64,000 bases of DNA from Alphaproteobacteria bacterium (lineage in GTDB: Bacteria; Pseudomonadota; Alphaproteobacteria; TMED109). The stretch covers positions 248,001-312,000 of the forward strand of contig JAJDWH010000010.1 in NCBI GenBank assembly GCA_022825705.1, written 5' to 3'. Both the position numbers and the translations under genes were made by a program. This document shows, piece after piece, positions 1 to 64,000 of this stretch. The notes below the pieces were generated by a model that ran no database searches, was not told the origin of the DNA, and worked only from the letters and a program-made list of their open reading frames with translations. Every line of letters starts with the position of its first letter. Within the stretch, counting starts at the first letter, position 1.

Positions 1-188
1 GTGTCTTCTTCAACGTCGTCGGGGTCGAGCCGGGCCACCGTCACTCGATCGATGCCTGCCTGGCACAAGGCGTCGACGTCGGCAGCGCTCAGTACGCGAC
101 CTTTGCGGAATCTGGTGCCGGCCGCTCGAAGCGAATGAGCCAGTATGGCTCCTTCGCAGTTCAAGGTTGGCTGCAGGCCGAATTCCAC
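1..188 (-). CDS. Molybdopterin-binding / NTP-transferase fusion protein, N-terminal part (runs off the window)
   Basis: Only the first 62 codons are present. The frame opens with GTG at 188, three bases after the stop of the XdhC gene, and stays open to base 1. The peptide has the look of the start of alphaproteobacterial proteins that join a molybdopterin-binding domain to a MobA-like nucleotidyltransferase: an early EGAILAHSLR segment, then RKGRVLSAADVDAL and VTVARLDPDDVEED. These proteins accompany Mo-hydroxylase operons and are thought to act in the final modification of the molybdenum cofactor. The position directly downstream of two XdhC genes supports this. The catalytic parts lie outside the window, so the call rests on a short N-terminus and on context. 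Confidence 0.7.
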   Translation of the reverse strand, partial: MEFGLQPTLNCEGAILAHSLRAAGTRFRKGRVLSAADVDALCQAGIDRVTVARLDPDDVEED

Positions 189-190
189 CG

Positions 191-889
191 TCAGCTCGCC
201 ACCGCACCGCCGCGCCGCACGCTTACGACTTGGGCGAGAATGGCAGCAGCGATCTCGGCCGGAGCCCGCGCGCCGATCGCAAGTCCAACCGGTCCATGGA
301 TACGGGCGATCTCGGAATCCGAGAAACCTTCTCGGCGGAGGCGCTTGCAGCGGGCCGCATGCGTGCGCGTGCTGCCGAGCGAACCCACGAAAAAGGCAGG
401 ACTTCGAAGCGCAACGCCGAGGGCAGCGTCGTCGAGCTTCGGGTCGTGGGTGAGCGTGATCACGGCAGTACGGGAGTCCGGCCCGAGCGATTCCATCGCC
501 TCGTCGGGCCACAAATCGACAACCTGGACGCCCGGGAACCGCGCGCCAGTGGCGAACGCACTCCGCGGATCGATCACGATGGTGTCAAATCCGGCCAGTA
601 CCGCCATCTTCACCAGCGGCTGGGCAATGTGGACGGCCCCGACGACGACCATCCGGTACGGCGGGGTGTGGACATGGACGAACCACGCCTCCCCATCGGC
701 CTCGACGGTTCCGCTCTCGTCGTCCGCGATCCGCCGCACGGCATCCGCCACAGCCTCCTCGGGGAGGGAGGGGTCCGCGCCGTCGAGCGACACGACCCCC
801 TGCGCGCCATCGCTTACTCTGGTGACAACGGCGAGCGGTGTGCGGGTGGCACGTGCCTCGAGAATCCGTGCCAGCGTGGCGTCCTTCAC
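191..889 (-). CDS. XdhC-family protein, C-terminal Rossmann-domain half
   Basis: 232 residues from a GTG at 889 that overlaps the stop of the preceding gene (GTGA), which decides the start. It corresponds to the C-terminal XdhC/CoxI Rossmann domain: VVVGAVHIAQ at 81-90, THDPKLDD near 147-154, GSLGSTRTHA near 169-178, and a closing HGPVGLAIGAR segment near 198. XdhC proteins bind molybdenum cofactor and deliver its sulfurated form to xanthine-dehydrogenase-type enzymes in the cytoplasm. The N-terminal domain is encoded by the gene just upstream, so the full activity is probably formed by two polypeptides. A split into a short and a long XdhC gene is known in Proteobacteria. The family call is secure; the substrate enzyme is not identified. 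Confidence 0.87.
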   Translation of the reverse strand: MKDATLARILEARATRTPLAVVTRVSDGAQGVVSLDGADPSLPEEAVADAVRRIADDESGTVEADGEAWFVHVHTPPYRMVVVGAVHIAQPLVKMAVLAGFDTIVIDPRSAFATGARFPGVQVVDLWPDEAMESLGPDSRTAVITLTHDPKLDDAALGVALRSPAFFVGSLGSTRTHAARCKRLRREGFSDSEIARIHGPVGLAIGARAPAEIAAAILAQVVSVRRGGAVAS

Positions 890-1260
890 GGGGAGTCGCC
901 GACCCGTTCGACAAGTACCTTGATCCGGCCGCCGCATGCGAGTCCGACCTCCCAGGCGCGTTCGTTCGTCACGCCGAACTCGAGGAGGCGGGCCTTGCCG
1001 TCGGCCATGGCCGCCTGGGCTTCACCGATCACGGCCCCTTCGATGCATCCGCCCGACACCGAGCCGACGATTTCGAGATCGGCATTGACGGCGAGCTGGC
1101 TTCCCGGCTGACGGGGACTGGACCCCCACGTGGCGACGACGGTGGCCAGCGCGACAGGGTGGCCCGCCTCCCGCCAACGCTGCGCTTGGGCGAGTACTTC
1201 GTCCGTCGGGGCTGCCTGGGCGGTGGCATCTTCCCGTGGCGGCGGAGCGGCTTCCGTCAT
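886..1260 (-). CDS. XdhC-family protein, N-terminal XdhC/CoxI domain
   Basis: 124 residues with the conserved N-terminal XdhC/CoxI motifs VVATWGSSPR (41-50), GSQLAV (53-58) and SVSGGCIEG (67-75), whose Cys is characteristic of the family. It lies 17 bp downstream of the CoxE-like gene, and its stop overlaps the GTG of the second XdhC gene, so the two are translationally coupled. Together they make up one conventional XdhC, the factor that protects and inserts sulfurated Mo cofactor. The first 20 or so residues are low-complexity and Ala/Pro-rich, so the true start could lie slightly downstream. Confidence 0.87.
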   Translation of the reverse strand: MTEAAPPPREDATAQAAPTDEVLAQAQRWREAGHPVALATVVATWGSSPRQPGSQLAVNADLEIVGSVSGGCIEGAVIGEAQAAMADGKARLLEFGVTNERAWEVGLACGGRIKVLVERVGDSP

Positions 1261-1277
1261 GATTGTTCCCGTAAAGA

Positions 1278-2456
1278 TCAGGCGTGGCGGACAGGCGTGG
1301 CGGCCAGAGAATCTGCCAGGGCACGCAGGCTGTCGAGAGTATGGACTGTCCGGGACTCGTCAACGTGAGCGGCGATCGCGGCCATTCCTCCGGCGCGCGG
1401 CTCGAAGGCAGCGTAGCGCATGAGCGGATTGAGCCACACGAGGCGACGGCACGAGCGCCGCAGAAGCGCGGCCTCGGCTCCGACATCCACGCCCGGGTCG
1501 CGCTCGAGGCCGTCTGTCACCAGCAAGACCATCCCGCCGTCGGTGAGAACCCGGCGGGACCAATGCCGATTGAATGACCGCAACGCCGCTCCGATACGGG
1601 TACCGCCGGACCAGTCATGCACCTGGCTCACGGCGCGCTGCACTGCGCGGTCAGGGTCACCCTGGCGGAGAGCCCGGGTGACATCGGTCAGGCGTGTACC
1701 GAAGACGAAACTGAACACTCGACGACGGGTCTGGCCCAACGCGTGCATGAAGTGCAGGAGCATGCGGGTATAGGCGGACATGGAGCCGGAGATGTCGCAC
1801 AGCACGACCATAGTGACCGGGCGGGTGCGACGCTGGCGAAGCTGCAGGCGCAGCGGAATGCCGCCGGTTCGCGACGCCAGCCGAAGGGTGCCGCGAAAGT
1901 CGATGCCGTCCCGTCCTGCCCGCGTGGTCCGGAAGCGTCGCGTCGGCAGGTCGCCCAGCGGCCTGACCAGCTTCTGGACCGCGTCCTGAGCCGCCTGCAT
2001 CTCTTCCACACTCATGTCTGCGACGTCGATGGAACCCAGCCGTTCCAGTCGGGATGCACTGAGGGCAGTCGACGTCGGAGGAGATTCCCGACCATCGCTT
2101 GACGGGGGCAGCGCGCCGAGAGCCTCTGCGACCCGCCGTTGGGCCGGAGCAGGGCGACGACGCTTCCCGAAGACATTCGACTGGCCGACCGGTTCAAGGG
2201 CGATCCCCTGCCACAGCGCTCGAAATGCGTCATCAAACACGTCGACGTCGGCGGCGCGGCGCACCAGGGTGGCACGAAGGCCCCAGTAGACGTCGTCACG
2301 CCGGCGGAGGCCAACCGTTCGGAGCGCGGTCGCCGCCGCGATGCCGTCGGCGGGCCCGAGTGTCATGCCGGCACGACGGAGCAATCGAATGAACGTGAGC
2401 AGATTGGCCGCAATGTGTCCGCCTCGACGCCCGCTTGCGGGGTCGGGGGTTACCAT
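1278..2456 (-). CDS. coxE: CoxE-like VWA-domain protein
   Basis: 392 residues. The C-terminal half is a von Willebrand A domain with a MIDAS signature DISGSMS at 221-227 and a later LVTDG segment. The N-terminal half carries the CoxE-type helical region beginning LLTFIRLLRRAG. CoxE works with the MoxR-type ATPase CoxD in maturation of the [CuSMoO2] or related active site of CO-dehydrogenase-like enzymes; the general pairing of MoxR AAA and VWA proteins acts like a chaperone. The ATG at 2456 lies two bases after the coxD stop, so the genes are coupled. Whether the client is CO dehydrogenase or another Mo hydroxylase cannot be told without the large subunit. Confidence 0.85.
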   Translation of the reverse strand: MVTPDPASGRRGGHIAANLLTFIRLLRRAGMTLGPADGIAAATALRTVGLRRRDDVYWGLRATLVRRAADVDVFDDAFRALWQGIALEPVGQSNVFGKRRRPAPAQRRVAEALGALPPSSDGRESPPTSTALSASRLERLGSIDVADMSVEEMQAAQDAVQKLVRPLGDLPTRRFRTTRAGRDGIDFRGTLRLASRTGGIPLRLQLRQRRTRPVTMVVLCDISGSMSAYTRMLLHFMHALGQTRRRVFSFVFGTRLTDVTRALRQGDPDRAVQRAVSQVHDWSGGTRIGAALRSFNRHWSRRVLTDGGMVLLVTDGLERDPGVDVGAEAALLRRSCRRLVWLNPLMRYAAFEPRAGGMAAIAAHVDESRTVHTLDSLRALADSLAATPVRHA

Positions 2457-2458
2457 GA

Positions 2459-3349
2459 TCAGGCTGCTTTCCGGTGTGCCTCGGCCAGGAGGCGAGCGGC
2501 CTCTGGCCCCCGGACCTGGTCGATGTCGTCCTGGTACTTCAGGAGCACGCCGAGAGTCTGATCGACGGAGTCGTCCTCGAGTCGCGCGCAGTCCAGCGCG
2601 ATCAATGCATGCGCCCAGTCCAGCGTTTCGGCGGTACCCGGAGGTTTGAACAGATCGGTCGAGCGCAACTCTCGGACGAAGGCGACCACTTCCCGTGCCA
2701 GCGCGGGCGGTGCTTCGGGTTGACGAACTCGGAGAATCTCGAGCTCACGGGCGGCATCCGGGTAGCCCACCCAGTGGTAGAGGCAGCGCCGCTTGAGGGC
2801 GTCGTGGACCTCGCGAGTCCGATTGGACGTGAGCACGACCGGCGGCGGACTGTCTGCAATGACGGTGCCGAACTCCGGAATGGTGACTCGAAAATCGGAG
2901 AGCAATTCAAGCAAGAGCGCTTCGAAGGGAGCGTCGGCGCGATCGACCTCATCGATCAGGAGTACCGGCGGGCCGCCCTCGTGCGATTCCATGGCCTCGA
3001 GCAGGGGGCGGCGTACCAGGAATTGGTCGGTATACAAATCAGGTGGACGATCGTCATTCTTCACCGATTGGAGGGCCAACATCTGTGCCGGGTAGTTCCA
3101 CTCGTAGACGGCGCTCGCGAGATCGAGACCATCGTGACAGGAGAGCCGCACCAGCTTGCGTCCGAGGCCGGTCGCTAGCACGTTGGCGATTTCCGTCTTG
3201 CCCACGCCGGTTTCCCCCTCGAGAAGCAGGGGACGTTCCATGCGCAAGGCCAAATAGACGACCGTGGCCAAAGCCCGGTCGGCGACGTAGTGCCCCGCCT
3301 GCAGCAGTTCCAGCGTGGCGTCGACCGAAGCCGGCACGGCGTGCGGCAT
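2459..3349 (-). CDS. coxD: CoxD-like MoxR-family AAA+ ATPase
   Basis: 296 residues. Walker A GETGVGKT lies at 45-52 and Walker B VLLIDEVDRAD at about 129-139, followed by a sensor-like VLTSNRTREVHDALKRRCLYHW stretch split over a typical MoxR C-terminus. It is a cytoplasmic AAA+ ATPase of the MoxR class; CoxD members help assemble the active site of aerobic CO-dehydrogenase-type molybdoenzymes. It starts 17 bp after the coxM stop and is coupled to coxE. The length matches CoxD proteins (about 295-300 residues). Confidence 0.88.
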   Translation of the reverse strand: MPHAVPASVDATLELLQAGHYVADRALATVVYLALRMERPLLLEGETGVGKTEIANVLATGLGRKLVRLSCHDGLDLASAVYEWNYPAQMLALQSVKNDDRPPDLYTDQFLVRRPLLEAMESHEGGPPVLLIDEVDRADAPFEALLLELLSDFRVTIPEFGTVIADSPPPVVLTSNRTREVHDALKRRCLYHWVGYPDAARELEILRVRQPEAPPALAREVVAFVRELRSTDLFKPPGTAETLDWAHALIALDCARLEDDSVDQTLGVLLKYQDDIDQVRGPEAARLLAEAHRKAA

Positions 3350-3366
3350 TGTCAGGGCGTCCCGCG

Positions 3367-4158
3367 CTAGCAGGCTGCGACGGCCCGCTTCGCCATGATG
3401 CCGATGAGGTGTGCGCGGTAAGCGGCGCTCGCGTGCAGGTCGCTGTTGATGCCCGCGTCGTCCACCGGTACGCCGGCCGCCGCTTCGGGGGTGAACGATG
3501 CGTCAAGGGCAGCCTCGAACGCCGGATAACGGGTGGCGTACGGTCCGGCGCCGGTCACTGCCACGCGCACCCCGTCAGCGTGTCGGGCGACGAACACGCC
3601 GACCAGCGCAAATCGTGAAGCTGGATTGGGAGCCTTTTGGTAGGCCGCCTCCGCTGGTGTGGCAAAGCGGACGGCAGTGACGAGCTCGCCGGGCGCCAGC
3701 GCGGTCGAGAAAAATCCCGTGAAGAAATCCGCCGCGGCGATCGTGCGTTGGTCGGTGATCACTTCTGCGTCAAGCGCCAACAATGCCGCCGGATAGTCGG
3801 CCGCAGGGTCTGCATTCGCGATGGATCCGCCGATGGTTCCCCGGTTCCGAACGGCCGGGTCGCCGATGCGGCCGGCGAGCTCCGCCAGCGCTGGCATGCG
3901 GTCAGCAACCAGCGCCGAGGCGGCAACTTCGGCGTGGGTAGAGGCGGCTCCGATCCGGAGTCGTCCATCCTCCTCGGAGATACCGCGCAATTCCTCGACG
4001 CCTCCGAGGTCGATCAGGTCACTGGGATTGGCGAGGCGAAATTTCATCGTAGGAAGCAACGTCATGCCGCCGGCGAGATAGCTGCCGTCGTCCGTGGAGG
4101 AGGCGAGCTGAACCGCAGCGTCCAAGGTGACCGGCTGATGGTAGGTGAAGCGATACAC
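3367..4158 (-). CDS. coxM: FAD-binding medium subunit of a xanthine-dehydrogenase / CO-dehydrogenase-type Mo hydroxylase
   Basis: 263 residues from a GTG at 4158; the frame is open further upstream, but that stretch overlaps the coxS gene and is not family-like. FAD-contact motifs are visible: AGGMTLLPTMK at 29-39 and TIGGS at 108-112 followed by NADPAAD. A C-terminal CO-dehydrogenase flavoprotein domain with HASAAYRAHL follows. The subunit passes electrons from the 2Fe-2S subunit to FAD and then to an acceptor. It follows coxS by 11 bp and precedes coxD by 17 bp. The usual large molybdopterin subunit is not next to it. Confidence 0.88.
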   Translation of the reverse strand: MYRFTYHQPVTLDAAVQLASSTDDGSYLAGGMTLLPTMKFRLANPSDLIDLGGVEELRGISEEDGRLRIGAASTHAEVAASALVADRMPALAELAGRIGDPAVRNRGTIGGSIANADPAADYPAALLALDAEVITDQRTIAAADFFTGFFSTALAPGELVTAVRFATPAEAAYQKAPNPASRFALVGVFVARHADGVRVAVTGAGPYATRYPAFEAALDASFTPEAAAGVPVDDAGINSDLHASAAYRAHLIGIMAKRAVAAC

Positions 4159-4169
4159 GGGACGGCCCT

Positions 4170-4655
4170 CTACTGACGCATGGCGGCGGCACCGGCCAGC
4201 ACCGCCTGCACGATGTTGTGGTAGCCGGTACACCGGCAAATGTTGCCCTCTAGGCCCTCGCGCACCCGCTCCGGAGTCAACGGTTCTGCCGACTGCGCGA
4301 GTTCGATTGCCGTCATCACCATGCCCGGGGTACAGAAGCCGCACTGCAGGCCATGATGTTGGCGGAACGCCTCCTGCATGGGGTGGAGGGATCCGTCGGC
4401 GTCGGCCAGCCCCTCGATGGTGCGGACCTCTCGGCCGGCCGCCTGCACCGCCAGCACGCTGCAGGACTTTACGGCGATGCCGTCGAGGTGCACCACGCAC
4501 GCCCCACACTGGCTGGTGTCGCAGCCGATATGCGTGCCGGTAAGCCGGAGAGTGTCACGCAGAAAGTCCACGAGCAGCGTGCGCGGTTCCGCATGGCCTT
4601 CAACGTCCTTGCCGTTCACACGGAAGGTAATGGGAGCGGACTGGTCGGTTGCCAC
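4170..4655 (-). CDS. coxS: 2Fe-2S small subunit of a Mo hydroxylase
   Basis: 161 residues from a GTG at 4655 with a GGAGG site 6 bp upstream. The plant-type 2Fe-2S cluster ligands are Cys45, Cys50, Cys53 and Cys65. The second, four-helix cluster domain carries Cys105, Cys108, Cys140 and Cys142 (CGFC and CRC). This is the standard small subunit that relays electrons from the Mo centre to FAD. It is the first gene of the operon, and the next gene upstream is divergent. The length equals the usual 155-165 residues. All eight Cys are present, so the subunit should be functional. Confidence 0.92.
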
Positions 4656-4953
4656 GGGTTTCCTCCGGACCGGGCTGGGCGGGCACCGGCCATGCCGGCA
4701 CCGAACCGTGAAGATGAAGTGAAAAGGCCGATGGGTCAATTCGCAGGAACAGGGAGCGGGACCGCGTTCCCGCACTGCGCAACCCCCGCGAGCCGGGATG
4801 CAGCCCCCCGAACCTAGCGATTCATGGCGTCGTCCGTTCCCGCCCGCCCCTACGTACCTCGTCCCGGCCGTGGCAGGATCACCGTATGACCCGAACGGAG
4901 GCAGGGGAACGACGTCCCGCCGCTGTTCGGGAGTACGGCAAGGAGACCTGATC
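4656..4953. other. Divergent intergenic region between coxS and a decarboxylase gene
   Basis: About 300 bp between two divergent starts; it must hold both promoters. The plus-strand frame of the decarboxylase is open through it from 4798, but the extra residues do not resemble the family. I see no clear repeat or operator. Confidence 0.4.
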
Positions 4954-6405
4954 GTGGATTCGGACACCTTCCGCGCTCATGCGCACGCATTTGTCGATTG
5001 GATGGCGGATTATCTGGCTGGTATCGAGCAGCGACCGGTTCGCGCGCAAGTTCGGCCAGGTGACATCCTGCGCTTGCTGCCTGCGGAACCTCCGGCGAAT
5101 GGCGAACCCATGGAGGAGATTTTTGCCGCCTTCGAGAGGGACATCCTCCCCGGCGTAACCCACTGGCAGCATCCTCGGTTCTTCGCCTATTTCCCGGCGA
5201 ATGCCAGCCCGCCGTCCGTGTTGGCGGAGATGCTGACCGCGGTTCTCGGGGTCAACTGCATGGCTTGGGAGACGTCGCCCGCGGGGACCGAGCTCGAAAC
5301 GCGGGCACTCGAATGGCTCCGACAGATGCTGGATCTGCCGGCGAGCTTCGAAGGTGTGATTCAGGACTCCGCTTCAAGCGCCACGCTGGTGGCTCTTCTT
5401 GCCGCGTGCGAGCGGGCCACAGACGGCGCGGCCGGGGTTCGCGGTCTTGCGGGGCATCGCGCCCATACTGTCTACGCCTCCGCGGAGACGCACTCCTCCA
5501 TCGACAAGGGGATGATGATCGCGGGGCTGGGCAGGGAAAATCTGCGGAAGATCCCGACGGATTCGTCGTTCGCGCTGCGACCCGAGGCGCTCGCCAACAC
5601 GATCCGGCAGGACCGGGAAGCCGGACTGATCCCCACGTGCGTGGTGGCCACCTTGGGTACGACGGCCGTCGGCGGAATCGATCCGCTCGCGGCCATCGCC
5701 GCGATCACGCGCCGGGAAGGCCTGTATCTCCACGTGGATGCCGCATGGGCTGGTAGCGCCCTTGTGTGCGAGGAGTTCCGGCACATGCTCGCCGGGGTCG
5801 ACGACGTTGACAGCTTCGTGTTCAACCCGCACAAATGGCTGCTCACCAACTTCGACTGTTCTGTCCAGTTCTTCCGCGACATGGACGAAGTCGAACGAGC
5901 TCTCACGGTATCGCCGGCGTACCTCCGGACCGCGGCGGGTGACCAGATCGTCGACTATCGCAACCGGAGCGTTCCGCTGGGCAGGCGGTTCCGGGCGCTG
6001 AAGCTCTGGTTCGTGATCCGGCACTACGGCATCGCGGGGCTGCAGGCGCACGTACGTCGCCACATCGAACTGGCTCGGGAGCTCGAGACGCGGATTCGAC
6101 AGTCGCCTGGTTTCACCTTGGCCGCACCGCGGTCCCTGTCCCTCGTCACATTCCGATATTGCCCGGATGGCCTGGCAGACGAAGCGGCGGTGGACCGGGT
6201 CAATCGGGACCTGCTGGCCAGGGTGAACGAAGGCGGACTGGCGTATCTCAGTCCGTGCGAGGTCCGAGGCCGGGTTGCCTTGCGGCTCGCGATTGGGGCA
6301 CCGACAACGGAATCCCGACATGTCGCCGAGGCTTGGGATCACATCGCGCGCATGGCCAACCGTTGCGTCCTGCCAGCGTCGGCGCGCGATGCCGGCGCAC
6401 CTTGA
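4954..6405 (+). CDS. PLP-dependent amino acid decarboxylase (group II, aromatic-L-amino-acid decarboxylase type)
   Basis: 483 residues from a GTG at 4954 preceded by AAGGAG 8 bp upstream; an upstream in-frame ATG at 4798 would add 52 non-family residues. Features of the family are [13 protein letters not shown] near 73-85, His180 in [17 protein letters not shown] at 261-267 with Asp262, and the PLP lysine Lys294 in [12 protein letters not shown]. Members decarboxylate aromatic amino acids such as tyrosine, tryptophan or DOPA in the cytoplasm; the exact substrate cannot be read from sequence. It is divergent from the Mo-hydroxylase operon and convergent with the next gene. Confidence 0.9.
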
Positions 6406-6517
6406 CGGCGGCCACGAAGAGCGGCAGCGCGAGACCGGAGGTCGCCGGCTCGACGGGTGTTCCCGGATCGGCAGTGGCAGCGCCTGCGCCCCGGTGGGCG
6501 GGTCCGTGGAGACCGGT

Positions 6518-6555
6518 GTCCGCGGGGGTCTGCTCGTTCAGCGAGCCCCGCGGAC
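6518..6555. terminator. Strong GC hairpin between convergent genes
   Basis: A perfect 10-bp inverted repeat, GTCCGCGGGG at 6518-6527 and CCCCGCGGAC at 6546-6555, with a smaller internal CTCG/CGAG stem. It overlaps the last codons and stop of the minus-strand binding-protein gene and sits about 110 bp after the decarboxylase stop. There is no T tract on either side, so it may be a bidirectional barrier or an RNA 3'-end stabiliser instead of a classic intrinsic terminator. Confidence 0.5.
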
Positions 6556-7596
6556 GCGAGCCCACAAACGGCTGACGAACTCCTGCACCTCCGGAGGGTA
6601 CGGCCTTGCGACGTAGAGGCCTGCCCGTACCTCGTCGGACGGATGAACGCCCGGTTCCGCGATCAGCTCGGCGTCGAGGTGCGGCCATGCCGCGGCATTG
6701 GCGTTCGCGTAGAACACATGATTGGAGATCTCTGCGATCACATCCGGCCGCATGATGTAGTTGATGAAGCGGTGCGCGTGTTCCGGGTTGGGGGAGTCTG
6801 CCGGGATTGCCATCATGTCGATCCACATGAGGGTTCCTTCTTCCGGGATCACGTAGCGGATCTCGGCATCGTTGCCGGCTTCCAGACTGCGTGCGCGCGC
6901 CTGCAGCATGTCGCCTGACCACCCCATGGCCAGGCAGATGTCGCCGTTCGCCAGCGCCTGGATTTGGTTGGAGTTGTGAAAGCCGCGGATGTGGGGCCGA
7001 ACGGCCATCAGGACGGATTCCGCCCTTGCGATCACGTCGGGATCCTGGCTGTCCGGGTTCTCGCCGATAAAGCTGAGAACGGCTGGAATGACTTCGTCCG
7101 GCTCATCCAGCACATACACCCCGCAGTCGGCGAACCTGGAGACGACCGCCGGGTCGAACAGCATCTGCCATGAATTGGTGGGAGCGGCGGCATCGCGCTC
7201 GGCGATCTGTCGGGCGTCGTAGCCAAGCCCGGTCGTGCCCCACAGGTAAGGCACCCCATGGCGGTTGCCGGGATCCCACCGACGGATATGCGTCATGAAT
7301 TCGGCGCTCATGTGCCGGAGGTTCGGCAGCAGGCGCTCATCCAGCGCCCGAAACACACCGGCCAGGCGCTGCCGGGTGAGGAACGAGCCGCTCGGCACCA
7401 CGACGTCATGTCCGCTATTCCCCGCGAGCAATTCAGCTTCGAGGGTGTGGTTGGAATCGAAGACGTCGTAGATGACCCGGATGCCGGTTTCGGCCTCGAA
7501 GCCCGAAACGACGCCCGGATCGATGTAGTCCGACCAGTTGTACACCTTGACGACGGCGGTCTCGGCGCCCGCGGCCGGGACTGTGAGAAGCGCCAC
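6538..7596 (-). CDS. Periplasmic polyamine-type ABC substrate-binding protein (PotD/PotF family)
   Basis: 352 residues from the GTG at 7596. The start of the mature part, VKVYNWSDYIDPGVV, is the PotD/PotF signature, followed by GHDVVVPSGSFL and a C-terminal RFINYIMRPDVIAEISN segment. Such proteins bind putrescine or spermidine in the periplasm for an ABC importer. No permease or ATPase gene is nearby, so this is an orphan component. The start is odd: the translated region upstream of the GTG (IRRTFLLTCAVA) completes a good signal peptide, but no ATG, GTG or TTG exists there before an in-frame stop. Translation may begin at a rare codon such as ATC 7624-7626, or the shorter signal is used. Confidence 0.85.
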   Translation of the reverse strand: MALLTVPAAGAETAVVKVYNWSDYIDPGVVSGFEAETGIRVIYDVFDSNHTLEAELLAGNSGHDVVVPSGSFLTRQRLAGVFRALDERLLPNLRHMSAEFMTHIRRWDPGNRHGVPYLWGTTGLGYDARQIAERDAAAPTNSWQMLFDPAVVSRFADCGVYVLDEPDEVIPAVLSFIGENPDSQDPDVIARAESVLMAVRPHIRGFHNSNQIQALANGDICLAMGWSGDMLQARARSLEAGNDAEIRYVIPEEGTLMWIDMMAIPADSPNPEHAHRFINYIMRPDVIAEISNHVFYANANAAAWPHLDAELIAEPGVHPSDEVRAGLYVARPYPPEVQEFVSRLWARVRGAR

Positions 7597-7745
7597 TGCA
7601 CAGGTCAGCAGGAAGGTCCGTCTGATGACTGCCTCACGGGATTGGATTGCGCGGCAGCGCGTGGACTAGGTGACCAGACGGACACCCGCTGCCGCGACCA
7701 TGGTACATATCAGGGTCCGCCTTCGAGCAAGGATCCCGGCCCGCC

Positions 7746-8864
7746 ATGTACAGGTTGTCCCTCTACATCGCCCGCCAGCTTGCTGCTCCCTATGCGTTTG
7801 TCCTGCTCGCGTTGATCAGCCTGATCATCGTGATTCCTTCCCTGCGCCTGATCGACGTCGTGCTGTCGAAAGGCCTCTCGCCGGAGGCCTTTGTCGGCTT
7901 GCTCATCGCCTACGCTCCGCGGGATCTGGCCTTTGCGCTGCCGTTCCTGGTCTTTCTCGCGACGGCGAGCGCATATGGACGGCTCAGCCTGGACTCGGAA
8001 CTCGTGGCGCTTCAGGCGACCGGCCGGAGCAACCTGCAGCTCATGACGCCGGCGCTCGTCTTCGGCCTGCTCGCGGGGATCGCGGCACTGGTCCTGGAGA
8101 CTTGGCTGGCGCCCGCGGGGTACCAGCGCTATCGCGACCAAATTCAGGAAATCCGCAGCAGTTACGCCAATCTGCTGCCGCAGGAGGGGACGTTCCTGTC
8201 GCCAGTCCAGGGGCTCACCGTGTTCGTGCGCGAACGAGAGCCCGATGGGACGCTCAGCGGCCTTCTGATCCACGATGGCCGCGACCCCGGCCGCTCGGTC
8301 TCGATCGTGGCGCGGGAAGGACGGAGTCAGTTCAGCAGCGGGTTGCCGCGTTTCGTGGTGCATGAGGGCAGCCGGCACGAGATGGGACCGAATCGCGATC
8401 AAATCCATACGCTGAGCTTCGACCGGTACGTTTTTGAGGTTGCCGCAGGGGACCGTTCGTCCGATAAGCAGCGAACGCGCTCGGTGGCCGAGCGTTCGCT
8501 TTGGGAGCTTCTCGATGCGCCCCCGGACACAACGACGTCCGTCCGCCGGCAGTTCGAGGCCGAGGCTCAACGCCGGTTGCAGGCGCCGTTGTTTCTCCTG
8601 CTGATGGCGCTCGCAGGCGTGACGCCGTTTCTTCTCAAACACCGGATGCGGGAGCACCCCCTGCGCCCGCTGCTGTCGGCGAGCGTCGCGGCCGTGACAC
8701 TCGAGGTCCTCTTTATCGCTGCACCTTGGGCATACGCTTCGTTTCCGGTCCTCATCCCCATTTCCTACGGCGCCCTGCTCACGGCCATCGCGCTGACCCT
8801 TGCCTGGGCGCACGTGCACGACGTACGCCGCCGCTCGCTGCGGGTCTCAAGGAGCGGCGCATGA
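7746..8864 (+). CDS. lptF: LPS export ABC transporter permease LptF
   Basis: 372 residues with the YjgP/YjgQ architecture: three N-terminal membrane helices (about 12-35, 55-75, 95-115), a periplasmic beta-jellyroll domain (about 125-270), and three C-terminal helices. LptF with LptG and LptB extracts LPS from the inner membrane and drives it along the Lpt bridge. The ATG is at 7746. The gene ends in an ATGA overlap with lptG, so the two permease genes are coupled, as is usual. Confidence 0.94.
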   Translation: MYRLSLYIARQLAAPYAFVLLALISLIIVIPSLRLIDVVLSKGLSPEAFVGLLIAYAPRDLAFALPFLVFLATASAYGRLSLDSELVALQATGRSNLQLMTPALVFGLLAGIAALVLETWLAPAGYQRYRDQIQEIRSSYANLLPQEGTFLSPVQGLTVFVREREPDGTLSGLLIHDGRDPGRSVSIVAREGRSQFSSGLPRFVVHEGSRHEMGPNRDQIHTLSFDRYVFEVAAGDRSSDKQRTRSVAERSLWELLDAPPDTTTSVRRQFEAEAQRRLQAPLFLLLMALAGVTPFLLKHRMREHPLRPLLSASVAAVTLEVLFIAAPWAYASFPVLIPISYGALLTAIALTLAWAHVHDVRRRSLRVSRSGA

Positions 8865-9958
8865 CCACGTCGATCCGAATCTGGGCCTATCTGGCCCGAC
8901 GCCATGTCGCGGGCATCGCAATCGGTCTTGCAGTGATTTCCGCGCTGGTTCTGGCCGGAAACTTCGTTGAGTTCTGGCGCCGGGCGGTTGCGCGGGACAT
9001 CGGTGACCTCGGCCTCGTCGGCGGGATGTCGCTGCTGCACTTTCCCTTCCTGATCGAGCACTTCCTGCCCGCGATCGTGTTGATCGGCGCGATGCTGTCC
9101 TACCGCCACCTGGGCCGTCATGGCGAGTTGGTGGCGGTGCGCGCCACGGGAATTTCGTGGATGCACCTCGTCATGCCAGGCATCGCGATTGCCGCCGTTA
9201 TCGGGGCTGGCTGGCTGGTCGTGGGAAATCCCGTCAGCGCGGCTACGCAAACGCGTCTGGACAGCCTGGAAGCCAGCCACTTCGGTCGCGATACGGGCCG
9301 GCTGACGTTGCTGGGTTCCGGCTTTTGGATCCGCGAGACCGGTCCCGCGGGGGAGACGATCGTCCACGCGCGGACAATCGATCCGGCCACCTTGCGGCTG
9401 GCCGACGTCGTGGTCTTTCGATTCGGGCAGGGCGATCACCTGGACGAGTGGATCAATGCCGACACGGCGCTGCTGGACGGCCGTGGAAACTGGCACCTGC
9501 GGGACGGCGTGGTCGTCGACCGGGAACGCGAAGTCAAACGGGTGACCACCTATTCGATTGCCAGCACGCTGGATCGCCAGGCGATCAACGAGGGTTTCAC
9601 GCCAGCGGGGATGATCCCGTTGTGGAAACTGCCGCAGTATGTCGCAACGCTGGAACAGTTCGGTTTTTCGGCCCGCGTGCACGCGATGCAGTTCCATACG
9701 CTGCTGTCCCTGCCGGCCACGCTCATCAGCATGATGCTGCTGGGGGCTGCGTTCATGGTTCCGAGCCTGGGCCGTTCGGCTCCGTGGCTCCGGTATTCGG
9801 GAACACTGCTCGGCGGCGTGTTGTTCTACGCAGTACGCGATTTCTGCCGCAGTTATGGGGAAACCACGGATATTCCGGTGGCGCTCGCCGCTTGGCTGCC
9901 GGCGCTGCTGCCGGCGGTTTTCGGTGTGGCGGCCATTCTGCACCACGAGGATGGATGA
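8861..9958 (+). CDS. lptG: LPS export ABC transporter permease LptG
   Basis: 365 residues from the ATG at 8861, which overlaps the lptF stop. It has the same fold as LptF: N-terminal helices, a periplasmic domain with DVVVFRFGQGDHLDEWINADTA-like beta strands, and three C-terminal helices. It completes the LptB2FG inner-membrane LPS extractor. The next gene, lptD, again starts inside the stop (ATGA), so three Lpt genes are translationally chained. Confidence 0.94.
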   Translation: MTTSIRIWAYLARRHVAGIAIGLAVISALVLAGNFVEFWRRAVARDIGDLGLVGGMSLLHFPFLIEHFLPAIVLIGAMLSYRHLGRHGELVAVRATGISWMHLVMPGIAIAAVIGAGWLVVGNPVSAATQTRLDSLEASHFGRDTGRLTLLGSGFWIRETGPAGETIVHARTIDPATLRLADVVVFRFGQGDHLDEWINADTALLDGRGNWHLRDGVVVDREREVKRVTTYSIASTLDRQAINEGFTPAGMIPLWKLPQYVATLEQFGFSARVHAMQFHTLLSLPATLISMMLLGAAFMVPSLGRSAPWLRYSGTLLGGVLFYAVRDFCRSYGETTDIPVALAAWLPALLPAVFGVAAILHHEDG

Positions 9959-12078
9959 CGATGCCGGGCGGTCGCGTCCGCTTGGCCGGTTGCATGGTGC
10001 TGCTCGCGCTGTGCCTGCCGCGTACCGTCGCAGCCGAATCGGAAATCGAGGCCGATCGGTTTACCGTTTGGGAAGAGACATCGGTCGTCGAGGCGAGCGG
10101 CAATGTCCGGCTGCGTTCGGGAGCTCGCACGTTGACCGCCGACCGGATCGAGTACCGGTATGCGGAAGGCCGGATCTTCGCCGAGGGACAGGTGCACCTG
10201 ACCGATGCCGACGGGACGATCCACGCAGTGGAACGGGTCGAGCTGACGGATGATCTGCGTAGCGGCGCGTTCAGGGCACTGCGTTCGCAGTTTGCAGCCG
10301 GCGGCGTGCTTTCAGCTGGGTCGGCCCGGCGAACCCGGGGCGTTCGGACCGATTTCAGGGAAGTCACGTACACGCGTTGTGAGTCGTGCCCCGACTCCCG
10401 CGACCCCCCGCCCTGGCGCGTACGCGCTACGGCGGCGACCCATGAAACCCAGCAGCAGACCATCACCTATCGAGACGTCTTACTGGAGGCCTTCGGCGTC
10501 CCGGTCATGTATCTACCGTGGGCGCGATTCAAGGACTTCTCTGTCCGCCGGGCCAAGGGGTTCCTGCTGCCCGCAGTCCGGTCGGACCGCGCTCTGGGTT
10601 TGGTGGTGGAAGCTCCCTATTTCCTGCCGCTCGGGCCGTCCCAGGACCTGCTGCTGCGCTCAGGCTACGCCACGCGGGAAGGGCTGCTGCTGGGTGGAGC
10701 GTGGCGCCGCGCCGGGATCAGTTCAGACTATCGTGTCGAGGCCTCGGCTACCCGCGGCAGCCGGACGCGGGCCGACGGCACCCGCGCCCGCGAACTACGG
10801 GGTCACCTTTCCGCCAAAGGGGCCATCGGTTTAGCCAAGGGCTGGTCCGTCGGCTGGGACGCGACGCGAGCCAGCGACGCGTCGTACCTTGCGCGTTACG
10901 GTCTCGGCAGGGGAATCAATGTCTTGTCCCAGTACGGGTACCTGCGCAAGCGAGGTGACCGGCTCAATGCGGACCTCGAAATCTATGGGTTCCAGAACCT
11001 CTCCATTCTGTCCGAGGATGATCGGGTACCGTTTATCTTTCCGCGCGCGCGGCTGCGCTGGGACAGCGGCCCCGCTGTGTTCGGGGGCCGGATCGTTGCC
11101 GTTGGTGATGCCTTGGCGCTGGCGCAGGACGACGGCCGACGCAACCGCAGGCTGTCGGTCGAAGGCAGATGGGAGCGCAGCTTTCCGCGCGACGCCGGAT
11201 ACGTGCTCGACACAGTCGTGCGCCTTCGGGCGGATGCCTTTGACGTGCAGGCCGGTGAGAGCGACGAGCCCATCAACGATCGTCGCATTACGCGTTTCGC
11301 GCCCTCGGCGGAACTCGGCTGGCGGTTTCCCCTGGTGCGCCCGTTCGCCGACGGGCAGGTCGTGGTCGAGCCAGTGCTCCAGGCGCTCGCCGCTCCTGAA
11401 GGGCTCAACCGGGATCCGGTTCCCAATACCGATTCGGTCGATGTCGAACTCAGCCATGCCAGTTTGTTTGAGCCCAACCGGTTCCCTGGCCTTGATCGGG
11501 TCGAAGGCGGCGTCCGCGTCAACATGGGGGTGCGAGGGACGTACCAGGAGACGGGAGGCATCGTGGCCCGTGGCACCATTGGCCGCGTGCTGCGCCTGAC
11601 TGACGAGAGCGACTTCGACCCGCATACCGGCTTGGCGGACCAGTCCTCGGATCTCGTGGGAGAGGTCGCCCTGAGGATCGAAGGGGTGGGGGCGGCTTAC
11701 TGGAACTTCCGGCGGTCTCCAGCGGTCTCCGGCGTCCGGCACGACCAGGTGGGCGCACAGATACGTCTGGGCCCGGTGGAGACCGCGTTCACGTACGTCC
11801 GGCTGCACGACGATCCGACATCGCTATCCACTGCGAGCTCGGAACAGGTGGGAAACCATGTCGCCTGGCAGATCACGCCGGAATGGAAGCTGACGGGTTA
11901 TCATCTTCGGGATCTGGGCCGTGCGGCGTATTCTTCGACGCTGAAGGCCGGGCTCGGCCTGAGTTTCCGGAACGAGTGCCTGGATCTGTCTTTGAATTTT
12001 CAACGGGAGCCCACGCGCGCGTCGGATATTCCTCCCTCGTCCTCGGTGGGTTTGACAATCACCCTGCTCGGATTCTGA
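9955..12078 (+). CDS. lptD: LPS-assembly outer-membrane protein LptD
   Basis: 707 residues from the ATG at 9955 (overlapping the lptG stop); a second ATG two codons on is equally possible. A signal peptide (about 1-26, ending TVAA) precedes an OstA/LptA-like domain with VVEASGNVRLRSG and ADRIEYRY at about 45-75. The rest, from about 130, is the 26-strand barrel domain ending in a hydrophobic residue (TITLLGF). LptD inserts LPS into the outer leaflet together with LptE. The presence of lptFGD indicates a genuine LPS outer membrane. Cys pairs occur at CESC near 142-145, fitting the disulfides expected in LptD. Confidence 0.93.
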   Translation: MTMPGGRVRLAGCMVLLALCLPRTVAAESEIEADRFTVWEETSVVEASGNVRLRSGARTLTADRIEYRYAEGRIFAEGQVHLTDADGTIHAVERVELTDDLRSGAFRALRSQFAAGGVLSAGSARRTRGVRTDFREVTYTRCESCPDSRDPPPWRVRATAATHETQQQTITYRDVLLEAFGVPVMYLPWARFKDFSVRRAKGFLLPAVRSDRALGLVVEAPYFLPLGPSQDLLLRSGYATREGLLLGGAWRRAGISSDYRVEASATRGSRTRADGTRARELRGHLSAKGAIGLAKGWSVGWDATRASDASYLARYGLGRGINVLSQYGYLRKRGDRLNADLEIYGFQNLSILSEDDRVPFIFPRARLRWDSGPAVFGGRIVAVGDALALAQDDGRRNRRLSVEGRWERSFPRDAGYVLDTVVRLRADAFDVQAGESDEPINDRRITRFAPSAELGWRFPLVRPFADGQVVVEPVLQALAAPEGLNRDPVPNTDSVDVELSHASLFEPNRFPGLDRVEGGVRVNMGVRGTYQETGGIVARGTIGRVLRLTDESDFDPHTGLADQSSDLVGEVALRIEGVGAAYWNFRRSPAVSGVRHDQVGAQIRLGPVETAFTYVRLHDDPTSLSTASSEQVGNHVAWQITPEWKLTGYHLRDLGRAAYSSTLKAGLGLSFRNECLDLSLNFQREPTRASDIPPSSSVGLTITLLGF

Positions 12079-12084
12079 ACGTCC

Positions 12085-13071
12085 ATGCCTCGATTCTCTG
12101 AATCTCCGACGCCACTCCGCGCGCCCCGTTCTCGGCCCATCCCATTCCGCCTGGTGGTGCTGTGCGGTGTGTTGCTGACGTCTTCGACAGGCCCGGCCCT
12201 GGCACAGGAGCAGGAGATCACCCGCGTCGTGGCAGTCGTTAACGACGAACCGATTTCGGTCCTCGACCTGGCAGCTCGGGTCCGCCTCACCGTCGCCACG
12301 CTTGGCGCCCCCCAAGACGAGGGCGAGCGGGAGCTGATGGTGCAGGAAGTGCTGGAGACCCTGATCGACGAGCGCCTCAAGGTGCAGGCCGCCGAGCGCC
12401 TCTCCGTCGAGATTCGAGGCAGTGAAGCTGAAGCCGCGTACGGGCGATACGCGGGGACGTTCGGGATGGAACCGGACGCGTTCACCCAGACGCTGAGGCA
12501 GCAAGGCATCTCGGAGGTCACCGTCTGGTCCAAGATCGACGCCGACTTGCGGTGGGGCCGGATCATCCGGGGTCAGGTGGTCGTGGCGCCGGATGCGGTA
12601 GAAGCGGAGATCGCCGGCATTCGCGCCGCTGAGGGGCAGCCGGAGTACCGGATTCGTCGGATCGTGCTCCTGGCCGACGGCGACAGCGATCGGGCACGTG
12701 TCCGGGAGGACGCGGCCCGGCTGCGCGAGGAACTGGAAGCGGGTGCAGACTTTCAGCAGCTCGCGCTCCGCCACTCGCAGGGACTACAGGATTCGCCAGG
12801 TGGCAACTGGGTGCGCGGTGATGCCGTTGATCCGGTCTTGGCGGAGGTGCTCGCCCGGTTGGACGAGGGCGCGGTGTCGGACCCGGTGGAAACGGCCGGA
12901 GCCATCTATCTCGTTCTGTTGCTGGATCGTCGAGCGGTGACCGTGCCCGGTGATGAGGCCGCCCTTCGCCGCCAGGCAGAAGAGCTTGTCTTCAGGCGCA
13001 ACGCCCTGACGACCAATCGCACGTTGGTGCGGCAACTGCGCGCGAGCGCCCTGATCGACCGCCGCCTCTGA
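12085..13071 (+). CDS. surA: SurA-type periplasmic peptidyl-prolyl isomerase / chaperone
   Basis: 328 residues. A signal peptide (about 1-40, hydrophobic LVVLCGVLLTS, ending ALA-Q) is followed by the SurA N-terminal domain (VVAVVNDEPISVLDLAARV near 48-66; VLETLIDERLK near 90-100). A parvulin domain (about 190-280) follows with EYRIRRIVLL, LALRHSQG and GGNWVRGDAVDPVLAEVL. SurA escorts unfolded outer-membrane proteins such as LptD. It lies 6 bp after lptD and 3 bp before ksgA, the usual alphaproteobacterial order, although pdxA, often present between surA and ksgA, is absent. Confidence 0.92.
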   Translation: MPRFSESPTPLRAPRSRPIPFRLVVLCGVLLTSSTGPALAQEQEITRVVAVVNDEPISVLDLAARVRLTVATLGAPQDEGERELMVQEVLETLIDERLKVQAAERLSVEIRGSEAEAAYGRYAGTFGMEPDAFTQTLRQQGISEVTVWSKIDADLRWGRIIRGQVVVAPDAVEAEIAGIRAAEGQPEYRIRRIVLLADGDSDRARVREDAARLREELEAGADFQQLALRHSQGLQDSPGGNWVRGDAVDPVLAEVLARLDEGAVSDPVETAGAIYLVLLLDRRAVTVPGDEAALRRQAEELVFRRNALTTNRTLVRQLRASALIDRRL

Positions 13072-13074
13072 CCC

Positions 13075-13947
13075 ATGGGCGGTGCCGACGCCACGATTTC
13101 GGCTCTGCCACCAATTCGTGATGTCGTGGCAGCTGCTGGCATCGCGCCGCGCAAGTCCTTCGGTCAGCATTTTCTGTTCGATCTGAACGTGGCAGCTCGC
13201 ATTGCGCGGGCGGCCGGAGACCTGTCGTCTGGGACTGTGGTGGAGGTTGGTCCCGGACCCGGTGCCCTGACGCGGGCACTACTGCTCGCTGGTGCTCGGC
13301 GTGTGGTTGCGATCGAACGGGATGCCCGCTGCGTCGCTGCGCTGCAGGGCTTGATCGAGGCCGCTTCGGGGCGGCTGTCGGTGATCGAGGCGGACGCTCG
13401 GGGCCGGCGGCTCGAAGATTACGGTGAGCCTCCCGTGCGCGTGGTCGCCAACCTCCCGTACGGCATCGCATCGCGGCTCCTGGTTGACTGGCTCCCTGCG
13501 GCTACCGGGGTCGAGGGGTTCACGTTGATGTTCCAGCGCGAGGTCGCGCAACGCATCACGGCTTCTCCCGGCACGTCGGCCTACGGTCGGCTGTCGGTTC
13601 TCGTGCAATGGGCGGCGACGGCGCGGATCTCGTTTTCGATTCCGCCTGGCGTGTTCGTGCCGCCGCCGCAGGTGCATTCGGCCGTCGTGGAGGTCGTTCC
13701 GCGCAGTTCCACCGAAACGGCCGGGCCCACGGTGGAGGATCTTCGAGCGATTGTACGACTGGCTTTCGGGCAACGACGGAAAATGCTGCGGTCGTCGCTC
13801 GCGGCACTTGGCAACCCTGAAGCGTTGCTGGCGCGGGCCGGGATTGCTGCGGATCGTCGTGCCGCCGAGCTTTCCGTTGCCGAGTTTGCCCGGCTAGCGA
13901 AGGCGGTGGGGCAGCGGGGGGTCAGGTACGCAGCATCGTCTCAATGA
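13075..13947 (+). CDS. rsmA: 16S rRNA (adenine1518/1519-N6)-dimethyltransferase RsmA/KsgA
   Basis: 290 residues. KsgA motifs are clear: KSFGQHFLFD (28-37), the SAM-binding VEVGPGPGALTRALL (about 56-70), AIERD, and the catalytic NLPYG motif near 125-129 (VVANLPYGIASRL). It dimethylates two adjacent adenines in helix 45 of 16S rRNA during 30S maturation. Three bases separate it from surA. Its last 26 bp overlap the 3' end of the convergent gmk gene. Confidence 0.94.
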   Translation: MGGADATISALPPIRDVVAAAGIAPRKSFGQHFLFDLNVAARIARAAGDLSSGTVVEVGPGPGALTRALLLAGARRVVAIERDARCVAALQGLIEAASGRLSVIEADARGRRLEDYGEPPVRVVANLPYGIASRLLVDWLPAATGVEGFTLMFQREVAQRITASPGTSAYGRLSVLVQWAATARISFSIPPGVFVPPPQVHSAVVEVVPRSSTETAGPTVEDLRAIVRLAFGQRRKMLRSSLAALGNPEALLARAGIAADRRAAELSVAEFARLAKAVGQRGVRYAASSQ

Positions 13948-14590
13948 AGCTGCCGATGCTCTTGCCTCGCCGGCGGATTTGCTCCACCCGGACGACAGAC
14001 CGGATTTCCTCGACGCAGGTATCGAGGTCGTGGTTCACGATGACGTAGTCGAACTCGTGCCAGTGCGAAATCTCTTCCTCGGCCTTGGCCAGGCGGTGCT
14101 TGATCGTGGTGTCGGAGTCCTGGGCGCGTGCGCGGATTCGTCGCTCCAGTTCCGTCATGGAAGGCGGCAACATGAACACCGAGACACATCGATTGCCCAA
14201 TGCCAGCCGCATGCTGTCGGCGCCTTGCCAGTCGAGGTCGGCGACCACGTCCAGGCCCTGCGCCAGACGCGCTTCGACGGGACCGCGCGGGGTTCCGTAC
14301 CGGCTGCCGAATACTTCGGCGTGCTCCAGGAGTTCACCGGACCGGGCGAGTCGGTCGAATTCAGCTTCGCCAACAAACCGATAGTGGTCGCCGCGCCGTT
14401 CCGTCGCCCGCGGCGTTCTCGTGGTCACCGACACCGACATTGCCAGTCGTGGTTCGGTCTCGAGCAGCCGGCGAAGGACCGTCGTCTTGCCAGATCCCGA
14501 CGCGGCCGACAGTACCAGCACCAGGCCGTCGCGCGCGGCGTCCAGCCGAGCATTGGACGGCTGCGTGGCGTTCGTTTCGGGCGCATTCAT
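13922..14590 (-). CDS. gmk: Guanylate kinase
   Basis: 222 residues from an ATG at 14590; nine extra residues are possible from an upstream in-frame start but are Arg-rich and unlike the family. The P-loop is SAASGSGKTT near 29-38. Later motifs are SVTTRTPRATERRGDHYRFV with conserved GMP-site residues and VVADLDWQGA. It phosphorylates GMP to GDP. In many alphaproteobacteria gmk follows mltG and yicC; here it is convergent with ksgA, whose end it overlaps by 26 bp. Confidence 0.93.
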   Translation of the reverse strand: MNAPETNATQPSNARLDAARDGLVLVLSAASGSGKTTVLRRLLETEPRLAMSVSVTTRTPRATERRGDHYRFVGEAEFDRLARSGELLEHAEVFGSRYGTPRGPVEARLAQGLDVVADLDWQGADSMRLALGNRCVSVFMLPPSMTELERRIRARAQDSDTTIKHRLAKAEEEISHWHEFDYVIVNHDLDTCVEEIRSVVRVEQIRRRGKSIGSFIETMLRT

Positions 14591-14864
14591 CCGTCGAGGT
14601 CGCGCGCAAGGCCGCAAGTCACGTTGGTTCTAGGAGCATCGCCGTAGTATAGGCGGCGCATGAATCACCATCGTCATTGGCCTCGCCAGCCACAGGACAT
14701 GGTGCCGTGTCAAACCGCGGATAAATGCCCTCGGGTATCCATATGGGTTGGGAGCTTCACGAATGCGCGCGTCCAGCGCGTGACGCTGGATCAGCCGCCT
14801 GAGCCCCGACGCTGCCACGCTCGTGTGAACCAACGCAATACCGGACGGGAGGGGCGGGGAAGCA

Positions 14865-16340
14865 ATGGAGAACGATGCATACCGGCGGCTGGTCCAGCAT
14901 TTCGCCACCATCCAGGACCTGAATTCCGCGGCGAATACCCTTGACTGGTACGCAAGGACCAAGGCTCCGAAAGCTGCTCAGCCGGGGCTTGGAAGCCAGA
15001 TCGCGACGCTCAGAAAGCAGGCGCATGAACTGCTCGTGAGCCCCAAGAGCGCCGACGACCTCGCGGCGGCCAAGGCGTGCGAGCCCTGGGAAGCCGCCAA
15101 TCTGCGTGAAATGCGTCGCCGCCATCGTCTTGCCACCGCCCTTCCGGCCGACTTCGTGGAGGCCCAGGCGCTGGCGGCCTCCCGTGCCCGGCTGGTCTGG
15201 GAGGAGGCAAGGGCGGAAGGGGACTTTGCTGCGTTTCTGCCGGCCCTGCGGGAGCTTCTCGGGCACGTTCGAGACCGGGCTCGGATACAGGGCAAGGCCC
15301 TCGGGCTGTCACCCTACGATGCGTTGTTGGAGGCGCACGATCCGGGCCGGCGGAACGGCGACATAGCGAGGATGTTCGGAGAATTGGAAACGGTCTTGCC
15401 GGGCATCGTTGATCAGGTCCGCGGCGGACCGAAGCCGGCCGGGCCGACCGGGAAGAAAAGGAAGCTCAAGCGGGTCGCCCGTCGGATGATGGCGATGATC
15501 GGCCTGCCGGCAACCCATGCTCGCCTGGATACATCGTCCCATCCGTTCACCGCTGGCGAGCCCGGGGACATTCGCATTACGACGCGCTATTCCGGAGCCC
15601 CGGGCGAAGCGCTGATGGCGGTGCTCCACGAGTGCGGACACGCGCTGTACGTGGCGGGCTTGCCGGCTGCCCGTCGCCGGCAGCCGGTCGGGGCAGCCCG
15701 GGGCATGACCGCCCACGAGAGCCAGAGCCTGTTGATCGAGATGCTCGCCTGCCGGTCGCGCGGCTTCGCCGTCCACTACGCACGGCTGCTCCGGGACGAG
15801 TTCGGCGACGAGGGCGCTTGGGATCCGGACCGACTGCACAAGGTGCTCACGCATGTCGAGCCAGGCGTCACGCGCGTCGAGGCAGACGAAGTCACCTACC
15901 CGCTGCACATCGTCATTCGCCACCGCTGTGAAACCGCAATGCTCGACGGCGCGCTCGACCCGGCCGACTTGCCGGACGCCTTCGACGACGCCATGGCGGC
16001 GCTGCTCGGAATCCGCCCCGGGAATCCGCGTGAAGGCTGCCTTCAAGACCCGCACTGGACGCTCGTGGAGGGATGGGCCTATTTCCCGACCTACGCGTTG
16101 GGAGCACTCATGGCTGCACAGCTGGCCGAGACCATGTGGGCTGTCTTGCCCGATCTCGACGGTGATCTCGCGCGGGGCGATTTCGCTCCGCTTGCCCGCT
16201 GGTTGCGGACGAATGTCCACAGCCGGGGCTGCTTCGACCCGTCGACGGACGCGCTGCTGGAGCATGCAACCGGCCGCCCGCTCGATACCGGGTCGTTCCT
16301 GCGGCATCTGGAACGGCGTTACCTGTCCGGCAGGTCATGA
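14865..16340 (+). CDS. M32-family metallocarboxypeptidase
   Basis: 491 residues. The zinc motif HECGH is at 255-259, and a further conserved Glu at 285 (HESQS) is the likely third ligand. The M32 hallmark HPFTAGEPGDIRITTRY lies at 226-242. Members are cytoplasmic carboxypeptidases (Taq type) that remove C-terminal residues from peptides with broad specificity. The start is supported by a purine-rich GGGAGGGGCGGGG tract just upstream. The gene is single and convergent with the TPR gene. Confidence 0.92.
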   Translation: MENDAYRRLVQHFATIQDLNSAANTLDWYARTKAPKAAQPGLGSQIATLRKQAHELLVSPKSADDLAAAKACEPWEAANLREMRRRHRLATALPADFVEAQALAASRARLVWEEARAEGDFAAFLPALRELLGHVRDRARIQGKALGLSPYDALLEAHDPGRRNGDIARMFGELETVLPGIVDQVRGGPKPAGPTGKKRKLKRVARRMMAMIGLPATHARLDTSSHPFTAGEPGDIRITTRYSGAPGEALMAVLHECGHALYVAGLPAARRRQPVGAARGMTAHESQSLLIEMLACRSRGFAVHYARLLRDEFGDEGAWDPDRLHKVLTHVEPGVTRVEADEVTYPLHIVIRHRCETAMLDGALDPADLPDAFDDAMAALLGIRPGNPREGCLQDPHWTLVEGWAYFPTYALGALMAAQLAETMWAVLPDLDGDLARGDFAPLARWLRTNVHSRGCFDPSTDALLEHATGRPLDTGSFLRHLERRYLSGRS

Positions 16341-16342
16341 CG

Positions 16343-16394
16343 TCCGCCCCCTCAGTTTGGGGATTCCACGCAGCCCGCGGCCGGACGGGGCGGA
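16343..16394. terminator. Possible hairpin between convergent M32 peptidase and TPR genes
   Basis: TCCGCCCC at 16343-16350 is the exact complement of GGGGCGGA at 16387-16394, separated by 36 bases. It lies directly after the peptidase stop. The large loop and lack of a T tract make this a weak call. Confidence 0.25.
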
Positions 16395-16443
16395 GGGATC
16401 AGGGCTGACAATGGCTCCCGCCTCGCGCCGGGAGACATCCGGG

Positions 16444-16974
16444 CTAGCGTCGGCGATCGTCCATCTTCGCGAGAAACAGGCGGATGTGTTCAGCGACCCA
16501 ACTGGGCAGTTCCTCTGCGAGGGCCAGTTCGAAATGTCTTCTTGCCGTCTGATCGTCCTCCATCAGAAAAAAGGTCGTGGCGAGTTCGATCCGGGCGCGC
16601 ACGTAATCCGGACGCGCATCCAGGACCTCGCCAAAAGCCGAAACGGCCTCGTCAAGCAGCGCCTGTCGCTCTGGCGCAGGTACCTGCAGATGCTGGACTT
16701 TCCCGGCCGACGCCAGGCCAAGAAGGAAGAAAAGGTCCGTGTCATCTGAACCGGCTTCCCGGTGTGCGCGCAGCATGGGAAGCACTTCGTCGAAGTCGCC
16801 GATCGCCAGCAAGAGACGCGCCTTGTCGATGGTTTCGGCGACCGACGGCAGGGGTGCCGGCTGATCTGATTCTGGACCTTCCGCGTGTACGTGAGCACCG
16901 CTGGCGAACGTCAACAGCGCAGCAAATGCGAGCGCCTGCGGCGTGAGGCAAAGTCTCAGGATATCCATAGCCAA
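16444..16974 (-). CDS. Secreted TPR-like protein, resembles the N-terminal domain of surface lipoprotein assembly modifiers
   Basis: 176 residues. A signal peptide (about 1-31, ending HVHA) is followed by helical TPR-type repeats: AETIDKARLLLAIGDFDEVLPML, LFFLLGLASAGK, then VRARIELATTFFLMEDDQTARRHFELALAE, with a final IRLFLAKMDDRRR. That ending closely resembles the junction at which Slam-type proteins (DUF560) pass from their periplasmic TPR domain into an outer-membrane barrel. Here the protein stops, so the barrel is missing. It could be a free periplasmic TPR adaptor or the stump of a truncated gene. No barrel-like frame exists in the 100 bp downstream. The Slam relation is my inference from pattern alone. 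Confidence 0.7.
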   Translation of the reverse strand: MAMDILRLCLTPQALAFAALLTFASGAHVHAEGPESDQPAPLPSVAETIDKARLLLAIGDFDEVLPMLRAHREAGSDDTDLFFLLGLASAGKVQHLQVPAPERQALLDEAVSAFGEVLDARPDYVRARIELATTFFLMEDDQTARRHFELALAEELPSWVAEHIRLFLAKMDDRRR

Positions 16975-17281
16975 CTGCGGTATCGCGTGTTCTCAGCCGC
17001 CAGGGGTAGGTTCGGTCCGTCACGTGCCGGCTCCCCGGCTGTCGGGACCAGCAGTCTGGAAGGCGCGGGCGGGAGATGCTAGCGACCTGACCATCGCGAA
17101 GCATGCGCGGAGCAGTACTGCCAGGCGCAACCGGGCTCCAACAACCGACGGCTGCTTCGTTGCGCCCGCCCAGGACACCGACCCGGTCGCGCACAGATTC
17201 CTGAAGGAAAGCCCTTACGTTCGCCGCCCCCTCGGGGTGACGCGCTGATTGGGGCGGCCCCGGCGCCGGCAAGTCCGCCCG
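16975..17281. other. Intergenic region upstream of the TPR gene
   Basis: About 307 bp between the TPR gene start and the mltG stop. It probably carries the TPR gene promoter. No RNA gene or repeat was recognised; the open frames here are extensions of antisense shadows. Confidence 0.35.
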
Positions 17282-18259
17282 CTACTCTGCAACGCTCGAA
17301 GCCTCTTGCGTACGGCTGCGAAGAGCTTTCCAGCGTGCAACGTTCCGATTGTGCTGCCGCAGCGTTGTCGCGAACGCATGGCCTCCGGAGCCGTTGGCGA
17401 CGAAATAGAGGTCGTTGGTTGTCGCCGGACGCGTGGCGGCGTCGATGGAGGCGCGGCCCGGAATTCCGATCGGTGTCGGCGGAAGGCCCCGTATCCGGTA
17501 CGTGTTCCAGCGATGCGGACGTTTCAGGTCGGCCTTCGAGAGTTTCCGCGAAGAGTCGGGGTCCATGCCGTACAGCACCGTGGGATCCGACTGCAGGCGC
17601 ATGCCACGGCGTAGCCGATTGACGAATACGGCGGCAATCCGGTGCCGCTCCGATTCCTGCGCGGTCTCCGCTTCGATCATGGAGGCCAACACGAGCGCCT
17701 CTTCCGGTGTGCGGTACGGGAGGTCGGAACTGCGTCGCTCCCACGCGGTCGCCAGTATTTCCGTCATCCTGGTTTGGGCCCGGTCGACGATTGCGCTCCG
17801 GGGCGAGCCGCGCCGAAAGAAATAGGTGTCGGGAAACAGCGAGCCTTCCGGCGGCATCGTCGCGAGCGAGCCGGTCAGCAATTCGTTCCGTTGCAGCAGG
17901 GCCACCGCCTGGCGGACAGTGATGCCTTCGACCAACGTGATCCGATGCAGCACGGATTCGCCGCGGGCCATGGTGTCGGCAACCTGCCACATCGATGCGC
18001 GAGCCGGGTAGGCATATTCGCCGGCCTGCAGGCGACGCCCTACCCCGGTCAGGCGCAAGCCCGCTTCGAACAGCACCGCCGAACGAATGACGCCGGCGCT
18101 TTCGAGACGCGATGCGATCCCGTTCAGCGAGGTGCCCGGAGCCACAACTACCGTGGTGGGTTGGGCATGTGGTCCGTCGATCTGAAAGGCCGAGTACAGC
18201 AGCGCGGCTGCGAGGACCGAGGCCAGCAATCCGGCAGCAACGAGCCATCGGCCCGGCAT
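17282..18259 (-). CDS. mltG: Endolytic transglycosylase MltG (YceG family)
   Basis: 325 residues from the ATG at 18259, five bases after the fabF stop; an upstream in-frame start would run into fabF. One N-terminal membrane helix (about 4-25) is followed by a LysM-like region (VVVAPGTSLNGIASRL) and the YceG domain with LVEGITVRQAV, PEGSLFPDTYFF, ASMIEAETAQESER containing the likely catalytic Glu, and LQSDPTVLYG. MltG cleaves nascent glycan strands at the inner membrane and so sets chain length. The location after acpP-fabF is typical for alphaproteobacteria. Confidence 0.93.
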   Translation of the reverse strand: MPGRWLVAAGLLASVLAAALLYSAFQIDGPHAQPTTVVVAPGTSLNGIASRLESAGVIRSAVLFEAGLRLTGVGRRLQAGEYAYPARASMWQVADTMARGESVLHRITLVEGITVRQAVALLQRNELLTGSLATMPPEGSLFPDTYFFRRGSPRSAIVDRAQTRMTEILATAWERRSSDLPYRTPEEALVLASMIEAETAQESERHRIAAVFVNRLRRGMRLQSDPTVLYGMDPDSSRKLSKADLKRPHRWNTYRIRGLPPTPIGIPGRASIDAATRPATTNDLYFVANGSGGHAFATTLRQHNRNVARWKALRSRTQEASSVAE

Positions 18260-18263
18260 GGGA

Positions 18264-19532
18264 TCAGTCGGCGCGGCCGACGATGAGTGATGCGTTGGTC
18301 CCGCCAAACCCGAACGAGTTCGAAAGCGCGGCCCGCACTGGGCGGTCCCTTGCTGCATGCGGCACCAGATCAAGCCCTTCGGCTCCGGGGCACGGGCGGT
18401 CGAGATTCAGCGTGGGCGGGACGGCACCGTGCACCACCGCCAGCAGGGCGTAAATCGTTTCAACGGCGCCGGCTGCTCCCAGGAGATGCCCGATGGAAGA
18501 CTTGGTCGAACTGATCGATACGTCGGCTGCCCGGTCGCCAAACAGGCGTCGGATGGCTCCGAGCTCGATCTCGTCGCCCAAGGGTGTCGACGTCCCGTGT
18601 GCGTTCAGGTAATCGATGTCCGCAGGCGTCATGTCGGCGTCCTCGAACGCCGCCCGCATGCTGCGGTATCCGCCGTCGCCGTCGGGCGCCGGCGCCGAGA
18701 TGTGGTGCGCGTCCCCCGACATGCCGTAGCCCTTGATTTCACCGTAGATCCGCGCTCCGCGCGCGCGCGCGTGCCCAAGCTCCTCGAGCACCACGACGCC
18801 GGCGCCTTCTCCCATGACAAACCCGTCACGGTCCTCATCCCACGGGCGCGAGGCGCGCTCCGGCGCATCATTGAAATTAGTGGAGAGTGCCCGCATGGCG
18901 GCAAATCCGGCAATGCCTAGCCGGCAGACCGATGCTTCCGCGCCGCCCGCCACCATGACGTCTGCCATTCCCGTGCGGATGATCCCGGTGGCGTCGCCGA
19001 TCGCATGCATGCCGGTCGCGCAGGCCGTCACCACCGAGTGATTGGGGCCCCGAAAACCATAGCGAATGGATACTTGCCCCGATGCGAGATTGATGAGGCT
19101 AGACGGAATAAAGAACGGGGTGATGCGGCGCGGTCCCCTTTGTTCGAGCACGACCGACGCCTCATAGATCGACTGCAGGCCGCCGATCCCTGACCCGATC
19201 ATGACGCCGGTCCGGTTGCGCGCTTCGGTCGCCCCCTCGGCCGGCGACCAGCCGGAATCCTGAATCGCTTCGTCGGCCGCCGCGATGGCGTAGAGGATGA
19301 AAGGGTCGACACGCCTCCGGTCTCGAGCCGGCATCAGGGCATCGAGGTCGAGGCCGTCGCTCGCATCGGCACCTGGAACCTGTCCGGCAACCCGGCACGG
19401 GAGATCGTCGGTGTCGAATCCGGTCATCGGGCCGAGCCCCGATTCACCCGCCAGCAACCGCCGCCAATTGGCTTCGGTTCCAACAGCCAGTGGCGTGACC
19501 AGGCCAACCCCGGTGACGGCGACTCGTTTCAT
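18264..19532 (-). CDS. fabF: 3-oxoacyl-[ACP] synthase II FabF
   Basis: 422 residues. The catalytic triad of condensing enzymes is present: Cys171 in VTACATGMHAIGD, His312 in NAHGTSTPLGD and His349 in SSTKSSIGHLLGAAG, with Lys344. It elongates acyl-ACP with malonyl-ACP in type II fatty-acid synthesis. It is 21 bp downstream of acpP and 4 bp upstream of mltG in one operon. Confidence 0.95.
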   Translation of the reverse strand: MKRVAVTGVGLVTPLAVGTEANWRRLLAGESGLGPMTGFDTDDLPCRVAGQVPGADASDGLDLDALMPARDRRRVDPFILYAIAAADEAIQDSGWSPAEGATEARNRTGVMIGSGIGGLQSIYEASVVLEQRGPRRITPFFIPSSLINLASGQVSIRYGFRGPNHSVVTACATGMHAIGDATGIIRTGMADVMVAGGAEASVCRLGIAGFAAMRALSTNFNDAPERASRPWDEDRDGFVMGEGAGVVVLEELGHARARGARIYGEIKGYGMSGDAHHISAPAPDGDGGYRSMRAAFEDADMTPADIDYLNAHGTSTPLGDEIELGAIRRLFGDRAADVSISSTKSSIGHLLGAAGAVETIYALLAVVHGAVPPTLNLDRPCPGAEGLDLVPHAARDRPVRAALSNSFGFGGTNASLIVGRAD

Positions 19533-19553
19533 GCAGGTGTCCCGCGAGAGCGG

Positions 19554-19790
19554 TCAGCTCACCTGTTGTTCGATGTACTGGATTGCGTCCTGAACGGTCA
19601 CGATCTTCTCTGCTGCATCGTCGGGGATTTCGCAGCCGAATTTCTCTTCGAATGCCATGACCAGCTCGACCGTGTCGAGACTGTCAGCACCCAGGTCATC
19701 GACAAAACTTGCATTCTCGGTGACTTGCTCCAATTCGACGCCGAGATTTTCAACGACGATGTCTTTGACGCGCTGCGCGATATCGCTCAT
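19554..19790 (-). CDS. acpP: Acyl carrier protein
   Basis: 78 residues, acidic, with the phosphopantetheine serine Ser37 in [13 protein letters not shown]. It carries acyl chains on 4'-phosphopantetheine for fatty-acid and lipid A synthesis. It lies 246 bp after fabG and close before fabF, so it probably has its own strong promoter as well as read-through. Confidence 0.96.
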
Positions 19791-20036
19791 AGCAAAAATC
19801 CGTCAGGTGGGTTGAGGTTGGGGACAAGAGGACATAGCGCGACTGGCGCATCCGCGCCAGCCCACTGAGCCCGAGCCCAGCATCGCCTCGTTACCATACT
19901 TCCGCCGGGATGCAAGCACCGGGGCTGACAGGGCCCGAACCGGGCGCCCCCGGCCCGGCGGCCGACCCTGCGCATCCCGCTGACGCCGGTGCTGCGGCCC
20001 GGCAGCGCCCGGCCCGGCCCGGCGGGTCACCCGTGT
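19791..20036. other. GC-rich spacer between fabG and acpP
   Basis: About 246 bp on the minus-strand operon path, unusually rich in GGCCCGG-type runs near 19930-20030. It probably holds a separate acpP promoter near its low-coordinate end and may form strong RNA structure. No gene was recognised. Confidence 0.35.
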
Positions 20037-20768
20037 TCATCCCAAGCCACCAGCGATCGTCAGCGTTTGACCAGTCACATAGCCGGCTTCATCCGATGCC
20101 AGGTAGACCGCTGCGGTGCCGATGTCCTCCGGCGAACCGAACCGGCCCATGGGTACTCTCGCCAGGGCGTCATCGCGGACCGCTTCCGGCAAGGCGTCGG
20201 TCATGGCGGTCTCGATAAATCCCGGCGCGAGACAGTTTACCGTGATGCCGCGAGTCGCGACCTCAAGGGCCAATGCCTTTGACATCCCGATCAAACCTGC
20301 CTTTGACGCCGCGTAGTTGGCCTGGCCTGGATTGCCCAGCAGGCCAGAAACCGACGAAATATTGATGATTCGCCCGGAGCGGCGGCGCATCATGCCGCGG
20401 AGCGCGGCCCGAGTAAGTCTGAACGCGGCCGTCAGGTTCACGTCGAGAACAGCCTGCCAATCATCATCCTTCATTCGCAGTGCCAACCCGTCGCGGGTGA
20501 TCCCGGCATTGTTCACCAGCACGTCGATGGGACCGAGCGCGGCTTCGGTTTCCTTCACCACTGCACCGGCGTCGCCCCCGCCCGCGAGGTCTGCCACGAC
20601 AACGTGTGCACGCTCTTCGAGGCGGTCGGCCAGATGGCGAAGGGCGGTCTCGCGGGTACCGCTCAGCGCAACCGCCGCACCGGCACGATGGAGGGCCTGG
20701 GCGATGGCGGTACCAATGCCGCCAGAAGCACCGGTCACCAACGCGACCCGATTGTGGAGATCGAACAT
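20037..20768 (-). CDS. fabG: 3-oxoacyl-[ACP] reductase FabG
   Basis: 243 residues of the classical SDR fold: TGASGGIG cofactor motif at 12-19, NNAG at 86-89, catalytic Ser in NISSVSG near 138-141, Tyr152 and Lys156. It reduces 3-ketoacyl-ACP with NADPH. It starts 19 bp after the fabD stop. Its place between fabD and acpP supports FabG over other SDRs. Confidence 0.94.
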   Translation of the reverse strand: MFDLHNRVALVTGASGGIGTAIAQALHRAGAAVALSGTRETALRHLADRLEERAHVVVADLAGGGDAGAVVKETEAALGPIDVLVNNAGITRDGLALRMKDDDWQAVLDVNLTAAFRLTRAALRGMMRRRSGRIINISSVSGLLGNPGQANYAASKAGLIGMSKALALEVATRGITVNCLAPGFIETAMTDALPEAVRDDALARVPMGRFGSPEDIGTAAVYLASDEAGYVTGQTLTIAGGLG

Positions 20769-20787
20769 CTGCGGTTCCTCCGCTCCG

Positions 20788-21735
20788 TTACAGGACGCGC
20801 AACAGTGCTTCCAGGTCCTCTGGCTCGGCCACGTTCATCGTTTTGAAACTTCGATCGATTCGTCGGGCCAATCCGGCGAGTACCGCTCCTGGTCCGACTT
20901 CGATCAGCGTCCCGACCTCGGCCTGACGCAGCCGCTCCATGGATTCCCGCCACCGCACCCGGCCGGTGACCTGGGCGACCAGAAGGTTGCGGATGGATGC
21001 GGGATCGTCCATCAGTTCGCCGCTGACGTTGGCGATGACCGGGAGGGCTGGCGGTCGGATCGTCTGGTCGGCCAGCGCCGTTCGCATCTCCTGTGCGGCT
21101 GGCTCCATCAGGGCGCAGTGGAAAGGGGCGCTGACCGTCAGGCGGATGGCGCGCCGGAAACCGTGCTCCCGGGCCATTGCAGCGGCCCGGTCAACGGCGG
21201 CTGCGGCGCCGGACACGACAACCTGGCCAGGTGCGTTGTCGTTACCGATTTCCAGCACGTCGCCTTCGGCGGCAGCGGCGATGAGTGCATCGGCGCCTGC
21301 GAGGTCGCCGCCGACGAGAGCCGCCATCCCGCCTTCGCCGACAGGGACTGCCGCCTGCATGGCTCGTCCGCGCCGCCGGACCAGCCGCACGGCGTCCGCA
21401 AGGGGAAATGCGCCTGCGGCGGTAAGCGCGGTGTACTCCCCCAGGGAATGACCGGCCACGTACTTGGCGGCGCTGGCGATGCTCACGCCGCCCTCCCGCT
21501 CCATCACGCGCAGCAGGGCCAGGGAATGGGTCAGCAGCGCCGGCTGAGCGAATTCGGTTCGAGTGAGGTCGGTGTCAGGTCCCTCGAAGGCGAGTCGCGA
21601 CAGCGCGAACGACAATGCGTCATCGACCTCTTCCCAGGTCTCAGCCGCGGTCGGGAAGGCGTCCCGCACCGCGCGTCCCATGCCGGGCGTTTGCGATCCC
21701 TGGCCGGGAAAAATGAACGCGCGTGCGGTTGACAT
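20788..21735 (-). CDS. fabD: Malonyl-CoA:ACP transacylase FabD
   Basis: 315 residues from the ATG at 21735; the 67 codons open upstream are low-complexity and not family-like. Motifs are GQGSQ at 11-15, catalytic Ser97 in GHSLGE and His207 in APFHCALM. It loads malonyl groups onto ACP. It is the first gene of the fab operon, and its upstream region is divergent from the SprT-like gene. Confidence 0.94.
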   Translation of the reverse strand: MSTARAFIFPGQGSQTPGMGRAVRDAFPTAAETWEEVDDALSFALSRLAFEGPDTDLTRTEFAQPALLTHSLALLRVMEREGGVSIASAAKYVAGHSLGEYTALTAAGAFPLADAVRLVRRRGRAMQAAVPVGEGGMAALVGGDLAGADALIAAAAEGDVLEIGNDNAPGQVVVSGAAAAVDRAAAMAREHGFRRAIRLTVSAPFHCALMEPAAQEMRTALADQTIRPPALPVIANVSGELMDDPASIRNLLVAQVTGRVRWRESMERLRQAEVGTLIEVGPGAVLAGLARRIDRSFKTMNVAEPEDLEALLRVL

Positions 21736-22096
21736 GGCTTCGGCTGCGGTTCCGATTGAGTCGGCGGGGTCGCGAGGATACAGGGGGAAAGCTTTACCGG
21801 TGACCCGGTGGCAAAGCGGCCGACCGACAGTTGGACTGCGGGCGGTCCGACCTGCCGCATCAGCACGGCCGGCGGCGCGCCGGGCGGGCCATTCGGAACG
21901 CGGTCGGGCCGATCCGTTGCACGAGGCTGAGAGCAATGTACACTCGCCCCAAATCGAGGAACCCGGTCATCGGCAGTAGAAGGACAGTCAGGTAGTCGCG
22001 TTACAAGTGGTCACAACACGTCAGTTACCGACGATGCGTAGGTCAGTTTTCGGTTGAAGGTTACGATTTGGTTTCGAAAGGTGCGTCCCGCACGCA
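21736..22096. other. Divergent intergenic region between fabD and the SprT-like gene
   Basis: About 360 bp that must hold both promoters. The part from about 21940 to 22096 is visibly more AT-rich than its surroundings and contains several TTAC/GTAA and GGTTAC-like words, as expected for promoter DNA. On the minus strand a TACATT word near 21937-21942 could be the fabD -10 element. I could not settle -35 elements or any FapR/FabR-like operator. Confidence 0.4.
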
Positions 22097-22861
22097 ATGG
22101 ATACGATTGATGCTTTGAAGGCCCGGATTTCACCGGGCGACCCCGTAGATTTCTCTTACAGAAACAGTCAGATCGCCGGGCGCGTCGTGTCGCTCGGACA
22201 GAAGTGCGCCGTGGTCCGCTGCGATCGCGGCAAGCAGTACCGGGTCCCCTACGACCGCGTCCGGCTGCGTGGTCCGGGCAAGGACCATTCCGCAGCGGAG
22301 GGGCGCGCCCTACGGCGCTGCCGGGCGCTCTTGGACCTGCACGGCCTCAGTGCGAACGGGTGGACTGCAAGACTTGACGAATCGCGTTCCCGAGCAGGCG
22401 CCTGCAACTTCACGAAGAAGCGCATCTTGCTGTCCAGGCTCTACGTGCGGGTGGCGGGCGAGCCGGAGCTGGATGACACGATCCTCCACGAGATCGCCCA
22501 TGCGCTGGTGGGCCCGCACCACCACCATGATGCGACCTGGCGAGCCAAGGCCCGTGCCATCGGATGCTCGGGCGACCGCTGCCACACGCTGCAGTTCAGC
22601 CCGCCGCGGTGGATCGTGGCCTGCGCCGCCGGCTGTTTTACACGCTCGGCGCATCGCCGCCGCCGCCGCGCCGTCTGCCGTCGTTGCGGCGGCCCGATCA
22701 CGTGGCGCGCCTGGGACGGGGAACCGGCGCATGAACCGACCGTTTCCCGCCCCCGGGAGGCTGCGGCGAAGGGGTTGCTTTCGCGCGAGCCGGAACGGGC
22801 GCCGAGTGTCCCAAGCGGCGCTTTCCCCGAGCAAGGCGAGTTCGACTTCGCGACGCGTTGA
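22097..22861 (+). CDS. SprT-like zinc metalloprotein
   Basis: 254 residues. The zinc-peptidase motif HEIAH is at 131-135 followed by HHHHD at 141-145. A C-terminal zinc-ribbon is suggested by Cys176, Cys180, Cys194 and Cys197 (CXXXC and CRRC). The first 60 residues form a small basic beta-rich region (DPVDFSYRNSQIAGRVVSLGQKCAVV) that looks like a nucleic-acid or chromatin-like binding module. SprT-like proteins are related to Spartan proteases that degrade DNA-protein crosslinks; the bacterial role is not established. The C-terminal 50 residues appear disordered. Confidence 0.8.
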   Translation: MDTIDALKARISPGDPVDFSYRNSQIAGRVVSLGQKCAVVRCDRGKQYRVPYDRVRLRGPGKDHSAAEGRALRRCRALLDLHGLSANGWTARLDESRSRAGACNFTKKRILLSRLYVRVAGEPELDDTILHEIAHALVGPHHHHDATWRAKARAIGCSGDRCHTLQFSPPRWIVACAAGCFTRSAHRRRRRAVCRRCGGPITWRAWDGEPAHEPTVSRPREAAAKGLLSREPERAPSVPSGAFPEQGEFDFATR

Positions 22862-23121
22862 CAGCGAGGTGATGCGCTTCCTGACGTTCCGGCGTCGGGC
22901 GGCGGAGCTGATGGGTTGATGGATGCGGCACGTGCCGCGGACGCGCTCCTTGCGTCCCGGCCGATGCCGCGAACCGCTTCGGTCCGGGCCGCGCAGGGGA
23001 GGATCCGGCGTTTGCCAGCAGCAATGGGTCTGTCTATGGTCTGACGGCGCACCCTCGGGTTGCGGTGGACACGTTTTCGACTCCGCCTCTACGGGCGGGG
23101 GGCGTGCCCGGTGGTTGGCAG
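22862..23121. other. Leader region of the rpsF operon
   Basis: 260 bp ahead of rpsF. A small hairpin is possible, CCGCC at 23083-23087 with GGCGG at 23094-23098, about 25 bp before the start codon. S6:S18 autoregulatory leaders exist in many bacteria upstream of rpsF, but I cannot show the specific consensus here. Confidence 0.3.
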
Positions 23122-23664
23122 ATGCCGTATTACGAATCCGTTCTGATTGCTCGGCAGGAAATTGGTGGCGGCGACGCCGAGCGGCTTGGCGAACATTACG
23201 AAGAACTCCTGAGCAAGGAAGGCGCCAGCGTCGTCCGGCGTGAGTACTGGGGACTGCGGCGGCTGGCCTACCGCGTTCGCAAGAACCGTAAGGGTCACTA
23301 CCTGATGTTCCACGTGGACGGGCCTGGGCCAGCGATTCAGGAATTCGAGCGTCAGCTCCGAATCGATGAGAACGTCGTGCGCTACCTGACGATGCGGCTT
23401 GACCAGCTGCCCGAGGGCCCGTCGATCATCATGAAGGCGCGGGCCGAGCGCGAGGAACGGCGGGACCAGGAAAGCACGCGCAGAGAAGCCGAACGGCAGG
23501 CCGCGGACGCGGCCAGCGGCGATACGGATGCGGCGGAATCCGAGGCGAGCGGGGAATCCGGTAAGCCGGAGGAGGCTGAACCGGCTCCGGATGCAAATGC
23601 TGCCGGCTCAGAGCCGGAGGCCAGCGTCGAGCCCGACGGCGAGTCGAAAGGAGAGGAGCAATGA
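23122..23664 (+). CDS. rpsF: 30S ribosomal protein S6 with a long acidic tail
   Basis: 180 residues from the ATG at 23122 (MPYYESV is the usual S6 start). The S6 domain occupies about 1-100 ([35 protein letters not shown]). The tail, about 105-180, is dominated by Glu, Asp and Ala, well beyond the 95-135 residues of most S6 proteins, though long tails are common in alphaproteobacteria. The stop overlaps the rpsR start (ATGA). S6 binds S18 on the platform of the 30S subunit. Confidence 0.95.
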
Positions 23665-23927
23665 GCGAGGACCAGTCGACTGCGGCGCGGCCGTCAGGCG
23701 GCCCTCGCCGGACGTTCTCCCGGCGACGCAAGAGTTGCCCGTTCTCGGGGGCCAATGCCCTGGAGATCGACTACAAGGACGTCAAGACTCTCCAGCGTTT
23801 CCTCTCCGAGCGCGGCAAGATCGTGCCGAGCCGGATCAGTGCCGTGTCGGCCCCCAAACAGAGGCAGTTGGCACGCGCTATCAAGCGGGCGCGCATCCTG
23901 GCGCTGCTCCCGTTCGTGATTCGATAA
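23661..23927 (+). CDS. rpsR: 30S ribosomal protein S18
   Basis: 88 residues with the S18 signature: a basic N-terminus [15 protein letters not shown], then [23 protein letters not shown] and the closing [12 protein letters not shown]. It forms a heterodimer with S6 in the 30S platform. It overlaps rpsF by four bases and precedes a DUF2232 membrane protein by 22 bp. Confidence 0.96.
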
Positions 23928-23949
23928 GGACATTTGGCTTCTGAGCCGC

Positions 23950-24882
23950 TTGGGCAAGCCGGAGCACCTCGCGCTCGGTGTGGTAGCGGGCGCGCTCAGC
24001 GCGGCCCTGTTCGCCAGCGCCCTGGCCGATTCGGGAGGCCTAGCCGCCGTCTTTCCGGTGCATTTCACGTCGTTGCCGATCCTGTTTGCGAGCGTGAGCT
24101 TGGGCGCTGCGCCATTCGCCGCAGCTTGTGCGACCGGGGTGCTCGGGGTTGCCGTCGGATCGGGTGCCGGGTTCTACGGCGGATTGATCTATATGGGCAT
24201 TCATCTGGTGCCCGTTGGCCTGATCTACCTCCGGCTCCACTTCGCCAAGCAAAGCCCGGACACGCCGGGCTTCATCGGCCGACTGGTGTGCGAACTCACG
24301 GTCCTCGCAGCGGTGGCGCTGCTGATCATCCTGGCGGGCGCAGCATTTGACGTATCCCGGTTGACCGAAGACGTTGCGGTCGCCTTCGGCAAGCTGCTCG
24401 GGGCAGCCGCCCCGGACGTTCCAACCGATGCCCGCGAGGCGTTCGTCACGGAGCTGGTCCGCTATTTCCCCGGCTTCGTGGCGGTCTGGTGGCTGCTCTC
24501 GCTCGTCGTGTGCGCCGTGCTGGCGCAGGCGGCTGCCCGCCGGTTCGGTATGGCCCGCTTTCCGACCCCCCCGTACCGGTCGTTCGACGTGCCGGTGTGG
24601 CTCGTGGGGCTTTTCCTGGTGACGCTGCTCCCTGCCGCGTTGCTGCGCGGCAACGTCGCCTCCGTGGCAGGATCATTTGCATTGCTCTTCGGGACCCCGT
24701 TACTCTTGCAGGGATTGGCCGTCATCCACACGGTCAGCCGCTCATGGCCGGGCCGCAGGCTCCTGCTATTCGCCTGCTACGGATCCTTGATCTGGCCTTT
24801 CGCCCCCCTGGCCTGGGCCCTCGTCACAGCGCTCGGAGTGATCGAGCACTTCGGTCGGTTTCGTCGACCGCATCTTGTTTGA
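23950..24882 (+). CDS. DUF2232 multispanning membrane protein
   Basis: 310 residues if the TTG at 23950 is the start; a later start is possible. About eight hydrophobic helices are evident, including VVAGALSAALFASALA near the N-terminus and LVGLFLVTLLPAALL. Length and position between rpsR and rplI match the DUF2232 (YybS-like) proteins found at this spot in alphaproteobacteria. The molecular function of the family is unknown. It is probably co-transcribed with the ribosomal genes. Confidence 0.85.
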   Translation: MGKPEHLALGVVAGALSAALFASALADSGGLAAVFPVHFTSLPILFASVSLGAAPFAAACATGVLGVAVGSGAGFYGGLIYMGIHLVPVGLIYLRLHFAKQSPDTPGFIGRLVCELTVLAAVALLIILAGAAFDVSRLTEDVAVAFGKLLGAAAPDVPTDAREAFVTELVRYFPGFVAVWWLLSLVVCAVLAQAAARRFGMARFPTPPYRSFDVPVWLVGLFLVTLLPAALLRGNVASVAGSFALLFGTPLLLQGLAVIHTVSRSWPGRRLLLFACYGSLIWPFAPLAWALVTALGVIEHFGRFRRPHLV

Positions 24883-24891
24883 GAGTGAATC

Positions 24892-25608
24892 ATGCAGGTC
24901 ATACTGCTCGAAAGAATTGGCAACCTGGGCAACCTCGGTGACACCGTGGATGTTCGGCCTGGCTACGCGCGGAACTATCTGTTGCCACAGGGTAAGGTGC
25001 TGCGTGCGACCCCCGAGAACGTCCGCCGCTTCGCGGAGCAACGCGAAGAGATCCTGGCTGCCAACGCCGCCCGCCGCGAAAGTGCCGAGGCGACGGCCAA
25101 GACGTTGCAAGACCTGTCGATTGTCGTGATCCGGCAGGCAAGCGAGCGGGGCGTTCTCTACGGTTCCGTCAGCGCACGGGACATTGCACAGGAAGTTGGT
25201 CGACAGGCCGGCAAAATCGACCGGCACATGGTGCGGTCCGAGGGCACCATCAAGATGCTGGGTGTCCACATTGTGGAAATTGCCCCGCATCCCGAAATTG
25301 CGGTTCCAATTACCGTCAACGTCGCCAGAAGCGAAGAAGAGGCCGTTCTTCAGGCGGAGCGCTATGCACGGGGTGAGGACGTCCTGGCTCTGGGTTCCGA
25401 CGCCGAAGCCGGCGACGAGGCAAGCGTGGACGAAATGTTCAACGATCCGACCCAGTTCCGTCCGCGGGTGCAGGAAGAGATACCCGACGAGCCGGACCCG
25501 GCGGAAGCCGAGGCCGACCGGGTCGACCGGCTACTGGACGGCGACAGGCCCCCGGAGTCTCCGGACCCGGAGGCGGTTCCGGAACCGGCTTCTGGCGACG
25601 AAGCCTGA
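24892..25608 (+). CDS. rplI: 50S ribosomal protein L9 with a long acidic tail
   Basis: 238 residues. The N-terminal L9 domain is clear (MQVILLERIGNLGNLGDTVDV, GYARNYLLPQGKVLRAT) and joins through a long helix to the C-terminal domain (RQASERGVLYGSVSARDIA). L9 is usually about 150-200 residues; the last 80 or so here are an acidic Glu/Asp/Pro-rich tail. It follows the DUF2232 gene by 9 bp. L9 projects from the L1 stalk base of the 50S subunit. Confidence 0.95.
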   Translation: MQVILLERIGNLGNLGDTVDVRPGYARNYLLPQGKVLRATPENVRRFAEQREEILAANAARRESAEATAKTLQDLSIVVIRQASERGVLYGSVSARDIAQEVGRQAGKIDRHMVRSEGTIKMLGVHIVEIAPHPEIAVPITVNVARSEEEAVLQAERYARGEDVLALGSDAEAGDEASVDEMFNDPTQFRPRVQEEIPDEPDPAEAEADRVDRLLDGDRPPESPDPEAVPEPASGDEA

Positions 25609-25641
25609 GCCCACTTAGCTAGCCACATTTGGGCAGACGAC

Positions 25642-26829
25642 GTGTTTGCCGAACGCGTGCTGCATCGACTGGTCCGTTTCGGCGGTGTCGAGGTGGTCTT
25701 GCCCGATGGCCGGGAGATTGTCGCCTCGGGGCCTGACGGGCCACACTTTCGCATCCGCTTCCGGAGCTGGACCGACCTGTTTCGGCTGCCGTTCCAGCCG
25801 ACGCTGGCGTTCGCGGAGGCCTACCTGGCCGGCCGGCTTACGGTCGAGAACGGGTCCCTGCACGAACTGGTCGATTTCCTGTATGCGAATCAGGTCGATG
25901 CCGAGGCCACGGGGCCGGCGCGGCTGCTGCGGAAGATCATCTTTCCGGTCCGACGGTTCTGGCAACACAACACGGCGTTCCGCGCCCGGCGAAACGTCAA
26001 GCATCACTACGACATTCCCAGCGAAATCTACGAGCTCTTTCTTGATTCGGACCGTCAGTACAGCTGCGCCTACTTCCCGCGCGAGGACATGACGCTGGAC
26101 GAGGCGCAGGAGGCAAAGAAGCGGCGCATCGCCAGCAAGCTTCAGTTGCAGGAAAATCAGCGGGTGCTGGATATCGGTAGTGGCTGGGGCGGCCTCGCAC
26201 TTCATCTCGCCAAGTATCACGGGGTTGCCGTGAAAGGACTCACGCTCTCATCCAACCAGTTCGAGATCGCCTCAGGGCGGGCTGCCGACGACGGCCTTTC
26301 CAAGCAGGTGTCATTTGAACTCGGCGATTACCGAAACGAGTCGGGCCGATTCGATCGAATCGTTTCGGTCGGGATGTTTGAGCACGTGGGACTTTCCTAC
26401 TATCGCGCGTTCTTCGAGACCATCAGGCGCTGCCTGGTGGACGACGGCGTTGCGCTGCTCCACACCATCGGCCGGTCCGCGGGGCCGGGAGTGACGGATC
26501 CATTCATACGCCGATACATCTTTCCCGGCGGGTACATTCCCGCGCTGTCGGAAGTTCTGCCCGTCATCGAGCGGACGGGTCTGCAGGTGACAGACGTCGA
26601 GGTGCTGCGGCTGCACTACGCCTACACGTTGAGCCATTGGCGCCAAAGGGTGCTGGCAGCCCGCGACAAAGTGCTCGAAATTGCCGACGAGCGGTTCTTG
26701 CGGATGTGGGAACTCTACCTCTCAGGCAGCGAGGCCGCATTTCGCCACGGCGGGATGGTCGTGTTCCAGATTCAGATGGCCAAGAAGGTGGACGCGCTGC
26801 CGCTGTCGCGGAACTACATGTCCGACTGA
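25642..26829 (+). CDS. Cyclopropane-fatty-acyl-phospholipid synthase-type SAM methyltransferase
   Basis: 395 residues from the GTG at 25642. An N-terminal lipid-binding domain (about 1-115) precedes the SAM domain with VKHHYDIPSEIYELFLD, CAYFPREDMTLDEAQEAK and the SAM motif VLDIGSGWGGLALHLA near 175-190. VGMFEHVG near 245-252 carries the Glu-His pair of the family. It likely transfers a methylene or methyl group to unsaturated phospholipid acyl chains at the membrane. It starts 33 bp after rplI. The exact product (cyclopropane or methylated chain) is not determined. Confidence 0.86.
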   Translation: MFAERVLHRLVRFGGVEVVLPDGREIVASGPDGPHFRIRFRSWTDLFRLPFQPTLAFAEAYLAGRLTVENGSLHELVDFLYANQVDAEATGPARLLRKIIFPVRRFWQHNTAFRARRNVKHHYDIPSEIYELFLDSDRQYSCAYFPREDMTLDEAQEAKKRRIASKLQLQENQRVLDIGSGWGGLALHLAKYHGVAVKGLTLSSNQFEIASGRAADDGLSKQVSFELGDYRNESGRFDRIVSVGMFEHVGLSYYRAFFETIRRCLVDDGVALLHTIGRSAGPGVTDPFIRRYIFPGGYIPALSEVLPVIERTGLQVTDVEVLRLHYAYTLSHWRQRVLAARDKVLEIADERFLRMWELYLSGSEAAFRHGGMVVFQIQMAKKVDALPLSRNYMSD

Positions 26830-27034
26830 GGGGTGGCCTGTCCCATCTCTGCAGGAAAATTGGTCGGGAGAGCGACCGTCGGGGGAGACCCTTGAGCGCC
26901 CGGCACCATGCATTTTGTGCATGTGCCGCATGCGTGACCTCGATCCCCGGATCGCCGCACACGCCGTTGGTTTGGTATAAGCGGCCCGCCGCCGGTTTCT
27001 TCACCCTGAATCTTCCTGCCGCGTATCCAGCCTC

Positions 27035-28189
27035 ATGATTCCTGCAGAGCGCCCGCATAATCCGTGCTTCTCGTCAGGGCCGTGCGCCAAGCGGCCTGGT
27101 TGGACGCCCGACGTTCTCCGCGATGCCCGTCTCGGCAGGTCGCATCGGGCGCCCGTCGCCTTGGATCGGATCCGCGAGGTGCTGAACCGTACGCGGGCGC
27201 TGCTGTCGCTCCCCGCGGATTACCGGATTGCGCTGGTTCCTGCTTCCGACACGGGCGCAATGGAAATGGCACTGTGGTCACTGCTGGGGGCCCGCGGCGT
27301 CGACGTACTGGCTTGGGAGAGCTTTGGCAAAGGGTGGGCCACCGATATCACCTCCCAGTTGCGGCTGGCAGACGCGCGCGTCTTCGAGGCCCCGTACGGG
27401 GAACTGCCCGACCTCGACCAGGTCGATTTCGACCGCGATGTGGTGTTCGCCTGGAACGGCACGACGTCTGGCGTGTGCGTTCCGGACGCAGCGTGGATCG
27501 GCAATGGCGAGGGGCTGGTGATCTGCGACGCGACATCGGCGGCGTGGGCGATGCCGGTTCCATGGAGCCGTCTCGATGTCGCCACGTTTTCCTGGCAGAA
27601 GGCCATGGGCGGGGAAGCCCAGCACGGCATCCTGATTCTGTCGCCACGTGCCGTCGAACGCCTGGAGTCGTACCAACCGCCGTGGCCGCTCCCCAAGATC
27701 TTTCGCATGGTGAAGCGGGGCCGCGTCGACGAGGCGCTGTTCCGAGGCGGTACCATCAACACCCCGTCGCTCCTCTGCGTGGAAGATGCCCTCGATTCGT
27801 TGCGTTGGATCACCGCCATTGGCGGGGAAGTCGAAACGAGAGCCAGAAGCCGGGCAAATCTGGAAGCAGCGAGCCGATGGGTCGCCGGTTCCCGGTGGGC
27901 CGATTTCCTTGCCGTCCGGCCCGAGATCCGCTCCTCCACATCGATGTGTTTCCGGATCACCGATGAATGGTTTGCGGGACTCGATACCAGCGATCAGCGT
28001 ACGCGCGTCGAGCAGTTGGTGGGGTTGCTGGAAGAAGAGGGGATCGCCTATGACATCGCTTCCTATCGCGAGGCGCCACCGGGACTGCGCGTGTGGGGCG
28101 GCGCCACGGTCGAAACGGCCGATCTCGATCGGCTGTTTCCATGGCTGGACTACGCGTTCTCGGAAATCAAGCGAAAGGCCGGGGCGTGA
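27035..28189 (+). CDS. serC: Phosphoserine aminotransferase
   Basis: 384 residues of the SerC type common in alphaproteobacteria and actinobacteria: NPCFSSGPCAKRPGW at 9-23, PASDTGAMEMALWSLLG near 69-85, NGTTSG at 141-146, and the PLP lysine Lys189 in FSWQKAMGGE. It converts 3-phosphohydroxypyruvate to phosphoserine. Its stop overlaps the GTG start of serA, so the two consecutive serine-pathway enzymes are coupled. The 205 bp upstream may contain a leader; a serC RNA motif is known in this class, but I could not confirm it here. Confidence 0.94.
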   Translation: MIPAERPHNPCFSSGPCAKRPGWTPDVLRDARLGRSHRAPVALDRIREVLNRTRALLSLPADYRIALVPASDTGAMEMALWSLLGARGVDVLAWESFGKGWATDITSQLRLADARVFEAPYGELPDLDQVDFDRDVVFAWNGTTSGVCVPDAAWIGNGEGLVICDATSAAWAMPVPWSRLDVATFSWQKAMGGEAQHGILILSPRAVERLESYQPPWPLPKIFRMVKRGRVDEALFRGGTINTPSLLCVEDALDSLRWITAIGGEVETRARSRANLEAASRWVAGSRWADFLAVRPEIRSSTSMCFRITDEWFAGLDTSDQRTRVEQLVGLLEEEGIAYDIASYREAPPGLRVWGGATVETADLDRLFPWLDYAFSEIKRKAGA

Positions 28190-29763
28190 CTGACCGGGTC
28201 CTGATTGCCGATCGCCTGAGCCCGCGCGCCGAAGAGGTGTTTGCTGGCCATGGTCTCGAGGCCGTCGTAGAGACGGGTCTTGACGAGGCAGGGCTGATCC
28301 GCCGCATCCCCGAATTCGCGGGTCTTGCTGTGCGCTCATCGACCCGAGTCACCGAGGCGGTGCTGGAGGCGGCTCCACGGCTTCGGGTGATCGGCCGCGC
28401 CGGGATCGGGGTCGACAACATCGATGTGGCCGCCGCCACCCGCCGTGGCGTCGTGGTGATGAACACGCCGTTTGGCAACTCGATCACTACCGCCGAACAC
28501 ACGATCGCCCTGATGTTGTCGCTCGCTCGCAACATTCCGGCCGCGAGTGCATCAACGCATGCGGGCCGCTGGGAGAAGTCGAAGTTCGGAGGGGTTGAGC
28601 TCTATCGCAAGACCTTGGGACTCGTGGGCTGCGGCAACATCGGTGCGATTGTCGCGAATCGGGCTCTCGGGCTAGGGATGCGCGTGATCGTCGCCGACCC
28701 GTTCCTCGCCGAGGAGCGAGCCACCGAATTGGGTGTCGAGGTGGTCCAGTACGATGAATTGCTCGACCAGGCAGATTTCATCAGCTTCCATGTGCCGCTG
28801 AACGACTCGACCCGGAACATGATGAACGCGGCAGCGCTCGACCGTTGCCGACCGGGCGTGCGGATCATCAACTGCGCTCGCGGGGGCTTGGTGGACGAGG
28901 AAGCCCTCGGGGCAGCGATCGAGGCTGGCCGTGTGGCGGGAGCAGCCGTCGACGTATTCCAGGACGAGCCAGCCCGGGAGAATCCCCTGTTCGGTCTGGA
29001 ACAGGTGGTGGCGACACCACATCTTGGCGCGTCGACCGAGGAGGCTCAGGAGAACGTGTCGGTCCAGGTGGCCGAGCAGATGTCGGACTTCCTGCGGACG
29101 GGTGCGGTCGCCAATGCGCTGAACATTCCTTCGGTAACCGCCGAGGAAGCGAAGAAGTTGGCTCCGTACATGCGACTCGCTGACCAGCTTGGTCGGCTCG
29201 CGGGCCAAGTGGCCGCCACGGGGTTTCGCAGTGTCCACATCGAGTTCGGCGGCCAGGCCAGCACCCTGAACGTTCGCGCCCTGACGTCCGTGGCTCTGGC
29301 GGGGCTGCTCAGCCCGCAGCTCGATTCCGTGAACATGATCAACGCCCCGCTGATCGCCGAGAGCCGTAATATTCGGGTGACGACCGCGACCAGCGAATCG
29401 CCGGGTGACTACGCGACGGAGATTCGGCTCACCGTGCAGACACAGCGGCAGCGGCGCGAGGTCGCCGGGACGCTGCTGGGGCGCGAACCTCGCATCATCG
29501 GCATCATGGGAATCGACATCGAGGCCCAGCTTGGACCGAACATGCTCTTCATCACCAATGCCGACGAGCCTGGACTCATAGGAGCACTCGGTACCGCCCT
29601 GGGCAACAACGGCGTCAACATCGCGACGTTCCATCTCGGGCGCAGCGCGCCCGGAGCAGACGCCTTGGCCCTAGTGGAGGTGGACCAGCCGGTTTCGCCT
29701 GAGCTCACCGAGGAATTGGCCAAATTGCCGCACGTGCGGAGCGTCCGCGTCCTTCATTTCTGA
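28186..29763 (+). CDS. serA: D-3-phosphoglycerate dehydrogenase
   Basis: 525 residues from a GTG at 28186 inside the serC stop; an upstream in-frame start would lie deep in serC. The NAD-binding GCGNIGAIVA is near 146-155, the catalytic Arg-Glu-His set falls in NCARGGLVDE, DEP and TPHLGAST, then an allosteric substrate-binding domain and a C-terminal ACT domain (LFITNADEPGLIGALG). It is the long type 1 enzyme, length usual for the class, and catalyses the first step of serine synthesis; the ACT domain suggests feedback by serine. Confidence 0.95.
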   Translation: MTDRVLIADRLSPRAEEVFAGHGLEAVVETGLDEAGLIRRIPEFAGLAVRSSTRVTEAVLEAAPRLRVIGRAGIGVDNIDVAAATRRGVVVMNTPFGNSITTAEHTIALMLSLARNIPAASASTHAGRWEKSKFGGVELYRKTLGLVGCGNIGAIVANRALGLGMRVIVADPFLAEERATELGVEVVQYDELLDQADFISFHVPLNDSTRNMMNAAALDRCRPGVRIINCARGGLVDEEALGAAIEAGRVAGAAVDVFQDEPARENPLFGLEQVVATPHLGASTEEAQENVSVQVAEQMSDFLRTGAVANALNIPSVTAEEAKKLAPYMRLADQLGRLAGQVAATGFRSVHIEFGGQASTLNVRALTSVALAGLLSPQLDSVNMINAPLIAESRNIRVTTATSESPGDYATEIRLTVQTQRQRREVAGTLLGREPRIIGIMGIDIEAQLGPNMLFITNADEPGLIGALGTALGNNGVNIATFHLGRSAPGADALALVEVDQPVSPELTEELAKLPHVRSVRVLHF

Positions 29764-29812
29764 GGAAACTGCGCGCGGTAGCCAACCCTGCCGCGTGCTA
29801 GATTGAAGCGAG

Positions 29813-30958
29813 ATGACCTCCAACGACCAAGTCCTGTTGCCGGCGGGGCTGGCGGACCTGCTGCCGCCAGACGCGGAACGAGAGGAAGCCGCATCGCGCA
29901 CGTTGGTCGATGTCTTCCGCAGTCACGGTTACGAATCGGTGCGCCCGCCGCTGCTGGAGTTCGAGGACACGTTGACCGCTGGCCTGGGCGCCGCGGGCGC
30001 GGGGTCTACGTTTCGCCTGATGGACCCGCATTCGCAGCGGATGTTGGGAGTCCGGGCCGACATCACGCCGCAGGTCGCCCGCATCGCTTCCACCAGGCTG
30101 GCCTCGGCAGGTCGCCCGCTCCGGCTTTGCTACGCCGGCGATGTGCTGCGGGTCAACGCCAGCGCCAATGGCGGGGAACGCCAGGTCCGACAGATCGGCG
30201 CGGAATTGATCGGCTGCCCGGGCGCAGATGCGGACGTGGAGATCCTGCTCCTGACCATCGAAGCGCTGGGAACGCTGGGCGTTGAGTACTTCACGATTGA
30301 CCTGACGAGCCCGAACCTGGTGCCGGCGGTCATGGAGTCGTTCGCGCTCGGCCCCGCGTTGCAGTCGGACCTGCTGGACGCGCTTCGCCGGAAGAATGCC
30401 TCCGCGCTCGAGCACCTGTCCGGCGATGCGCCACGGATCCTTGCGGAACTGGCTGCTGCTGCCGGTCCGGTCGAGGAGTCGGAAGGCCGGCTTCGATCGA
30501 TTGAGCTGCCTGCGGAGGCGGCTGCAGTCCGCGATCGCACGCTAGATGTACTGGGTCGGCTGCGTGCCCAGGCAGCCGAGGTCGCGCTCACGCTGGATCC
30601 GGTTGAGAACCGGGGATTCGGCTATTACGCAGGTGTCGGGTTCGCGGTGTTTGCGCCGGGCGCCCGCCGGGAGATCGCGTTCGGCGGCCGCTACCGAATC
30701 AGCGCGGATGAAACGGCGTTCGGCGTCTCGTTCTTCACGGATGCGCTGCTCAGGGTGGCGTCGGATCCGGCATCGGCACGCAAGGTTCTCGTGCCCCGCG
30801 GAGAGAATCCGGAAACCGCCGCTGCGCTGCGTCGCGACGGTTGGATTGCCATCGTGGATCTCCTGGGGCCGGGCGACGCCGAGGCGGCACGGAGGGCCCG
30901 GTGCAGCCACGTGCTGCAAGACGGCACGCCGGTCCCGCTGGCGCCGGATTACGACTGA
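29813..30958 (+). CDS. hisZ: ATP phosphoribosyltransferase regulatory subunit HisZ
   Basis: 381 residues resembling a class II aminoacyl-tRNA synthetase core without activity: [13 protein letters not shown] near 8-20, [25 protein letters not shown] near 63-87, and [13 protein letters not shown]. HisZ partners the short form of HisG, so a short hisG should exist elsewhere in the genome. It overlaps purA by one base (TGATG). The order serA-hisZ-purA is usual for alphaproteobacteria. Confidence 0.92.
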
Positions 30959-32247
30959 TGGCGAACGTCACCGTCGTAGGTGCGCAGTGGGGTGACGAAG
31001 GCAAGGGCAAGATCGTCGACTGGCTGTCCCACCGGGCCGACGTGGTCGTCCGGTTTCAGGGCGGCCACAATGCCGGTCACACCCTGGTGGTGGACGGCAG
31101 GACCTACAAGCTGAGCCTGCTGCCTTCAGGCGTCGTGCGGGGCAAGCTCTCCATCATCGGTGACGGGGTGGTGATCAATCCGTGGGCGCTCCGCGACGAG
31201 ATCGCGACCGTCCGGGAGCAGGGACTGCACATCACGCCGGACGTGTTGCGCGTGGCGGAAGGCGCGAGCCTGATCCTGCCCTACCACTGGGAACTGGATC
31301 GCTTTCGGGAGGACGATGCTTCGGACCGTGCAATCGGCACGACCCGACGCGGCATCGGTCCCGCTTACGAGGACCGGGTCGGGCGGCGCGCGGTCCGCGT
31401 GTGCGACCTGTATGACCAGCCGGGCCTGCATCGCCGGATCGAGACCGCGCTCGACTACCACAACACGTTGCGCCGCGGTCTCGGTCGGACCCTTCTCGAC
31501 GGGAGTGAGTTGCTTGATTCGTTGACGGATGTCGCGGGAGAGCTGCGTCCGTTTGTCACGAACACGGCGGCGTTGCTGGACCAAGCCCGCAGGAACCGAC
31601 AGACAGTCCTGTTCGAAGGCGCACAAGGGATCATGCTGGACGTGCATCACGGCACGTACCCGTATGTCACTTCGTCCAACACCGTTCCGGGACAGGCCGC
31701 CGGCGGGGCCGGCACCGGACCCGCGAGCGTGGGCTACGTGCTCGGAATCACGAAGGCGTACACAACCCGGGTCGGGGCGGGGCCGTTTCCGACGGAGCAG
31801 GCAAACGACATCGGCCGGACCCTCGGACAACGAGGGCGCGAATTCGGGACTGTCACGGGCCGACAGCGGCGCTGCGGCTGGTTCGACTCCGTTATGGTGC
31901 GTCAGGCGGTGCGGGTGGCCGGCATCGATGGCATTGCCCTGACCAAGCTCGATGTGCTTGACGGATTTGAGACGCTCCGTGTCTGCGTCCGCTACCGGGC
32001 CGGAAACGAAACCTTCGACTATTTCCCGCCCGGGGAGACTGCGCGCGCATCCGTCGAGCCGGAGTACGAGGAACTCGAGGGCTGGACAGACAGCACGCAT
32101 GGCGCCCGTTCATGGGCGGATTTGCCCGCGACGGCTGTCAAGTACATCCGCCGAATCGAGGAATTGATCGGGGTGCCGGTCACGTTGCTTTCCACCAGTC
32201 CTGAGCGCGAGGACACGATTCTGGTTCGCGACCCGTTCGCCGAGTGA
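30958..32247 (+). CDS. purA: Adenylosuccinate synthetase
   Basis: 429 residues from the ATG at 30958. GTP-binding [14 protein letters not shown] is at 9-22, then [47 protein letters not shown] split by the family loop, and [12 protein letters not shown]. It condenses IMP with aspartate using GTP in AMP synthesis. It is the last gene of the serC-serA-hisZ-purA chain. Confidence 0.96.
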
Positions 32248-32361
32248 GGCTGGCGTCCGGCGGGTGGCCGTCGCTCAGCCGGCCGCATTACTGGACGGCT
32301 CGCCAGCGCGATGAGCGCAAGACTGACACCAACGACATTTCACTGCGGAGGAAACGTAGCA

Positions 32362-33153
32362 ATGGATCTGGATCTACAAGGGCGGACGGCGCTGGTCACT
32401 GGTTCCACCCGGGGAATCGGGTTTGCCACGGTGTTGGGGCTTGCCCGTATGGGGGCCCGCGTCGTCCTGCACGGGCGCACCGAGGAATCGGTGGCCAAGG
32501 GACTTCAGCGCTTTCAGGATGCGCTCGGTACGGCTGGCGAGGGCGTAGCCGGTGACCTTGGCAATGCCGAAGGCTGTTCGAGCGTGTTCGCGGCAGTTCC
32601 GGAAGCCGACATACTGGTCAACAACATGGGCATTTACGAGATGCGCCCGTTTGACGAGATCGACGACGCTACGTGGCTCGACTACTTCCAGATCAACGTG
32701 ATGAGCGGGGTCCGGCTGGCGCGCCACTACCTTCCCGCCATGCGTCGAAAGGATTGGGGCCGCGTGGTGTTCATCTCGAGCGAGTCCGGGGTGTTCATCC
32801 CGCCCGAGATGATTCATTACGGCTTCACGAAGGCGGCCCAGCTGGCCATCGGACGCGGACTTGCCGAGACCACGGCAGGGACAGGAGTGACCGTCAACTC
32901 CGTGCTGCCTGGTCCAACCTGGGTTGAGACCCAGGAGGAGCGCCTTGGCAAGCGGGCGAAGGACGAGAACCGCACTATCGAGGACGTGCAGGGTGACACG
33001 TTCCGCCTGCGGCGCACGTCGTCGCTGCTGCGGCGCTACGCGACGGTCGACGAAGTGGCGAACCTGATCTGCTACGTGTGCAGCAAGGCTTCGTCGGCGA
33101 CGAACGGCGCTTCCCTGCGCGTCGACGGCGGGGTCGTGCGGACGTATATCTGA
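32362..33153 (+). CDS. SDR-family oxidoreductase
   Basis: 263 residues from the ATG at 32362, chosen because GGAGGAAA lies about 8 bp upstream; an ATG 17 codons earlier has no such site. Cofactor motif TGSTRGIG at 13-20, NNMG at 87-90, catalytic Ser140, Tyr153 and Lys157 (YGFTK). The LRVDGG closing motif is present. It is an NAD(P)-dependent dehydrogenase or reductase of unknown substrate. It stands 114 bp after purA and probably has its own promoter. Confidence 0.88.
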   Translation: MDLDLQGRTALVTGSTRGIGFATVLGLARMGARVVLHGRTEESVAKGLQRFQDALGTAGEGVAGDLGNAEGCSSVFAAVPEADILVNNMGIYEMRPFDEIDDATWLDYFQINVMSGVRLARHYLPAMRRKDWGRVVFISSESGVFIPPEMIHYGFTKAAQLAIGRGLAETTAGTGVTVNSVLPGPTWVETQEERLGKRAKDENRTIEDVQGDTFRLRRTSSLLRRYATVDEVANLICYVCSKASSATNGASLRVDGGVVRTYI

Positions 33154-33468
33154 GCGACGAACTGCCTGTTCAATCCGTCGCCCCCCGGGTCACCTGCGCC
33201 AAAGGATCCACGTGGCGGGTGCCGGGTGTCCGGCCGCGCGCGGCAAGGCATCTTCGCCGTTTCAGCCCGGGAAGGTCCGCCTGCCGCCACAGTACCTGCC
33301 CGCGCTGGAGGCCCGGGCGGGCCCGCACGGGCTCCCCATCGCTGTCGGCCTGCACCGGGCGGCGGATCCCGAAACTGGCTGGATCCGGCATTCCCGGTGT
33401 CTGACCCCGTCCGAGCCCGTCGAGCCGACCGCGTGCGTCTGGCCGGCCGGCCAACCGCCTGAAGCCGA
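33154..33468. other. Intergenic region between convergent SDR and porin genes
   Basis: 315 bp with no credible gene. A 14-bp perfect palindrome TGGCCGGCCGGCCA lies at 33440-33453, about 15 bp from the porin stop, and may act in transcription ending for the porin operon or simply reflect GC-rich sequence. Nothing else was recognised. Confidence 0.35.
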
Positions 33469-34500
33469 CTAGAAGCTGTACCGTATCGAAACGACGGCTT
33501 CGGTTTCTTCCACCTGCAGGAACGTCGCGCCATCCACGGTGACATCGGCTTCCCTGTGATTCAGGCCCAGGTTTGCAGACAGACCGCGGGCAAGGTCGTA
33601 TTGAAGTCCCAGTGCGGCTGACTGCTCATCCTGTCCCTCGATGCGTCCGAAGTGTGCTCCTATGGAGAACCCAACCACGCCGGCCTTGGTACGCACGCCT
33701 GCCGACACGAACCTGCGGTCAGCCTTCCGGCCGGTTGACGCCAGGCGTTCGAGGCCGACACCGGCATCAAGAGTGGTGCTGCCATAGATCATCTCAACGA
33801 CCGCTGCAGCGGCCCGGGTATCGAATCGTTCCGAGGCAGTGCGATAGACGCCGTCTGTGGCGCGGAAGGTAATTCGGTAGTCGCGATTGCCGGCCGGCCG
33901 CTGGAACATGGCGCCGGCATCCAGATTCCCGTCTCCGTCCGCCACGGCGCCCACCACCCAAGGCCCGAACCGGCCCAGGTAGGCGCCTCCGAACTCATCG
34001 AGCTGGCCCATGACGTCGTCGAAGGCCAGGACACTGTTACCGACGCCCCGATGCCGTCGAGTCTGTTCGCGGACGATCCCCGAGACATCACCACCCAGTA
34101 TCGTTCCCCACGCACTCCCGATGGAAACTGCGCCGTTACCGATGGTTCGTTGGTCGGAACGGAACCCGGCGGTGCCCTCCGTCGCATATTGGCCGAAGTA
34201 GGTCAGGGAAACCCGCCAGCTGTTCGACAACTGCGTCAGGATTGCCAATTGGGCGTTGCCGATCAGGCCGGTGTCGGAAGCGCTGTCGCCCTCCGCGCCA
34301 TCGGATAGGGAGGCATCGAGAAGACCGGTCAACACCAGGGTGACGTCGCCGACTTCCGTCGCGAGCGGTTCCTCCAGCGATGACAGGTTCTCGTAGTTGA
34401 GGGAGACATCTTGGGCAGCCGCAGACTCGCATGCTGCGGCAAGGGTGATCGAGGCGACGCCAAGACCAAGAAGGGATCGGTGCAGGCATTGCGACGCCAT
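33469..34500 (-). CDS. Outer-membrane porin-like protein
   Basis: 343 residues from the ATG at 34500, 4 bp after the stop of the upstream gene. A signal peptide (about 1-32, ending AAA-Q) is followed by alternating beta-strand sequence with aromatic girdle residues (VSLTYFGQYA, RVSLT, FSIGAHFG, LGLQYDLA) and a terminal Phe (VVSIRYSF), the classic barrel-end signal for BAM insertion. It resembles the general gram-negative porin group. Tight coupling to a haloperoxidase-type gene hints that it lets that enzyme's substrates or products cross the outer membrane; this is inference. Confidence 0.82.
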   Translation of the reverse strand: MASQCLHRSLLGLGVASITLAAACESAAAQDVSLNYENLSSLEEPLATEVGDVTLVLTGLLDASLSDGAEGDSASDTGLIGNAQLAILTQLSNSWRVSLTYFGQYATEGTAGFRSDQRTIGNGAVSIGSAWGTILGGDVSGIVREQTRRHRGVGNSVLAFDDVMGQLDEFGGAYLGRFGPWVVGAVADGDGNLDAGAMFQRPAGNRDYRITFRATDGVYRTASERFDTRAAAAVVEMIYGSTTLDAGVGLERLASTGRKADRRFVSAGVRTKAGVVGFSIGAHFGRIEGQDEQSAALGLQYDLARGLSANLGLNHREADVTVDGATFLQVEETEAVVSIRYSF

Positions 34501-34504
34501 TGCC

Positions 34505-35896
34505 CTAGACCTTGGCCGGAAAGGTGGTGCGGAAGGCCTGCCGGGCAATCGCGCGGCCGGCCTTCATGGCGGCGGTGTGGTCCATCTCCCAGTGCACGCC
34601 GCCGTAGAGCCGGCTCATCCCGTTCTCTTCCGCCATGTGAGACAGGCTGGTCCATCGCCGCGTGACGCCGTTCAACTGTGGCCACAGGACCGCGTCCGGC
34701 GACTGGCCCGAAAACACAACGTCATCTCGGCCATAGACCAACGCGATCAGTTCTGCGGCAGCGGCGCCGAACGTGGAATGGCCCGATGTGTAGGACGGAA
34801 ACTCCGGGGTCGGGATATAGCTACGCCAACCTGGTTCCTGCGCGATTCGTGGGTCCGGATTCTCGAACTCGGGCGCGCGTACGCGTATCGCGCTCTCCGG
34901 ACGGACGATGTCGTAGTGGTACTTGCAGTCCCAAGCGCAGATGGACGCGTCACACTGTGTCATGCCGATCAGGGCGAATGCACGTGCGAGCTCGATGAAG
35001 CTGAGATCACGTTCCTGCAGGATCTGCATCGCGACACAGACGAAATGCCCCGGCGGGGTGACACCCCAGGGACCGTCCTCCCAGAACAGCGCGATTTCCG
35101 ACTCGTCGGCGGTTCGAACAGTGCTGTCCACACCTCCGAGCCGGCGAGTCATGTCGAACGCCTCAGCGAACTCGGGGCTCGCCGGGTCGTAGAAACTGGC
35201 TGGCCGGAACTGTGATCCGCTGGCCATCGTCCACGGTTTGATCTGACCCTGTCCCGGGTAAAGACCCCGATCAAACGACGAAAATGCTGGTCCGGGCTGG
35301 GCTCCGTAGAACGGACCCGTCGGCAGCCATCGCAGCGCGTCCGACCGTTTTTCGTAACGGTCCAGGTAATAGTTGACCTCGCTCGGCTCGGATCCGTCGT
35401 CGACCCTCATCTTGATCACGTAGCGCCCGACGGCTCGACCCCATTCGGCTCCCAGGGTCTTGGCTTCGCTCGCCGGATAGCGGCTCAGGAAGGCCATTCG
35501 CTCGAAGAAGAATGGCTGCTGAAAGGCTTCCGAGGCTGCGGTGGCGAAAGCCATTCCGTACGCGACCTCGGGGTCAGCGTCACGAGGGCCGGCGCCTACT
35601 CCGAAGGGTTCGTCGTACGCCTGGACAATGCCGTTCGCCGCCAGGAAACCGGCGGACATCGCCAGTCCGAAGTTGTAAGCGGCCCGCGGCACCAGCACCC
35701 GCTGATCCCGCACCTGCTGAAGCGCCACGTCCACCCAATGGAAGACCGTGTTCCAGTTCCGCGGCTGTACGACCTGGGTGGCGTAGGACGACGGATGGCC
35801 GAACGTGGCCACCCGGGGCGCGACACAGGCCGAGAGCGTGCCTACCGATGCTGCTGCCGCTCCAGCGGCCAGAAATTGCCTTCTTGATTTACGCAT
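34505..35896 (-). CDS. Tat-exported vanadium-dependent haloperoxidase / acid phosphatase-fold enzyme
   Basis: 463 residues. A Tat signal (SRRQFLAAGAAAA near 4-16) is followed by a possible lipobox-like SAC at 22-24. The vanadate/phosphate-binding set is complete and correctly spaced: Lys325-x6-Arg332-Pro333, PSYTSGH at 367-373, and Ser428-Arg429-x5-His435-x3-Asp439. This matches the published vanadium haloperoxidase pattern, shared with PAP2 acid phosphatases. The length and N-terminal domain favour the haloperoxidase-type group. It should be folded and metal-loaded before export to the periplasm. Whether it oxidises halides or acts as a phosphatase is not decided by these motifs. Confidence 0.86.
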   Translation of the reverse strand: MRKSRRQFLAAGAAAASVGTLSACVAPRVATFGHPSSYATQVVQPRNWNTVFHWVDVALQQVRDQRVLVPRAAYNFGLAMSAGFLAANGIVQAYDEPFGVGAGPRDADPEVAYGMAFATAASEAFQQPFFFERMAFLSRYPASEAKTLGAEWGRAVGRYVIKMRVDDGSEPSEVNYYLDRYEKRSDALRWLPTGPFYGAQPGPAFSSFDRGLYPGQGQIKPWTMASGSQFRPASFYDPASPEFAEAFDMTRRLGGVDSTVRTADESEIALFWEDGPWGVTPPGHFVCVAMQILQERDLSFIELARAFALIGMTQCDASICAWDCKYHYDIVRPESAIRVRAPEFENPDPRIAQEPGWRSYIPTPEFPSYTSGHSTFGAAAAELIALVYGRDDVVFSGQSPDAVLWPQLNGVTRRWTSLSHMAEENGMSRLYGGVHWEMDHTAAMKAGRAIARQAFRTTFPAKV

Positions 35897-36949
35897 GATG
35901 AACCTGTTTTCCTGAGGCAGGGGACGAGACCCCCCGTTTCCGGGTTCAGCCGGATCAGATCGGACGAAGCTGGAAAGGAAACGAGCGGCGCGATTACCGA
36001 CTGCTAGAGCCGGTGGGAATATCCGCTCTCGTGTTCACGCATGTACGCGGGCGAGGCCCGGGGTGCGTCGTGGTCGGACGGGGGCACGGCAATCCGGCTG
36101 CGCCGAGCACGTTCCGGAACGGCGGGGCGGCACACCCGCGTTGACGAGGAGCGGTCGTTTGCCCGCGCGGCCCCCTTGTTCCAAGCGCGCAAGCAACTCT
36201 TGGCGGTGCCACGCGTTGGAGCTTACCGCGACCCGTCGATCCTCAATTTGCTGCTGGTTGGGGCGTTGGCGGGTCTTTGACCCGGCGGCAGTCACCGTTG
36301 ACCTTGAGGTGTTGTCTGCCGCGGTTGAAATTTGTTCGAATTCCTGACGCGGCGGCGAAACCCATTTGGCGGCGCGCAACCTCTCGTGTTTCCGGCAAGC
36401 CGGCACCAGCAGTGCACTAATTTTCATCGCCCAGATCTCTCCGCTGGTCGTTGATTTGGCACTACCGCAGGCGCGAGATGATGACTGTCGCGGCCCGGCG
36501 TCACAATTGCCGGCCAGCGACGCCGAGCGCAAATCTGCGAAGAATTGACAGGAATCCGGCACTGGGAGGGCGTCAAGCGGGCAGGCCGTTGCGACCACGA
36601 TCGGAGCAAGCGCCGCCGGCGTAGCGTGACGGTGTCAACGCCGACTGGCGTCTCGATCAGAGATGTTTCAATGCCTGCTGCCGCGCGACAGCGCGCATCT
36701 GGCCCGCACATCCTCCATGTCTCGGCCCATCTCGTCCCAGGGCGAGCCAGCTATCTCATTCGGCTCGTCGTCGGTCTCGACCATTCCCATCGAACAGGGG
36801 CCATCCGTTATCGCTACCGGGTCGCGCTTCGCGCCGGGCGGCCGACTGTGTTCCTCAAGGTGTCCGGGCGCGGCTCCGCCTGCACTGGTGCCGAACAGAT
36901 GGCCCGGGTCGGCCCGCTCCCTCGGGCCGTAACCGTTCCGTACGCGGTT
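35897..36949. other. Gene-poor stretch of about 1.05 kb
   Basis: No frame here has convincing coding character on either strand. The low-coordinate end must hold the promoter of the haloperoxidase-porin pair. Codons in frame with oppF remain open for 93 codons after the oppF stop (down to 36668), ending in an acidic stretch MGMVETDDEPNEIAGS, but there is no start or ribosome site that would make it a gene. It may include decayed sequence. Confidence 0.4.
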
Positions 36950-37984
36950 TCACTGCCCCAGATCCGATCGCTTGAACGGCGGCAGTCGCCCCTCCTCGAC
37001 GGCGTGGCAGGCAACCATGCCCCGGCCACGTTGCACTGGGGTCGGATCTTCTTGCCGGCAGCGTTCGTTTGCGAACGGACATCGCGGATGGAAGGAGCAG
37101 CCCGGCGGCGGATCAATCGGATCGGGAACCTCGCCCGGCACGGACACGCGCTCCCGGCCGGTCATCTCAACATCGGGGATCGTGTCGAGCAGCAAGCGCG
37201 TATACGGATGCTGGGGACGGCGAAACAGGTCCTTCGCGGCCGAAATTTCGCATAGCCGTCCGAGATACATCACCCCGATGCGGGACGATACGTGATAGAC
37301 GACCGAGAGGTCGTGGCTGATGAACAGGTAGGTCAGGCCGAAGCGCTGCTGCAGGTCTTTCATGAGGTTGAGAATTTGCGCCTGAACAGACACGTCGAGC
37401 GCTGAGGTCGGTTCATCGCATACCAGGAAGTCGGGATTCGCGGCGAGCGCACGGGCAATCGAGATGCGCTGGCGTTGCCCTCCCGAGAATTCGTGCGGAA
37501 ACTTGCGCGCGTCTTCCGGTGAAAGGCCCACTTGCCGGAGGGACTCGGCCACTTTCCCGCTCCGCTCGGACCGGTTGGCCACCAGCCCGAAGGCATCGAT
37601 CGGTTCCGCCACGATGTCTTCCACTCGCCAGCGGGGGTTCAAACTCGCGTATGGATCCTGAAAGATCATCTGCATCCGGCGGCGGATCGGCGCAATGTCG
37701 GACCGTCGCCGGAGGCCCGCCAGATCCATGCCATCGAAGAGGACGCTTCCCCGGGTCGGCCGATCCAGGCCCACCACCAAGCGCGCCACGGAGGATTTTC
37801 CGCATCCGGACTCGCCGACCAGGCTGAAAGTCTCGCCCCGCCGGATCGTGAACTTCACGCCGTCGACCGCTTTGAGCGTTTGCACCGGCAGACGTTCCAG
37901 AACCCGCGCGAGCCAAGGTCTCGAAACGTCGTACGTTTTCACCAGGTCGCGTACTTCGATAAGAGGCCCGGAGGAGTCAGTCAT
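36950..37984 (-). CDS. oppF: Oligopeptide/dipeptide ABC transporter ATP-binding protein (OppF/DppF type)
   Basis: 344 residues from the ATG at 37984, which lies inside the end of the oppD gene (8 bp overlap). Walker A GESGCGKSS, Q-loop FQDPYASLNP, signature SGGQRQR, Walker B FLVCDEPTSALD and switch His in ISHDLS are all present. The C-terminal oligopeptide-transporter domain has the Cys-rich CSFHPRCPFANERC motif that binds an Fe-S cluster or metal in the family. It is the last gene of the operon. Confidence 0.94.
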   Translation of the reverse strand: MTDSSGPLIEVRDLVKTYDVSRPWLARVLERLPVQTLKAVDGVKFTIRRGETFSLVGESGCGKSSVARLVVGLDRPTRGSVLFDGMDLAGLRRRSDIAPIRRRMQMIFQDPYASLNPRWRVEDIVAEPIDAFGLVANRSERSGKVAESLRQVGLSPEDARKFPHEFSGGQRQRISIARALAANPDFLVCDEPTSALDVSVQAQILNLMKDLQQRFGLTYLFISHDLSVVYHVSSRIGVMYLGRLCEISAAKDLFRRPQHPYTRLLLDTIPDVEMTGRERVSVPGEVPDPIDPPPGCSFHPRCPFANERCRQEDPTPVQRGRGMVACHAVEEGRLPPFKRSDLGQ

Positions 37985-38951
37985 CTGACCGCTCCTGGTC
38001 GAAGAGAAAGCAGGCTGCTGCTGCCTCCCCCGTGGTCTGCAGAACCGGACGCCTCCGACGGCAAAGATCGAACGCGTGGGGGCACCTGGAGTGGAATGCG
38101 CATCCGTCCGGGATCTCGTGCAGTCGCGGCATGGCCCCGTCAATCTGCGCCAGATCCGCGTCGTCGTGCCCGAGGCGCGGGATGGAATCCATCAGGCCTG
38201 TCGTATAGGGATGGGTGGGCGCTCTCAGGATCTGGCGGACACGCCCCACTTCGACGATTCGCCCCGCATACATCACGGCCACGCGATCCGCGGTCTCAGC
38301 GATCACCCCCATGTCGTGGGTAATGAGCATGATCGCGGTGCCCTGGTCACGGCACAGGCGCTTGAGAAGTGCAATGATCTGGGCCTGAATCGAGACATCG
38401 AGTGCGGTCGTCGGCTCATCCGCAATGATGAGACGTGGGCCTGCACAGACCGCCAAGGCAATCACGACGCGCTGGCGCATTCCGCCCGAGAACTCGTGCG
38501 GATAAGAGTCGATCCGATGTGCGGCGGCCGGGATTCCGACGTCCTCCAGTAGGCGAAGCGCGTGCCGCCGGGCGTCGTCAGCGGATCGATCGGAGTGCGC
38601 AAGGATGGTCTCGACCAGTTGCTGGCCAACGGTGAAGAGCGGATTGAGGCTGGTCAGCGGGTCCTGGAAGACGGAACCGATTTCTTTCCCTCTGATACGG
38701 CGCTTTTCTTCATCCGAAAGATGGTCGATCCGTCGACCATCAAATCGAATCTCTCCCCCAGCCACCCTGCCGGGCGGTTCGATGAGCCCAATGATCGCCG
38801 CCCCCGTTACCGACTTGCCGGCCCCCGATTCCCCCACCACTCCAAGGACCTCGCCCGCCTCGATCGTCAGGGAGATGTCGTCGACCGCGACGAGCGCACG
38901 ACGGCGCGTTGGGAACTCGACGCGCAGTCGGTCGACTTCGAGCAGCGCCAT
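37977..38951 (-). CDS. oppD: Oligopeptide/dipeptide ABC transporter ATP-binding protein (OppD/DppD type)
   Basis: 324 residues. Walker [27 protein letters not shown], Walker [13 protein letters not shown] and ITHDMG are present, with a C-terminal [14 protein letters not shown] motif. It forms a heterodimeric ATPase with OppF. It starts 3 bp after the oppC stop and overlaps oppF by 8 bp. Confidence 0.94.
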
Positions 38952-38953
38952 GG

Positions 38954-39898
38954 TTACCGCAGTTTCGGATTGAAAGCGTCGCGCAGCCAGTCACCAAGCA
39001 GGTTCACAGCCAGAACGAGAATTGCCAGCGCCGCCCCCGGGAACATGGTGATCCACCACTCGCCCGAAAACAGGAAGTCGTTGCCGATTCGGATCAGGGT
39101 CCCGAGCGATGGTTCCGTTGGCGGCACGCCCACTCCCAGGAAGGAGAGCGTGGCCTCGGTAATGATGGCCACGGCCAGGTGAATCGTTGCGATGACGAGT
39201 ACCGGGCCCATGGTGTTCGGCAGGATGTGTCGCAGCATGATCATGAGCGGATGAATGCCGATCAGGCGGGCGGCCTGGACGTACTCCTTGTTCTTTTCGA
39301 CCAGCGTGGTACCGCGCACGGTCCGCGCGTACTGCACCCAGCCGGAGATCCCTATAGCCACGATCAGTACCGGAATCGCCAGCTGATCCTGCAAGTCCGC
39401 CGGCAGGATGCTGCGCATCACGCCATTGAGCAGCAGCGCGATCAGGATGGTGGGGAACGATAACTGGATCTCCGCCGTGCGCATGATCAGTGCGTCCAGG
39501 CGCCCGCCGACGTATCCAGCGAGGAGCCCCAGGCTCACGCCAAGCACCAACGCAAGCGCGACCGAGGCAAGCCCCACCCCGATCGAAATCCGAGAGCCGT
39601 AGAGAATCGCCGACAGCACGTCTCGGCCCTGGTCGTCACTGCCCAACAGGAACCGATGGTCGTCCGCTGCCATCCATGCAGGTGGGATGTGGGCATCAAG
39701 AATGCTGAGCGAGGTGAGGTCAAATGGATCTTGCGGGGCGATCAGGGGCGCGAAGAGCGCTGCCATCATCATGATCGTCGCGACCGCCGCGGCGACAACG
39801 ACAGTTGGCGAACGTGAGAAACTGAACCAGAGATCGCTGTCGACAACCCGGCGGTACATTCCCCCCGCCCGGCCGCCTCGAGACGCATCCGTTCGCAC
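38954..39898 (-). CDS. oppC: Oligopeptide/dipeptide ABC transporter permease (OppC/DppC type)
   Basis: 314 residues from a GTG at 39898, 4 bp after the oppB stop; an ATG at 39859 (301 residues, MYRRVV) is the main alternative, and neither has a clear ribosome site. Six membrane helices are seen, with the N-terminal OppC-type DP-rich segment (LIAPQDPFDL), HRFLLGSDDQGRDVLS and the coupling motif EYVQAARLIGIHPLMIMLRHILPN split across the EAA loop. It is the second inner-membrane permease of the importer. Confidence 0.92.
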   Translation of the reverse strand: MRTDASRGGRAGGMYRRVVDSDLWFSFSRSPTVVVAAAVATIMMMAALFAPLIAPQDPFDLTSLSILDAHIPPAWMAADDHRFLLGSDDQGRDVLSAILYGSRISIGVGLASVALALVLGVSLGLLAGYVGGRLDALIMRTAEIQLSFPTILIALLLNGVMRSILPADLQDQLAIPVLIVAIGISGWVQYARTVRGTTLVEKNKEYVQAARLIGIHPLMIMLRHILPNTMGPVLVIATIHLAVAIITEATLSFLGVGVPPTEPSLGTLIRIGNDFLFSGEWWITMFPGAALAILVLAVNLLGDWLRDAFNPKLR

Positions 39899-39902
39899 CC
39901 GC

Positions 39903-40889
39903 TCAAGCCCCCGGGTCAGCGTTGCGCGTGGCGCGCAACCGCGGATCGATGACGTAGTAGAGGATGTCGACCACGAGGTTGATGGCCACGACGACAAACG
40001 CAATCAGGATCAGGTAGGCCGACATGATGGGAATATCCACGGTCTGGATCGACTGCAGGAACAGGAGCCCCATGCCCGGCCACTGAAACACGGTTTCGGT
40101 GATGATCGCGAAGGCGATGATCGACCCCAGTTGCAGGCCAGTGACCGTGATGACCGGTATCAGCGCGTTCTTCAGCGCGTGCCGGAAGTTGACCACGTAC
40201 TCGGGCAGGCCGCGGGCCCGGGCAAACTTGATGTAGTCGGTCCGCAGGACTTCCAGCATCTCCGAACGCACCAGCCGCATGATGAGCGTCATTTGGAACA
40301 GCCCAAGCGTGATTGACGGCAGGATCAGTGCTTTCAGCCCGGCTACGGTCAGCAATCCGGTAGACCACCAGCCGAAATCAATCACCTCACCGCGCCCGAA
40401 CGAGGGGAGCCAGCCCAGCATCACCGCGAACACGAAAATCAGCAGGATGCCGATGAGGAACGTCGGCAGCGATACGCCGGCCAACGACACCGTCATCAAC
40501 ACGTGGGCGAAAAGCGTGTTTCGACGCAGTCCGGTATACACCCCCATGGGGATGCCGAGCGCCAGCGCCAGCAGCGCTGAGAAAACGGCGAGTTCCAGGG
40601 TGGCCGGCATGCGCGACAGGATCATGTCGGCGACCGGCTTCTTGTGTTGGTAGGAAATACCGAAGTCGAAGGTGACGGCGTCCAGCACGAACCGGCTGAA
40701 TTGCACGAGGATGGGGTCATTGAGCCCCAGGGCTTCTCTTAGTTCCTCTCGCTCTTCAAGCGTGGTCTCGATGCCAACCATCTGGTGCACCGGGTCACCG
40801 ACGAACTGGAACATCGAGAACGCGATCAGCGCCACGAAGAACATCACCAGAAGCGATTGCATCAGCCGTTTCAATATGAAGGCAAGCAT
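39903..40889 (-). CDS. oppB: Oligopeptide/dipeptide ABC transporter permease (OppB/DppB type)
   Basis: 328 residues with six helices: the usual N-terminal start FILKRLMQSLLVMFFVALIAFSM split by the first helix, GLNDPILVQFSRFV, and the EAA loop DYIKFARARGLPEYVVNFRHALKN in the C-terminal half. It pairs with OppC. The binding-protein gene lies 571 bp upstream in the same direction, so B-C-D-F may be expressed from their own promoter or by read-through. Confidence 0.93.
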   Translation of the reverse strand: MLAFILKRLMQSLLVMFFVALIAFSMFQFVGDPVHQMVGIETTLEEREELREALGLNDPILVQFSRFVLDAVTFDFGISYQHKKPVADMILSRMPATLELAVFSALLALALGIPMGVYTGLRRNTLFAHVLMTVSLAGVSLPTFLIGILLIFVFAVMLGWLPSFGRGEVIDFGWWSTGLLTVAGLKALILPSITLGLFQMTLIMRLVRSEMLEVLRTDYIKFARARGLPEYVVNFRHALKNALIPVITVTGLQLGSIIAFAIITETVFQWPGMGLLFLQSIQTVDIPIMSAYLILIAFVVVAINLVVDILYYVIDPRLRATRNADPGA

Positions 40890-41460
40890 CGTCGTCGATT
40901 TCGCCTCGCGCGAGCCAGTCGCCGAATCGGCCGCCAGGGGAGCGGTGGGGAGCGTGTTGGGTCCCGATCTGCAATTGCGACCGTGGCCTGAGACTAAACA
41001 TGCCTGCGGGGCGGGACAGACGCCAACACCCCGCGCGCCCGGTCGCCGTCAGGGTCCGATTCGCTGGGGGCGGGCGGCAAGTGGCGCCTGACCGGCCGGG
41101 AATCGGCTCTGATCCGGCAGGGGCGCTGCTACTCGCACGTGGTCCGTATCGCCGTGATCCGAGGCCAAGGCAGGTCGGACGCCGGCGCCCCTGACAACGC
41201 TGAGCACGGGGCGCAGAGAAACGGCCCCCCCGATTCGGCACGACATGACGGAACCGCAGAGACCTTGGAAGGTCCTTGCGCTACGGACAATCGCTCAGCG
41301 ACAAGGCGGGTCGGGTTGCGTTTTATCGCTGGGTGAAGTTGGTCACGCCGTTCCGGGAGACGTCGACCGGGAGCTCCACGTTCGGGCGTCGGATACCGAC
41401 GGTCCGGGCCGCGGCAGGGGGCGTCAGTGTCGCGTCACCTTCCGATCCAGGGCCAGCGTG
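40890..41460. other. 571-bp spacer between the binding-protein gene and oppB
   Basis: No frame in this stretch looks coding. Such spacers after binding-protein genes often contain RNA hairpins that raise expression of the binding protein over the permeases, but I found no long perfect inverted repeat here. It probably also contains a promoter for oppBCDF. Confidence 0.35.
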
Positions 41461-43035
41461 TTAGCGGATGTTCACGTAGTACAACATGAACTGGTTGTCC
41501 GGGCTCTGCACCAGGTCGACCAGGTCGCTCTTTCCCCAGGCCAGGCCCTGCTGGTGGAGGGGGATGTACCCGAAGTCGTCGTGCACCAGCCGGTAGGCCT
41601 CCGCAATCATGGCGTCGCGCGCATCGGGGTCGGTCTCGACAAGAATCTTCTTGGTCAGCGCGTCGACCGCCGGATTACAGTAGTTGCCGAGGTTGAACTT
41701 GCCGGCGCCGTCGGCTTCCTGGCAGTGGATCAGGTTGTAGAGCACGTTCCAGCTGTCGAAGCTGCCCGGCGTCCAGCCCAGCAGATATAGACTCGTCTGG
41801 TAGGCGGGCCCCAGGACTTTCTTGAAAAAGAGGGCTTTTGGCTGGGCGAGCAGCTTCACCTTGATGCCGATCTTGGCGAGCATCGCACTGACGGCGATGC
41901 AGATTCGCTCATCATTGACGTAACGGTTGTTCGGACAGTCCATGCCGATCTCGAAGCCGTCCGGATATCCGGCCTCCGTCAGCAGCTGTCTCGCCAGCGC
42001 AGGATCGAAGGCGTGTCGCGCGAATTCGCCGGAACGCGCGAACAGTGTGGGCGAGATCATGAGGGCGGATGGCGTGGCAAGATTTCGCATGACCTTGCTC
42101 CCGATCGCCTCGACATCGACGGCGTGATACAGGGCGGCCCGAACCCGATCGTCCTTGAACGGATTTGTCCCCCGAACGTCGGATTCCAGCAGTTCGTCAC
42201 GGCCCTGATCGAACCCGAGAAAGATCGTTCTCAGTTCCGGGCCAACCAGCACCGATGTCCCGTCGTTTGCCTGCACCCGTCTGATGTCCTGCACGGGCAC
42301 CGGATAGGCCATGTCGATTTGCCCGGAGAGCAGCGCCGCAACGCGCGTTGCGTCCGAACTGATGGGCGTCATCACTACCTCGGTGAGGTTGTGTTGGGGT
42401 TGGTCCCACCAATCCGGATTCGGCCTCAGGACCGTCCTGACATCGGTCTCCCGCTCCACCACCATGAACGGACCCGTGCCGTTGGTGTGGAAGTTGGCGT
42501 AGTTCTCGGTGCCCGCGGTAACGCTCGCCGGTTGCACGGCGTCGTGCTCTTCCGTCCACTCCTTGTCCATGATGTACCAAGTACCCCACTCGGAGTGGAG
42601 AATTGGATTGGGTGCCGGGGTAATGAAGTCGACGGTGTGAGTGTCGACCTTGACCACCTTGACGTCCGCCGCGATTCGGGTCTTGAGATCAGAGCCCGTG
42701 GCGCGGACCCGGTTCGCCGAAAACACCACGTCGTCGGCGTCGAACGCGTTCCCGTTGTGGAATGTCACGTTCTTCCGTAGGTAGAAACGCCAGCGTGTCG
42801 GCTCCAGGACTTCCCATCGCTCGGCCAGCGCCGGCTGAATTTCGAGGTCCGGGCTGCGCCGGATGAGGCCTTCGTAGACGTTGCCCAGGAAACCCAGCGT
42901 GAACGTCTCGTTCAGTACGTAGGGATCCAGCCCCTGGGCGTCCCCTTGGAACGCCCATCGAAGCGTCTTCGCTTCGACGGCGCCGGCTGTCGCAACAGCG
43001 ATCAGGGCCGCGCACATCATCGCCGTTCGTGGCAT
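41461..43035 (-). CDS. ABC transporter substrate-binding protein, family 5 (peptide/nickel type)
   Basis: 524 residues from the ATG at 43035; 24 extra codons open upstream lack a signal-peptide look. A signal peptide (about 1-22, ending VEA) precedes LRWAFQGDAQGLDPYVLNETF, RWEVLEPTRWRFYLRKNVTFHNGNAFDADDVVFS split over the family motif, and a C-terminal GYIPLHQQGLAWGK. Family 5 proteins deliver di- or oligopeptides, glutathione or other small molecules; the ligand cannot be read from sequence. It begins the transporter locus. Confidence 0.91.
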   Translation of the reverse strand: MPRTAMMCAALIAVATAGAVEAKTLRWAFQGDAQGLDPYVLNETFTLGFLGNVYEGLIRRSPDLEIQPALAERWEVLEPTRWRFYLRKNVTFHNGNAFDADDVVFSANRVRATGSDLKTRIAADVKVVKVDTHTVDFITPAPNPILHSEWGTWYIMDKEWTEEHDAVQPASVTAGTENYANFHTNGTGPFMVVERETDVRTVLRPNPDWWDQPQHNLTEVVMTPISSDATRVAALLSGQIDMAYPVPVQDIRRVQANDGTSVLVGPELRTIFLGFDQGRDELLESDVRGTNPFKDDRVRAALYHAVDVEAIGSKVMRNLATPSALMISPTLFARSGEFARHAFDPALARQLLTEAGYPDGFEIGMDCPNNRYVNDERICIAVSAMLAKIGIKVKLLAQPKALFFKKVLGPAYQTSLYLLGWTPGSFDSWNVLYNLIHCQEADGAGKFNLGNYCNPAVDALTKKILVETDPDARDAMIAEAYRLVHDDFGYIPLHQQGLAWGKSDLVDLVQSPDNQFMLYYVNIR

Positions 43036-43448
43036 GGAGGTTCCTCCCTGTCGTCGCTGCTTATCCACTCGAAACGGAACCGGCAGGTTCTGTCCCGAGG
43101 CGTCCATGCGGACACTAGAACGTGATCCTCCACAAGAGAACCGGCACCGGCCCCGCGTGAGGTGGGGGGAGCAAGGAGTTTGCCGCCGTCGGTGGTGGCC
43201 ACTGCCGAGTACCCGAAGGCAGCTGGGGGCGTGCGGCGGACCATGCCGTCAGATGGCCGGACGGCAGTTTCAATGCACGGGCCTCCCGCCGGGTTTAGGC
43301 GCTTCCGCTCCGGGCCCCATAAACGATTGCAAACGCGGCCCGACACGCGGCGTCCGCATCCGCGGGTCGGCATCATCCCATCGAGAACGTCTGCACACCG
43401 GATCAATCAGCCGGCGCGGTTCCCCCGGCCGGACTGCGTCCGTCTAGA
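43036..43448. other. Intergenic region between the RND transporter gene and the binding-protein gene
   Basis: 413 bp. It contains the promoter of the binding-protein gene at its low-numbered side of the operon path and the end of the RND cluster. No gene, repeat or clear terminator was recognised. Confidence 0.35.
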
Positions 43449-45782
43449 TCACCGTTGGTCGATTGCGGTCTTGTCCGGCCTCACGAGCCAGGCACCCAGG
43501 GCCGGCAGCAGGACAACCGCCCCGATCATGTTGACCAAGAACATGAACGTCAGCACCGTGCCCACGTCCGCCTGGAACTTCAGTGGCGCGACGATCCACG
43601 TAGCGACCCCGACGGCCAGGGTGAGGGCGGTGAGGACGACCCCCGCTCCGGTGGTGGCCAGCGTCCGCTCATAGGCCGTGGCGAAGTCCAGGCCCTCCGC
43701 AAGCAGGGTGCGGAGCCGTCCGTAGATGTAAATGCCGTAGTCCACCCCGATTCCCGCCCCGAGCGCCACGACCGGCAGGGTGGACACCTTGAGGCCGATC
43801 TCGAGCAGCCCCATGAGGGCGTAGGCGAGCAGGGAGACCACCGCGAGCGGCGCAATGATGCACACGGTCGCCGCCGCCGACCGGAAGGAGAGCAGGCACA
43901 GCACGATGACCGCGGCGTACACGTAGGCGAGGATCGGGAACTGCGACGCTGCCACCTCTTCGTTGGTCGCCGCCATCACCCCGACGTTGCCGGAGGCGAG
44001 TCGGAACGCGGTGCGGTCGTCCGGATTCGCGGCGTCGAATGCCTTCACCGCGTCGACCACGCGCTCGATGGTCTCGGCCTTGTGGTCGGTCGTGTAGATC
44101 GACACCGGCATGACGCTGCAGTCGAGGTTGAGCAACCCGCTGCTCGTCGGCACCGGAGAGACCGACTGGACGATCATGTAGCGATTGCGGGGGAGGGTCC
44201 GCCACTTGAGGCTGCCCTCGTTCCACATCGCGTTGATGTTGCTCATGGTGCCGGCGAGCCCGCGCACCGACTGAACGCCCTCCACGTTGCGGACGTGCCA
44301 TTCGAAGGCGTCGAGGGTGCGCATCACGTCGTAGTCGATGCAGCCCTCCGCCACCGTCTCCACGATCACCGTCAGGACATCCACACCGATGTCGAAACGG
44401 TCGGTGATCACGGCCGAGTCGAGGTTGTAGACGGACTCGGCCCGCAGCTCCGGCACACCCTGATGCTCGTCGCCAATCCGGACCTCCGGCGCCACGTACG
44501 CGCCGGCGGCCAGGAGCACGAGGGCCACACCGATCACGGCGGCGGCGGGGCCCCGGTGTGCGAGACGCGCCATCCGCGACCACACCGGCTGCAGCAGGTC
44601 GTCGCGCTCGCGCGTCGCGCGGCGCTGTGCGTCGCTTGCCTCGAAGTACGAGAGCAGGACCGGCAGCAGCGCCAGGTTGGTGAGGATGATGGCCGCCACG
44701 CCGAGGCTCGCCGTCATGGCGATCTCCTTCATGACCTGGACCTCGATGAACGAGATGGTGATGAAGCCCACCGAGTCGGAGGCCAGCGCAACCGCGCCCG
44801 GCAGCAGGAGGCGGCGGACGCTCGCCCGCGCGGCCGCGAGAGCGGTGGCGCCGCCCGCTTCCTCCGCGCGCATCGCGCTCACCATCTGGACCCCGTGGCT
44901 CACGCCGATCGCGAACACGAGGAACGGCACCAGGATGGACATCGGATCGACGCCGAAACCCAGCGCCGTGACGCCGCCGAGCTGCCAGACCACCGCGACC
45001 AGGGAACAGGCGAGCGGCGGTATCGTCAGCCGGAGCGACCGGGTGTAGGCGTAGACGAACAGCGCCGTGATCAGGACCGCGATCCCGAAGAACGCGACCA
45101 CCCGGGTCGCGCCGGCCGCGATGTCCCCCACCACCTTGGCGAACCCGATGACGTGCAGGTCGACGTGCACGTCCACCTCCGCGTCCGCGGTAACCGTCTG
45201 GCGGATGCGTTCCAGCTCGCCCGCGACCTCGATGTAGTCGAGTCGCTCGCCGGTGTTGGGGTGGAACTCCTGCAGCTTGGCGGCCACGATCGCGCCGGTG
45301 AAGTCGTTGGCCACCAGGCGTCCGACGAGACCGGCCTTGATGATGTTCTCCCGTACCCGGGCGAAGCCCGCGTCGGTGGGCTCGAAGTCCACCGGCAGCA
45401 CGTTCCCGGCCGCCACGCCATCCTCCACCACCTCGATGAACCGCACGTTCGGCGTGAGGATCGAGAACACTTGGGTCCGATCGACGCCCGGCAGGAAGAA
45501 CGTTGCATCGGTCACTTGCCGGAGTGCCTCGAAGAACCCGGGCGTGAACATGTCGCCGTCGCGCGCCATCACCGCGATCAGGACGCGGTCGGCACCGCCG
45601 AACTCGTCGCGGTACTCGAGGAAGGTCTGCATGTACTCGTGCTCGACGGGTACCAGCTTGGTGAAGCCGGCATCCACGCGGAGCCCCGTCGCGGACCATC
45701 CCATCGCGATGGTGACGAGCGCGAATGCCGCCAGCACGAGCGGGCGGCGGGCGAACAGGAGCCGTTCGATGCGCTCCGTCAC
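43449..45782 (-). CDS. RND/MMPL-superfamily transporter
   Basis: 777 residues from a GTG at 45782 (VTERIERLLFARRPLVL is the family-like start); a GTG 17 codons earlier is possible. The topology is RND-like: one helix, a large periplasmic domain with DAGFTKLVPVEHEYMQTF, six helices including a cluster at ALITALFVYAYT and SILVPFLVFAIGVSHGVQM, a second periplasmic domain, and a final helix bundle (PVVALGAGIGVDYGIYIYGR). The GVSHGVQM and GVDYGIYI motifs place it with the lipid/hopanoid-type RND group. It is the last gene of the DUF1302-DUF1329-YCF48-RND cluster and may move hydrophobic compounds in the envelope. Very high third-position GC gives unusually long antisense frames. Confidence 0.87.
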   Translation of the reverse strand: MTERIERLLFARRPLVLAAFALVTIAMGWSATGLRVDAGFTKLVPVEHEYMQTFLEYRDEFGGADRVLIAVMARDGDMFTPGFFEALRQVTDATFFLPGVDRTQVFSILTPNVRFIEVVEDGVAAGNVLPVDFEPTDAGFARVRENIIKAGLVGRLVANDFTGAIVAAKLQEFHPNTGERLDYIEVAGELERIRQTVTADAEVDVHVDLHVIGFAKVVGDIAAGATRVVAFFGIAVLITALFVYAYTRSLRLTIPPLACSLVAVVWQLGGVTALGFGVDPMSILVPFLVFAIGVSHGVQMVSAMRAEEAGGATALAAARASVRRLLLPGAVALASDSVGFITISFIEVQVMKEIAMTASLGVAAIILTNLALLPVLLSYFEASDAQRRATRERDDLLQPVWSRMARLAHRGPAAAVIGVALVLLAAGAYVAPEVRIGDEHQGVPELRAESVYNLDSAVITDRFDIGVDVLTVIVETVAEGCIDYDVMRTLDAFEWHVRNVEGVQSVRGLAGTMSNINAMWNEGSLKWRTLPRNRYMIVQSVSPVPTSSGLLNLDCSVMPVSIYTTDHKAETIERVVDAVKAFDAANPDDRTAFRLASGNVGVMAATNEEVAASQFPILAYVYAAVIVLCLLSFRSAAATVCIIAPLAVVSLLAYALMGLLEIGLKVSTLPVVALGAGIGVDYGIYIYGRLRTLLAEGLDFATAYERTLATTGAGVVLTALTLAVGVATWIVAPLKFQADVGTVLTFMFLVNMIGAVVLLPALGAWLVRPDKTAIDQR

Positions 45783-45890
45783 GGGCTCGGCCTGCCGGCG
45801 GCGCCCGCCGTCCTCCCGGCGCGCGCGCGGCACGGGCGGCGGTGCCTGCGCCCATGCGGCGAGAGGACGGACACGGTCTCCATCGGGGCG

Positions 45891-46904
45891 CTAGTCGGCG
45901 CCCGGCCAGCGCCGGACGCCGAATTCCCCGACCAGCAGCACGCCGCCGTCCGAGAGCGGCAGCGCCGCCGAGATTCCGGCGCGCGATGCCAGTCGGTTGC
46001 TGGCCACGCTGCGCGCGCCGTCGTCGCTGCTCAGCACGCTACCTTCCAGCCCGGTCACGATGATCCGCCCCGACGGGAGCCGGACGGCTCCGGTCAGGGT
46101 CGCACGGGTGTGCGTGGTCACCTCCGTCCAGGTCTCGCCGCCGTCCGCGGAGCGGAACAGATGACCCCTGAGCCCCACCAGCAGCACCTGGTCCTCGTCG
46201 AGCGCCAGCCCGCCGAACCATGAGCCGGCGTAGGGCGAGGATAGTTCGCGCCAGGTCGCGCCGCCGTCGTCGGAGCGGTAGGCGACCCCGGCCTCCGCGG
46301 CGATGAACAGGCGTTGCGACGGCGGCTGCGCCGAATCTGACGCCGGTCCCGCCACGGGCACCAGCGCGTTCAGGTGGAAGTCGTTTTCGCTGATGGTCCG
46401 AGGGGTCCAGGTCTCGCCGCCATCCTTGGTCGCGAGGAAGTAGCCGTAGGCTCCGACCGCGAAGCCGGTGTGCGCATCGCGAAACCAGACGTCGAGCAGG
46501 GGGAGTTCCTCCTCCGGCGCCTGGTGCACCATCGACCAGGTCGCGCCGCCGTCGTTGGTGCGGAGGATCACTGCGTCATGCCCGACGGCCCAGCCCGTTC
46601 GCTCGTCGTGCATGTGAACCGCCGTGAGCAGGACGCGGGTGGGCACCTCGGCCTGCGTCCAGCTGGCGCCGTCGTCGGTGGATACGAGCACGTGGCCGCG
46701 CGCCCCCACCACCACCAGCCGCGAGCCGACCGCGGCGCCGTCGAGCAGCAGGGATTCGATCGCGAGCGGTGCTTGAACGGCCGCCTCGGCACCCGCGCTC
46801 CCCGGCGCGAGGAGGGCCAGCAGGCCGACGATCGCGAGGTGCCCCGCCGACCATCGCGAACGAGCGCTGGCTCGGGTGCTCCGGACCGGCAGCGGGGGAG
46901 CCAT
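45891..46904 (-). CDS. Exported YCF48/BNR-repeat beta-propeller protein
   Basis: 337 residues from the ATG at 46904; a GTG at 46988 would add 28 residues. A hydrophobic signal (HLAIVGLLALLAPGSAGA) is followed by repeated sialidase-like blades with the motif S-x-D-x-G-x-x-W: STDDGASW, RTNDGGATW, ATKDGGETW, RSDDGGATW and RSADGGETW. In cyanobacteria and plants YCF48 (HCF136) helps assemble photosystem II; proteins of this type next to RND/DUF1329/DUF1302 genes are a different, uncharacterised group. It is probably a periplasmic scaffold for the neighbouring transporter. Confidence 0.85.
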   Translation of the reverse strand: MAPPLPVRSTRASARSRWSAGHLAIVGLLALLAPGSAGAEAAVQAPLAIESLLLDGAAVGSRLVVVGARGHVLVSTDDGASWTQAEVPTRVLLTAVHMHDERTGWAVGHDAVILRTNDGGATWSMVHQAPEEELPLLDVWFRDAHTGFAVGAYGYFLATKDGGETWTPRTISENDFHLNALVPVAGPASDSAQPPSQRLFIAAEAGVAYRSDDGGATWRELSSPYAGSWFGGLALDEDQVLLVGLRGHLFRSADGGETWTEVTTHTRATLTGAVRLPSGRIIVTGLEGSVLSSDDGARSVASNRLASRAGISAALPLSDGGVLLVGEFGVRRWPGAD

Positions 46905-47038
46905 CCGCCGTGCCGCGCGCGGAATCGCCGCGACTGCGGCGAACGCACCGGGCGCTTCACGCGTCCAAGTGGACCGGAACGGGCTCACCCCGGGGTGGCA
47001 GCCGAGGCCGCCGGCGATTCAGGCGCTCAGCGCCGCAT

Positions 47039-48418
47039 TCACCGCCGGCCTGCGCGGCGCAGCGCCGCCGGTGTGAAGTCGCGTGACGTCAGGCCCGGGT
47101 CCCACGTGCACATCGGAAACTCGTTGTCGAGGCCGAAGGCAAGGTAGCGGCCGGCCTGGAGGTCCGTGTGCACCTCGAGCGTCGGCCACACCAGCGGCTT
47201 CTCGTAGTAGTTGACGACGTGGGCTTCCGACACCCGCCAGAGCTGGTCGCGGTTGTCGTAGATGTCCCCGACCAGAACCTGCCAGGAATCCTCGTCGACG
47301 TACAGGGTGCGCCGCTTGTAGATGTGGGTCGCGCCCTCCTTGAGCGTGGCTTCCACCACCCAGACCCGGTGCAGTTCGTAGCGCAGCAGTTCCGGGTTGA
47401 CGTGGAGGGGCTGGAGGATGTCGGTGAAGGCGAGGTCGCCGCTGTGCAGCCGGTACGAGTTGTACGGGACATACAGCTCGCGCTTGCCGACGAGCTCCCA
47501 GTCGTAGCGATCCACGGCCCCGTTGAACATGTCGAGCTGGTCGGCAGTCCGGAGCCCGTCGGCCGACGTGCCCGGGTTGTCGTAGGCGATGTTCGGCGCC
47601 CGCCGCACCCGGCGCTGGCCGGGGTTGTAGGTCCAGGCGTTCCGCGGCTCGCGGAACTGGTTCATGGTCTCGTGCACCAGGACGATATCGCCCGCGAGCC
47701 GGGCCGGCGCGAGGGTCTCCTGCTTGAACAGGATCATCGTGTTGCCGAGCTCGTCCAGCGTCATGTTTGGGAGCGAGTAGCGCAGCTCGATCTCGAGGCT
47801 CTGCTTTACCAGCGTGAAGTCGCCGCCGCGGGTGACCGCGGCCTGGCCGAGGGTGCACGCCACCGACTCGCCTCGGTAGCGCAGCAGGTGGTTCCAGATC
47901 ACCTCTAGGCCGTTGGCGGGAATCGGGAACGGGATGCCGATCACCGCGTCGCCGACGCCGTTGCCATCGTCCACGAGCCTGGCGTTGGCGGCGATATCCC
48001 GGGTGGCGTCGTAGATCCGCTGGGGAACCGAGGCGCTGCGCCGGGTCGGGTAGACCTGCATGTTGAAACTCGGATACGTCTCCAGCAGGTGCTGGTGTCC
48101 GATCGAGAGCAGGTCGCGGTGCTCATCTAGGTTGCCGGCGTCGATGACGAACAGCGGCGCATCGGCGGCGTATGGATCGGGGTGATGCTCGCCGACGCTG
48201 TAGCCGGCCGGCGGCTCCGTGATGCCGCCGGTCCACTCCGGGATGGTGCCCGCGGCGTTGCCCGCCCGTTCGCCGCCCAGCGGGGTGAGGTCGGCGCCGA
48301 GCCGCGCAATTTCCTCCGCCGGGATCTCGGCGGCGGCGGGGGCGGCGAGGACACAGCCGAGGACGAGGGCGGCGCCCAGACGAAGCGTGGTCGTTCTCGT
48401 GTCATTCATGGCGTTCAT
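47039..48418 (-). CDS. DUF1329 outer-membrane lipoprotein-sorting-like protein
   Basis: 459 residues. A signal peptide (about 1-30, ending AAA-E) is followed by the DUF1329 domain: EIARLGADLTPLGGERAGN, IPEWTGGI near 60-67, GLEVIWNHLLRYRG, AYDNPGTSADGLRTADQLDMFNG in the middle, and a C-terminal EFPMCTWDPGLTSRDF. The fold is believed to be LolA/LolB-like and so suited to carrying a hydrophobic ligand across the periplasm. It lies 12 bp after the DUF1302 gene in the same operon. A second ATG three codons in is an alternative start. Confidence 0.88.
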   Translation of the reverse strand: MNAMNDTRTTTLRLGAALVLGCVLAAPAAAEIPAEEIARLGADLTPLGGERAGNAAGTIPEWTGGITEPPAGYSVGEHHPDPYAADAPLFVIDAGNLDEHRDLLSIGHQHLLETYPSFNMQVYPTRRSASVPQRIYDATRDIAANARLVDDGNGVGDAVIGIPFPIPANGLEVIWNHLLRYRGESVACTLGQAAVTRGGDFTLVKQSLEIELRYSLPNMTLDELGNTMILFKQETLAPARLAGDIVLVHETMNQFREPRNAWTYNPGQRRVRRAPNIAYDNPGTSADGLRTADQLDMFNGAVDRYDWELVGKRELYVPYNSYRLHSGDLAFTDILQPLHVNPELLRYELHRVWVVEATLKEGATHIYKRRTLYVDEDSWQVLVGDIYDNRDQLWRVSEAHVVNYYEKPLVWPTLEVHTDLQAGRYLAFGLDNEFPMCTWDPGLTSRDFTPAALRRAGRR

Positions 48419-48430
48419 GGCCTCGGATCC

Positions 48431-50662
48431 TCAGAACGAGTACTTGACGGAGGCGGAGATGAAATCGCGGTCGAACAGCTCGTTGCCGTCGCCCGCGTAC
48501 CGCGTGAAGCCGACGTCGGCCTGCCAGCGGCTGAGATAGTCGGCGCGTATCCCGACCGTCAGCGCGGTCCGCCCCTCCACGAAGGGGCCGCTGGGAGCGG
48601 GGCTGTTGCCGCTGACATCGTGCAGGAACTGTGCGTAGGGGAAGAGGTTGATGGATCCGATCGCGTTGTTGTAGTCAAGGCGCGCCGCGATCCGGTACCC
48701 CCATGAGGTGGCGTCCGCGTCGGCTTCATGGGGCGTGTTGTCGGGCGCCGTCGGGGGTGGGGCCGGCAGGATACCGCCCGCCGGACTCTCGAGGGGGGTC
48801 GTGCGCCTGTCCGGCATGTCATGGACGTGCATCAGCGCGGCTTCCGCGACGAACGCAAGGCTGTCCGCCCCCATGCTGGGCCCGAAGACCTTGGTCGCGG
48901 TGGCTTGGACTTGGCTCACGTCGCGCCGGATGTAGCCCTCCACCCGCGTCGGCTCGTAGGCCGCGAGATAGCCGGGGAGCTGCTCCGGCGCGCGGGAAGC
49001 CAATCCCAGCGCCGTGATGATCGGCCGGAGACCGTCCTCGAGGACCTTCCGCTCGGCCCGTTGCAGCGGCGCGTCGGCACGCAGGGAGTACTCCCCCTGC
49101 AGTGCCCAGCCTGAAGCACCGAGCACCGTGTTGAAGCTCACGCCGACGAGCCGGATGTCCTCGGGATACTCGAGGAAGTACTCTCCTCCCTTCCCGTACC
49201 GGTCGATCGCTAGCGCAGCGGCGATCCCACCGACTTGCGCTCCGACTCGCGCCTCGGTTTCAGCTTCGATGATTCCTCGGACGTCGTTGACTCCTGTTTG
49301 GATGGTGCGGGCCGCTTCCTCTGGCGGGAGCAATCCGGCCTGAACCGCCTGCTGGACATTCTGTGTGATCTCTGCGGCGAGGCGGGCAATCTCGGCACCG
49401 GCGGCCGCGCTCGCGGCAGCGCCCACGGTAGACGCGGTTGTGGAAGTCGGCCTGCCGATCGCGTCGGCCGCGAAGAGCCCCGCCTGCACGCTGCCTAGAT
49501 CCGAGGTCTGCGCGCCGACCGTGGGCAGCCTGCTGTGGTAGTTGATGACGTAGAAGCCGAACTCGGTATCGTTCAGTTCCTCAGCGAGGTACCGCACCGC
49601 CATGCCCCACTGGCCGGAGTCGTTGGGCACCCGGTCCGCGCCGCGCAGTACGCTCGCGAAGTCGTCATCGAATGCCGCCTGCGGACGTTGCGGCGCGGGG
49701 ATCGGATCCCCGGTCAGCGGGTGCGGCACCGTGTAGGCGGCCAGGTCCGCATTGATCGCCGCCGTCAGCGGGCCAAATCCGAACCCCTGGTCCCAGAGCT
49801 GCCGCTGGTCGGGCAGGAGCCCTTCATAGATGTTGGTAACGACCGCCTTTCTCGCACCTGGTCCCGCGTAGTCGGTGCTCGAGAAGTAGCTCCCGACCGG
49901 ATCGATCCGGGTCTCGTCCCAGTCAAACTGGTAGAAGCCTTCGACCGACAGAGTGTCGGTTGGCGCGACCGCCACCGAGGCCAGCCCTGCGGGCAGCAGC
50001 GCTTCCCGGAGTTCCGAACCTGGCAGCCTGAGCTTGCTCACGTCGAACGGGTTGACGGCGTTGATGCCGTTCGGGATGAAGGTGCTCTCCCCCCAGTTCA
50101 GCACGTGCCTGCCCAGCCGGACGTCGATGGGCATGTCGCCGACGTCGAATGCGGCGGTGACGTACGCATCGAGGATCTCGACGTCGCTGCCCACGCGCTC
50201 TTTCGCCTCGTCACTCAGCGGGGTGCGCTCGCGATCTCCGTTCTGATTCTCGAAGTCGAGGAAACCCGTGGCCCTGACGAACGCGCCGAACTCGCCGGTC
50301 CGTAGGTCAAGATCCGAGGTGAACTTGGAGGCGTTGCTGACGATGCCCCGGTCGTAATTGAGATTGCCGTCGTTCCCGTTGGTATCGCTGGCAAGGGTGT
50401 CATCACGCTCCTCGACACGATAGGTCATGCCGTAGGAGATGATGGTATCCAAACTCCCTTGGTATCCATTTTCACCGAACTCGACCGCCTGGGCTGGAGA
50501 TACCTGCAGAAGCACAACGAGCCCGGTAGCGGCTGTCGCCATCGCGACCGAGCCGATCACGTGCCGTGCACGGCGTCTCAACCCGTGTGTCACACATGCT
50601 GGCTTCGCCAAGCACTCCGGAAGGTGCCGCGTGGCGGTGTTGGGTTCGTTGGTGTTCCTCAT
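48431..50662 (-). CDS. DUF1302 outer-membrane barrel protein with a helical insertion
   Basis: 743 residues from the ATG at 50662. A long signal region ends near residue 59 (VSPAQA). DUF1302 features follow: YGMTYRVEERDD near 77-88, NDGNLNYDRGIVSNASKFTSDLDLR split around 97-121, GRHVLNWGESTFIPNGINAVNPFDVSKLR split around 184-212, and a final FISASVKYSF ending in Phe. Family members are predicted outer-membrane barrels, usually 550-650 residues. The surplus comes from an Ala-rich, probably helical segment at about 385-490 (AAASAAAGAEIARLAAEI, AQVGGIAAALAIDRYG). It is the first gene of the cluster, with an AT-rich regulatory region upstream. Confidence 0.88.
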   Translation of the reverse strand: MRNTNEPNTATRHLPECLAKPACVTHGLRRRARHVIGSVAMATAATGLVVLLQVSPAQAVEFGENGYQGSLDTIISYGMTYRVEERDDTLASDTNGNDGNLNYDRGIVSNASKFTSDLDLRTGEFGAFVRATGFLDFENQNGDRERTPLSDEAKERVGSDVEILDAYVTAAFDVGDMPIDVRLGRHVLNWGESTFIPNGINAVNPFDVSKLRLPGSELREALLPAGLASVAVAPTDTLSVEGFYQFDWDETRIDPVGSYFSSTDYAGPGARKAVVTNIYEGLLPDQRQLWDQGFGFGPLTAAINADLAAYTVPHPLTGDPIPAPQRPQAAFDDDFASVLRGADRVPNDSGQWGMAVRYLAEELNDTEFGFYVINYHSRLPTVGAQTSDLGSVQAGLFAADAIGRPTSTTASTVGAAASAAAGAEIARLAAEITQNVQQAVQAGLLPPEEAARTIQTGVNDVRGIIEAETEARVGAQVGGIAAALAIDRYGKGGEYFLEYPEDIRLVGVSFNTVLGASGWALQGEYSLRADAPLQRAERKVLEDGLRPIITALGLASRAPEQLPGYLAAYEPTRVEGYIRRDVSQVQATATKVFGPSMGADSLAFVAEAALMHVHDMPDRRTTPLESPAGGILPAPPPTAPDNTPHEADADATSWGYRIAARLDYNNAIGSINLFPYAQFLHDVSGNSPAPSGPFVEGRTALTVGIRADYLSRWQADVGFTRYAGDGNELFDRDFISASVKYSF

Positions 50663-51107
50663 GGACCATCCCCGTCGCAGTTTGTGTTGCAGCGTTGAGT
50701 CCGGTCCCTCAACGAAGAGAAGACCGCGATCCCCCGGTTTGGGAGATCCAATGCTTCGCCGTGATCCGGCGTACGAATCAAAGCCCTGTGCCCTTCGTGA
50801 AACCGACCACCCATTAGCACGCAAATCCGCACCTTGATTGCGCCTTGTATGACACCGCAATCATAGCCGAGAGGCATAAAAACATAACCGAGACGTATAC
50901 AAAGTATCGTATCCGTAAGCTGTCTCAAGCTATGACTATTGTGTCCAGCATGTGACGCGCGCCTAGCCGGTACTATAGTCACAATTCGCAACCATCGCCC
51001 CGAGCCGATGCGCCGCTGGGGTGATCGTCGTTCAAATCCGCACAAGTCGGGACCTATCCCCGGGGATGGACACCTGAGCGGAGACGACCCTGAGAAGCAC
51101 GATCTCG
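50663..51107. promoter_or_regulatory. Regulatory region of the DUF1302-DUF1329-YCF48-RND operon
   Basis: About 445 bp, of which 50840-50990 is markedly AT-rich compared with the rest of the window. It contains the phased direct repeats at 50862-50899, TATACAAAGTAT-like promoter words near 50896-50907, and two related words GACTATTGTG (about 50934-50943) and ATAGTCACAAT (about 50976-50986). It separates the operon from the divergent regulator remnant. Confidence 0.5.
50862..50899. repeat. Two direct repeats phased 21 bp apart, candidate operator
   Basis: CATAGCCGAGAGGCATA at 50862-50878 and CATAACCGAGACGTATA at 50883-50899 agree at 14 of 17 positions and start exactly 21 bp apart, two helical turns. 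This spacing is typical for proteins that bind tandem sites on one face of DNA, such as OmpR/PhoB-type regulators. The location about 200 bp upstream of the DUF1302 start and next to a wrecked winged-helix regulator gene fits an operator, but binding is not shown. Confidence 0.5.
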
Positions 51108-51507
51108 AAGCGTCCAGTGAGCGCGTCGCTGGACTTGGCGCAGCCATCTTGCGTATCAGCGCGAGCCTTGACGCCCACACCGTCCCGCCGGAAGTCGTTG
51201 ACAGCGCCCCGCGCGCTTGTCGGCGTCCGTTACGGCGTGATCGTGAGTGTCGACTAAGCTGGGAAGGTTCAGGACTTTGCTGTTATGTCCTTCGCTCAAC
51301 GCCGGAAGGGTGTCGACTTTCGACTGGCTGCTCCGCCAGGTCTGCGGCTGGCTGCATACCGGCGATGTCGGACGGTTGCGCACCGTCATGAAGAAGCTGC
51401 GCCGCAAGCTGGTTGACGACGCGGCCCGGCCGAGCTGGATCTTCAGCGGGCGGGGCGTTGGCTACCGCATGGCTAGACCTGGCGTCTCACCACCTCCGCT
51501 TCGATGA
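51090..51507 (+). pseudogene. Remnant of a GAF-domain / winged-helix regulator
   Basis: Two pieces of one regulator type remain. The first, about 51100-51254, reads LEASSERVAGLGAAILRIS then ASLDAHTVPPEVVDSA, the start of a GAF domain; one extra C in the run at 51207-51210 shifts the frame into RALVGVRYGVIVSVD, and a TAA at 51255-51257 interrupts before AGKVQDF. The second, about 51310-51507, reads FDWLLRQVCGWLHTGDVGRLR and MKKLRRKLVDDAARPSWIF then GVGYRM, the end of an OmpR-type winged helix. The middle of the gene is deleted. It lies divergently from the DUF1302 operon, so it probably once controlled it. The family assignment is by pattern. Confidence 0.72.
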
Positions 51508-51660
51508 CGTGGATTCCGGCGTATAGCCACACGTCCGCTGCATTCCGCGACGGCCATGACTGTTCCGCGCGCAATGCCCGGTACGGGCCGTGCCGGTCGG
51601 CCCTCGGTCGCACGACCACGACGCTGCCGGCGGGAAAGCTTCTGCCGATTGGGTCAGGCG

Positions 51661-52590
51661 TCAGAGCGCGTCGACAACCTGGTCTGAAGGGGGCAGTGCC
51701 TTCAGCGCCATCGGCACCGTTTCGCTCCTTGCGACGGCATCGCGCATGGAAGCCTGCACCTTCTGGAACGCGCGTACCTCAATCTGACGAATTCTTTCGC
51801 GGCTGACACCGAATTCCTCACTCAGCGATTCCAGCGTGCGCACCGGCTCCCTTAGCCGCCGCTCGGTGAAGATCCGGCGTTCGCGGTCGTTCAGTTCCGC
51901 GAGCGCTCGGCCCAGGAGGGCTCGTCGTTGCGCCAGTTCCTCGGACTCCGCCAATGCTTCCTCGATGTCATCCTCATCGCTTTCCACCCAGTCCAGCCAT
52001 TCGGAGCCGTCTTCGGTGTCGCCCACCGGGGCGTTCAGCGACTGGTCCGCACCGGCGAGTCGCCGGTTCATCGACACCACCTCCCGCTCGGGAACGTCCA
52101 TGCGCCGGGCAATTTCCTGCACCTGCTCGGGAGCGAGGTCCCCGCTGTCGATGAGCTTGAGGTCGTTCTTCATCCGGCGAAGCCCGAAGAACAGCTTCTT
52201 CTGGGCGGCCGTGGTGCCGATCTTCACGAGTGACCAGGAGTGCAGCACGTATTCGGTGACGGCCGCCCGAATCCACCACATTGCGTAGGTCGAGAGTCGG
52301 AACCCCCTTTCCGGATCGAACCGCTTGACCGCTTCCATCAGCCCGATGTTGGCCTCCTGGATCAGGTCGGTCACAGGCAAGCCGTACCCTCGGAACCGCA
52401 TCGCGATCTTTGCGGCAAGGCGCAGATGGCTGGTGACGAGCCGGTGGGCCGCATCGATGTCCTGATGCTGACGCCAGGCGGTGGCGTCCATGTATTCCTC
52501 TTCCCGGCTCAGCATTGGAAACCGGTTGATTTCCTTCAGGTAGCGTGCGAGCCCCGTTTGTGTAAGGACCGGCAGAGCAAGGTTGGCCAT
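51661..52590 (-). CDS. rpoH: Heat-shock sigma factor RpoH
   Basis: 309 residues. Region 2 motifs (LVTSHLRLAAKIAMRFRGYGLP, DLIQEANIGLMEAVKRFDPERG and STYAMWWIRAAV split by the core), the RpoH box QKKLFFGLRRMK near 129-140 that distinguishes this factor, and a region 4 helix-turn-helix (LESLSEEFGVSRERIRQIEVRAFQKVQ in parts) are all seen. It directs transcription of chaperone and protease genes. It lies 54 bp after rluD, the common alphaproteobacterial order. Confidence 0.95.
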   Translation of the reverse strand: MANLALPVLTQTGLARYLKEINRFPMLSREEEYMDATAWRQHQDIDAAHRLVTSHLRLAAKIAMRFRGYGLPVTDLIQEANIGLMEAVKRFDPERGFRLSTYAMWWIRAAVTEYVLHSWSLVKIGTTAAQKKLFFGLRRMKNDLKLIDSGDLAPEQVQEIARRMDVPEREVVSMNRRLAGADQSLNAPVGDTEDGSEWLDWVESDEDDIEEALAESEELAQRRALLGRALAELNDRERRIFTERRLREPVRTLESLSEEFGVSRERIRQIEVRAFQKVQASMRDAVARSETVPMALKALPPSDQVVDAL

Positions 52591-52644
52591 GCGGGAACTG
52601 CCCAGAGACGCAGCGGAGTGTTGGGAGTAAGGGGAACTTGTCCC

Positions 52645-53673
52645 TTATAGATGACGCTTCGGAGCCGTTCCATCAAGGGCCGAGGCAGGATTTTTCCGAG
52701 CCGTCTGCATCGCCGCTAGCAGGCGGTCGAAATCGCGCGGCGGACTGGCTTCGAAGCAAAGCGGTGACCCGGTAGCGGGATGGGTCAGCGCAAGGCGGTA
52801 GGCATGAAGCGCCTGCCGGGGAAAGGCAGCGACCTGGGCGCTGAGCGACGGATCGAGCGTCGCCGGAGGCGTACGTGCGCGGCCGTAGAGCGAGTCGCCC
52901 ACCAGCGGACAATGTACCGAAGCCATGTGCACGCGGACCTGATGCGTGCGTCCGGTTCCGAGCTGGCACTCCAGCAGGCTGACTTCGCCGTCCACGTCGT
53001 ACAGCGTCCGATATCGCGTATCCGCTGCACGCCCACCTCGCGTGACCACCGCCATCCGGGTCCGATGCCGAGGATGTCGGCCGATGGCGCCGTCGATGCG
53101 GCCGGCTCTCGGGACGGGTACTTTCCAGCAGACCGCCTGGTAGGCACGCTCCACTTCCCGAGCTGAGATTGCCGCCGCTAGGCGAATGTGTGCCTCATCC
53201 GTCTTGGCCACGACGAGGAGCCCGGACGTGTCCCGGTCCAGCCGGTGCACGATGCCAGGCCGGGCGACGCCCCCGATGCCGGAGAGGCTGTCGCCGCAAT
53301 GAGCGATGAGGGCGTTCACCAGGGTATCTTCACGATGGCCGGGAGCGGGGTGTACGACGAGGCCGGGCTGCTTGTTGACGACGATCAGGTGCTCGTCCTC
53401 GTGGATGATGTCGAGGGGAATGCTCGCGGCCAGCTGCGTTGGGGCGACCGGGGGAGGGATCCGTACCGAGACCCGGGTGCCGGGGTGCACGATGCGCGCA
53501 GGGTCGCGGGCGAGCACGCCGTCCACAGCCACCTCGCCTCCTTCGATCAACGCCTTGGCCCGCGTCCGGCTCAGGTTTTCCAGCTTGGCGGCGATCAGCC
53601 GGTCGATCCGCACGGGCAGGACGTCCTGCGGTACGATCCAGTCAACGTCGCTCGGAGGGCTGCAACTGTTCAT
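52645..53673 (-). CDS. rluD: 23S rRNA pseudouridine synthase RluD family
   Basis: 342 residues from the ATG at 53673; upstream in-frame codons are not family-like. An N-terminal S4 domain (RIDRLIAAKLENLSRTRAKALIEGGEV in parts, about 22-48) is followed by the catalytic domain with HRLDRDTSG, catalytic Asp146, VVNKQPGLVVHPAPGH and GRTHQVRVHM. It modifies uridines in helix 69 of 23S rRNA. The promoter lies in the short gap shared with the IS607 remnant. Confidence 0.93.
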   Translation of the reverse strand: MNSCSPPSDVDWIVPQDVLPVRIDRLIAAKLENLSRTRAKALIEGGEVAVDGVLARDPARIVHPGTRVSVRIPPPVAPTQLAASIPLDIIHEDEHLIVVNKQPGLVVHPAPGHREDTLVNALIAHCGDSLSGIGGVARPGIVHRLDRDTSGLLVVAKTDEAHIRLAAAISAREVERAYQAVCWKVPVPRAGRIDGAIGRHPRHRTRMAVVTRGGRAADTRYRTLYDVDGEVSLLECQLGTGRTHQVRVHMASVHCPLVGDSLYGRARTPPATLDPSLSAQVAAFPRQALHAYRLALTHPATGSPLCFEASPPRDFDRLLAAMQTARKNPASALDGTAPKRHL

Positions 53674-53685
53674 CAGTAAAGATAC

Positions 53686-53711
53686 CGTACAGGCATGGCT
53701 AGACTTGTACG
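53686..53711. repeat. Inverted repeat near the left edge of the IS607 remnant
   Basis: CGTACA at 53686-53691 and TGTACG at 53706-53711 form a perfect 6-bp stem. It lies 13 bp upstream of the rluD start codon on the opposite side and could belong to the IS end or to the rluD promoter. Confidence 0.35.
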
Positions 53712-53833
53712 ACGCATCCGACTTTCGCACTGGGCGACCGCACACGGCATGACTGCCCGGGCCGCCCGGCAGATGACCGATTATCGCACGCTGCCGGCCG
53801 GTCTCGATCCAGTGCGTATTGGCAAGTTCTAGT

Positions 53834-54085
53834 ATGTCCGGGCGCCCGGAGCTCGGCTATGTCCTCGTGGAGCACCGCGAGCGACTGGCCCGGTTCGGCT
53901 TTGAGAGGGTCGATGCCCTGCAGCGCACCCGGGGCGGTGGCGTGCTGCTGATCAACGATCGCGAGGACGACGACGACCTCGCCCGGGATATGACAGAGGT
54001 GCTCACAAGCTTCCGTGGCCGCCTGTACGGCCGCCGATCGGAGCGGCGGCGTGCTGACAAGGCCTTGGCGGCCGCCCGCGAATGA
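53834..54085 (+). pseudogene. C-terminal fragment of an IS607-type serine recombinase (TnpA)
   Basis: 83 codons from an ATG at 53834. From residue 9 it reads YVLVEHRERLARFGFE, then DLARDMTEVLTSFRGRLYGRRS, which is the last third of IS607 TnpA proteins. The MerR-like DNA-binding domain, the catalytic Ser (VYARVSS-type motif) and the rest of the catalytic core are missing, and no matching frame is found in the 160 bp upstream. It is thus an inactive remnant, though the reading frame to tnpB is intact and may still couple its translation. Confidence 0.75.
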
Positions 54086-55530
54086 AGACGACTGCTATCT
54101 GCGTGGTTCGTCCCCCGAAGCCGGACCTGGAGGTCTTGCAGTGCGGCCTTGCTGTTCTCGCGCGCGCGACTCGTATCACCTTTGCGCGGATTCATCAGCG
54201 CGGCGAGGATCCGGCGCGCGTCAAGCGCGAGGTCTGCCGAGAACTCGGCTTGCTCGCGCGGCATTTCTCCGGCTGCCGGGCATCGGCGCTGGCTGCAGCC
54301 CGCGGCTGGCGCGAGCGCCTGCTGTTTGAGCGTGAGCGTCTCGGCCATCGGCTGGCGGCTCTGGCCCGTCATCGCGAACGCGACGATCGCACGGATGCCC
54401 GTCGGCGCCGGAACGCGGTGCGCACCCGCCAGGCGGAAACCCAGCTTATGCGGGTGGAGAAAGAACTGGCCGCGGGTCGTCCCCGGCATTGTTTCGGCGG
54501 TCGCCGCTTGCTCCGGCGACGTCACCTCGCGGCATGGCGGCAGCGTCGCAATGGTGCCGCCCTGTTCGCAGGCGAAACCGGGAAGATCGGCGGCAACGGC
54601 GTGGCCCGTTGGGAGCCTTCTACCTCCCGTCTGGTGTTGAGGCTGCCAGGCGGTTTGTCCAGCGTGACGCTGGAGGACGTCGACTTCGATCCGCGGTTCC
54701 GGACCGATCTCGAGCGGTGTATTGCTGCCCGCACGGCGGTTTCGTGGCGCATCGAGCTCCTGCCCCGCGGCAAGGTCAAGCTCTGCGTCACGTACGACGA
54801 GACTGAGCCTTCCGTGAAGTCGGACGCCGGCGTGGGCGCCGTGGCCATCGATCTCAACGCCGACCATGTGGCGGCGGTCGATGTCACCGGGAGTGGCCAG
54901 CTGCACGGCGTGTGTCGCCGGGCCCTGACTCGCGGCGGCGACAGCGTACAGCGGCTTGCTCGTACGCTAGCGGCTCGCGCGCGCCAGCGCGGCACGCCCG
55001 TCGTTGCCGAGGATCTGGATTTCCGCCGGAAGAAGGCGTGGTTGCGGAACTACGGCAAACGGTTTGCCGAGGTGCTCTCGTCCTTCCGAAGTCGCCAGTT
55101 CCTGGCGGCGCTCGAGCGCCAGTGCCGTCGGGCCGGGGTCGAGCTGATCGTCGTCGATCCGGCTTGGACGTCCAGGCTGGCGGAGTTCAATCGTTACCCT
55201 GCCCGGTTCCGGGTAGGGCGTCATCACGCCGCGGCGCTCGTCATCGGGCGGCGCGGCCTAGGATTTGCGGAGCGTGTGCCGAGGACGGCTGCACCCCTCG
55301 CGCGCGCCGACGTGAAGCGCCGGGGTACGTGTGGCTGGCAGAGCACGCTTGCGCAGGAGCTGCCCGGCGCGTGGCGCCGGCGCGGTCGGCCCGATGCCGG
55401 AAGCAGGTCAGGAGCTCGCCAGGGCTCCGTCGCGGCAATGCGCGCGCGGCACGATGGGCCTGTGGGGATCGCGGCAAGTCGATCTGCCGTTGGACCGGCG
55501 TCAGTGACTGTCGTCCGTACAGTCGCTTAA
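54082..55530 (+). CDS. TnpB-like RuvC-fold protein of the IS607 group
   Basis: 482 residues from the ATG overlapping the tnpA fragment stop. An Arg-rich N-terminal region (about 70-160) precedes a beta-rich wedge and the RuvC-like core: AIDLNADHVAAVDV with Asp257 (RuvC-I), VVAEDLDF with Glu310 (RuvC-II), and a third motif GRHHAAALVIGRRGLG at 379-394, where the usual catalytic Asp position is occupied by His. The four-Cys zinc ribbon of canonical TnpB is not present. TnpB proteins are RNA-guided nucleases that keep their element in the genome. With one active-site residue apparently replaced, this one could be inactive, use another residue, or bind DNA without cutting. The C-terminal 80 residues are low-complexity. 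Confidence 0.8.
   Translation: MKTTAICVVRPPKPDLEVLQCGLAVLARATRITFARIHQRGEDPARVKREVCRELGLLARHFSGCRASALAAARGWRERLLFERERLGHRLAALARHRERDDRTDARRRRNAVRTRQAETQLMRVEKELAAGRPRHCFGGRRLLRRRHLAAWRQRRNGAALFAGETGKIGGNGVARWEPSTSRLVLRLPGGLSSVTLEDVDFDPRFRTDLERCIAARTAVSWRIELLPRGKVKLCVTYDETEPSVKSDAGVGAVAIDLNADHVAAVDVTGSGQLHGVCRRALTRGGDSVQRLARTLAARARQRGTPVVAEDLDFRRKKAWLRNYGKRFAEVLSSFRSRQFLAALERQCRRAGVELIVVDPAWTSRLAEFNRYPARFRVGRHHAAALVIGRRGLGFAERVPRTAAPLARADVKRRGTCGWQSTLAQELPGAWRRRGRPDAGSRSGARQGSVAAMRARHDGPVGIAASRSAVGPASVTVVRTVA
55506..55524. repeat. Hairpin at the end of the tnpB-like gene
   Basis: GACTGT at 55506-55511 and ACAGTC at 55519-55524 form a perfect 6-bp stem with a 7-base loop, six bases before the end of the tnpB stop codon. 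In TnpB elements the guide-RNA scaffold overlaps this region, so the hairpin is a candidate part of such an RNA or of the right end. It is also compatible with chance. Confidence 0.35.
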
Positions 55531-55544
55531 TTTGCAACGGCTGG

Positions 55545-55733
55545 ATGGGTTCACTGCTGCAGAGGCTCCCCAGGGACCGGACCACACGAATCTTGCTGGC
55601 GGTGGTGATCGTGATGGGCGCGGCCATTCTGGCCGGCACCGCAGTACTGATCGTAGCCCTCATCGACCTCGCCGGTCAGTTGGCATCAGGCGTGGGCTCC
55701 GAGCATGCCCATACGGCAGGTCGGCATGATTGA
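55545..55733 (+). CDS. Small single-pass membrane protein
   Basis: 62 residues from the ATG at 55545. A basic start (LLQRLPRDRTTR) is followed by one long hydrophobic helix (about 16-42, ILLAVVIVMGAAILAG then TAVLIVALIDLAG) and a short hydrophilic tail. The stop overlaps the start of the JAMM protease gene, so the two are likely produced together. It was probably a membrane anchor or partner for that protease; no family is recognised. Confidence 0.6.
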   Translation: MGSLLQRLPRDRTTRILLAVVIVMGAAILAGTAVLIVALIDLAGQLASGVGSEHAHTAGRHD

Positions 55734-56157
55734 ATCCCGCCCCGAGGTCCTGGCCGGGTCGTCAGTGGTGCAAGCGGTGCGGGAAGCTGCGCGAGCCGCT
55801 GCGCCGCTCGAGGCTTGCGGACTGCTGCTGGGCCGCGCCGAACCGGATCGGTTCGTGCTCACGGCCTGCGTGCCGAGTCAAAACATCGCCTCCGACCCGG
55901 TTCGGCGGTTCGAAGTGGACCCCGCTGTCCGCCTGCGCGTGCAGCGCGAGGCACGGGCTGGCGGCGAGCCCATGATCGGCCTGTATCACTCCCATCCCGC
56001 CGGTTCGGCGGCACCATCGGCGGTGGATCGCCGGTGCCTGCACGAGCCCGGGCTGGTTTGGCTGATCACCGGTCCGGACCCGGGTTGGGAGATCCGGGTC
56101 TGGCTAGCCCTGACGGACGATTTTCGCGAGCTCCCCCTTATCGTCGCCGACGCCTGA
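55726..56157 (+). CDS. JAMM/MPN+ (Mov34-type) metalloprotease domain protein
   Basis: 143 residues from the ATG at 55726; an ATG at 55705 is possible but lies further inside the preceding gene. The JAMM zinc site is complete: Glu29 (LEACGLLLG), His88-x-His90 (YHSHP), Ser98 and Asp101. Prokaryotic proteins of this type cleave C-terminal extensions or small sulfur-carrier and ubiquitin-like proteins, or act as cysteine-pathway hydrolases (Mec+ type). Single-domain size matches these. No ubiquitin-like or E1-like gene is nearby, so the substrate is open. Overlap with a small membrane protein is notable. Confidence 0.85.
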   Translation: MIESRPEVLAGSSVVQAVREAARAAAPLEACGLLLGRAEPDRFVLTACVPSQNIASDPVRRFEVDPAVRLRVQREARAGGEPMIGLYHSHPAGSAAPSAVDRRCLHEPGLVWLITGPDPGWEIRVWLALTDDFRELPLIVADA

Positions 56158-56164
56158 GCCGGTG

Positions 56165-57598
56165 TCAGGTGTCGGTGCCGCCGACGGTGAGCCCTTCCAC
56201 CAGCATCGTCGGTTGGCCTACGCCGACCGGGACCAGTTGGCCCTGTTTCCCGCAGCTGCCGATGCCGGGATCGAGCATCAAGTCGTTGCCGATCAGCGTC
56301 GCCTTCTTGAGGACCTCGAAACCCGAACCGATCAGCGTTGCCCCCTTGACGGGCGCGGTGATCTTTCCGTCTTCGATCAGGTAGCTCTCATTCGCCGAAA
56401 AGACGAACTTCCCATTGGTGATGTCGACCTGGCCGCCGCCGAAGCTCTTCGCATAAAGCCCGTTCTTGACTGACCGCACGATCTCGTCCGGATCCTGCTG
56501 GCCGGCCATCATGATGGTGTTGCGCATCCTTGGCATGGGCTGGTGCGCATAGCTTTGCCGCCGCCCGTTGCCCGTGGACGCGGTGCCCATCAGCCTGGCG
56601 TTCTGGCGGTCCTGCATGTAACCCACCACCCGGCCGTGTTCGATCAGCGTGGTGTTCTGCGTCGGCGTCCCTTCGTCGTCGATCGTGAGCGAGCCCCGCC
56701 GCCCATCGAGCGTCCCGTCGTCGACCACCGTGATCGCCTCGTTGGCCACGCGCTCACCCATGAGCGAACTGAACACGCTGGTCTTCTTTCGGTTGAAATC
56801 GCCCTCGAGACCGTGACCAATGGCTTCGTGCAACAGGATGCCCGGCCAGCCCGGACCGAGTACCACGTCGGTCTCGCCGGCGGGCGCGGCCCGGGCATCA
56901 AGCAGCACGAGCGCCTGGCGCAGCGCTTCATCGATGTGGTGGGTCCACGTTTCGCGGTCGAGCAGGACCGCGTAGCCGTGTCGGCCCCCCGATCCGTAGC
57001 TTCCGGTCTCCATCCGGTCGCCGTCGCGCACCACCACGCTTACGTTCAGGCGCACCAGCGGCCTGATGTCGGTCGCGGTCGCGCCACCGGCACGGATGAT
57101 TCCTACCGACTGGTGCGAGCCGGACAGCGTGGCCGACACCTGCTGGACCCGTGCATCCAACGCGCGCGCGTAGCTGTCGATTTCCGAGAGGAGTTCCACC
57201 TTCCGCTCGAACGGCACGGCCCCGATCGGGTCGTCATCCTGGTAGCGGCGCTCGTTGGCAAGCGGTGGCGCCAGCTCCACGGTGCCCGAGGCCCCGCGAG
57301 TCACCGAGCGCACCGTGTCCGCTGCCCGTCGGAGCGAATCGGCACCAAGTTCCGACGCATGGGCGTAGCCGGTCCGTTCCCCGACCACCGCGCGAAGACC
57401 GAAACCCTTGGAGTGGTGGAAGGCAGCCGAGCGGATTTGGCCGTCGTCGAGGGTCAGGCTCTCCGACCGCGCGTTTTCGACAAAGAGTTCGCCGTCGTCG
57501 GCGCCGGTCAGCGCGCGTTCGACGATCGGCAAGGCCTGCGTGCGGTCGAGACCGCCGAGGTCGGCGAAGACGGTGCCGAGGGCTTCGGAATGGGCCAT
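56165..57598 (-). CDS. tldD: Metalloprotease TldD
   Basis: 477 residues. The zinc site motif HEAIGHGLEGD (HExxxH at 257-262) is typical of TldD, preceded by the TldD N-terminal domain (SLTLDDGQIRSAAF, GFGLRAVVGERTGYAH) and followed by the C-terminal domain (VKNGLYAKSFGGGQVDI in parts). TldD with TldE forms a heterodimeric protease that degrades unfolded peptides; tldE/pmbA is not in the window. It is convergent with the JAMM gene, 7 bp apart. Confidence 0.94.
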   Translation of the reverse strand: MAHSEALGTVFADLGGLDRTQALPIVERALTGADDGELFVENARSESLTLDDGQIRSAAFHHSKGFGLRAVVGERTGYAHASELGADSLRRAADTVRSVTRGASGTVELAPPLANERRYQDDDPIGAVPFERKVELLSEIDSYARALDARVQQVSATLSGSHQSVGIIRAGGATATDIRPLVRLNVSVVVRDGDRMETGSYGSGGRHGYAVLLDRETWTHHIDEALRQALVLLDARAAPAGETDVVLGPGWPGILLHEAIGHGLEGDFNRKKTSVFSSLMGERVANEAITVVDDGTLDGRRGSLTIDDEGTPTQNTTLIEHGRVVGYMQDRQNARLMGTASTGNGRRQSYAHQPMPRMRNTIMMAGQQDPDEIVRSVKNGLYAKSFGGGQVDITNGKFVFSANESYLIEDGKITAPVKGATLIGSGFEVLKKATLIGNDLMLDPGIGSCGKQGQLVPVGVGQPTMLVEGLTVGGTDT

Positions 57599-57668
57599 GG
57601 GAATCAGTTCCGTGTCGGACGGGGTTGCTTACACCATATGGGGGTGTCGGCGCGTGTTCTCCAGTGGC

Positions 57669-58304
57669 TCACGTTCCGACCCGTGACGAGGGGCGAGCGT
57701 CGATCCCGGTCCGCCACCGAGCGAGATGCTCGAGCGATTCGTCGGGCTGGGCTTTTACCATCCTTGCGAATCCGACCGTGATGTACGCGGAGATGTCAGC
57801 CATGGAGAAGTTCTCGCCAGCGACGAACGGACTTTCTTTCAGGCGGGCATCCAGGTCCTCGAACCAGAAGCCGAGGCGCGCAAGACCGCGTTCCGCCAGA
57901 GCCGGAATCTGGGCAAAGTTCCTGGGGCCGGCGATCGCACGATCTTCAAACCGCGGATTGCTGTTTCGGAGCGCCTCGGCCACCGCTTGCATGCCCTCGA
58001 GTTCCACGCGGCGATGCCAGTTCTCGACCATGGCCTTTTCGAGCGGCGTGCTGCCGAACAACGCCGGTTCGGGCTGAACGGCTTCGAAATACCTGCAAAT
58101 GGCGACGCTTTCCGTGATCTTCTGGCCGTCATCGAGCTCAAGCACCGGTACGGTGCGAAGTGGATTGAATTCCGAGTACGGCGGCAACAGGTTTGCGCCC
58201 TCCCGGATCTGCACTTCGATCTCTTCCAGCTCGATGTTTTTCTCGACCAGAAACATGTGGACGCGCCGGGGATTGGGGGCCGGCGCAAAGGTGTAGAGCT
58301 TCAT
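57669..58304 (-). CDS. Glutathione S-transferase family protein
   Basis: 211 residues. The thioredoxin-like N-terminal domain (MKLYTFAPAPNPRRVHMFL, NPLRTVPVLELDDG with the cis-Pro, ITESVAICRYFE) is followed by an all-helical domain with ENFSMADISAY, which contains the N-capping Asp of the family. It likely conjugates or reduces electrophiles using glutathione. The specific class and substrate are not determined. It stands alone between tldD and hisC. Confidence 0.9.
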   Translation of the reverse strand: MKLYTFAPAPNPRRVHMFLVEKNIELEEIEVQIREGANLLPPYSEFNPLRTVPVLELDDGQKITESVAICRYFEAVQPEPALFGSTPLEKAMVENWHRRVELEGMQAVAEALRNSNPRFEDRAIAGPRNFAQIPALAERGLARLGFWFEDLDARLKESPFVAGENFSMADISAYITVGFARMVKAQPDESLEHLARWRTGIDARPSSRVGT

Positions 58305-58391
58305 GGATGCCTCCGGCGGGCCAGGACCCGTCCCCCCGCCCGAACGTTACGACAGGCGGCAATGTAGCAGTTGCGAAACTGCCGTCAGCGC

Positions 58392-59483
58392 CTATTCGTC
58401 CTTGAGGAAGTCGGCCAGGGCGGCAGTGAGGGCGAGATTCTCGTCTTCGAGGCCAACCGTGAAACGCAGGTGATGCGGGAGCCCGTACTCGGCGACGCGC
58501 CGACCAAAGATTCCCTGGCCCGCCAGATGGGCGTAGACGGCCTCTGCCGATCTCCGCCCGCTCCGTTCGAACCCGGCCAGGACGAAATTGGCGACGCCGG
58601 GTCGCACGCCGAGACCGAGATCGCGAAGCGTGGCTTCCAGCCAGGGCCGCCAGTGGCGGTTGTGGGCCTGCGCGCGGGCCAGGAAGTCGTGGTCCCGAAT
58701 CGACGCCACGCCCGCCGCCTGGGCGGCGGCGTTGACATTGAAGGGGCCGCGGACCCGGTGCAGAACGTCGATAACCGTTGCCGGGCCGTACGCCCACCCG
58801 AGGCGCAGACCCGCAAGCCCATAGATCTTCGAGAATGTCCGAGTCATCACGACGTCGTCGCGTTCATCGACCAGGATCCGCCCGTCGTCGTACCCATCCA
58901 TCTCGACGTATTCGGCGTACGCCGAATCGATGACGAGCAGGCAGCTTGCCGGGAGGCCTTCACGCAACCGCCGGAGCCCGGCGAGGTCCAGGGCGGTGCC
59001 GGTCGGGTTGTTGGGATTGGCAACGAAGCAGACCCGCGTACGAGGGGTTGCGGCGGCCAGCATTGCCTCGACATCGACGGTGAGGTCCGCTTCCGGAGCC
59101 GAGACGGGAGCGGCGCCGGCGATGCGGGCGGCGATCGGGTACATCAGGAAGCCATGCCGGCTGTACAGCACCTCATCGCCCGCCCCGGCGTAGGCGACGG
59201 CGAGCAGACCCAGCAGTTCGTCGGAGCCGTTGCCGCAGACGATCCGGTTAGGATCCAGTCGGTGGGCTTCGGCGAGGGCCTCACGAAGGGGGGTGGCGCC
59301 CGGCTCGGGATACCGGGACAGGTCGTCGGCTGCCGCCCGGGCGGCGGCGACGGCCTGGGGGCTGGACCCGAGGGGGGTCTCGTTGGAGGAAAGCTTGATG
59401 ACCCGGCCGGGGTGACCGCCGCCGGAACTTCCCGGCTTGTAGGGCGTGATCCCGAGAACCGATGCGCGCGATACAGGTTCCAT
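58392..59483 (-). CDS. hisC: Histidinol-phosphate aminotransferase
   Basis: 363 residues of the class I aminotransferase fold: KLSSNETPLG at 30-39, NGSDELL near 85-91, ANPNNPTGT at 155-163, and the PLP lysine Lys219 in TFSKIYGLAGLRLGW. HisC transaminates imidazole acetol phosphate; similar enzymes may also act on aromatic keto acids. It starts 3 bp after the small gene upstream and closes a CoA-transferase/unknown/hisC operon. An ATG is used at 59483. Confidence 0.92.
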   Translation of the reverse strand: MEPVSRASVLGITPYKPGSSGGGHPGRVIKLSSNETPLGSSPQAVAAARAAADDLSRYPEPGATPLREALAEAHRLDPNRIVCGNGSDELLGLLAVAYAGAGDEVLYSRHGFLMYPIAARIAGAAPVSAPEADLTVDVEAMLAAATPRTRVCFVANPNNPTGTALDLAGLRRLREGLPASCLLVIDSAYAEYVEMDGYDDGRILVDERDDVVMTRTFSKIYGLAGLRLGWAYGPATVIDVLHRVRGPFNVNAAAQAAGVASIRDHDFLARAQAHNRHWRPWLEATLRDLGLGVRPGVANFVLAGFERSGRRSAEAVYAHLAGQGIFGRRVAEYGLPHHLRFTVGLEDENLALTAALADFLKDE

Positions 59484-59486
59484 GAA

Positions 59487-59900
59487 TCAGGCTTCCGGTC
59501 GCTGCCGTACCAACTGCACTGCTGCCAGGATCGCGAGCTTCACCGTTGCCGGGCCGAAACCGTAGATGACGGCGGTCGCGTCGGCGATCAACCTGGTCAA
59601 CGCCTGTTGATCCGATGGGCGCGGGAGCGTGTGAAGGTTGTACGGAAAGCAAAGAATGGTCGGTACCGGCGCCGCATCAAGCAATGGCTTGATGGCCGCC
59701 GCCGGTTCTGTCGCGCCGCGCCCGGCGGGGAGCGCCAGCACGATCGCGTCCGCCCGACCCGCGCGCACGGACTCCAACGTTTCGTGGGCGCCGACGGGCC
59801 CGGCCCCGTCGATCGGCAGATCAGCGGCCGAGATCGTGGGTTCTCCGTCGACAGGTGGGACGGGTTGCCCGTGCTCCTGGATGAGGAGGACGCGGGTCAT
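59487..59900 (-). CDS. Unrecognised 137-residue protein between CaiB-like and hisC genes
   Basis: 137 residues from an ATG at 59900 that overlaps the stop of the CoA-transferase gene (ATGA). Composition is ordinary for the genome. Segments include MTRVLLIQEHGQP at the start, DAIVLALPAGRG near 50-61, PTILCFPYN near 79-87 and a hydrophobic C-terminal helix VKLAILAAVQLVRQ. The pattern suggests an alpha/beta fold with alternating strands and helices. No family is recognised. Tight coupling to both neighbours argues that it is a real gene with a related job. Confidence 0.65.
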   Translation of the reverse strand: MTRVLLIQEHGQPVPPVDGEPTISAADLPIDGAGPVGAHETLESVRAGRADAIVLALPAGRGATEPAAAIKPLLDAAPVPTILCFPYNLHTLPRPSDQQALTRLIADATAVIYGFGPATVKLAILAAVQLVRQRPEA

Positions 59901-61027
59901 GGCGGCGGCAAGAGCCCGTTGGCAGCGCCGAGCCGGGGTGCCTGGGAAGGAGGACCGTCGGGCGCGGTCCGACGTGCGACCCCGTGGGCGAGCGGGACCG
60001 GCACGGCCGGGAGTTCCGAACCGTCGCCCACGGCTACCCGGGCCGCGAAAATGCCGCGTTCCGCGAACTGCGGATCCGCAACGGCATCGGCGAGTGACGG
60101 CACAAGCGTGCAACAAAGGTGTTTGGCGTCCTGCAGCTTGGGGCGCCAGTAGGCGGCGGGATGGGCCGCGACGGCGTGGCGGACGCCCTGTCGGGTCGCC
60201 GCCGGGTCTCGGGTGTCGTCCCGAAGGGCCTCCGGCAGATCTACCAGTTCGCAGAAGTTGTCCCAAAACCGGTCTTCCAGGGCACCGAGCGCGAGCATTC
60301 GCCCATCGGCGGTGGAGTAAAGTCCGTACCGGGGACTCCCCCCCAACAGGGGCAGCTCGCTCGGGTCCGCCATCGTGCCGGTAGCCCAGCCGTGGGTAAG
60401 CGCTTGCCAAAGGAAGGGAAACGTCTGCTCGGTCATGGCGACATCAAGGAAGGCACCCGTCCCGGTGGTCCGCGCGCGGTACAGGGCCAGAAGAATATTG
60501 ATAACGGCGGGGTAGCTGCCGGCGCCGATGTCGGCAAGCTGTGTGTGCGGCATGACCGGATCGCCATGCCGGTCCGACGTTACGGCCAACAGTCCGGCCT
60601 CGGCGACGTAGTTCAGGTCATGCCCGGCCACATCGGCCCGCTTTCCCCGCTGACCGTAGCCGCTGATCGCGCAGTAGATGCATGTCGGATTTGCCTGCCG
60701 CATGGCTTCGTACCCGACGCCGAGACGATCCATCACGCCGGGACGGAACTGTTCGATGACGACGTCGGCACTCTCGGCGAGGGCCAGTATCTGGCTTGCG
60801 GCACCCGGTTTCTTGAGGTCAATCTCGATGCTTCGTTTTCCGCGGTTCAACATGGCGAAGGGCACGCTCTCCCCGTCAACGAATGGCGGGGAATGACGAG
60901 TCGGATCGCCGCCGGGCCGCTCGACCTTGATTACGTCGGCGCCTGCCTCCGCCAGTACCAGTGTTGCCAGGGGCCCCGGCAACAAGGTCGTGAAGTCGAG
61001 GACTCTCACACCTTCAAGAAACAACAT
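59897..61027 (-). CDS. CaiB/BaiF-family CoA transferase, alpha-methylacyl-CoA racemase type
   Basis: 376 residues with the family motifs: GVRVLDFTTLLPGPLATLVLAEAGADVIKVE in parts at 6-36, NRGKRSIEIDLK at 61-72, VVIEQFRPGVMDRLG, ISGYGQRG near 121-128, GHDLNYVAEAGLL at 135-147, and Asp166 in QLADIGAG. The His136 and Asp166 pair matches the racemase active site, so an alpha-methylacyl-CoA racemase role is more likely than CoA transfer. It is translationally coupled to the next two genes. The substrate is unknown. Confidence 0.88.
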   Translation of the reverse strand: MLFLEGVRVLDFTTLLPGPLATLVLAEAGADVIKVERPGGDPTRHSPPFVDGESVPFAMLNRGKRSIEIDLKKPGAASQILALAESADVVIEQFRPGVMDRLGVGYEAMRQANPTCIYCAISGYGQRGKRADVAGHDLNYVAEAGLLAVTSDRHGDPVMPHTQLADIGAGSYPAVINILLALYRARTTGTGAFLDVAMTEQTFPFLWQALTHGWATGTMADPSELPLLGGSPRYGLYSTADGRMLALGALEDRFWDNFCELVDLPEALRDDTRDPAATRQGVRHAVAAHPAAYWRPKLQDAKHLCCTLVPSLADAVADPQFAERGIFAARVAVGDGSELPAVPVPLAHGVARRTAPDGPPSQAPRLGAANGLLPPP

Positions 61028-61135
61028 TCACGTATCCCGTAACCCAGCCGGAGCGCAGCGTGCAAGATACATTGCGTGGCTGGATCGGTGACAGTAATGA
61101 AGTGCCAGGTGAGCCGGTTGTAGCTTGGGGGCCGT

Positions 61136-61417
61136 ATGCGCACGCACCGTGTTCTCTTCCTTCCTTTCCTGGCGGTGCTGATCGCTGCTCCGGCCACTGC
61201 CATGATCGAGCACGGACCGCTCGCTCAGGAGGCTGCTATCGAAGCCGGATGCCTGGACCCGGACATCCAGCGGCAGGGCAACGAAGGGGCGGCCATCATC
61301 TACACCATGTCCTGTGCCGATGGCTCCACGGTGCCTGATGGGCGCATCCGCTGTGTGCTGGAGACGTGCGAACTCGAGGACCCATCTGGGCCGGGGGGCG
61401 AGTCGGAAGCGGACTGA
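61136..61417 (+). CDS. Small secreted four-cysteine protein
   Basis: 93 residues. A signal peptide (about 1-22, LFLPFLAVLIAAPATA) is followed by an acidic mature part with four Cys (EAGCLDP, TMSCADG, RIRCVLETC), enough for two disulfides in the periplasm. The rest is Gly/Ser/Glu rich. No family is recognised. It is divergent from the CoA-transferase gene. Confidence 0.55.
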   Translation: MRTHRVLFLPFLAVLIAAPATAMIEHGPLAQEAAIEAGCLDPDIQRQGNEGAAIIYTMSCADGSTVPDGRIRCVLETCELEDPSGPGGESEAD

Positions 61418-61745
61418 TGTTGGACCCCATCGATGGACGGATGTGAATCGGCGCTGCATACCTCGCCTGTCGCCCTCGAACCGCGGGCATGCTGGCACCG
61501 GAAGTTCCGATCGAACCACGGATGTTCCAATCTGCGCGAGTCCGCAGGTGCCGGGCGGCCGCCGTCGGCGGAAACACAATGCCCGAGCGCCGGCCCGGCA
61601 GGTTGGTCTGGATTGGACCTCCTTCCCTCCCAAGGCTTTGGCATCCTCTTGTCCGGTACGGCATGGTAGTGAGTGCGGTCGTCCTTCATGACCCGCGATA
61701 TGTCAGTAGCCCTTTGCGCATCCACCACGAAGGAACGGCAACGCC
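61418..61745. other. Intergenic region upstream of the aldo-keto reductase gene
   Basis: 328 bp. Open frames are present on both strands but have no family character, no signal and no suitable start. It likely contains the promoter of the next gene. Nothing else was recognised. Confidence 0.35.
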
Positions 61746-62654
61746 ATGAACCGTCGTGCCGTGATTCAAGGAATGGCTGGCGTCGCAGCCACAGCAATGC
61801 TGACGGCGTCATCACCGGCGGCCGCTGCGGTTTCAGCTTGGCGTCGTATCCCCAGTACCAACGTCCAGATCCCGGCGGTCGGGATCGGCAGCTGGATCAC
61901 GTTCAACGTCGGTTCGGATCCGGTGCTGCTGGATCGCTCCACCAGGGTGATTGCAGCGTTCCTGGAAGAGGGGGGCGGCATGATCGACTCGTCGCCGATG
62001 TATGGCTCTTCACAGGCGACCATCGGTCATGCTCTCGAGCAGCTTGGAGACGCCGGCCGGGTGTTTTCAGCGGACAAGGTCTGGACGTCGGCAGCTGACG
62101 CTCGTGGGCAGTTGGAGCAGACCGGGCAGCGCTGGGGCATCGGCCGTTTCGACTTGCTTCAGGTGCACAATCTGGTCGATTGGCAGGCAAATCTCGAACT
62201 TCTCTTTGCCCTGAAGGAGACGGAGCAACTTGGCCACGTTGGCATTACGACGTCCCACGGGCGCCGCCACGGCGATCTGGAGCGCATCATGGCCACCCAG
62301 CCAGTCGACTTCGTCCAGCTGACATACAACCTCGCAGATCGGGAAGCAGAAGCACGCCTGCTGCCGCTGGCGCAGGAAAAGGGCATTGCCGTCATTGTCA
62401 ACCGTCCGTTCCGGCGTGGGGCCCTGATCCGGCATCTTTCCGGCAAGCCGCTGCCAGCCATGGCGCCCGAGCTGAAGGCCGAGAGCTGGGCGCAGATCTC
62501 GCTCAAGTTCATCCTGGGACATCCGGCGGTGACCTGCGTTATTCCCGCGACCACGCGGGTCGACCACGTGCGCGAGAACAAGCGTGTCGTACTGGCGCCG
62601 ATGCCAGATGCCGCAATGCGGCGGGACCTAGCGGCGCATTTCGCAGATCTCTAG
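61746..62654 (+). CDS. Exported aldo-keto reductase family protein
   Basis: 302 residues. A Tat-like signal (NRRAVIQGMAGVAATAML, then ASSPAAAA) is followed by an AKR barrel. The catalytic tetrad of AKRs is seen: Asp81 and Tyr86 (IDSSPMYGSS), Lys111 (SADKVW) and His141 (LLQVHNL). The protein closes with IPATTRVDHVRENK, typical of AKR C-termini. Export of an NADPH-dependent enzyme with a Tat signal is unusual but such members occur widely. It is followed after 2 bp by a DUF6064 membrane protein, with which it may work. Confidence 0.86.
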   Translation: MNRRAVIQGMAGVAATAMLTASSPAAAAVSAWRRIPSTNVQIPAVGIGSWITFNVGSDPVLLDRSTRVIAAFLEEGGGMIDSSPMYGSSQATIGHALEQLGDAGRVFSADKVWTSAADARGQLEQTGQRWGIGRFDLLQVHNLVDWQANLELLFALKETEQLGHVGITTSHGRRHGDLERIMATQPVDFVQLTYNLADREAEARLLPLAQEKGIAVIVNRPFRRGALIRHLSGKPLPAMAPELKAESWAQISLKFILGHPAVTCVIPATTRVDHVRENKRVVLAPMPDAAMRRDLAAHFADL

Positions 62655-62656
62655 GC

Positions 62657-63346
62657 ATGAACTGGCTGGATTACCGGCTGCACGATTTTCTGTTGTTCGC
62701 CCCGGATGCATACTGGCGCCTGTTCGAACAGGCCAATCAGGGGGTCTGGCCACTGCCGCTCGCGTTCCCATTGCTGCTCGCGATCTGTCTCGTCGCGTAC
62801 TGGCGCTTCAAACGGACGGTTCCGTACCTGGCTGTGGGCACCTTGGGGATGGCTTGGGCATGGTGCGGCGGGTTCTTTGTGGACCGGTGGTATGTCCAGA
62901 TCAACTGGCTGGCGTCTTATGCGGTTCCCGCGTTCTACCTGCAGGCGCTGCTGATCGTGGGACTCGGGATCATCTGGGGCCGGCGTCAGGAACTTACTGT
63001 TTCGACTTGGCGCCGGCTGACAGGCCTGATCTTGGTCTTAGGCGCGTCATTTCTGTATCCGGTGGCAGCGTTCACCCGGGGTCAGGGCATCATGGGAGGG
63101 GAGTTTGTCGGGACCGCAACCGACCCGACGGCAGTGGCGACCTTGGGATTCGGTCTGATCGCACGAGGCCCCCTGGCGGCCATCTGCCTTCCAATACCGC
63201 TCGCGGTGTGCGTGATCAGCTTTCTCACTTTGTGGGCGATGGGGAGTTGGCAGGCCACGATTCCCCTGGCGGCCATCGCCACGATCTTGATCTCGCTCTG
63301 GCCTCCCTCCAAACCTTCAATTGGAGCATGGGCGGCTGACCGCTAG
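62657..63346 (+). CDS. DUF6064-like multispanning membrane protein
   Basis: 229 residues with about seven hydrophobic helices (LPLAFPLLLAICLVAYW near 52-68; YLAVGTLGMAWAWCGGFF; VPAFYLQALLIVGLGIIW; LILVLGASFLYPVAAF; AICLPIPLAVCVISFLTLW). The start NWLDYRLHDFLLFAPDAYWRLFE is the opening of DUF6064 proteins. It starts 2 bp after the AKR gene. The function of the family is unknown. Confidence 0.75.
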   Translation: MNWLDYRLHDFLLFAPDAYWRLFEQANQGVWPLPLAFPLLLAICLVAYWRFKRTVPYLAVGTLGMAWAWCGGFFVDRWYVQINWLASYAVPAFYLQALLIVGLGIIWGRRQELTVSTWRRLTGLILVLGASFLYPVAAFTRGQGIMGGEFVGTATDPTAVATLGFGLIARGPLAAICLPIPLAVCVISFLTLWAMGSWQATIPLAAIATILISLWPPSKPSIGAWAADR

Positions 63347-63471
63347 CGGTTACGTGAACTTGTCGGTCGCGTCAGGGCAGGCGGTAGTGGACTTCGGCCA
63401 ACGCCCGAAAGGATGCTGCCAGGCTTGCACGAGTAATTCGAACCGCCGAGTGACGCGGACGGGATTCCCCG

Positions 63472-63780
63472 TCAGCCGGTAAGGATCACCTCGAAACCTT
63501 CGAATTGCGGGTGCCCGAGATAGAGATGCTGCCGTGACCCGGCGTCTGCATGGGCGTTGCGAAAGGCCTCCGATCTGGTCCAAGCCACGAATGCGTCCCT
63601 GTCGCGCCAGACAGTGTGCGATGAATACAGGGTGTGGTCGTCGGCTTCCGGCCCCCTGAGGAGGCGAAATTCCTGAAAACCTGGCACTGCTTCCAGATGG
63701 GTATCACGTTCCGCCCACAGTCTCTCGAATTCGGTTTCATGTCCTTTCACAACCTTGAACCGGTTCATGGCGATGAACAT
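63472..63780 (-). CDS. ABM-fold monooxygenase, heme-degrading (IsdG/HmoA) type
   Basis: 102 residues from the ATG at 63780; upstream in-frame residues are Pro/Ala-rich and not family-like. The ferredoxin-like ABM fold is suggested by FIAMNRFKVVKGHETEFERLW in parts, VPGFQEFRLLRG, and YSSHTVWRDRDAFVAWTRSEAF with conserved Asn6, Trp and His positions. Such proteins either degrade heme to free iron or oxidise small aromatic compounds. The Asn-Trp-His set leans toward the heme group. It is convergent with the DUF6064 gene. Confidence 0.82.
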   Translation of the reverse strand: MFIAMNRFKVVKGHETEFERLWAERDTHLEAVPGFQEFRLLRGPEADDHTLYSSHTVWRDRDAFVAWTRSEAFRNAHADAGSRQHLYLGHPQFEGFEVILTG

Positions 63781-64000
63781 CGCGCGACACTCCTCTTGAC
63801 CACTTGGAGACGCTAGCGGGAGCGCGATGTCATTGGAAGCCGGCAGCGGGGGTGCCGGGAGCGGAATCCGCCGGGCGTGCGGGCCACCTTGATCGTGCCG
63901 CCAAAACGCGGGCTCTTTCTGGCTGTTCCGCTGTCCCGCGCCGGCCACGGCCTGCGGTGGGTCACCGGGGCTATCCGCGGCGTCGGGGCCTGCCGTTGAA
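63781..64000. other. Window edge with no recognised gene
   Basis: 220 bp after the ABM gene start. The region contains the promoter of that gene. A minus-strand frame runs through it but is Pro/Ala-rich and unlike any family. Confidence 0.3.

Follow-up and report, generated by a model that had tools for sequence, protein, structure and literature searches.

An AmeABCD-type envelope transporter cassette with evidence of lateral spread between bacterial phyla and two alternative chromosomal sites within one genus

The DNA analyzed here, referred to below as the window, is a 64,000-nucleotide stretch of an alphaproteobacterial contig. On its minus strand, transcribed from 50662 to 43449, lies a cassette of four genes encoding DUF1302, DUF1329, YCF48/BNR, and RND proteins in that order. 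The first gene (48431-50662) encodes an AmeA-like DUF1302 outer-membrane beta barrel of 743 amino acids (PF06980, E 5e-163). It is followed on the same strand by genes for an AmeB-like DUF1329 protein, periplasmic and LolA-like, with 459 amino acids (47039-48418; PF07044, E 5e-149), an AmeC-like YCF48/BNR propeller protein of 365 amino acids (45891-46988; PF14870, E 2e-22), and an AmeD-like, MMPL/HAE3-like RND transporter of the inner membrane (43449-45833; PF03176, E 4e-22). An initial annotation of this DNA had reported four genes in one direction, and the Pfam matches placed all of them at these positions on a single strand. The gaps along the cassette are 12, 50, and 57 bases, and it is therefore plausible that the four genes form one operon. 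The DUF1302 start at 50662 is common to relatives, and the true start of the RND gene is probably the GTG at 45782, which would give a protein of 777 amino acids; the sole support for this start is a relative (L029) whose RND gene begins with an ATG at the matching codon. Upstream of the cassette are rpoH and a pseudouridine synthase gene, and downstream is a Dpp-type ABC operon. The cassette lies outside any catabolic island in this genome, which encodes one full-length close copy each of the DUF1329 and RND proteins along with more distant MMPL proteins.

The four family assignments made initially were borne out by Pfam, and the predicted folds of the DUF1329 and DUF1302 proteins agree with them. 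In the AlphaFold model of the DUF1329 protein (pLDDT 86), the LolA fold comprises residues 166-458, which align with the LolA-family structures 4z48, 9tp6, and 3bk5 at Z-scores of 20-22. The alignments with 9tp6 (LolA3 from Porphyromonas, Z 22.1) and 4z48 (itself a DUF1329 protein, Z 20.0) extend over about 235 residues. On the basis of this model, which displays the incomplete barrel of the LolA superfamily, the protein is assigned to that superfamily. The DUF1302 model (pLDDT 80) has a barrel resembling OprD/Occ channels, with which about 300 residues align at Z 20-21, and the protein is accordingly predicted to be a porin-like outer-membrane beta barrel. Its residues 389-490 form an alanine-rich helical insert in the barrel that is modeled with good confidence, and the corresponding segment is between 58 and 130 residues long in relatives. 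In the near sister L010, the DUF1302 protein (L010:7880-9985) is 73% identical to that of the window and the DUF1329 protein 97% identical. DUF1302 is thus a mosaic, and the divergence in the middle of the barrel suggests that a segment was replaced there.

The propeller protein probably carries an N-terminal export signal, contains five Asp-boxes (at residues 103, 144, 187, 239, and 280), and matches solved Ycf48 structures in the PDB with an E-value of 1e-16. It was rejected as the photosystem II assembly factor Ycf48 itself, given a score of 76 bits for model NF010237 against a cut-off of 326; the propeller family is the same, but the factor is different. The RND protein has 11 hydrophobic peaks in the layout typical of RND proteins. 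Its top NCBIfam model is HAE3 TIGR00921 (E 3e-43), with a score of 148 bits that is below the cut-off of 351.9. Among solved structures, the nearest was MmpL3 (E 1e-6), and a weak match was found to the RND transporter 5khn. Identification of the protein as the hopanoid transporter HpnN was rejected (TIGR03480, 65 bits versus a cut-off of 752). Also rejected was an assignment of the cassette as an HAE1 tripartite efflux pump: the RND gene has DUF1302, DUF1329, and YCF48 genes as neighbors, and domains of a membrane-fusion protein and a TolC-like channel are absent from the cassette.

By gene content and gene order, both of which are established, the window's set corresponds to AmeABCD, and we count it as a member of this known system of tetrapartite envelope transporters. 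The initial annotation had proposed a single envelope-spanning transport set, and this proposal is supported by the match. AmeABCD was described in 2018 in Castellaniella defragrans 65Phen, where DUF1302, DUF1329, COG4447/YCF48-like, and HAE3 RND genes occur in the order seen in the window and encode proteins of similar lengths to the window's (605, 451, 316, and 787 amino acids); its authors reported that the AmeD lineage retains both the makeup of the cassette and its gene order (PMC6394551). Deletion of ameABCD weakened growth on non-functionalized monoterpenes, lowered monoterpene tolerance, and increased the accumulation of Nile Red (PMC6394551). The genomic setting is different, with the C. 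defragrans genes lying inside a monoterpene catabolic island (PMC6394551) and the window's between rpoH and the Dpp-type operon. In Pseudomonas putida, the DUF1302 and DUF1329 proteins (PP_0765/PP_0766) as well as a periplasmic protein and an RND protein (PP_2018/PP_2019) are all required for growth on Tween 20, and complexes of them have been predicted with AlphaFold (PMC10866462). These proteins match the window's in type, but their genes are split over two loci rather than gathered in a single cassette (PMC10866462). A further relative is the 'nanopod' cluster of the benzene degrader ORM2a, which was found by proteomics to be highly expressed and was interpreted as a trans-envelope complex (PMC13101534). 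Like the window, it encodes DUF1329, YCF48-related, MMPL, and porin-like proteins; unlike the window, it also encodes universal-stress and hypothetical proteins and belongs to an anaerobic degrader (PMC13101534). The recurrence of such clusters in other bacteria, as originally noted, is supported.

The refuting test proposed in the initial annotation was a co-occurrence analysis, and it was carried out on 80 related loci found via DUF1329. All four genes were present in order at 70 of these loci, 8 were cut by contig ends, and only 2 (L032 and L048) had DUF1302 and DUF1329 without the other genes. In both of the latter genomes the RND gene is found elsewhere (71% and 61% identity), an arrangement resembling the two-locus split of P. 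putida. The four genes are co-conserved, which confirms the statement of the AmeABCD authors on an independent set of loci.

What is new here is not the system, which is known, but the natural history of the cassette: its presence across phyla and its occupation of two sites within one genus. Each of the seven genomes in the window's genus has the DUF1329 and RND genes, and of the family's 21 remaining genomes none has the RND gene. These other genomes are small (0.8-1.7 Mb), so the absence may reflect loss. Site 1, between rpoH and dppA, holds the cassette in the window's genome (G000) and in G002, G004, and G005, and is closed in G001 and G003, where 362 and 271 bases separate the two flanking genes. 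Site 2, between genes named by eye from sequence similarity as thiolase and fumarate hydratase and located beside the ATP-synthase genes, holds the cassette in G001, G003, and G006; it is closed in G000, G002, G004, and G005, with spacings of 1420, 259, 160, and 1154 bases, respectively. When the window was compared by blastn with the closed site 1 of two species of the same genus (L139 and L140), the alignment stopped at 43011 and restarted at 51660 in both. The block missing from the closed site is thus 43012-51659, comprising the cassette and its 5' region. From these comparisons, we take it as established that the cassette has two alternative chromosomal sites within the genus and that the unused site is closed; that it has moved between them is the likely reading. 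A mobile element was rejected as a candidate vehicle for such a move: the window contains no tRNA gene, and no transposase or flanking repeat was noticed at the boundaries.

The two sites could instead go back to an ancient duplication, after which different lineages lost alternate copies, with no movement involved. We consider this history improbable. None of the seven genomes has both sites filled, an observation that either history could yield, but no remnants of the cassette were found in the closed sites. Moreover, in the RND tree the window's gene, at site 1, groups with those of two site-2 species (support 96) and apart from those of the other site-1 species, a pattern not expected from two old paralogues. 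With a change of site as the preferred reading, this grouping suggests that exchange of the cassette took place in addition to relocation. The two alternative sites provide a natural comparison for studying the regulation and movement of the cassette.

The missing block also includes what is left of a divergent regulator gene (50939-51504, plus strand), recognized by tblastn. In three sister genomes, the region upstream of the cassette holds a divergent gene whose product is a hybrid regulator (about 837 amino acids) with GAF, PAS, histidine-kinase (HisKA and HATPase), receiver (REC), and DNA-binding (Trans_reg_C) domains; the frame is intact in G004 and G005 and has a single in-frame TAG in G002. 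When an 837-amino-acid relative (L011:4967-7480, minus strand) was used as the query, the window was found to retain only residues 1-124 and 762-837, such that about 640 codons are deleted. A similar regulator (about 61% identity) adjoins the cassette in two Defluviicoccus bins. The gene was nevertheless rejected as a fifth member of the cassette because these genomes each encode several relatives of it (about 60% identity) and because the cassette at site 2 lacks it.

The distribution of the cassette across hosts is wider still. The nearest DUF1329 relatives (80-97% identity) are, according to their record labels, from Alphaproteobacteria of several orders, Gammaproteobacteria, Binatia, and Vicinamibacteria, and they form one supported clade in the tree. 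Eight representatives of this mixed clade (28 pairs) and nine genomes outside it were compared with respect to RpoB, which is normally the slower-evolving protein. Within the clade, mean identity was 81.2% for DUF1329 and 80.5% for RND versus 65.6% for RpoB, with DUF1329 identity exceeding RpoB identity in 27 of the 28 pairs. Between the clade and the nine outsiders, the corresponding means were 64.1%, 59.4%, and 61.5%. Because the cassette proteins of the clade are more alike than a protein that normally changes more slowly, the simplest reading is that the cassettes share a recent ancestry that their hosts do not. An RpoB tree recovered the Alphaproteobacteria and the Gammaproteobacteria each as a clade. 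For concatenated DUF1329 and RND sequences, a single clade of the three Gammaproteobacteria was rejected (p 5e-8); a single clade of all Alphaproteobacteria was not firmly rejected (p 0.08). Mixing of this kind might also be an artifact of misbinned metagenome contigs, and some members do lie on short ones (L017, 7.7 kb; L019, 3.5 kb; L014, 14.5 kb). However, the contigs with the Defluviicoccus and Albidovulum members measure 43-95 kb, and the records with a gammaproteobacterial member (L025, 5.7 Mb) and one from Binatota (L027, 4.1 Mb) are labeled as chromosomes, making misbinning less of a concern; this pair has 85% identity in DUF1329 and 63% in RpoB. Misbinning is therefore a very improbable explanation for the clade, and we conclude from the phylogeny, the RpoB comparison, and the closed sites that the window's cassette lineage has spread laterally between bacterial classes and phyla. 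In this respect, as in the variation of its site within a genus, the lineage differs from AmeABCD as described. No close relative of the cassette was found on a plasmid, with all plasmid matches below 60% identity.

Base composition forms no part of this conclusion. The initial annotation had ascribed an extreme third-position GC content (GC3) to the whole set, which held for RND (0.92) and DUF1329 (0.91), ranking in the top 1% and 3% of 227 sampled genes of the genome, and did not for YCF48 (0.87, top 12%) and DUF1302 (0.80-0.82, top 28%). It had also read the composition as a hint of foreign origin. This idea was rejected because GC3 is just as high in the genome's own atpA, atpG, and atpD genes (0.92-0.93) and because cassette GC3 in relatives follows the composition of the host, being 0.53-0.68 where the flanks have 52% GC and 0.91-0.95 where they have 70%. 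In the window's genome, the genes closest to the cassette in GC3 are these atp genes and fumarate hydratase (0.90), and rpoB has a value of 0.82. The cassette represents a worked case in which a hint of foreign origin from base composition is invalid as evidence and lateral transfer is nonetheless real. The GC3 of the cassette is compatible with strong expression. Elsewhere in the same genome, a cluster that includes ATP synthase genes (contig C34, 60001-100000; L122 and L123) has a GC3 of 0.90-0.93, a pattern suggestive of strong expression. The 922-codon antisense open frame that had been taken as a sign of special GC3 is present (43455-46223, plus strand), but it is a by-product of composition and was rejected as a gene. 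Its GC content by codon position mirrors that of the sense frame, and the antisense strand is open because TTA, CTA, and TCA codons are all absent from the RND gene; it stayed open in 300 of 300 codon shuffles.

At least part of the transfer appears to have occurred between sponge symbionts. At least three members of the mixed clade have been published as such, with L016, L023, and L024 being bins from the sponge Aplysina aerophoba (PMC5649159). The RHO, COS, and CAR bins presumably come from the Great Barrier Reef sponges of another study (PMC8163846), with names that fit and codes that are absent from the text of that paper. The code RHO stands for Rhopaloeides odorabile in a further paper, which also reports Nitrospira sp. 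SB0677 as the best match of sponge rRNA reads (PMC12203066). Robbins et al. reported in 2021 that many lateral transfers have taken place among unrelated symbionts of a sponge, the same kind of passage proposed for the window's cassette (PMC8163846). The gene classes named in the available part of that paper are glycosyl hydrolases, esterases, attachment proteins, CRISPR, restriction, and eukaryote-like repeats, and a transporter like the one described here is not among them (PMC8163846).

Overall, we think it quite likely that the window encodes an AmeABCD-type transporter for a hydrophobic molecule that was transferred laterally between classes and phyla, in part among sponge symbionts, and that changed its site within the genus. 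In such a system, the RND protein would use the proton gradient to move the molecule into or out of the inner membrane or the periplasm, the DUF1329 protein would ferry it across the periplasm in the manner of LolA, and the DUF1302 barrel would pass it through the outer membrane, with the propeller bridging or assembling the putative complex. By analogy, a fatty-acyl lipid or a terpenoid is the most likely cargo, which would be moved across the envelope in a proton-driven fashion, with both import and export being possible. The initial annotation's caution that the cargo is not established still holds; the set is widespread, and the hints in the literature so far differ (monoterpenes, Tween 20, benzene). 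Since C. defragrans uses its system for monoterpene export and P. putida needs homologues to grow on Tween 20, cargo and direction of transport may both vary within the family. A lipid cargo is favored by this P. putida requirement (PMC10866462) and by the genes beside the cassette in some distant relatives: acyl-CoA ligase at 10 loci, enoyl-CoA hydratase at 8, Lipase_bact_N lipase at 5, and another alpha/beta hydrolase at 5, all being raw counts from sequence clusters, with a Pfam check of one or two members per cluster. None of the papers searched mentions DUF1302 together with steroids.

Two other functions were weighed against this one. The cassette could be a detoxifying exporter, as in Castellaniella, that expels toxic hydrophobic compounds, sponge terpenoids for example, and that spread because bacteria sharing a host are exposed to the same toxins. 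The lowered monoterpene tolerance and raised Nile Red accumulation of the ameABCD deletion strain (PMC6394551) and the Aplysina aerophoba symbionts in the clade (PMC5649159) speak for this scenario. On the other hand, sponge origin is established for only part of the clade, and both the neighboring ligase, hydratase, and lipase genes and the Tween 20 phenotype (PMC10866462) fit lipid acquisition better, leaving detoxification a possible though somewhat unlikely role. Export of a self-made lipid to the outer membrane, as HpnN does with hopanoids and MmpL3 with trehalose monomycolate, is more doubtful. These exporters are lipid-moving relatives of the window's RND protein, with MmpL3 and, weakly, 5khn being its nearest solved structures, and the DUF1329 fold is that of lipid and lipoprotein carriers. 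However, HpnN and MmpL3 function without DUF1302, DUF1329, or YCF48 partners, the models for both match the window's protein far below their cut-offs, and no lipid-synthesis gene adjoins the cassette in the window. Returning to the lipid or terpenoid transporter favored above, a lineage of it that reached several phyla in the same type of habitat points to a cargo commonly present in that habitat, which reduces the candidates to the lipids, sterols, and terpenoids of sponges. A more specific proposal, to which we would give even weight for and against, is that the cassette is a portable transporter of the sponge microbiome, one lineage of which was passed among Alphaproteobacteria, Gammaproteobacteria, and Binatota in sponges, keeping its gene order and relocating without a recognizable mobile element, and that it gives its hosts access to, or protection from, a hydrophobic compound made by the sponge.

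Two further arrangements were observed among the related loci. In L031, L039, L049, L050, and L051, from Desulfuromonadales and Gammaproteobacteria, a gene for a large Lipase_bact_N protein lies directly upstream of the cassette, with the domain checked in L051. In L048, L064, L067, L072, L073, L081, and L086, a gene located about 200 bases upstream of DUF1302 encodes a serine/threonine kinase that also has a cyclic-nucleotide-binding domain, as checked in L081.
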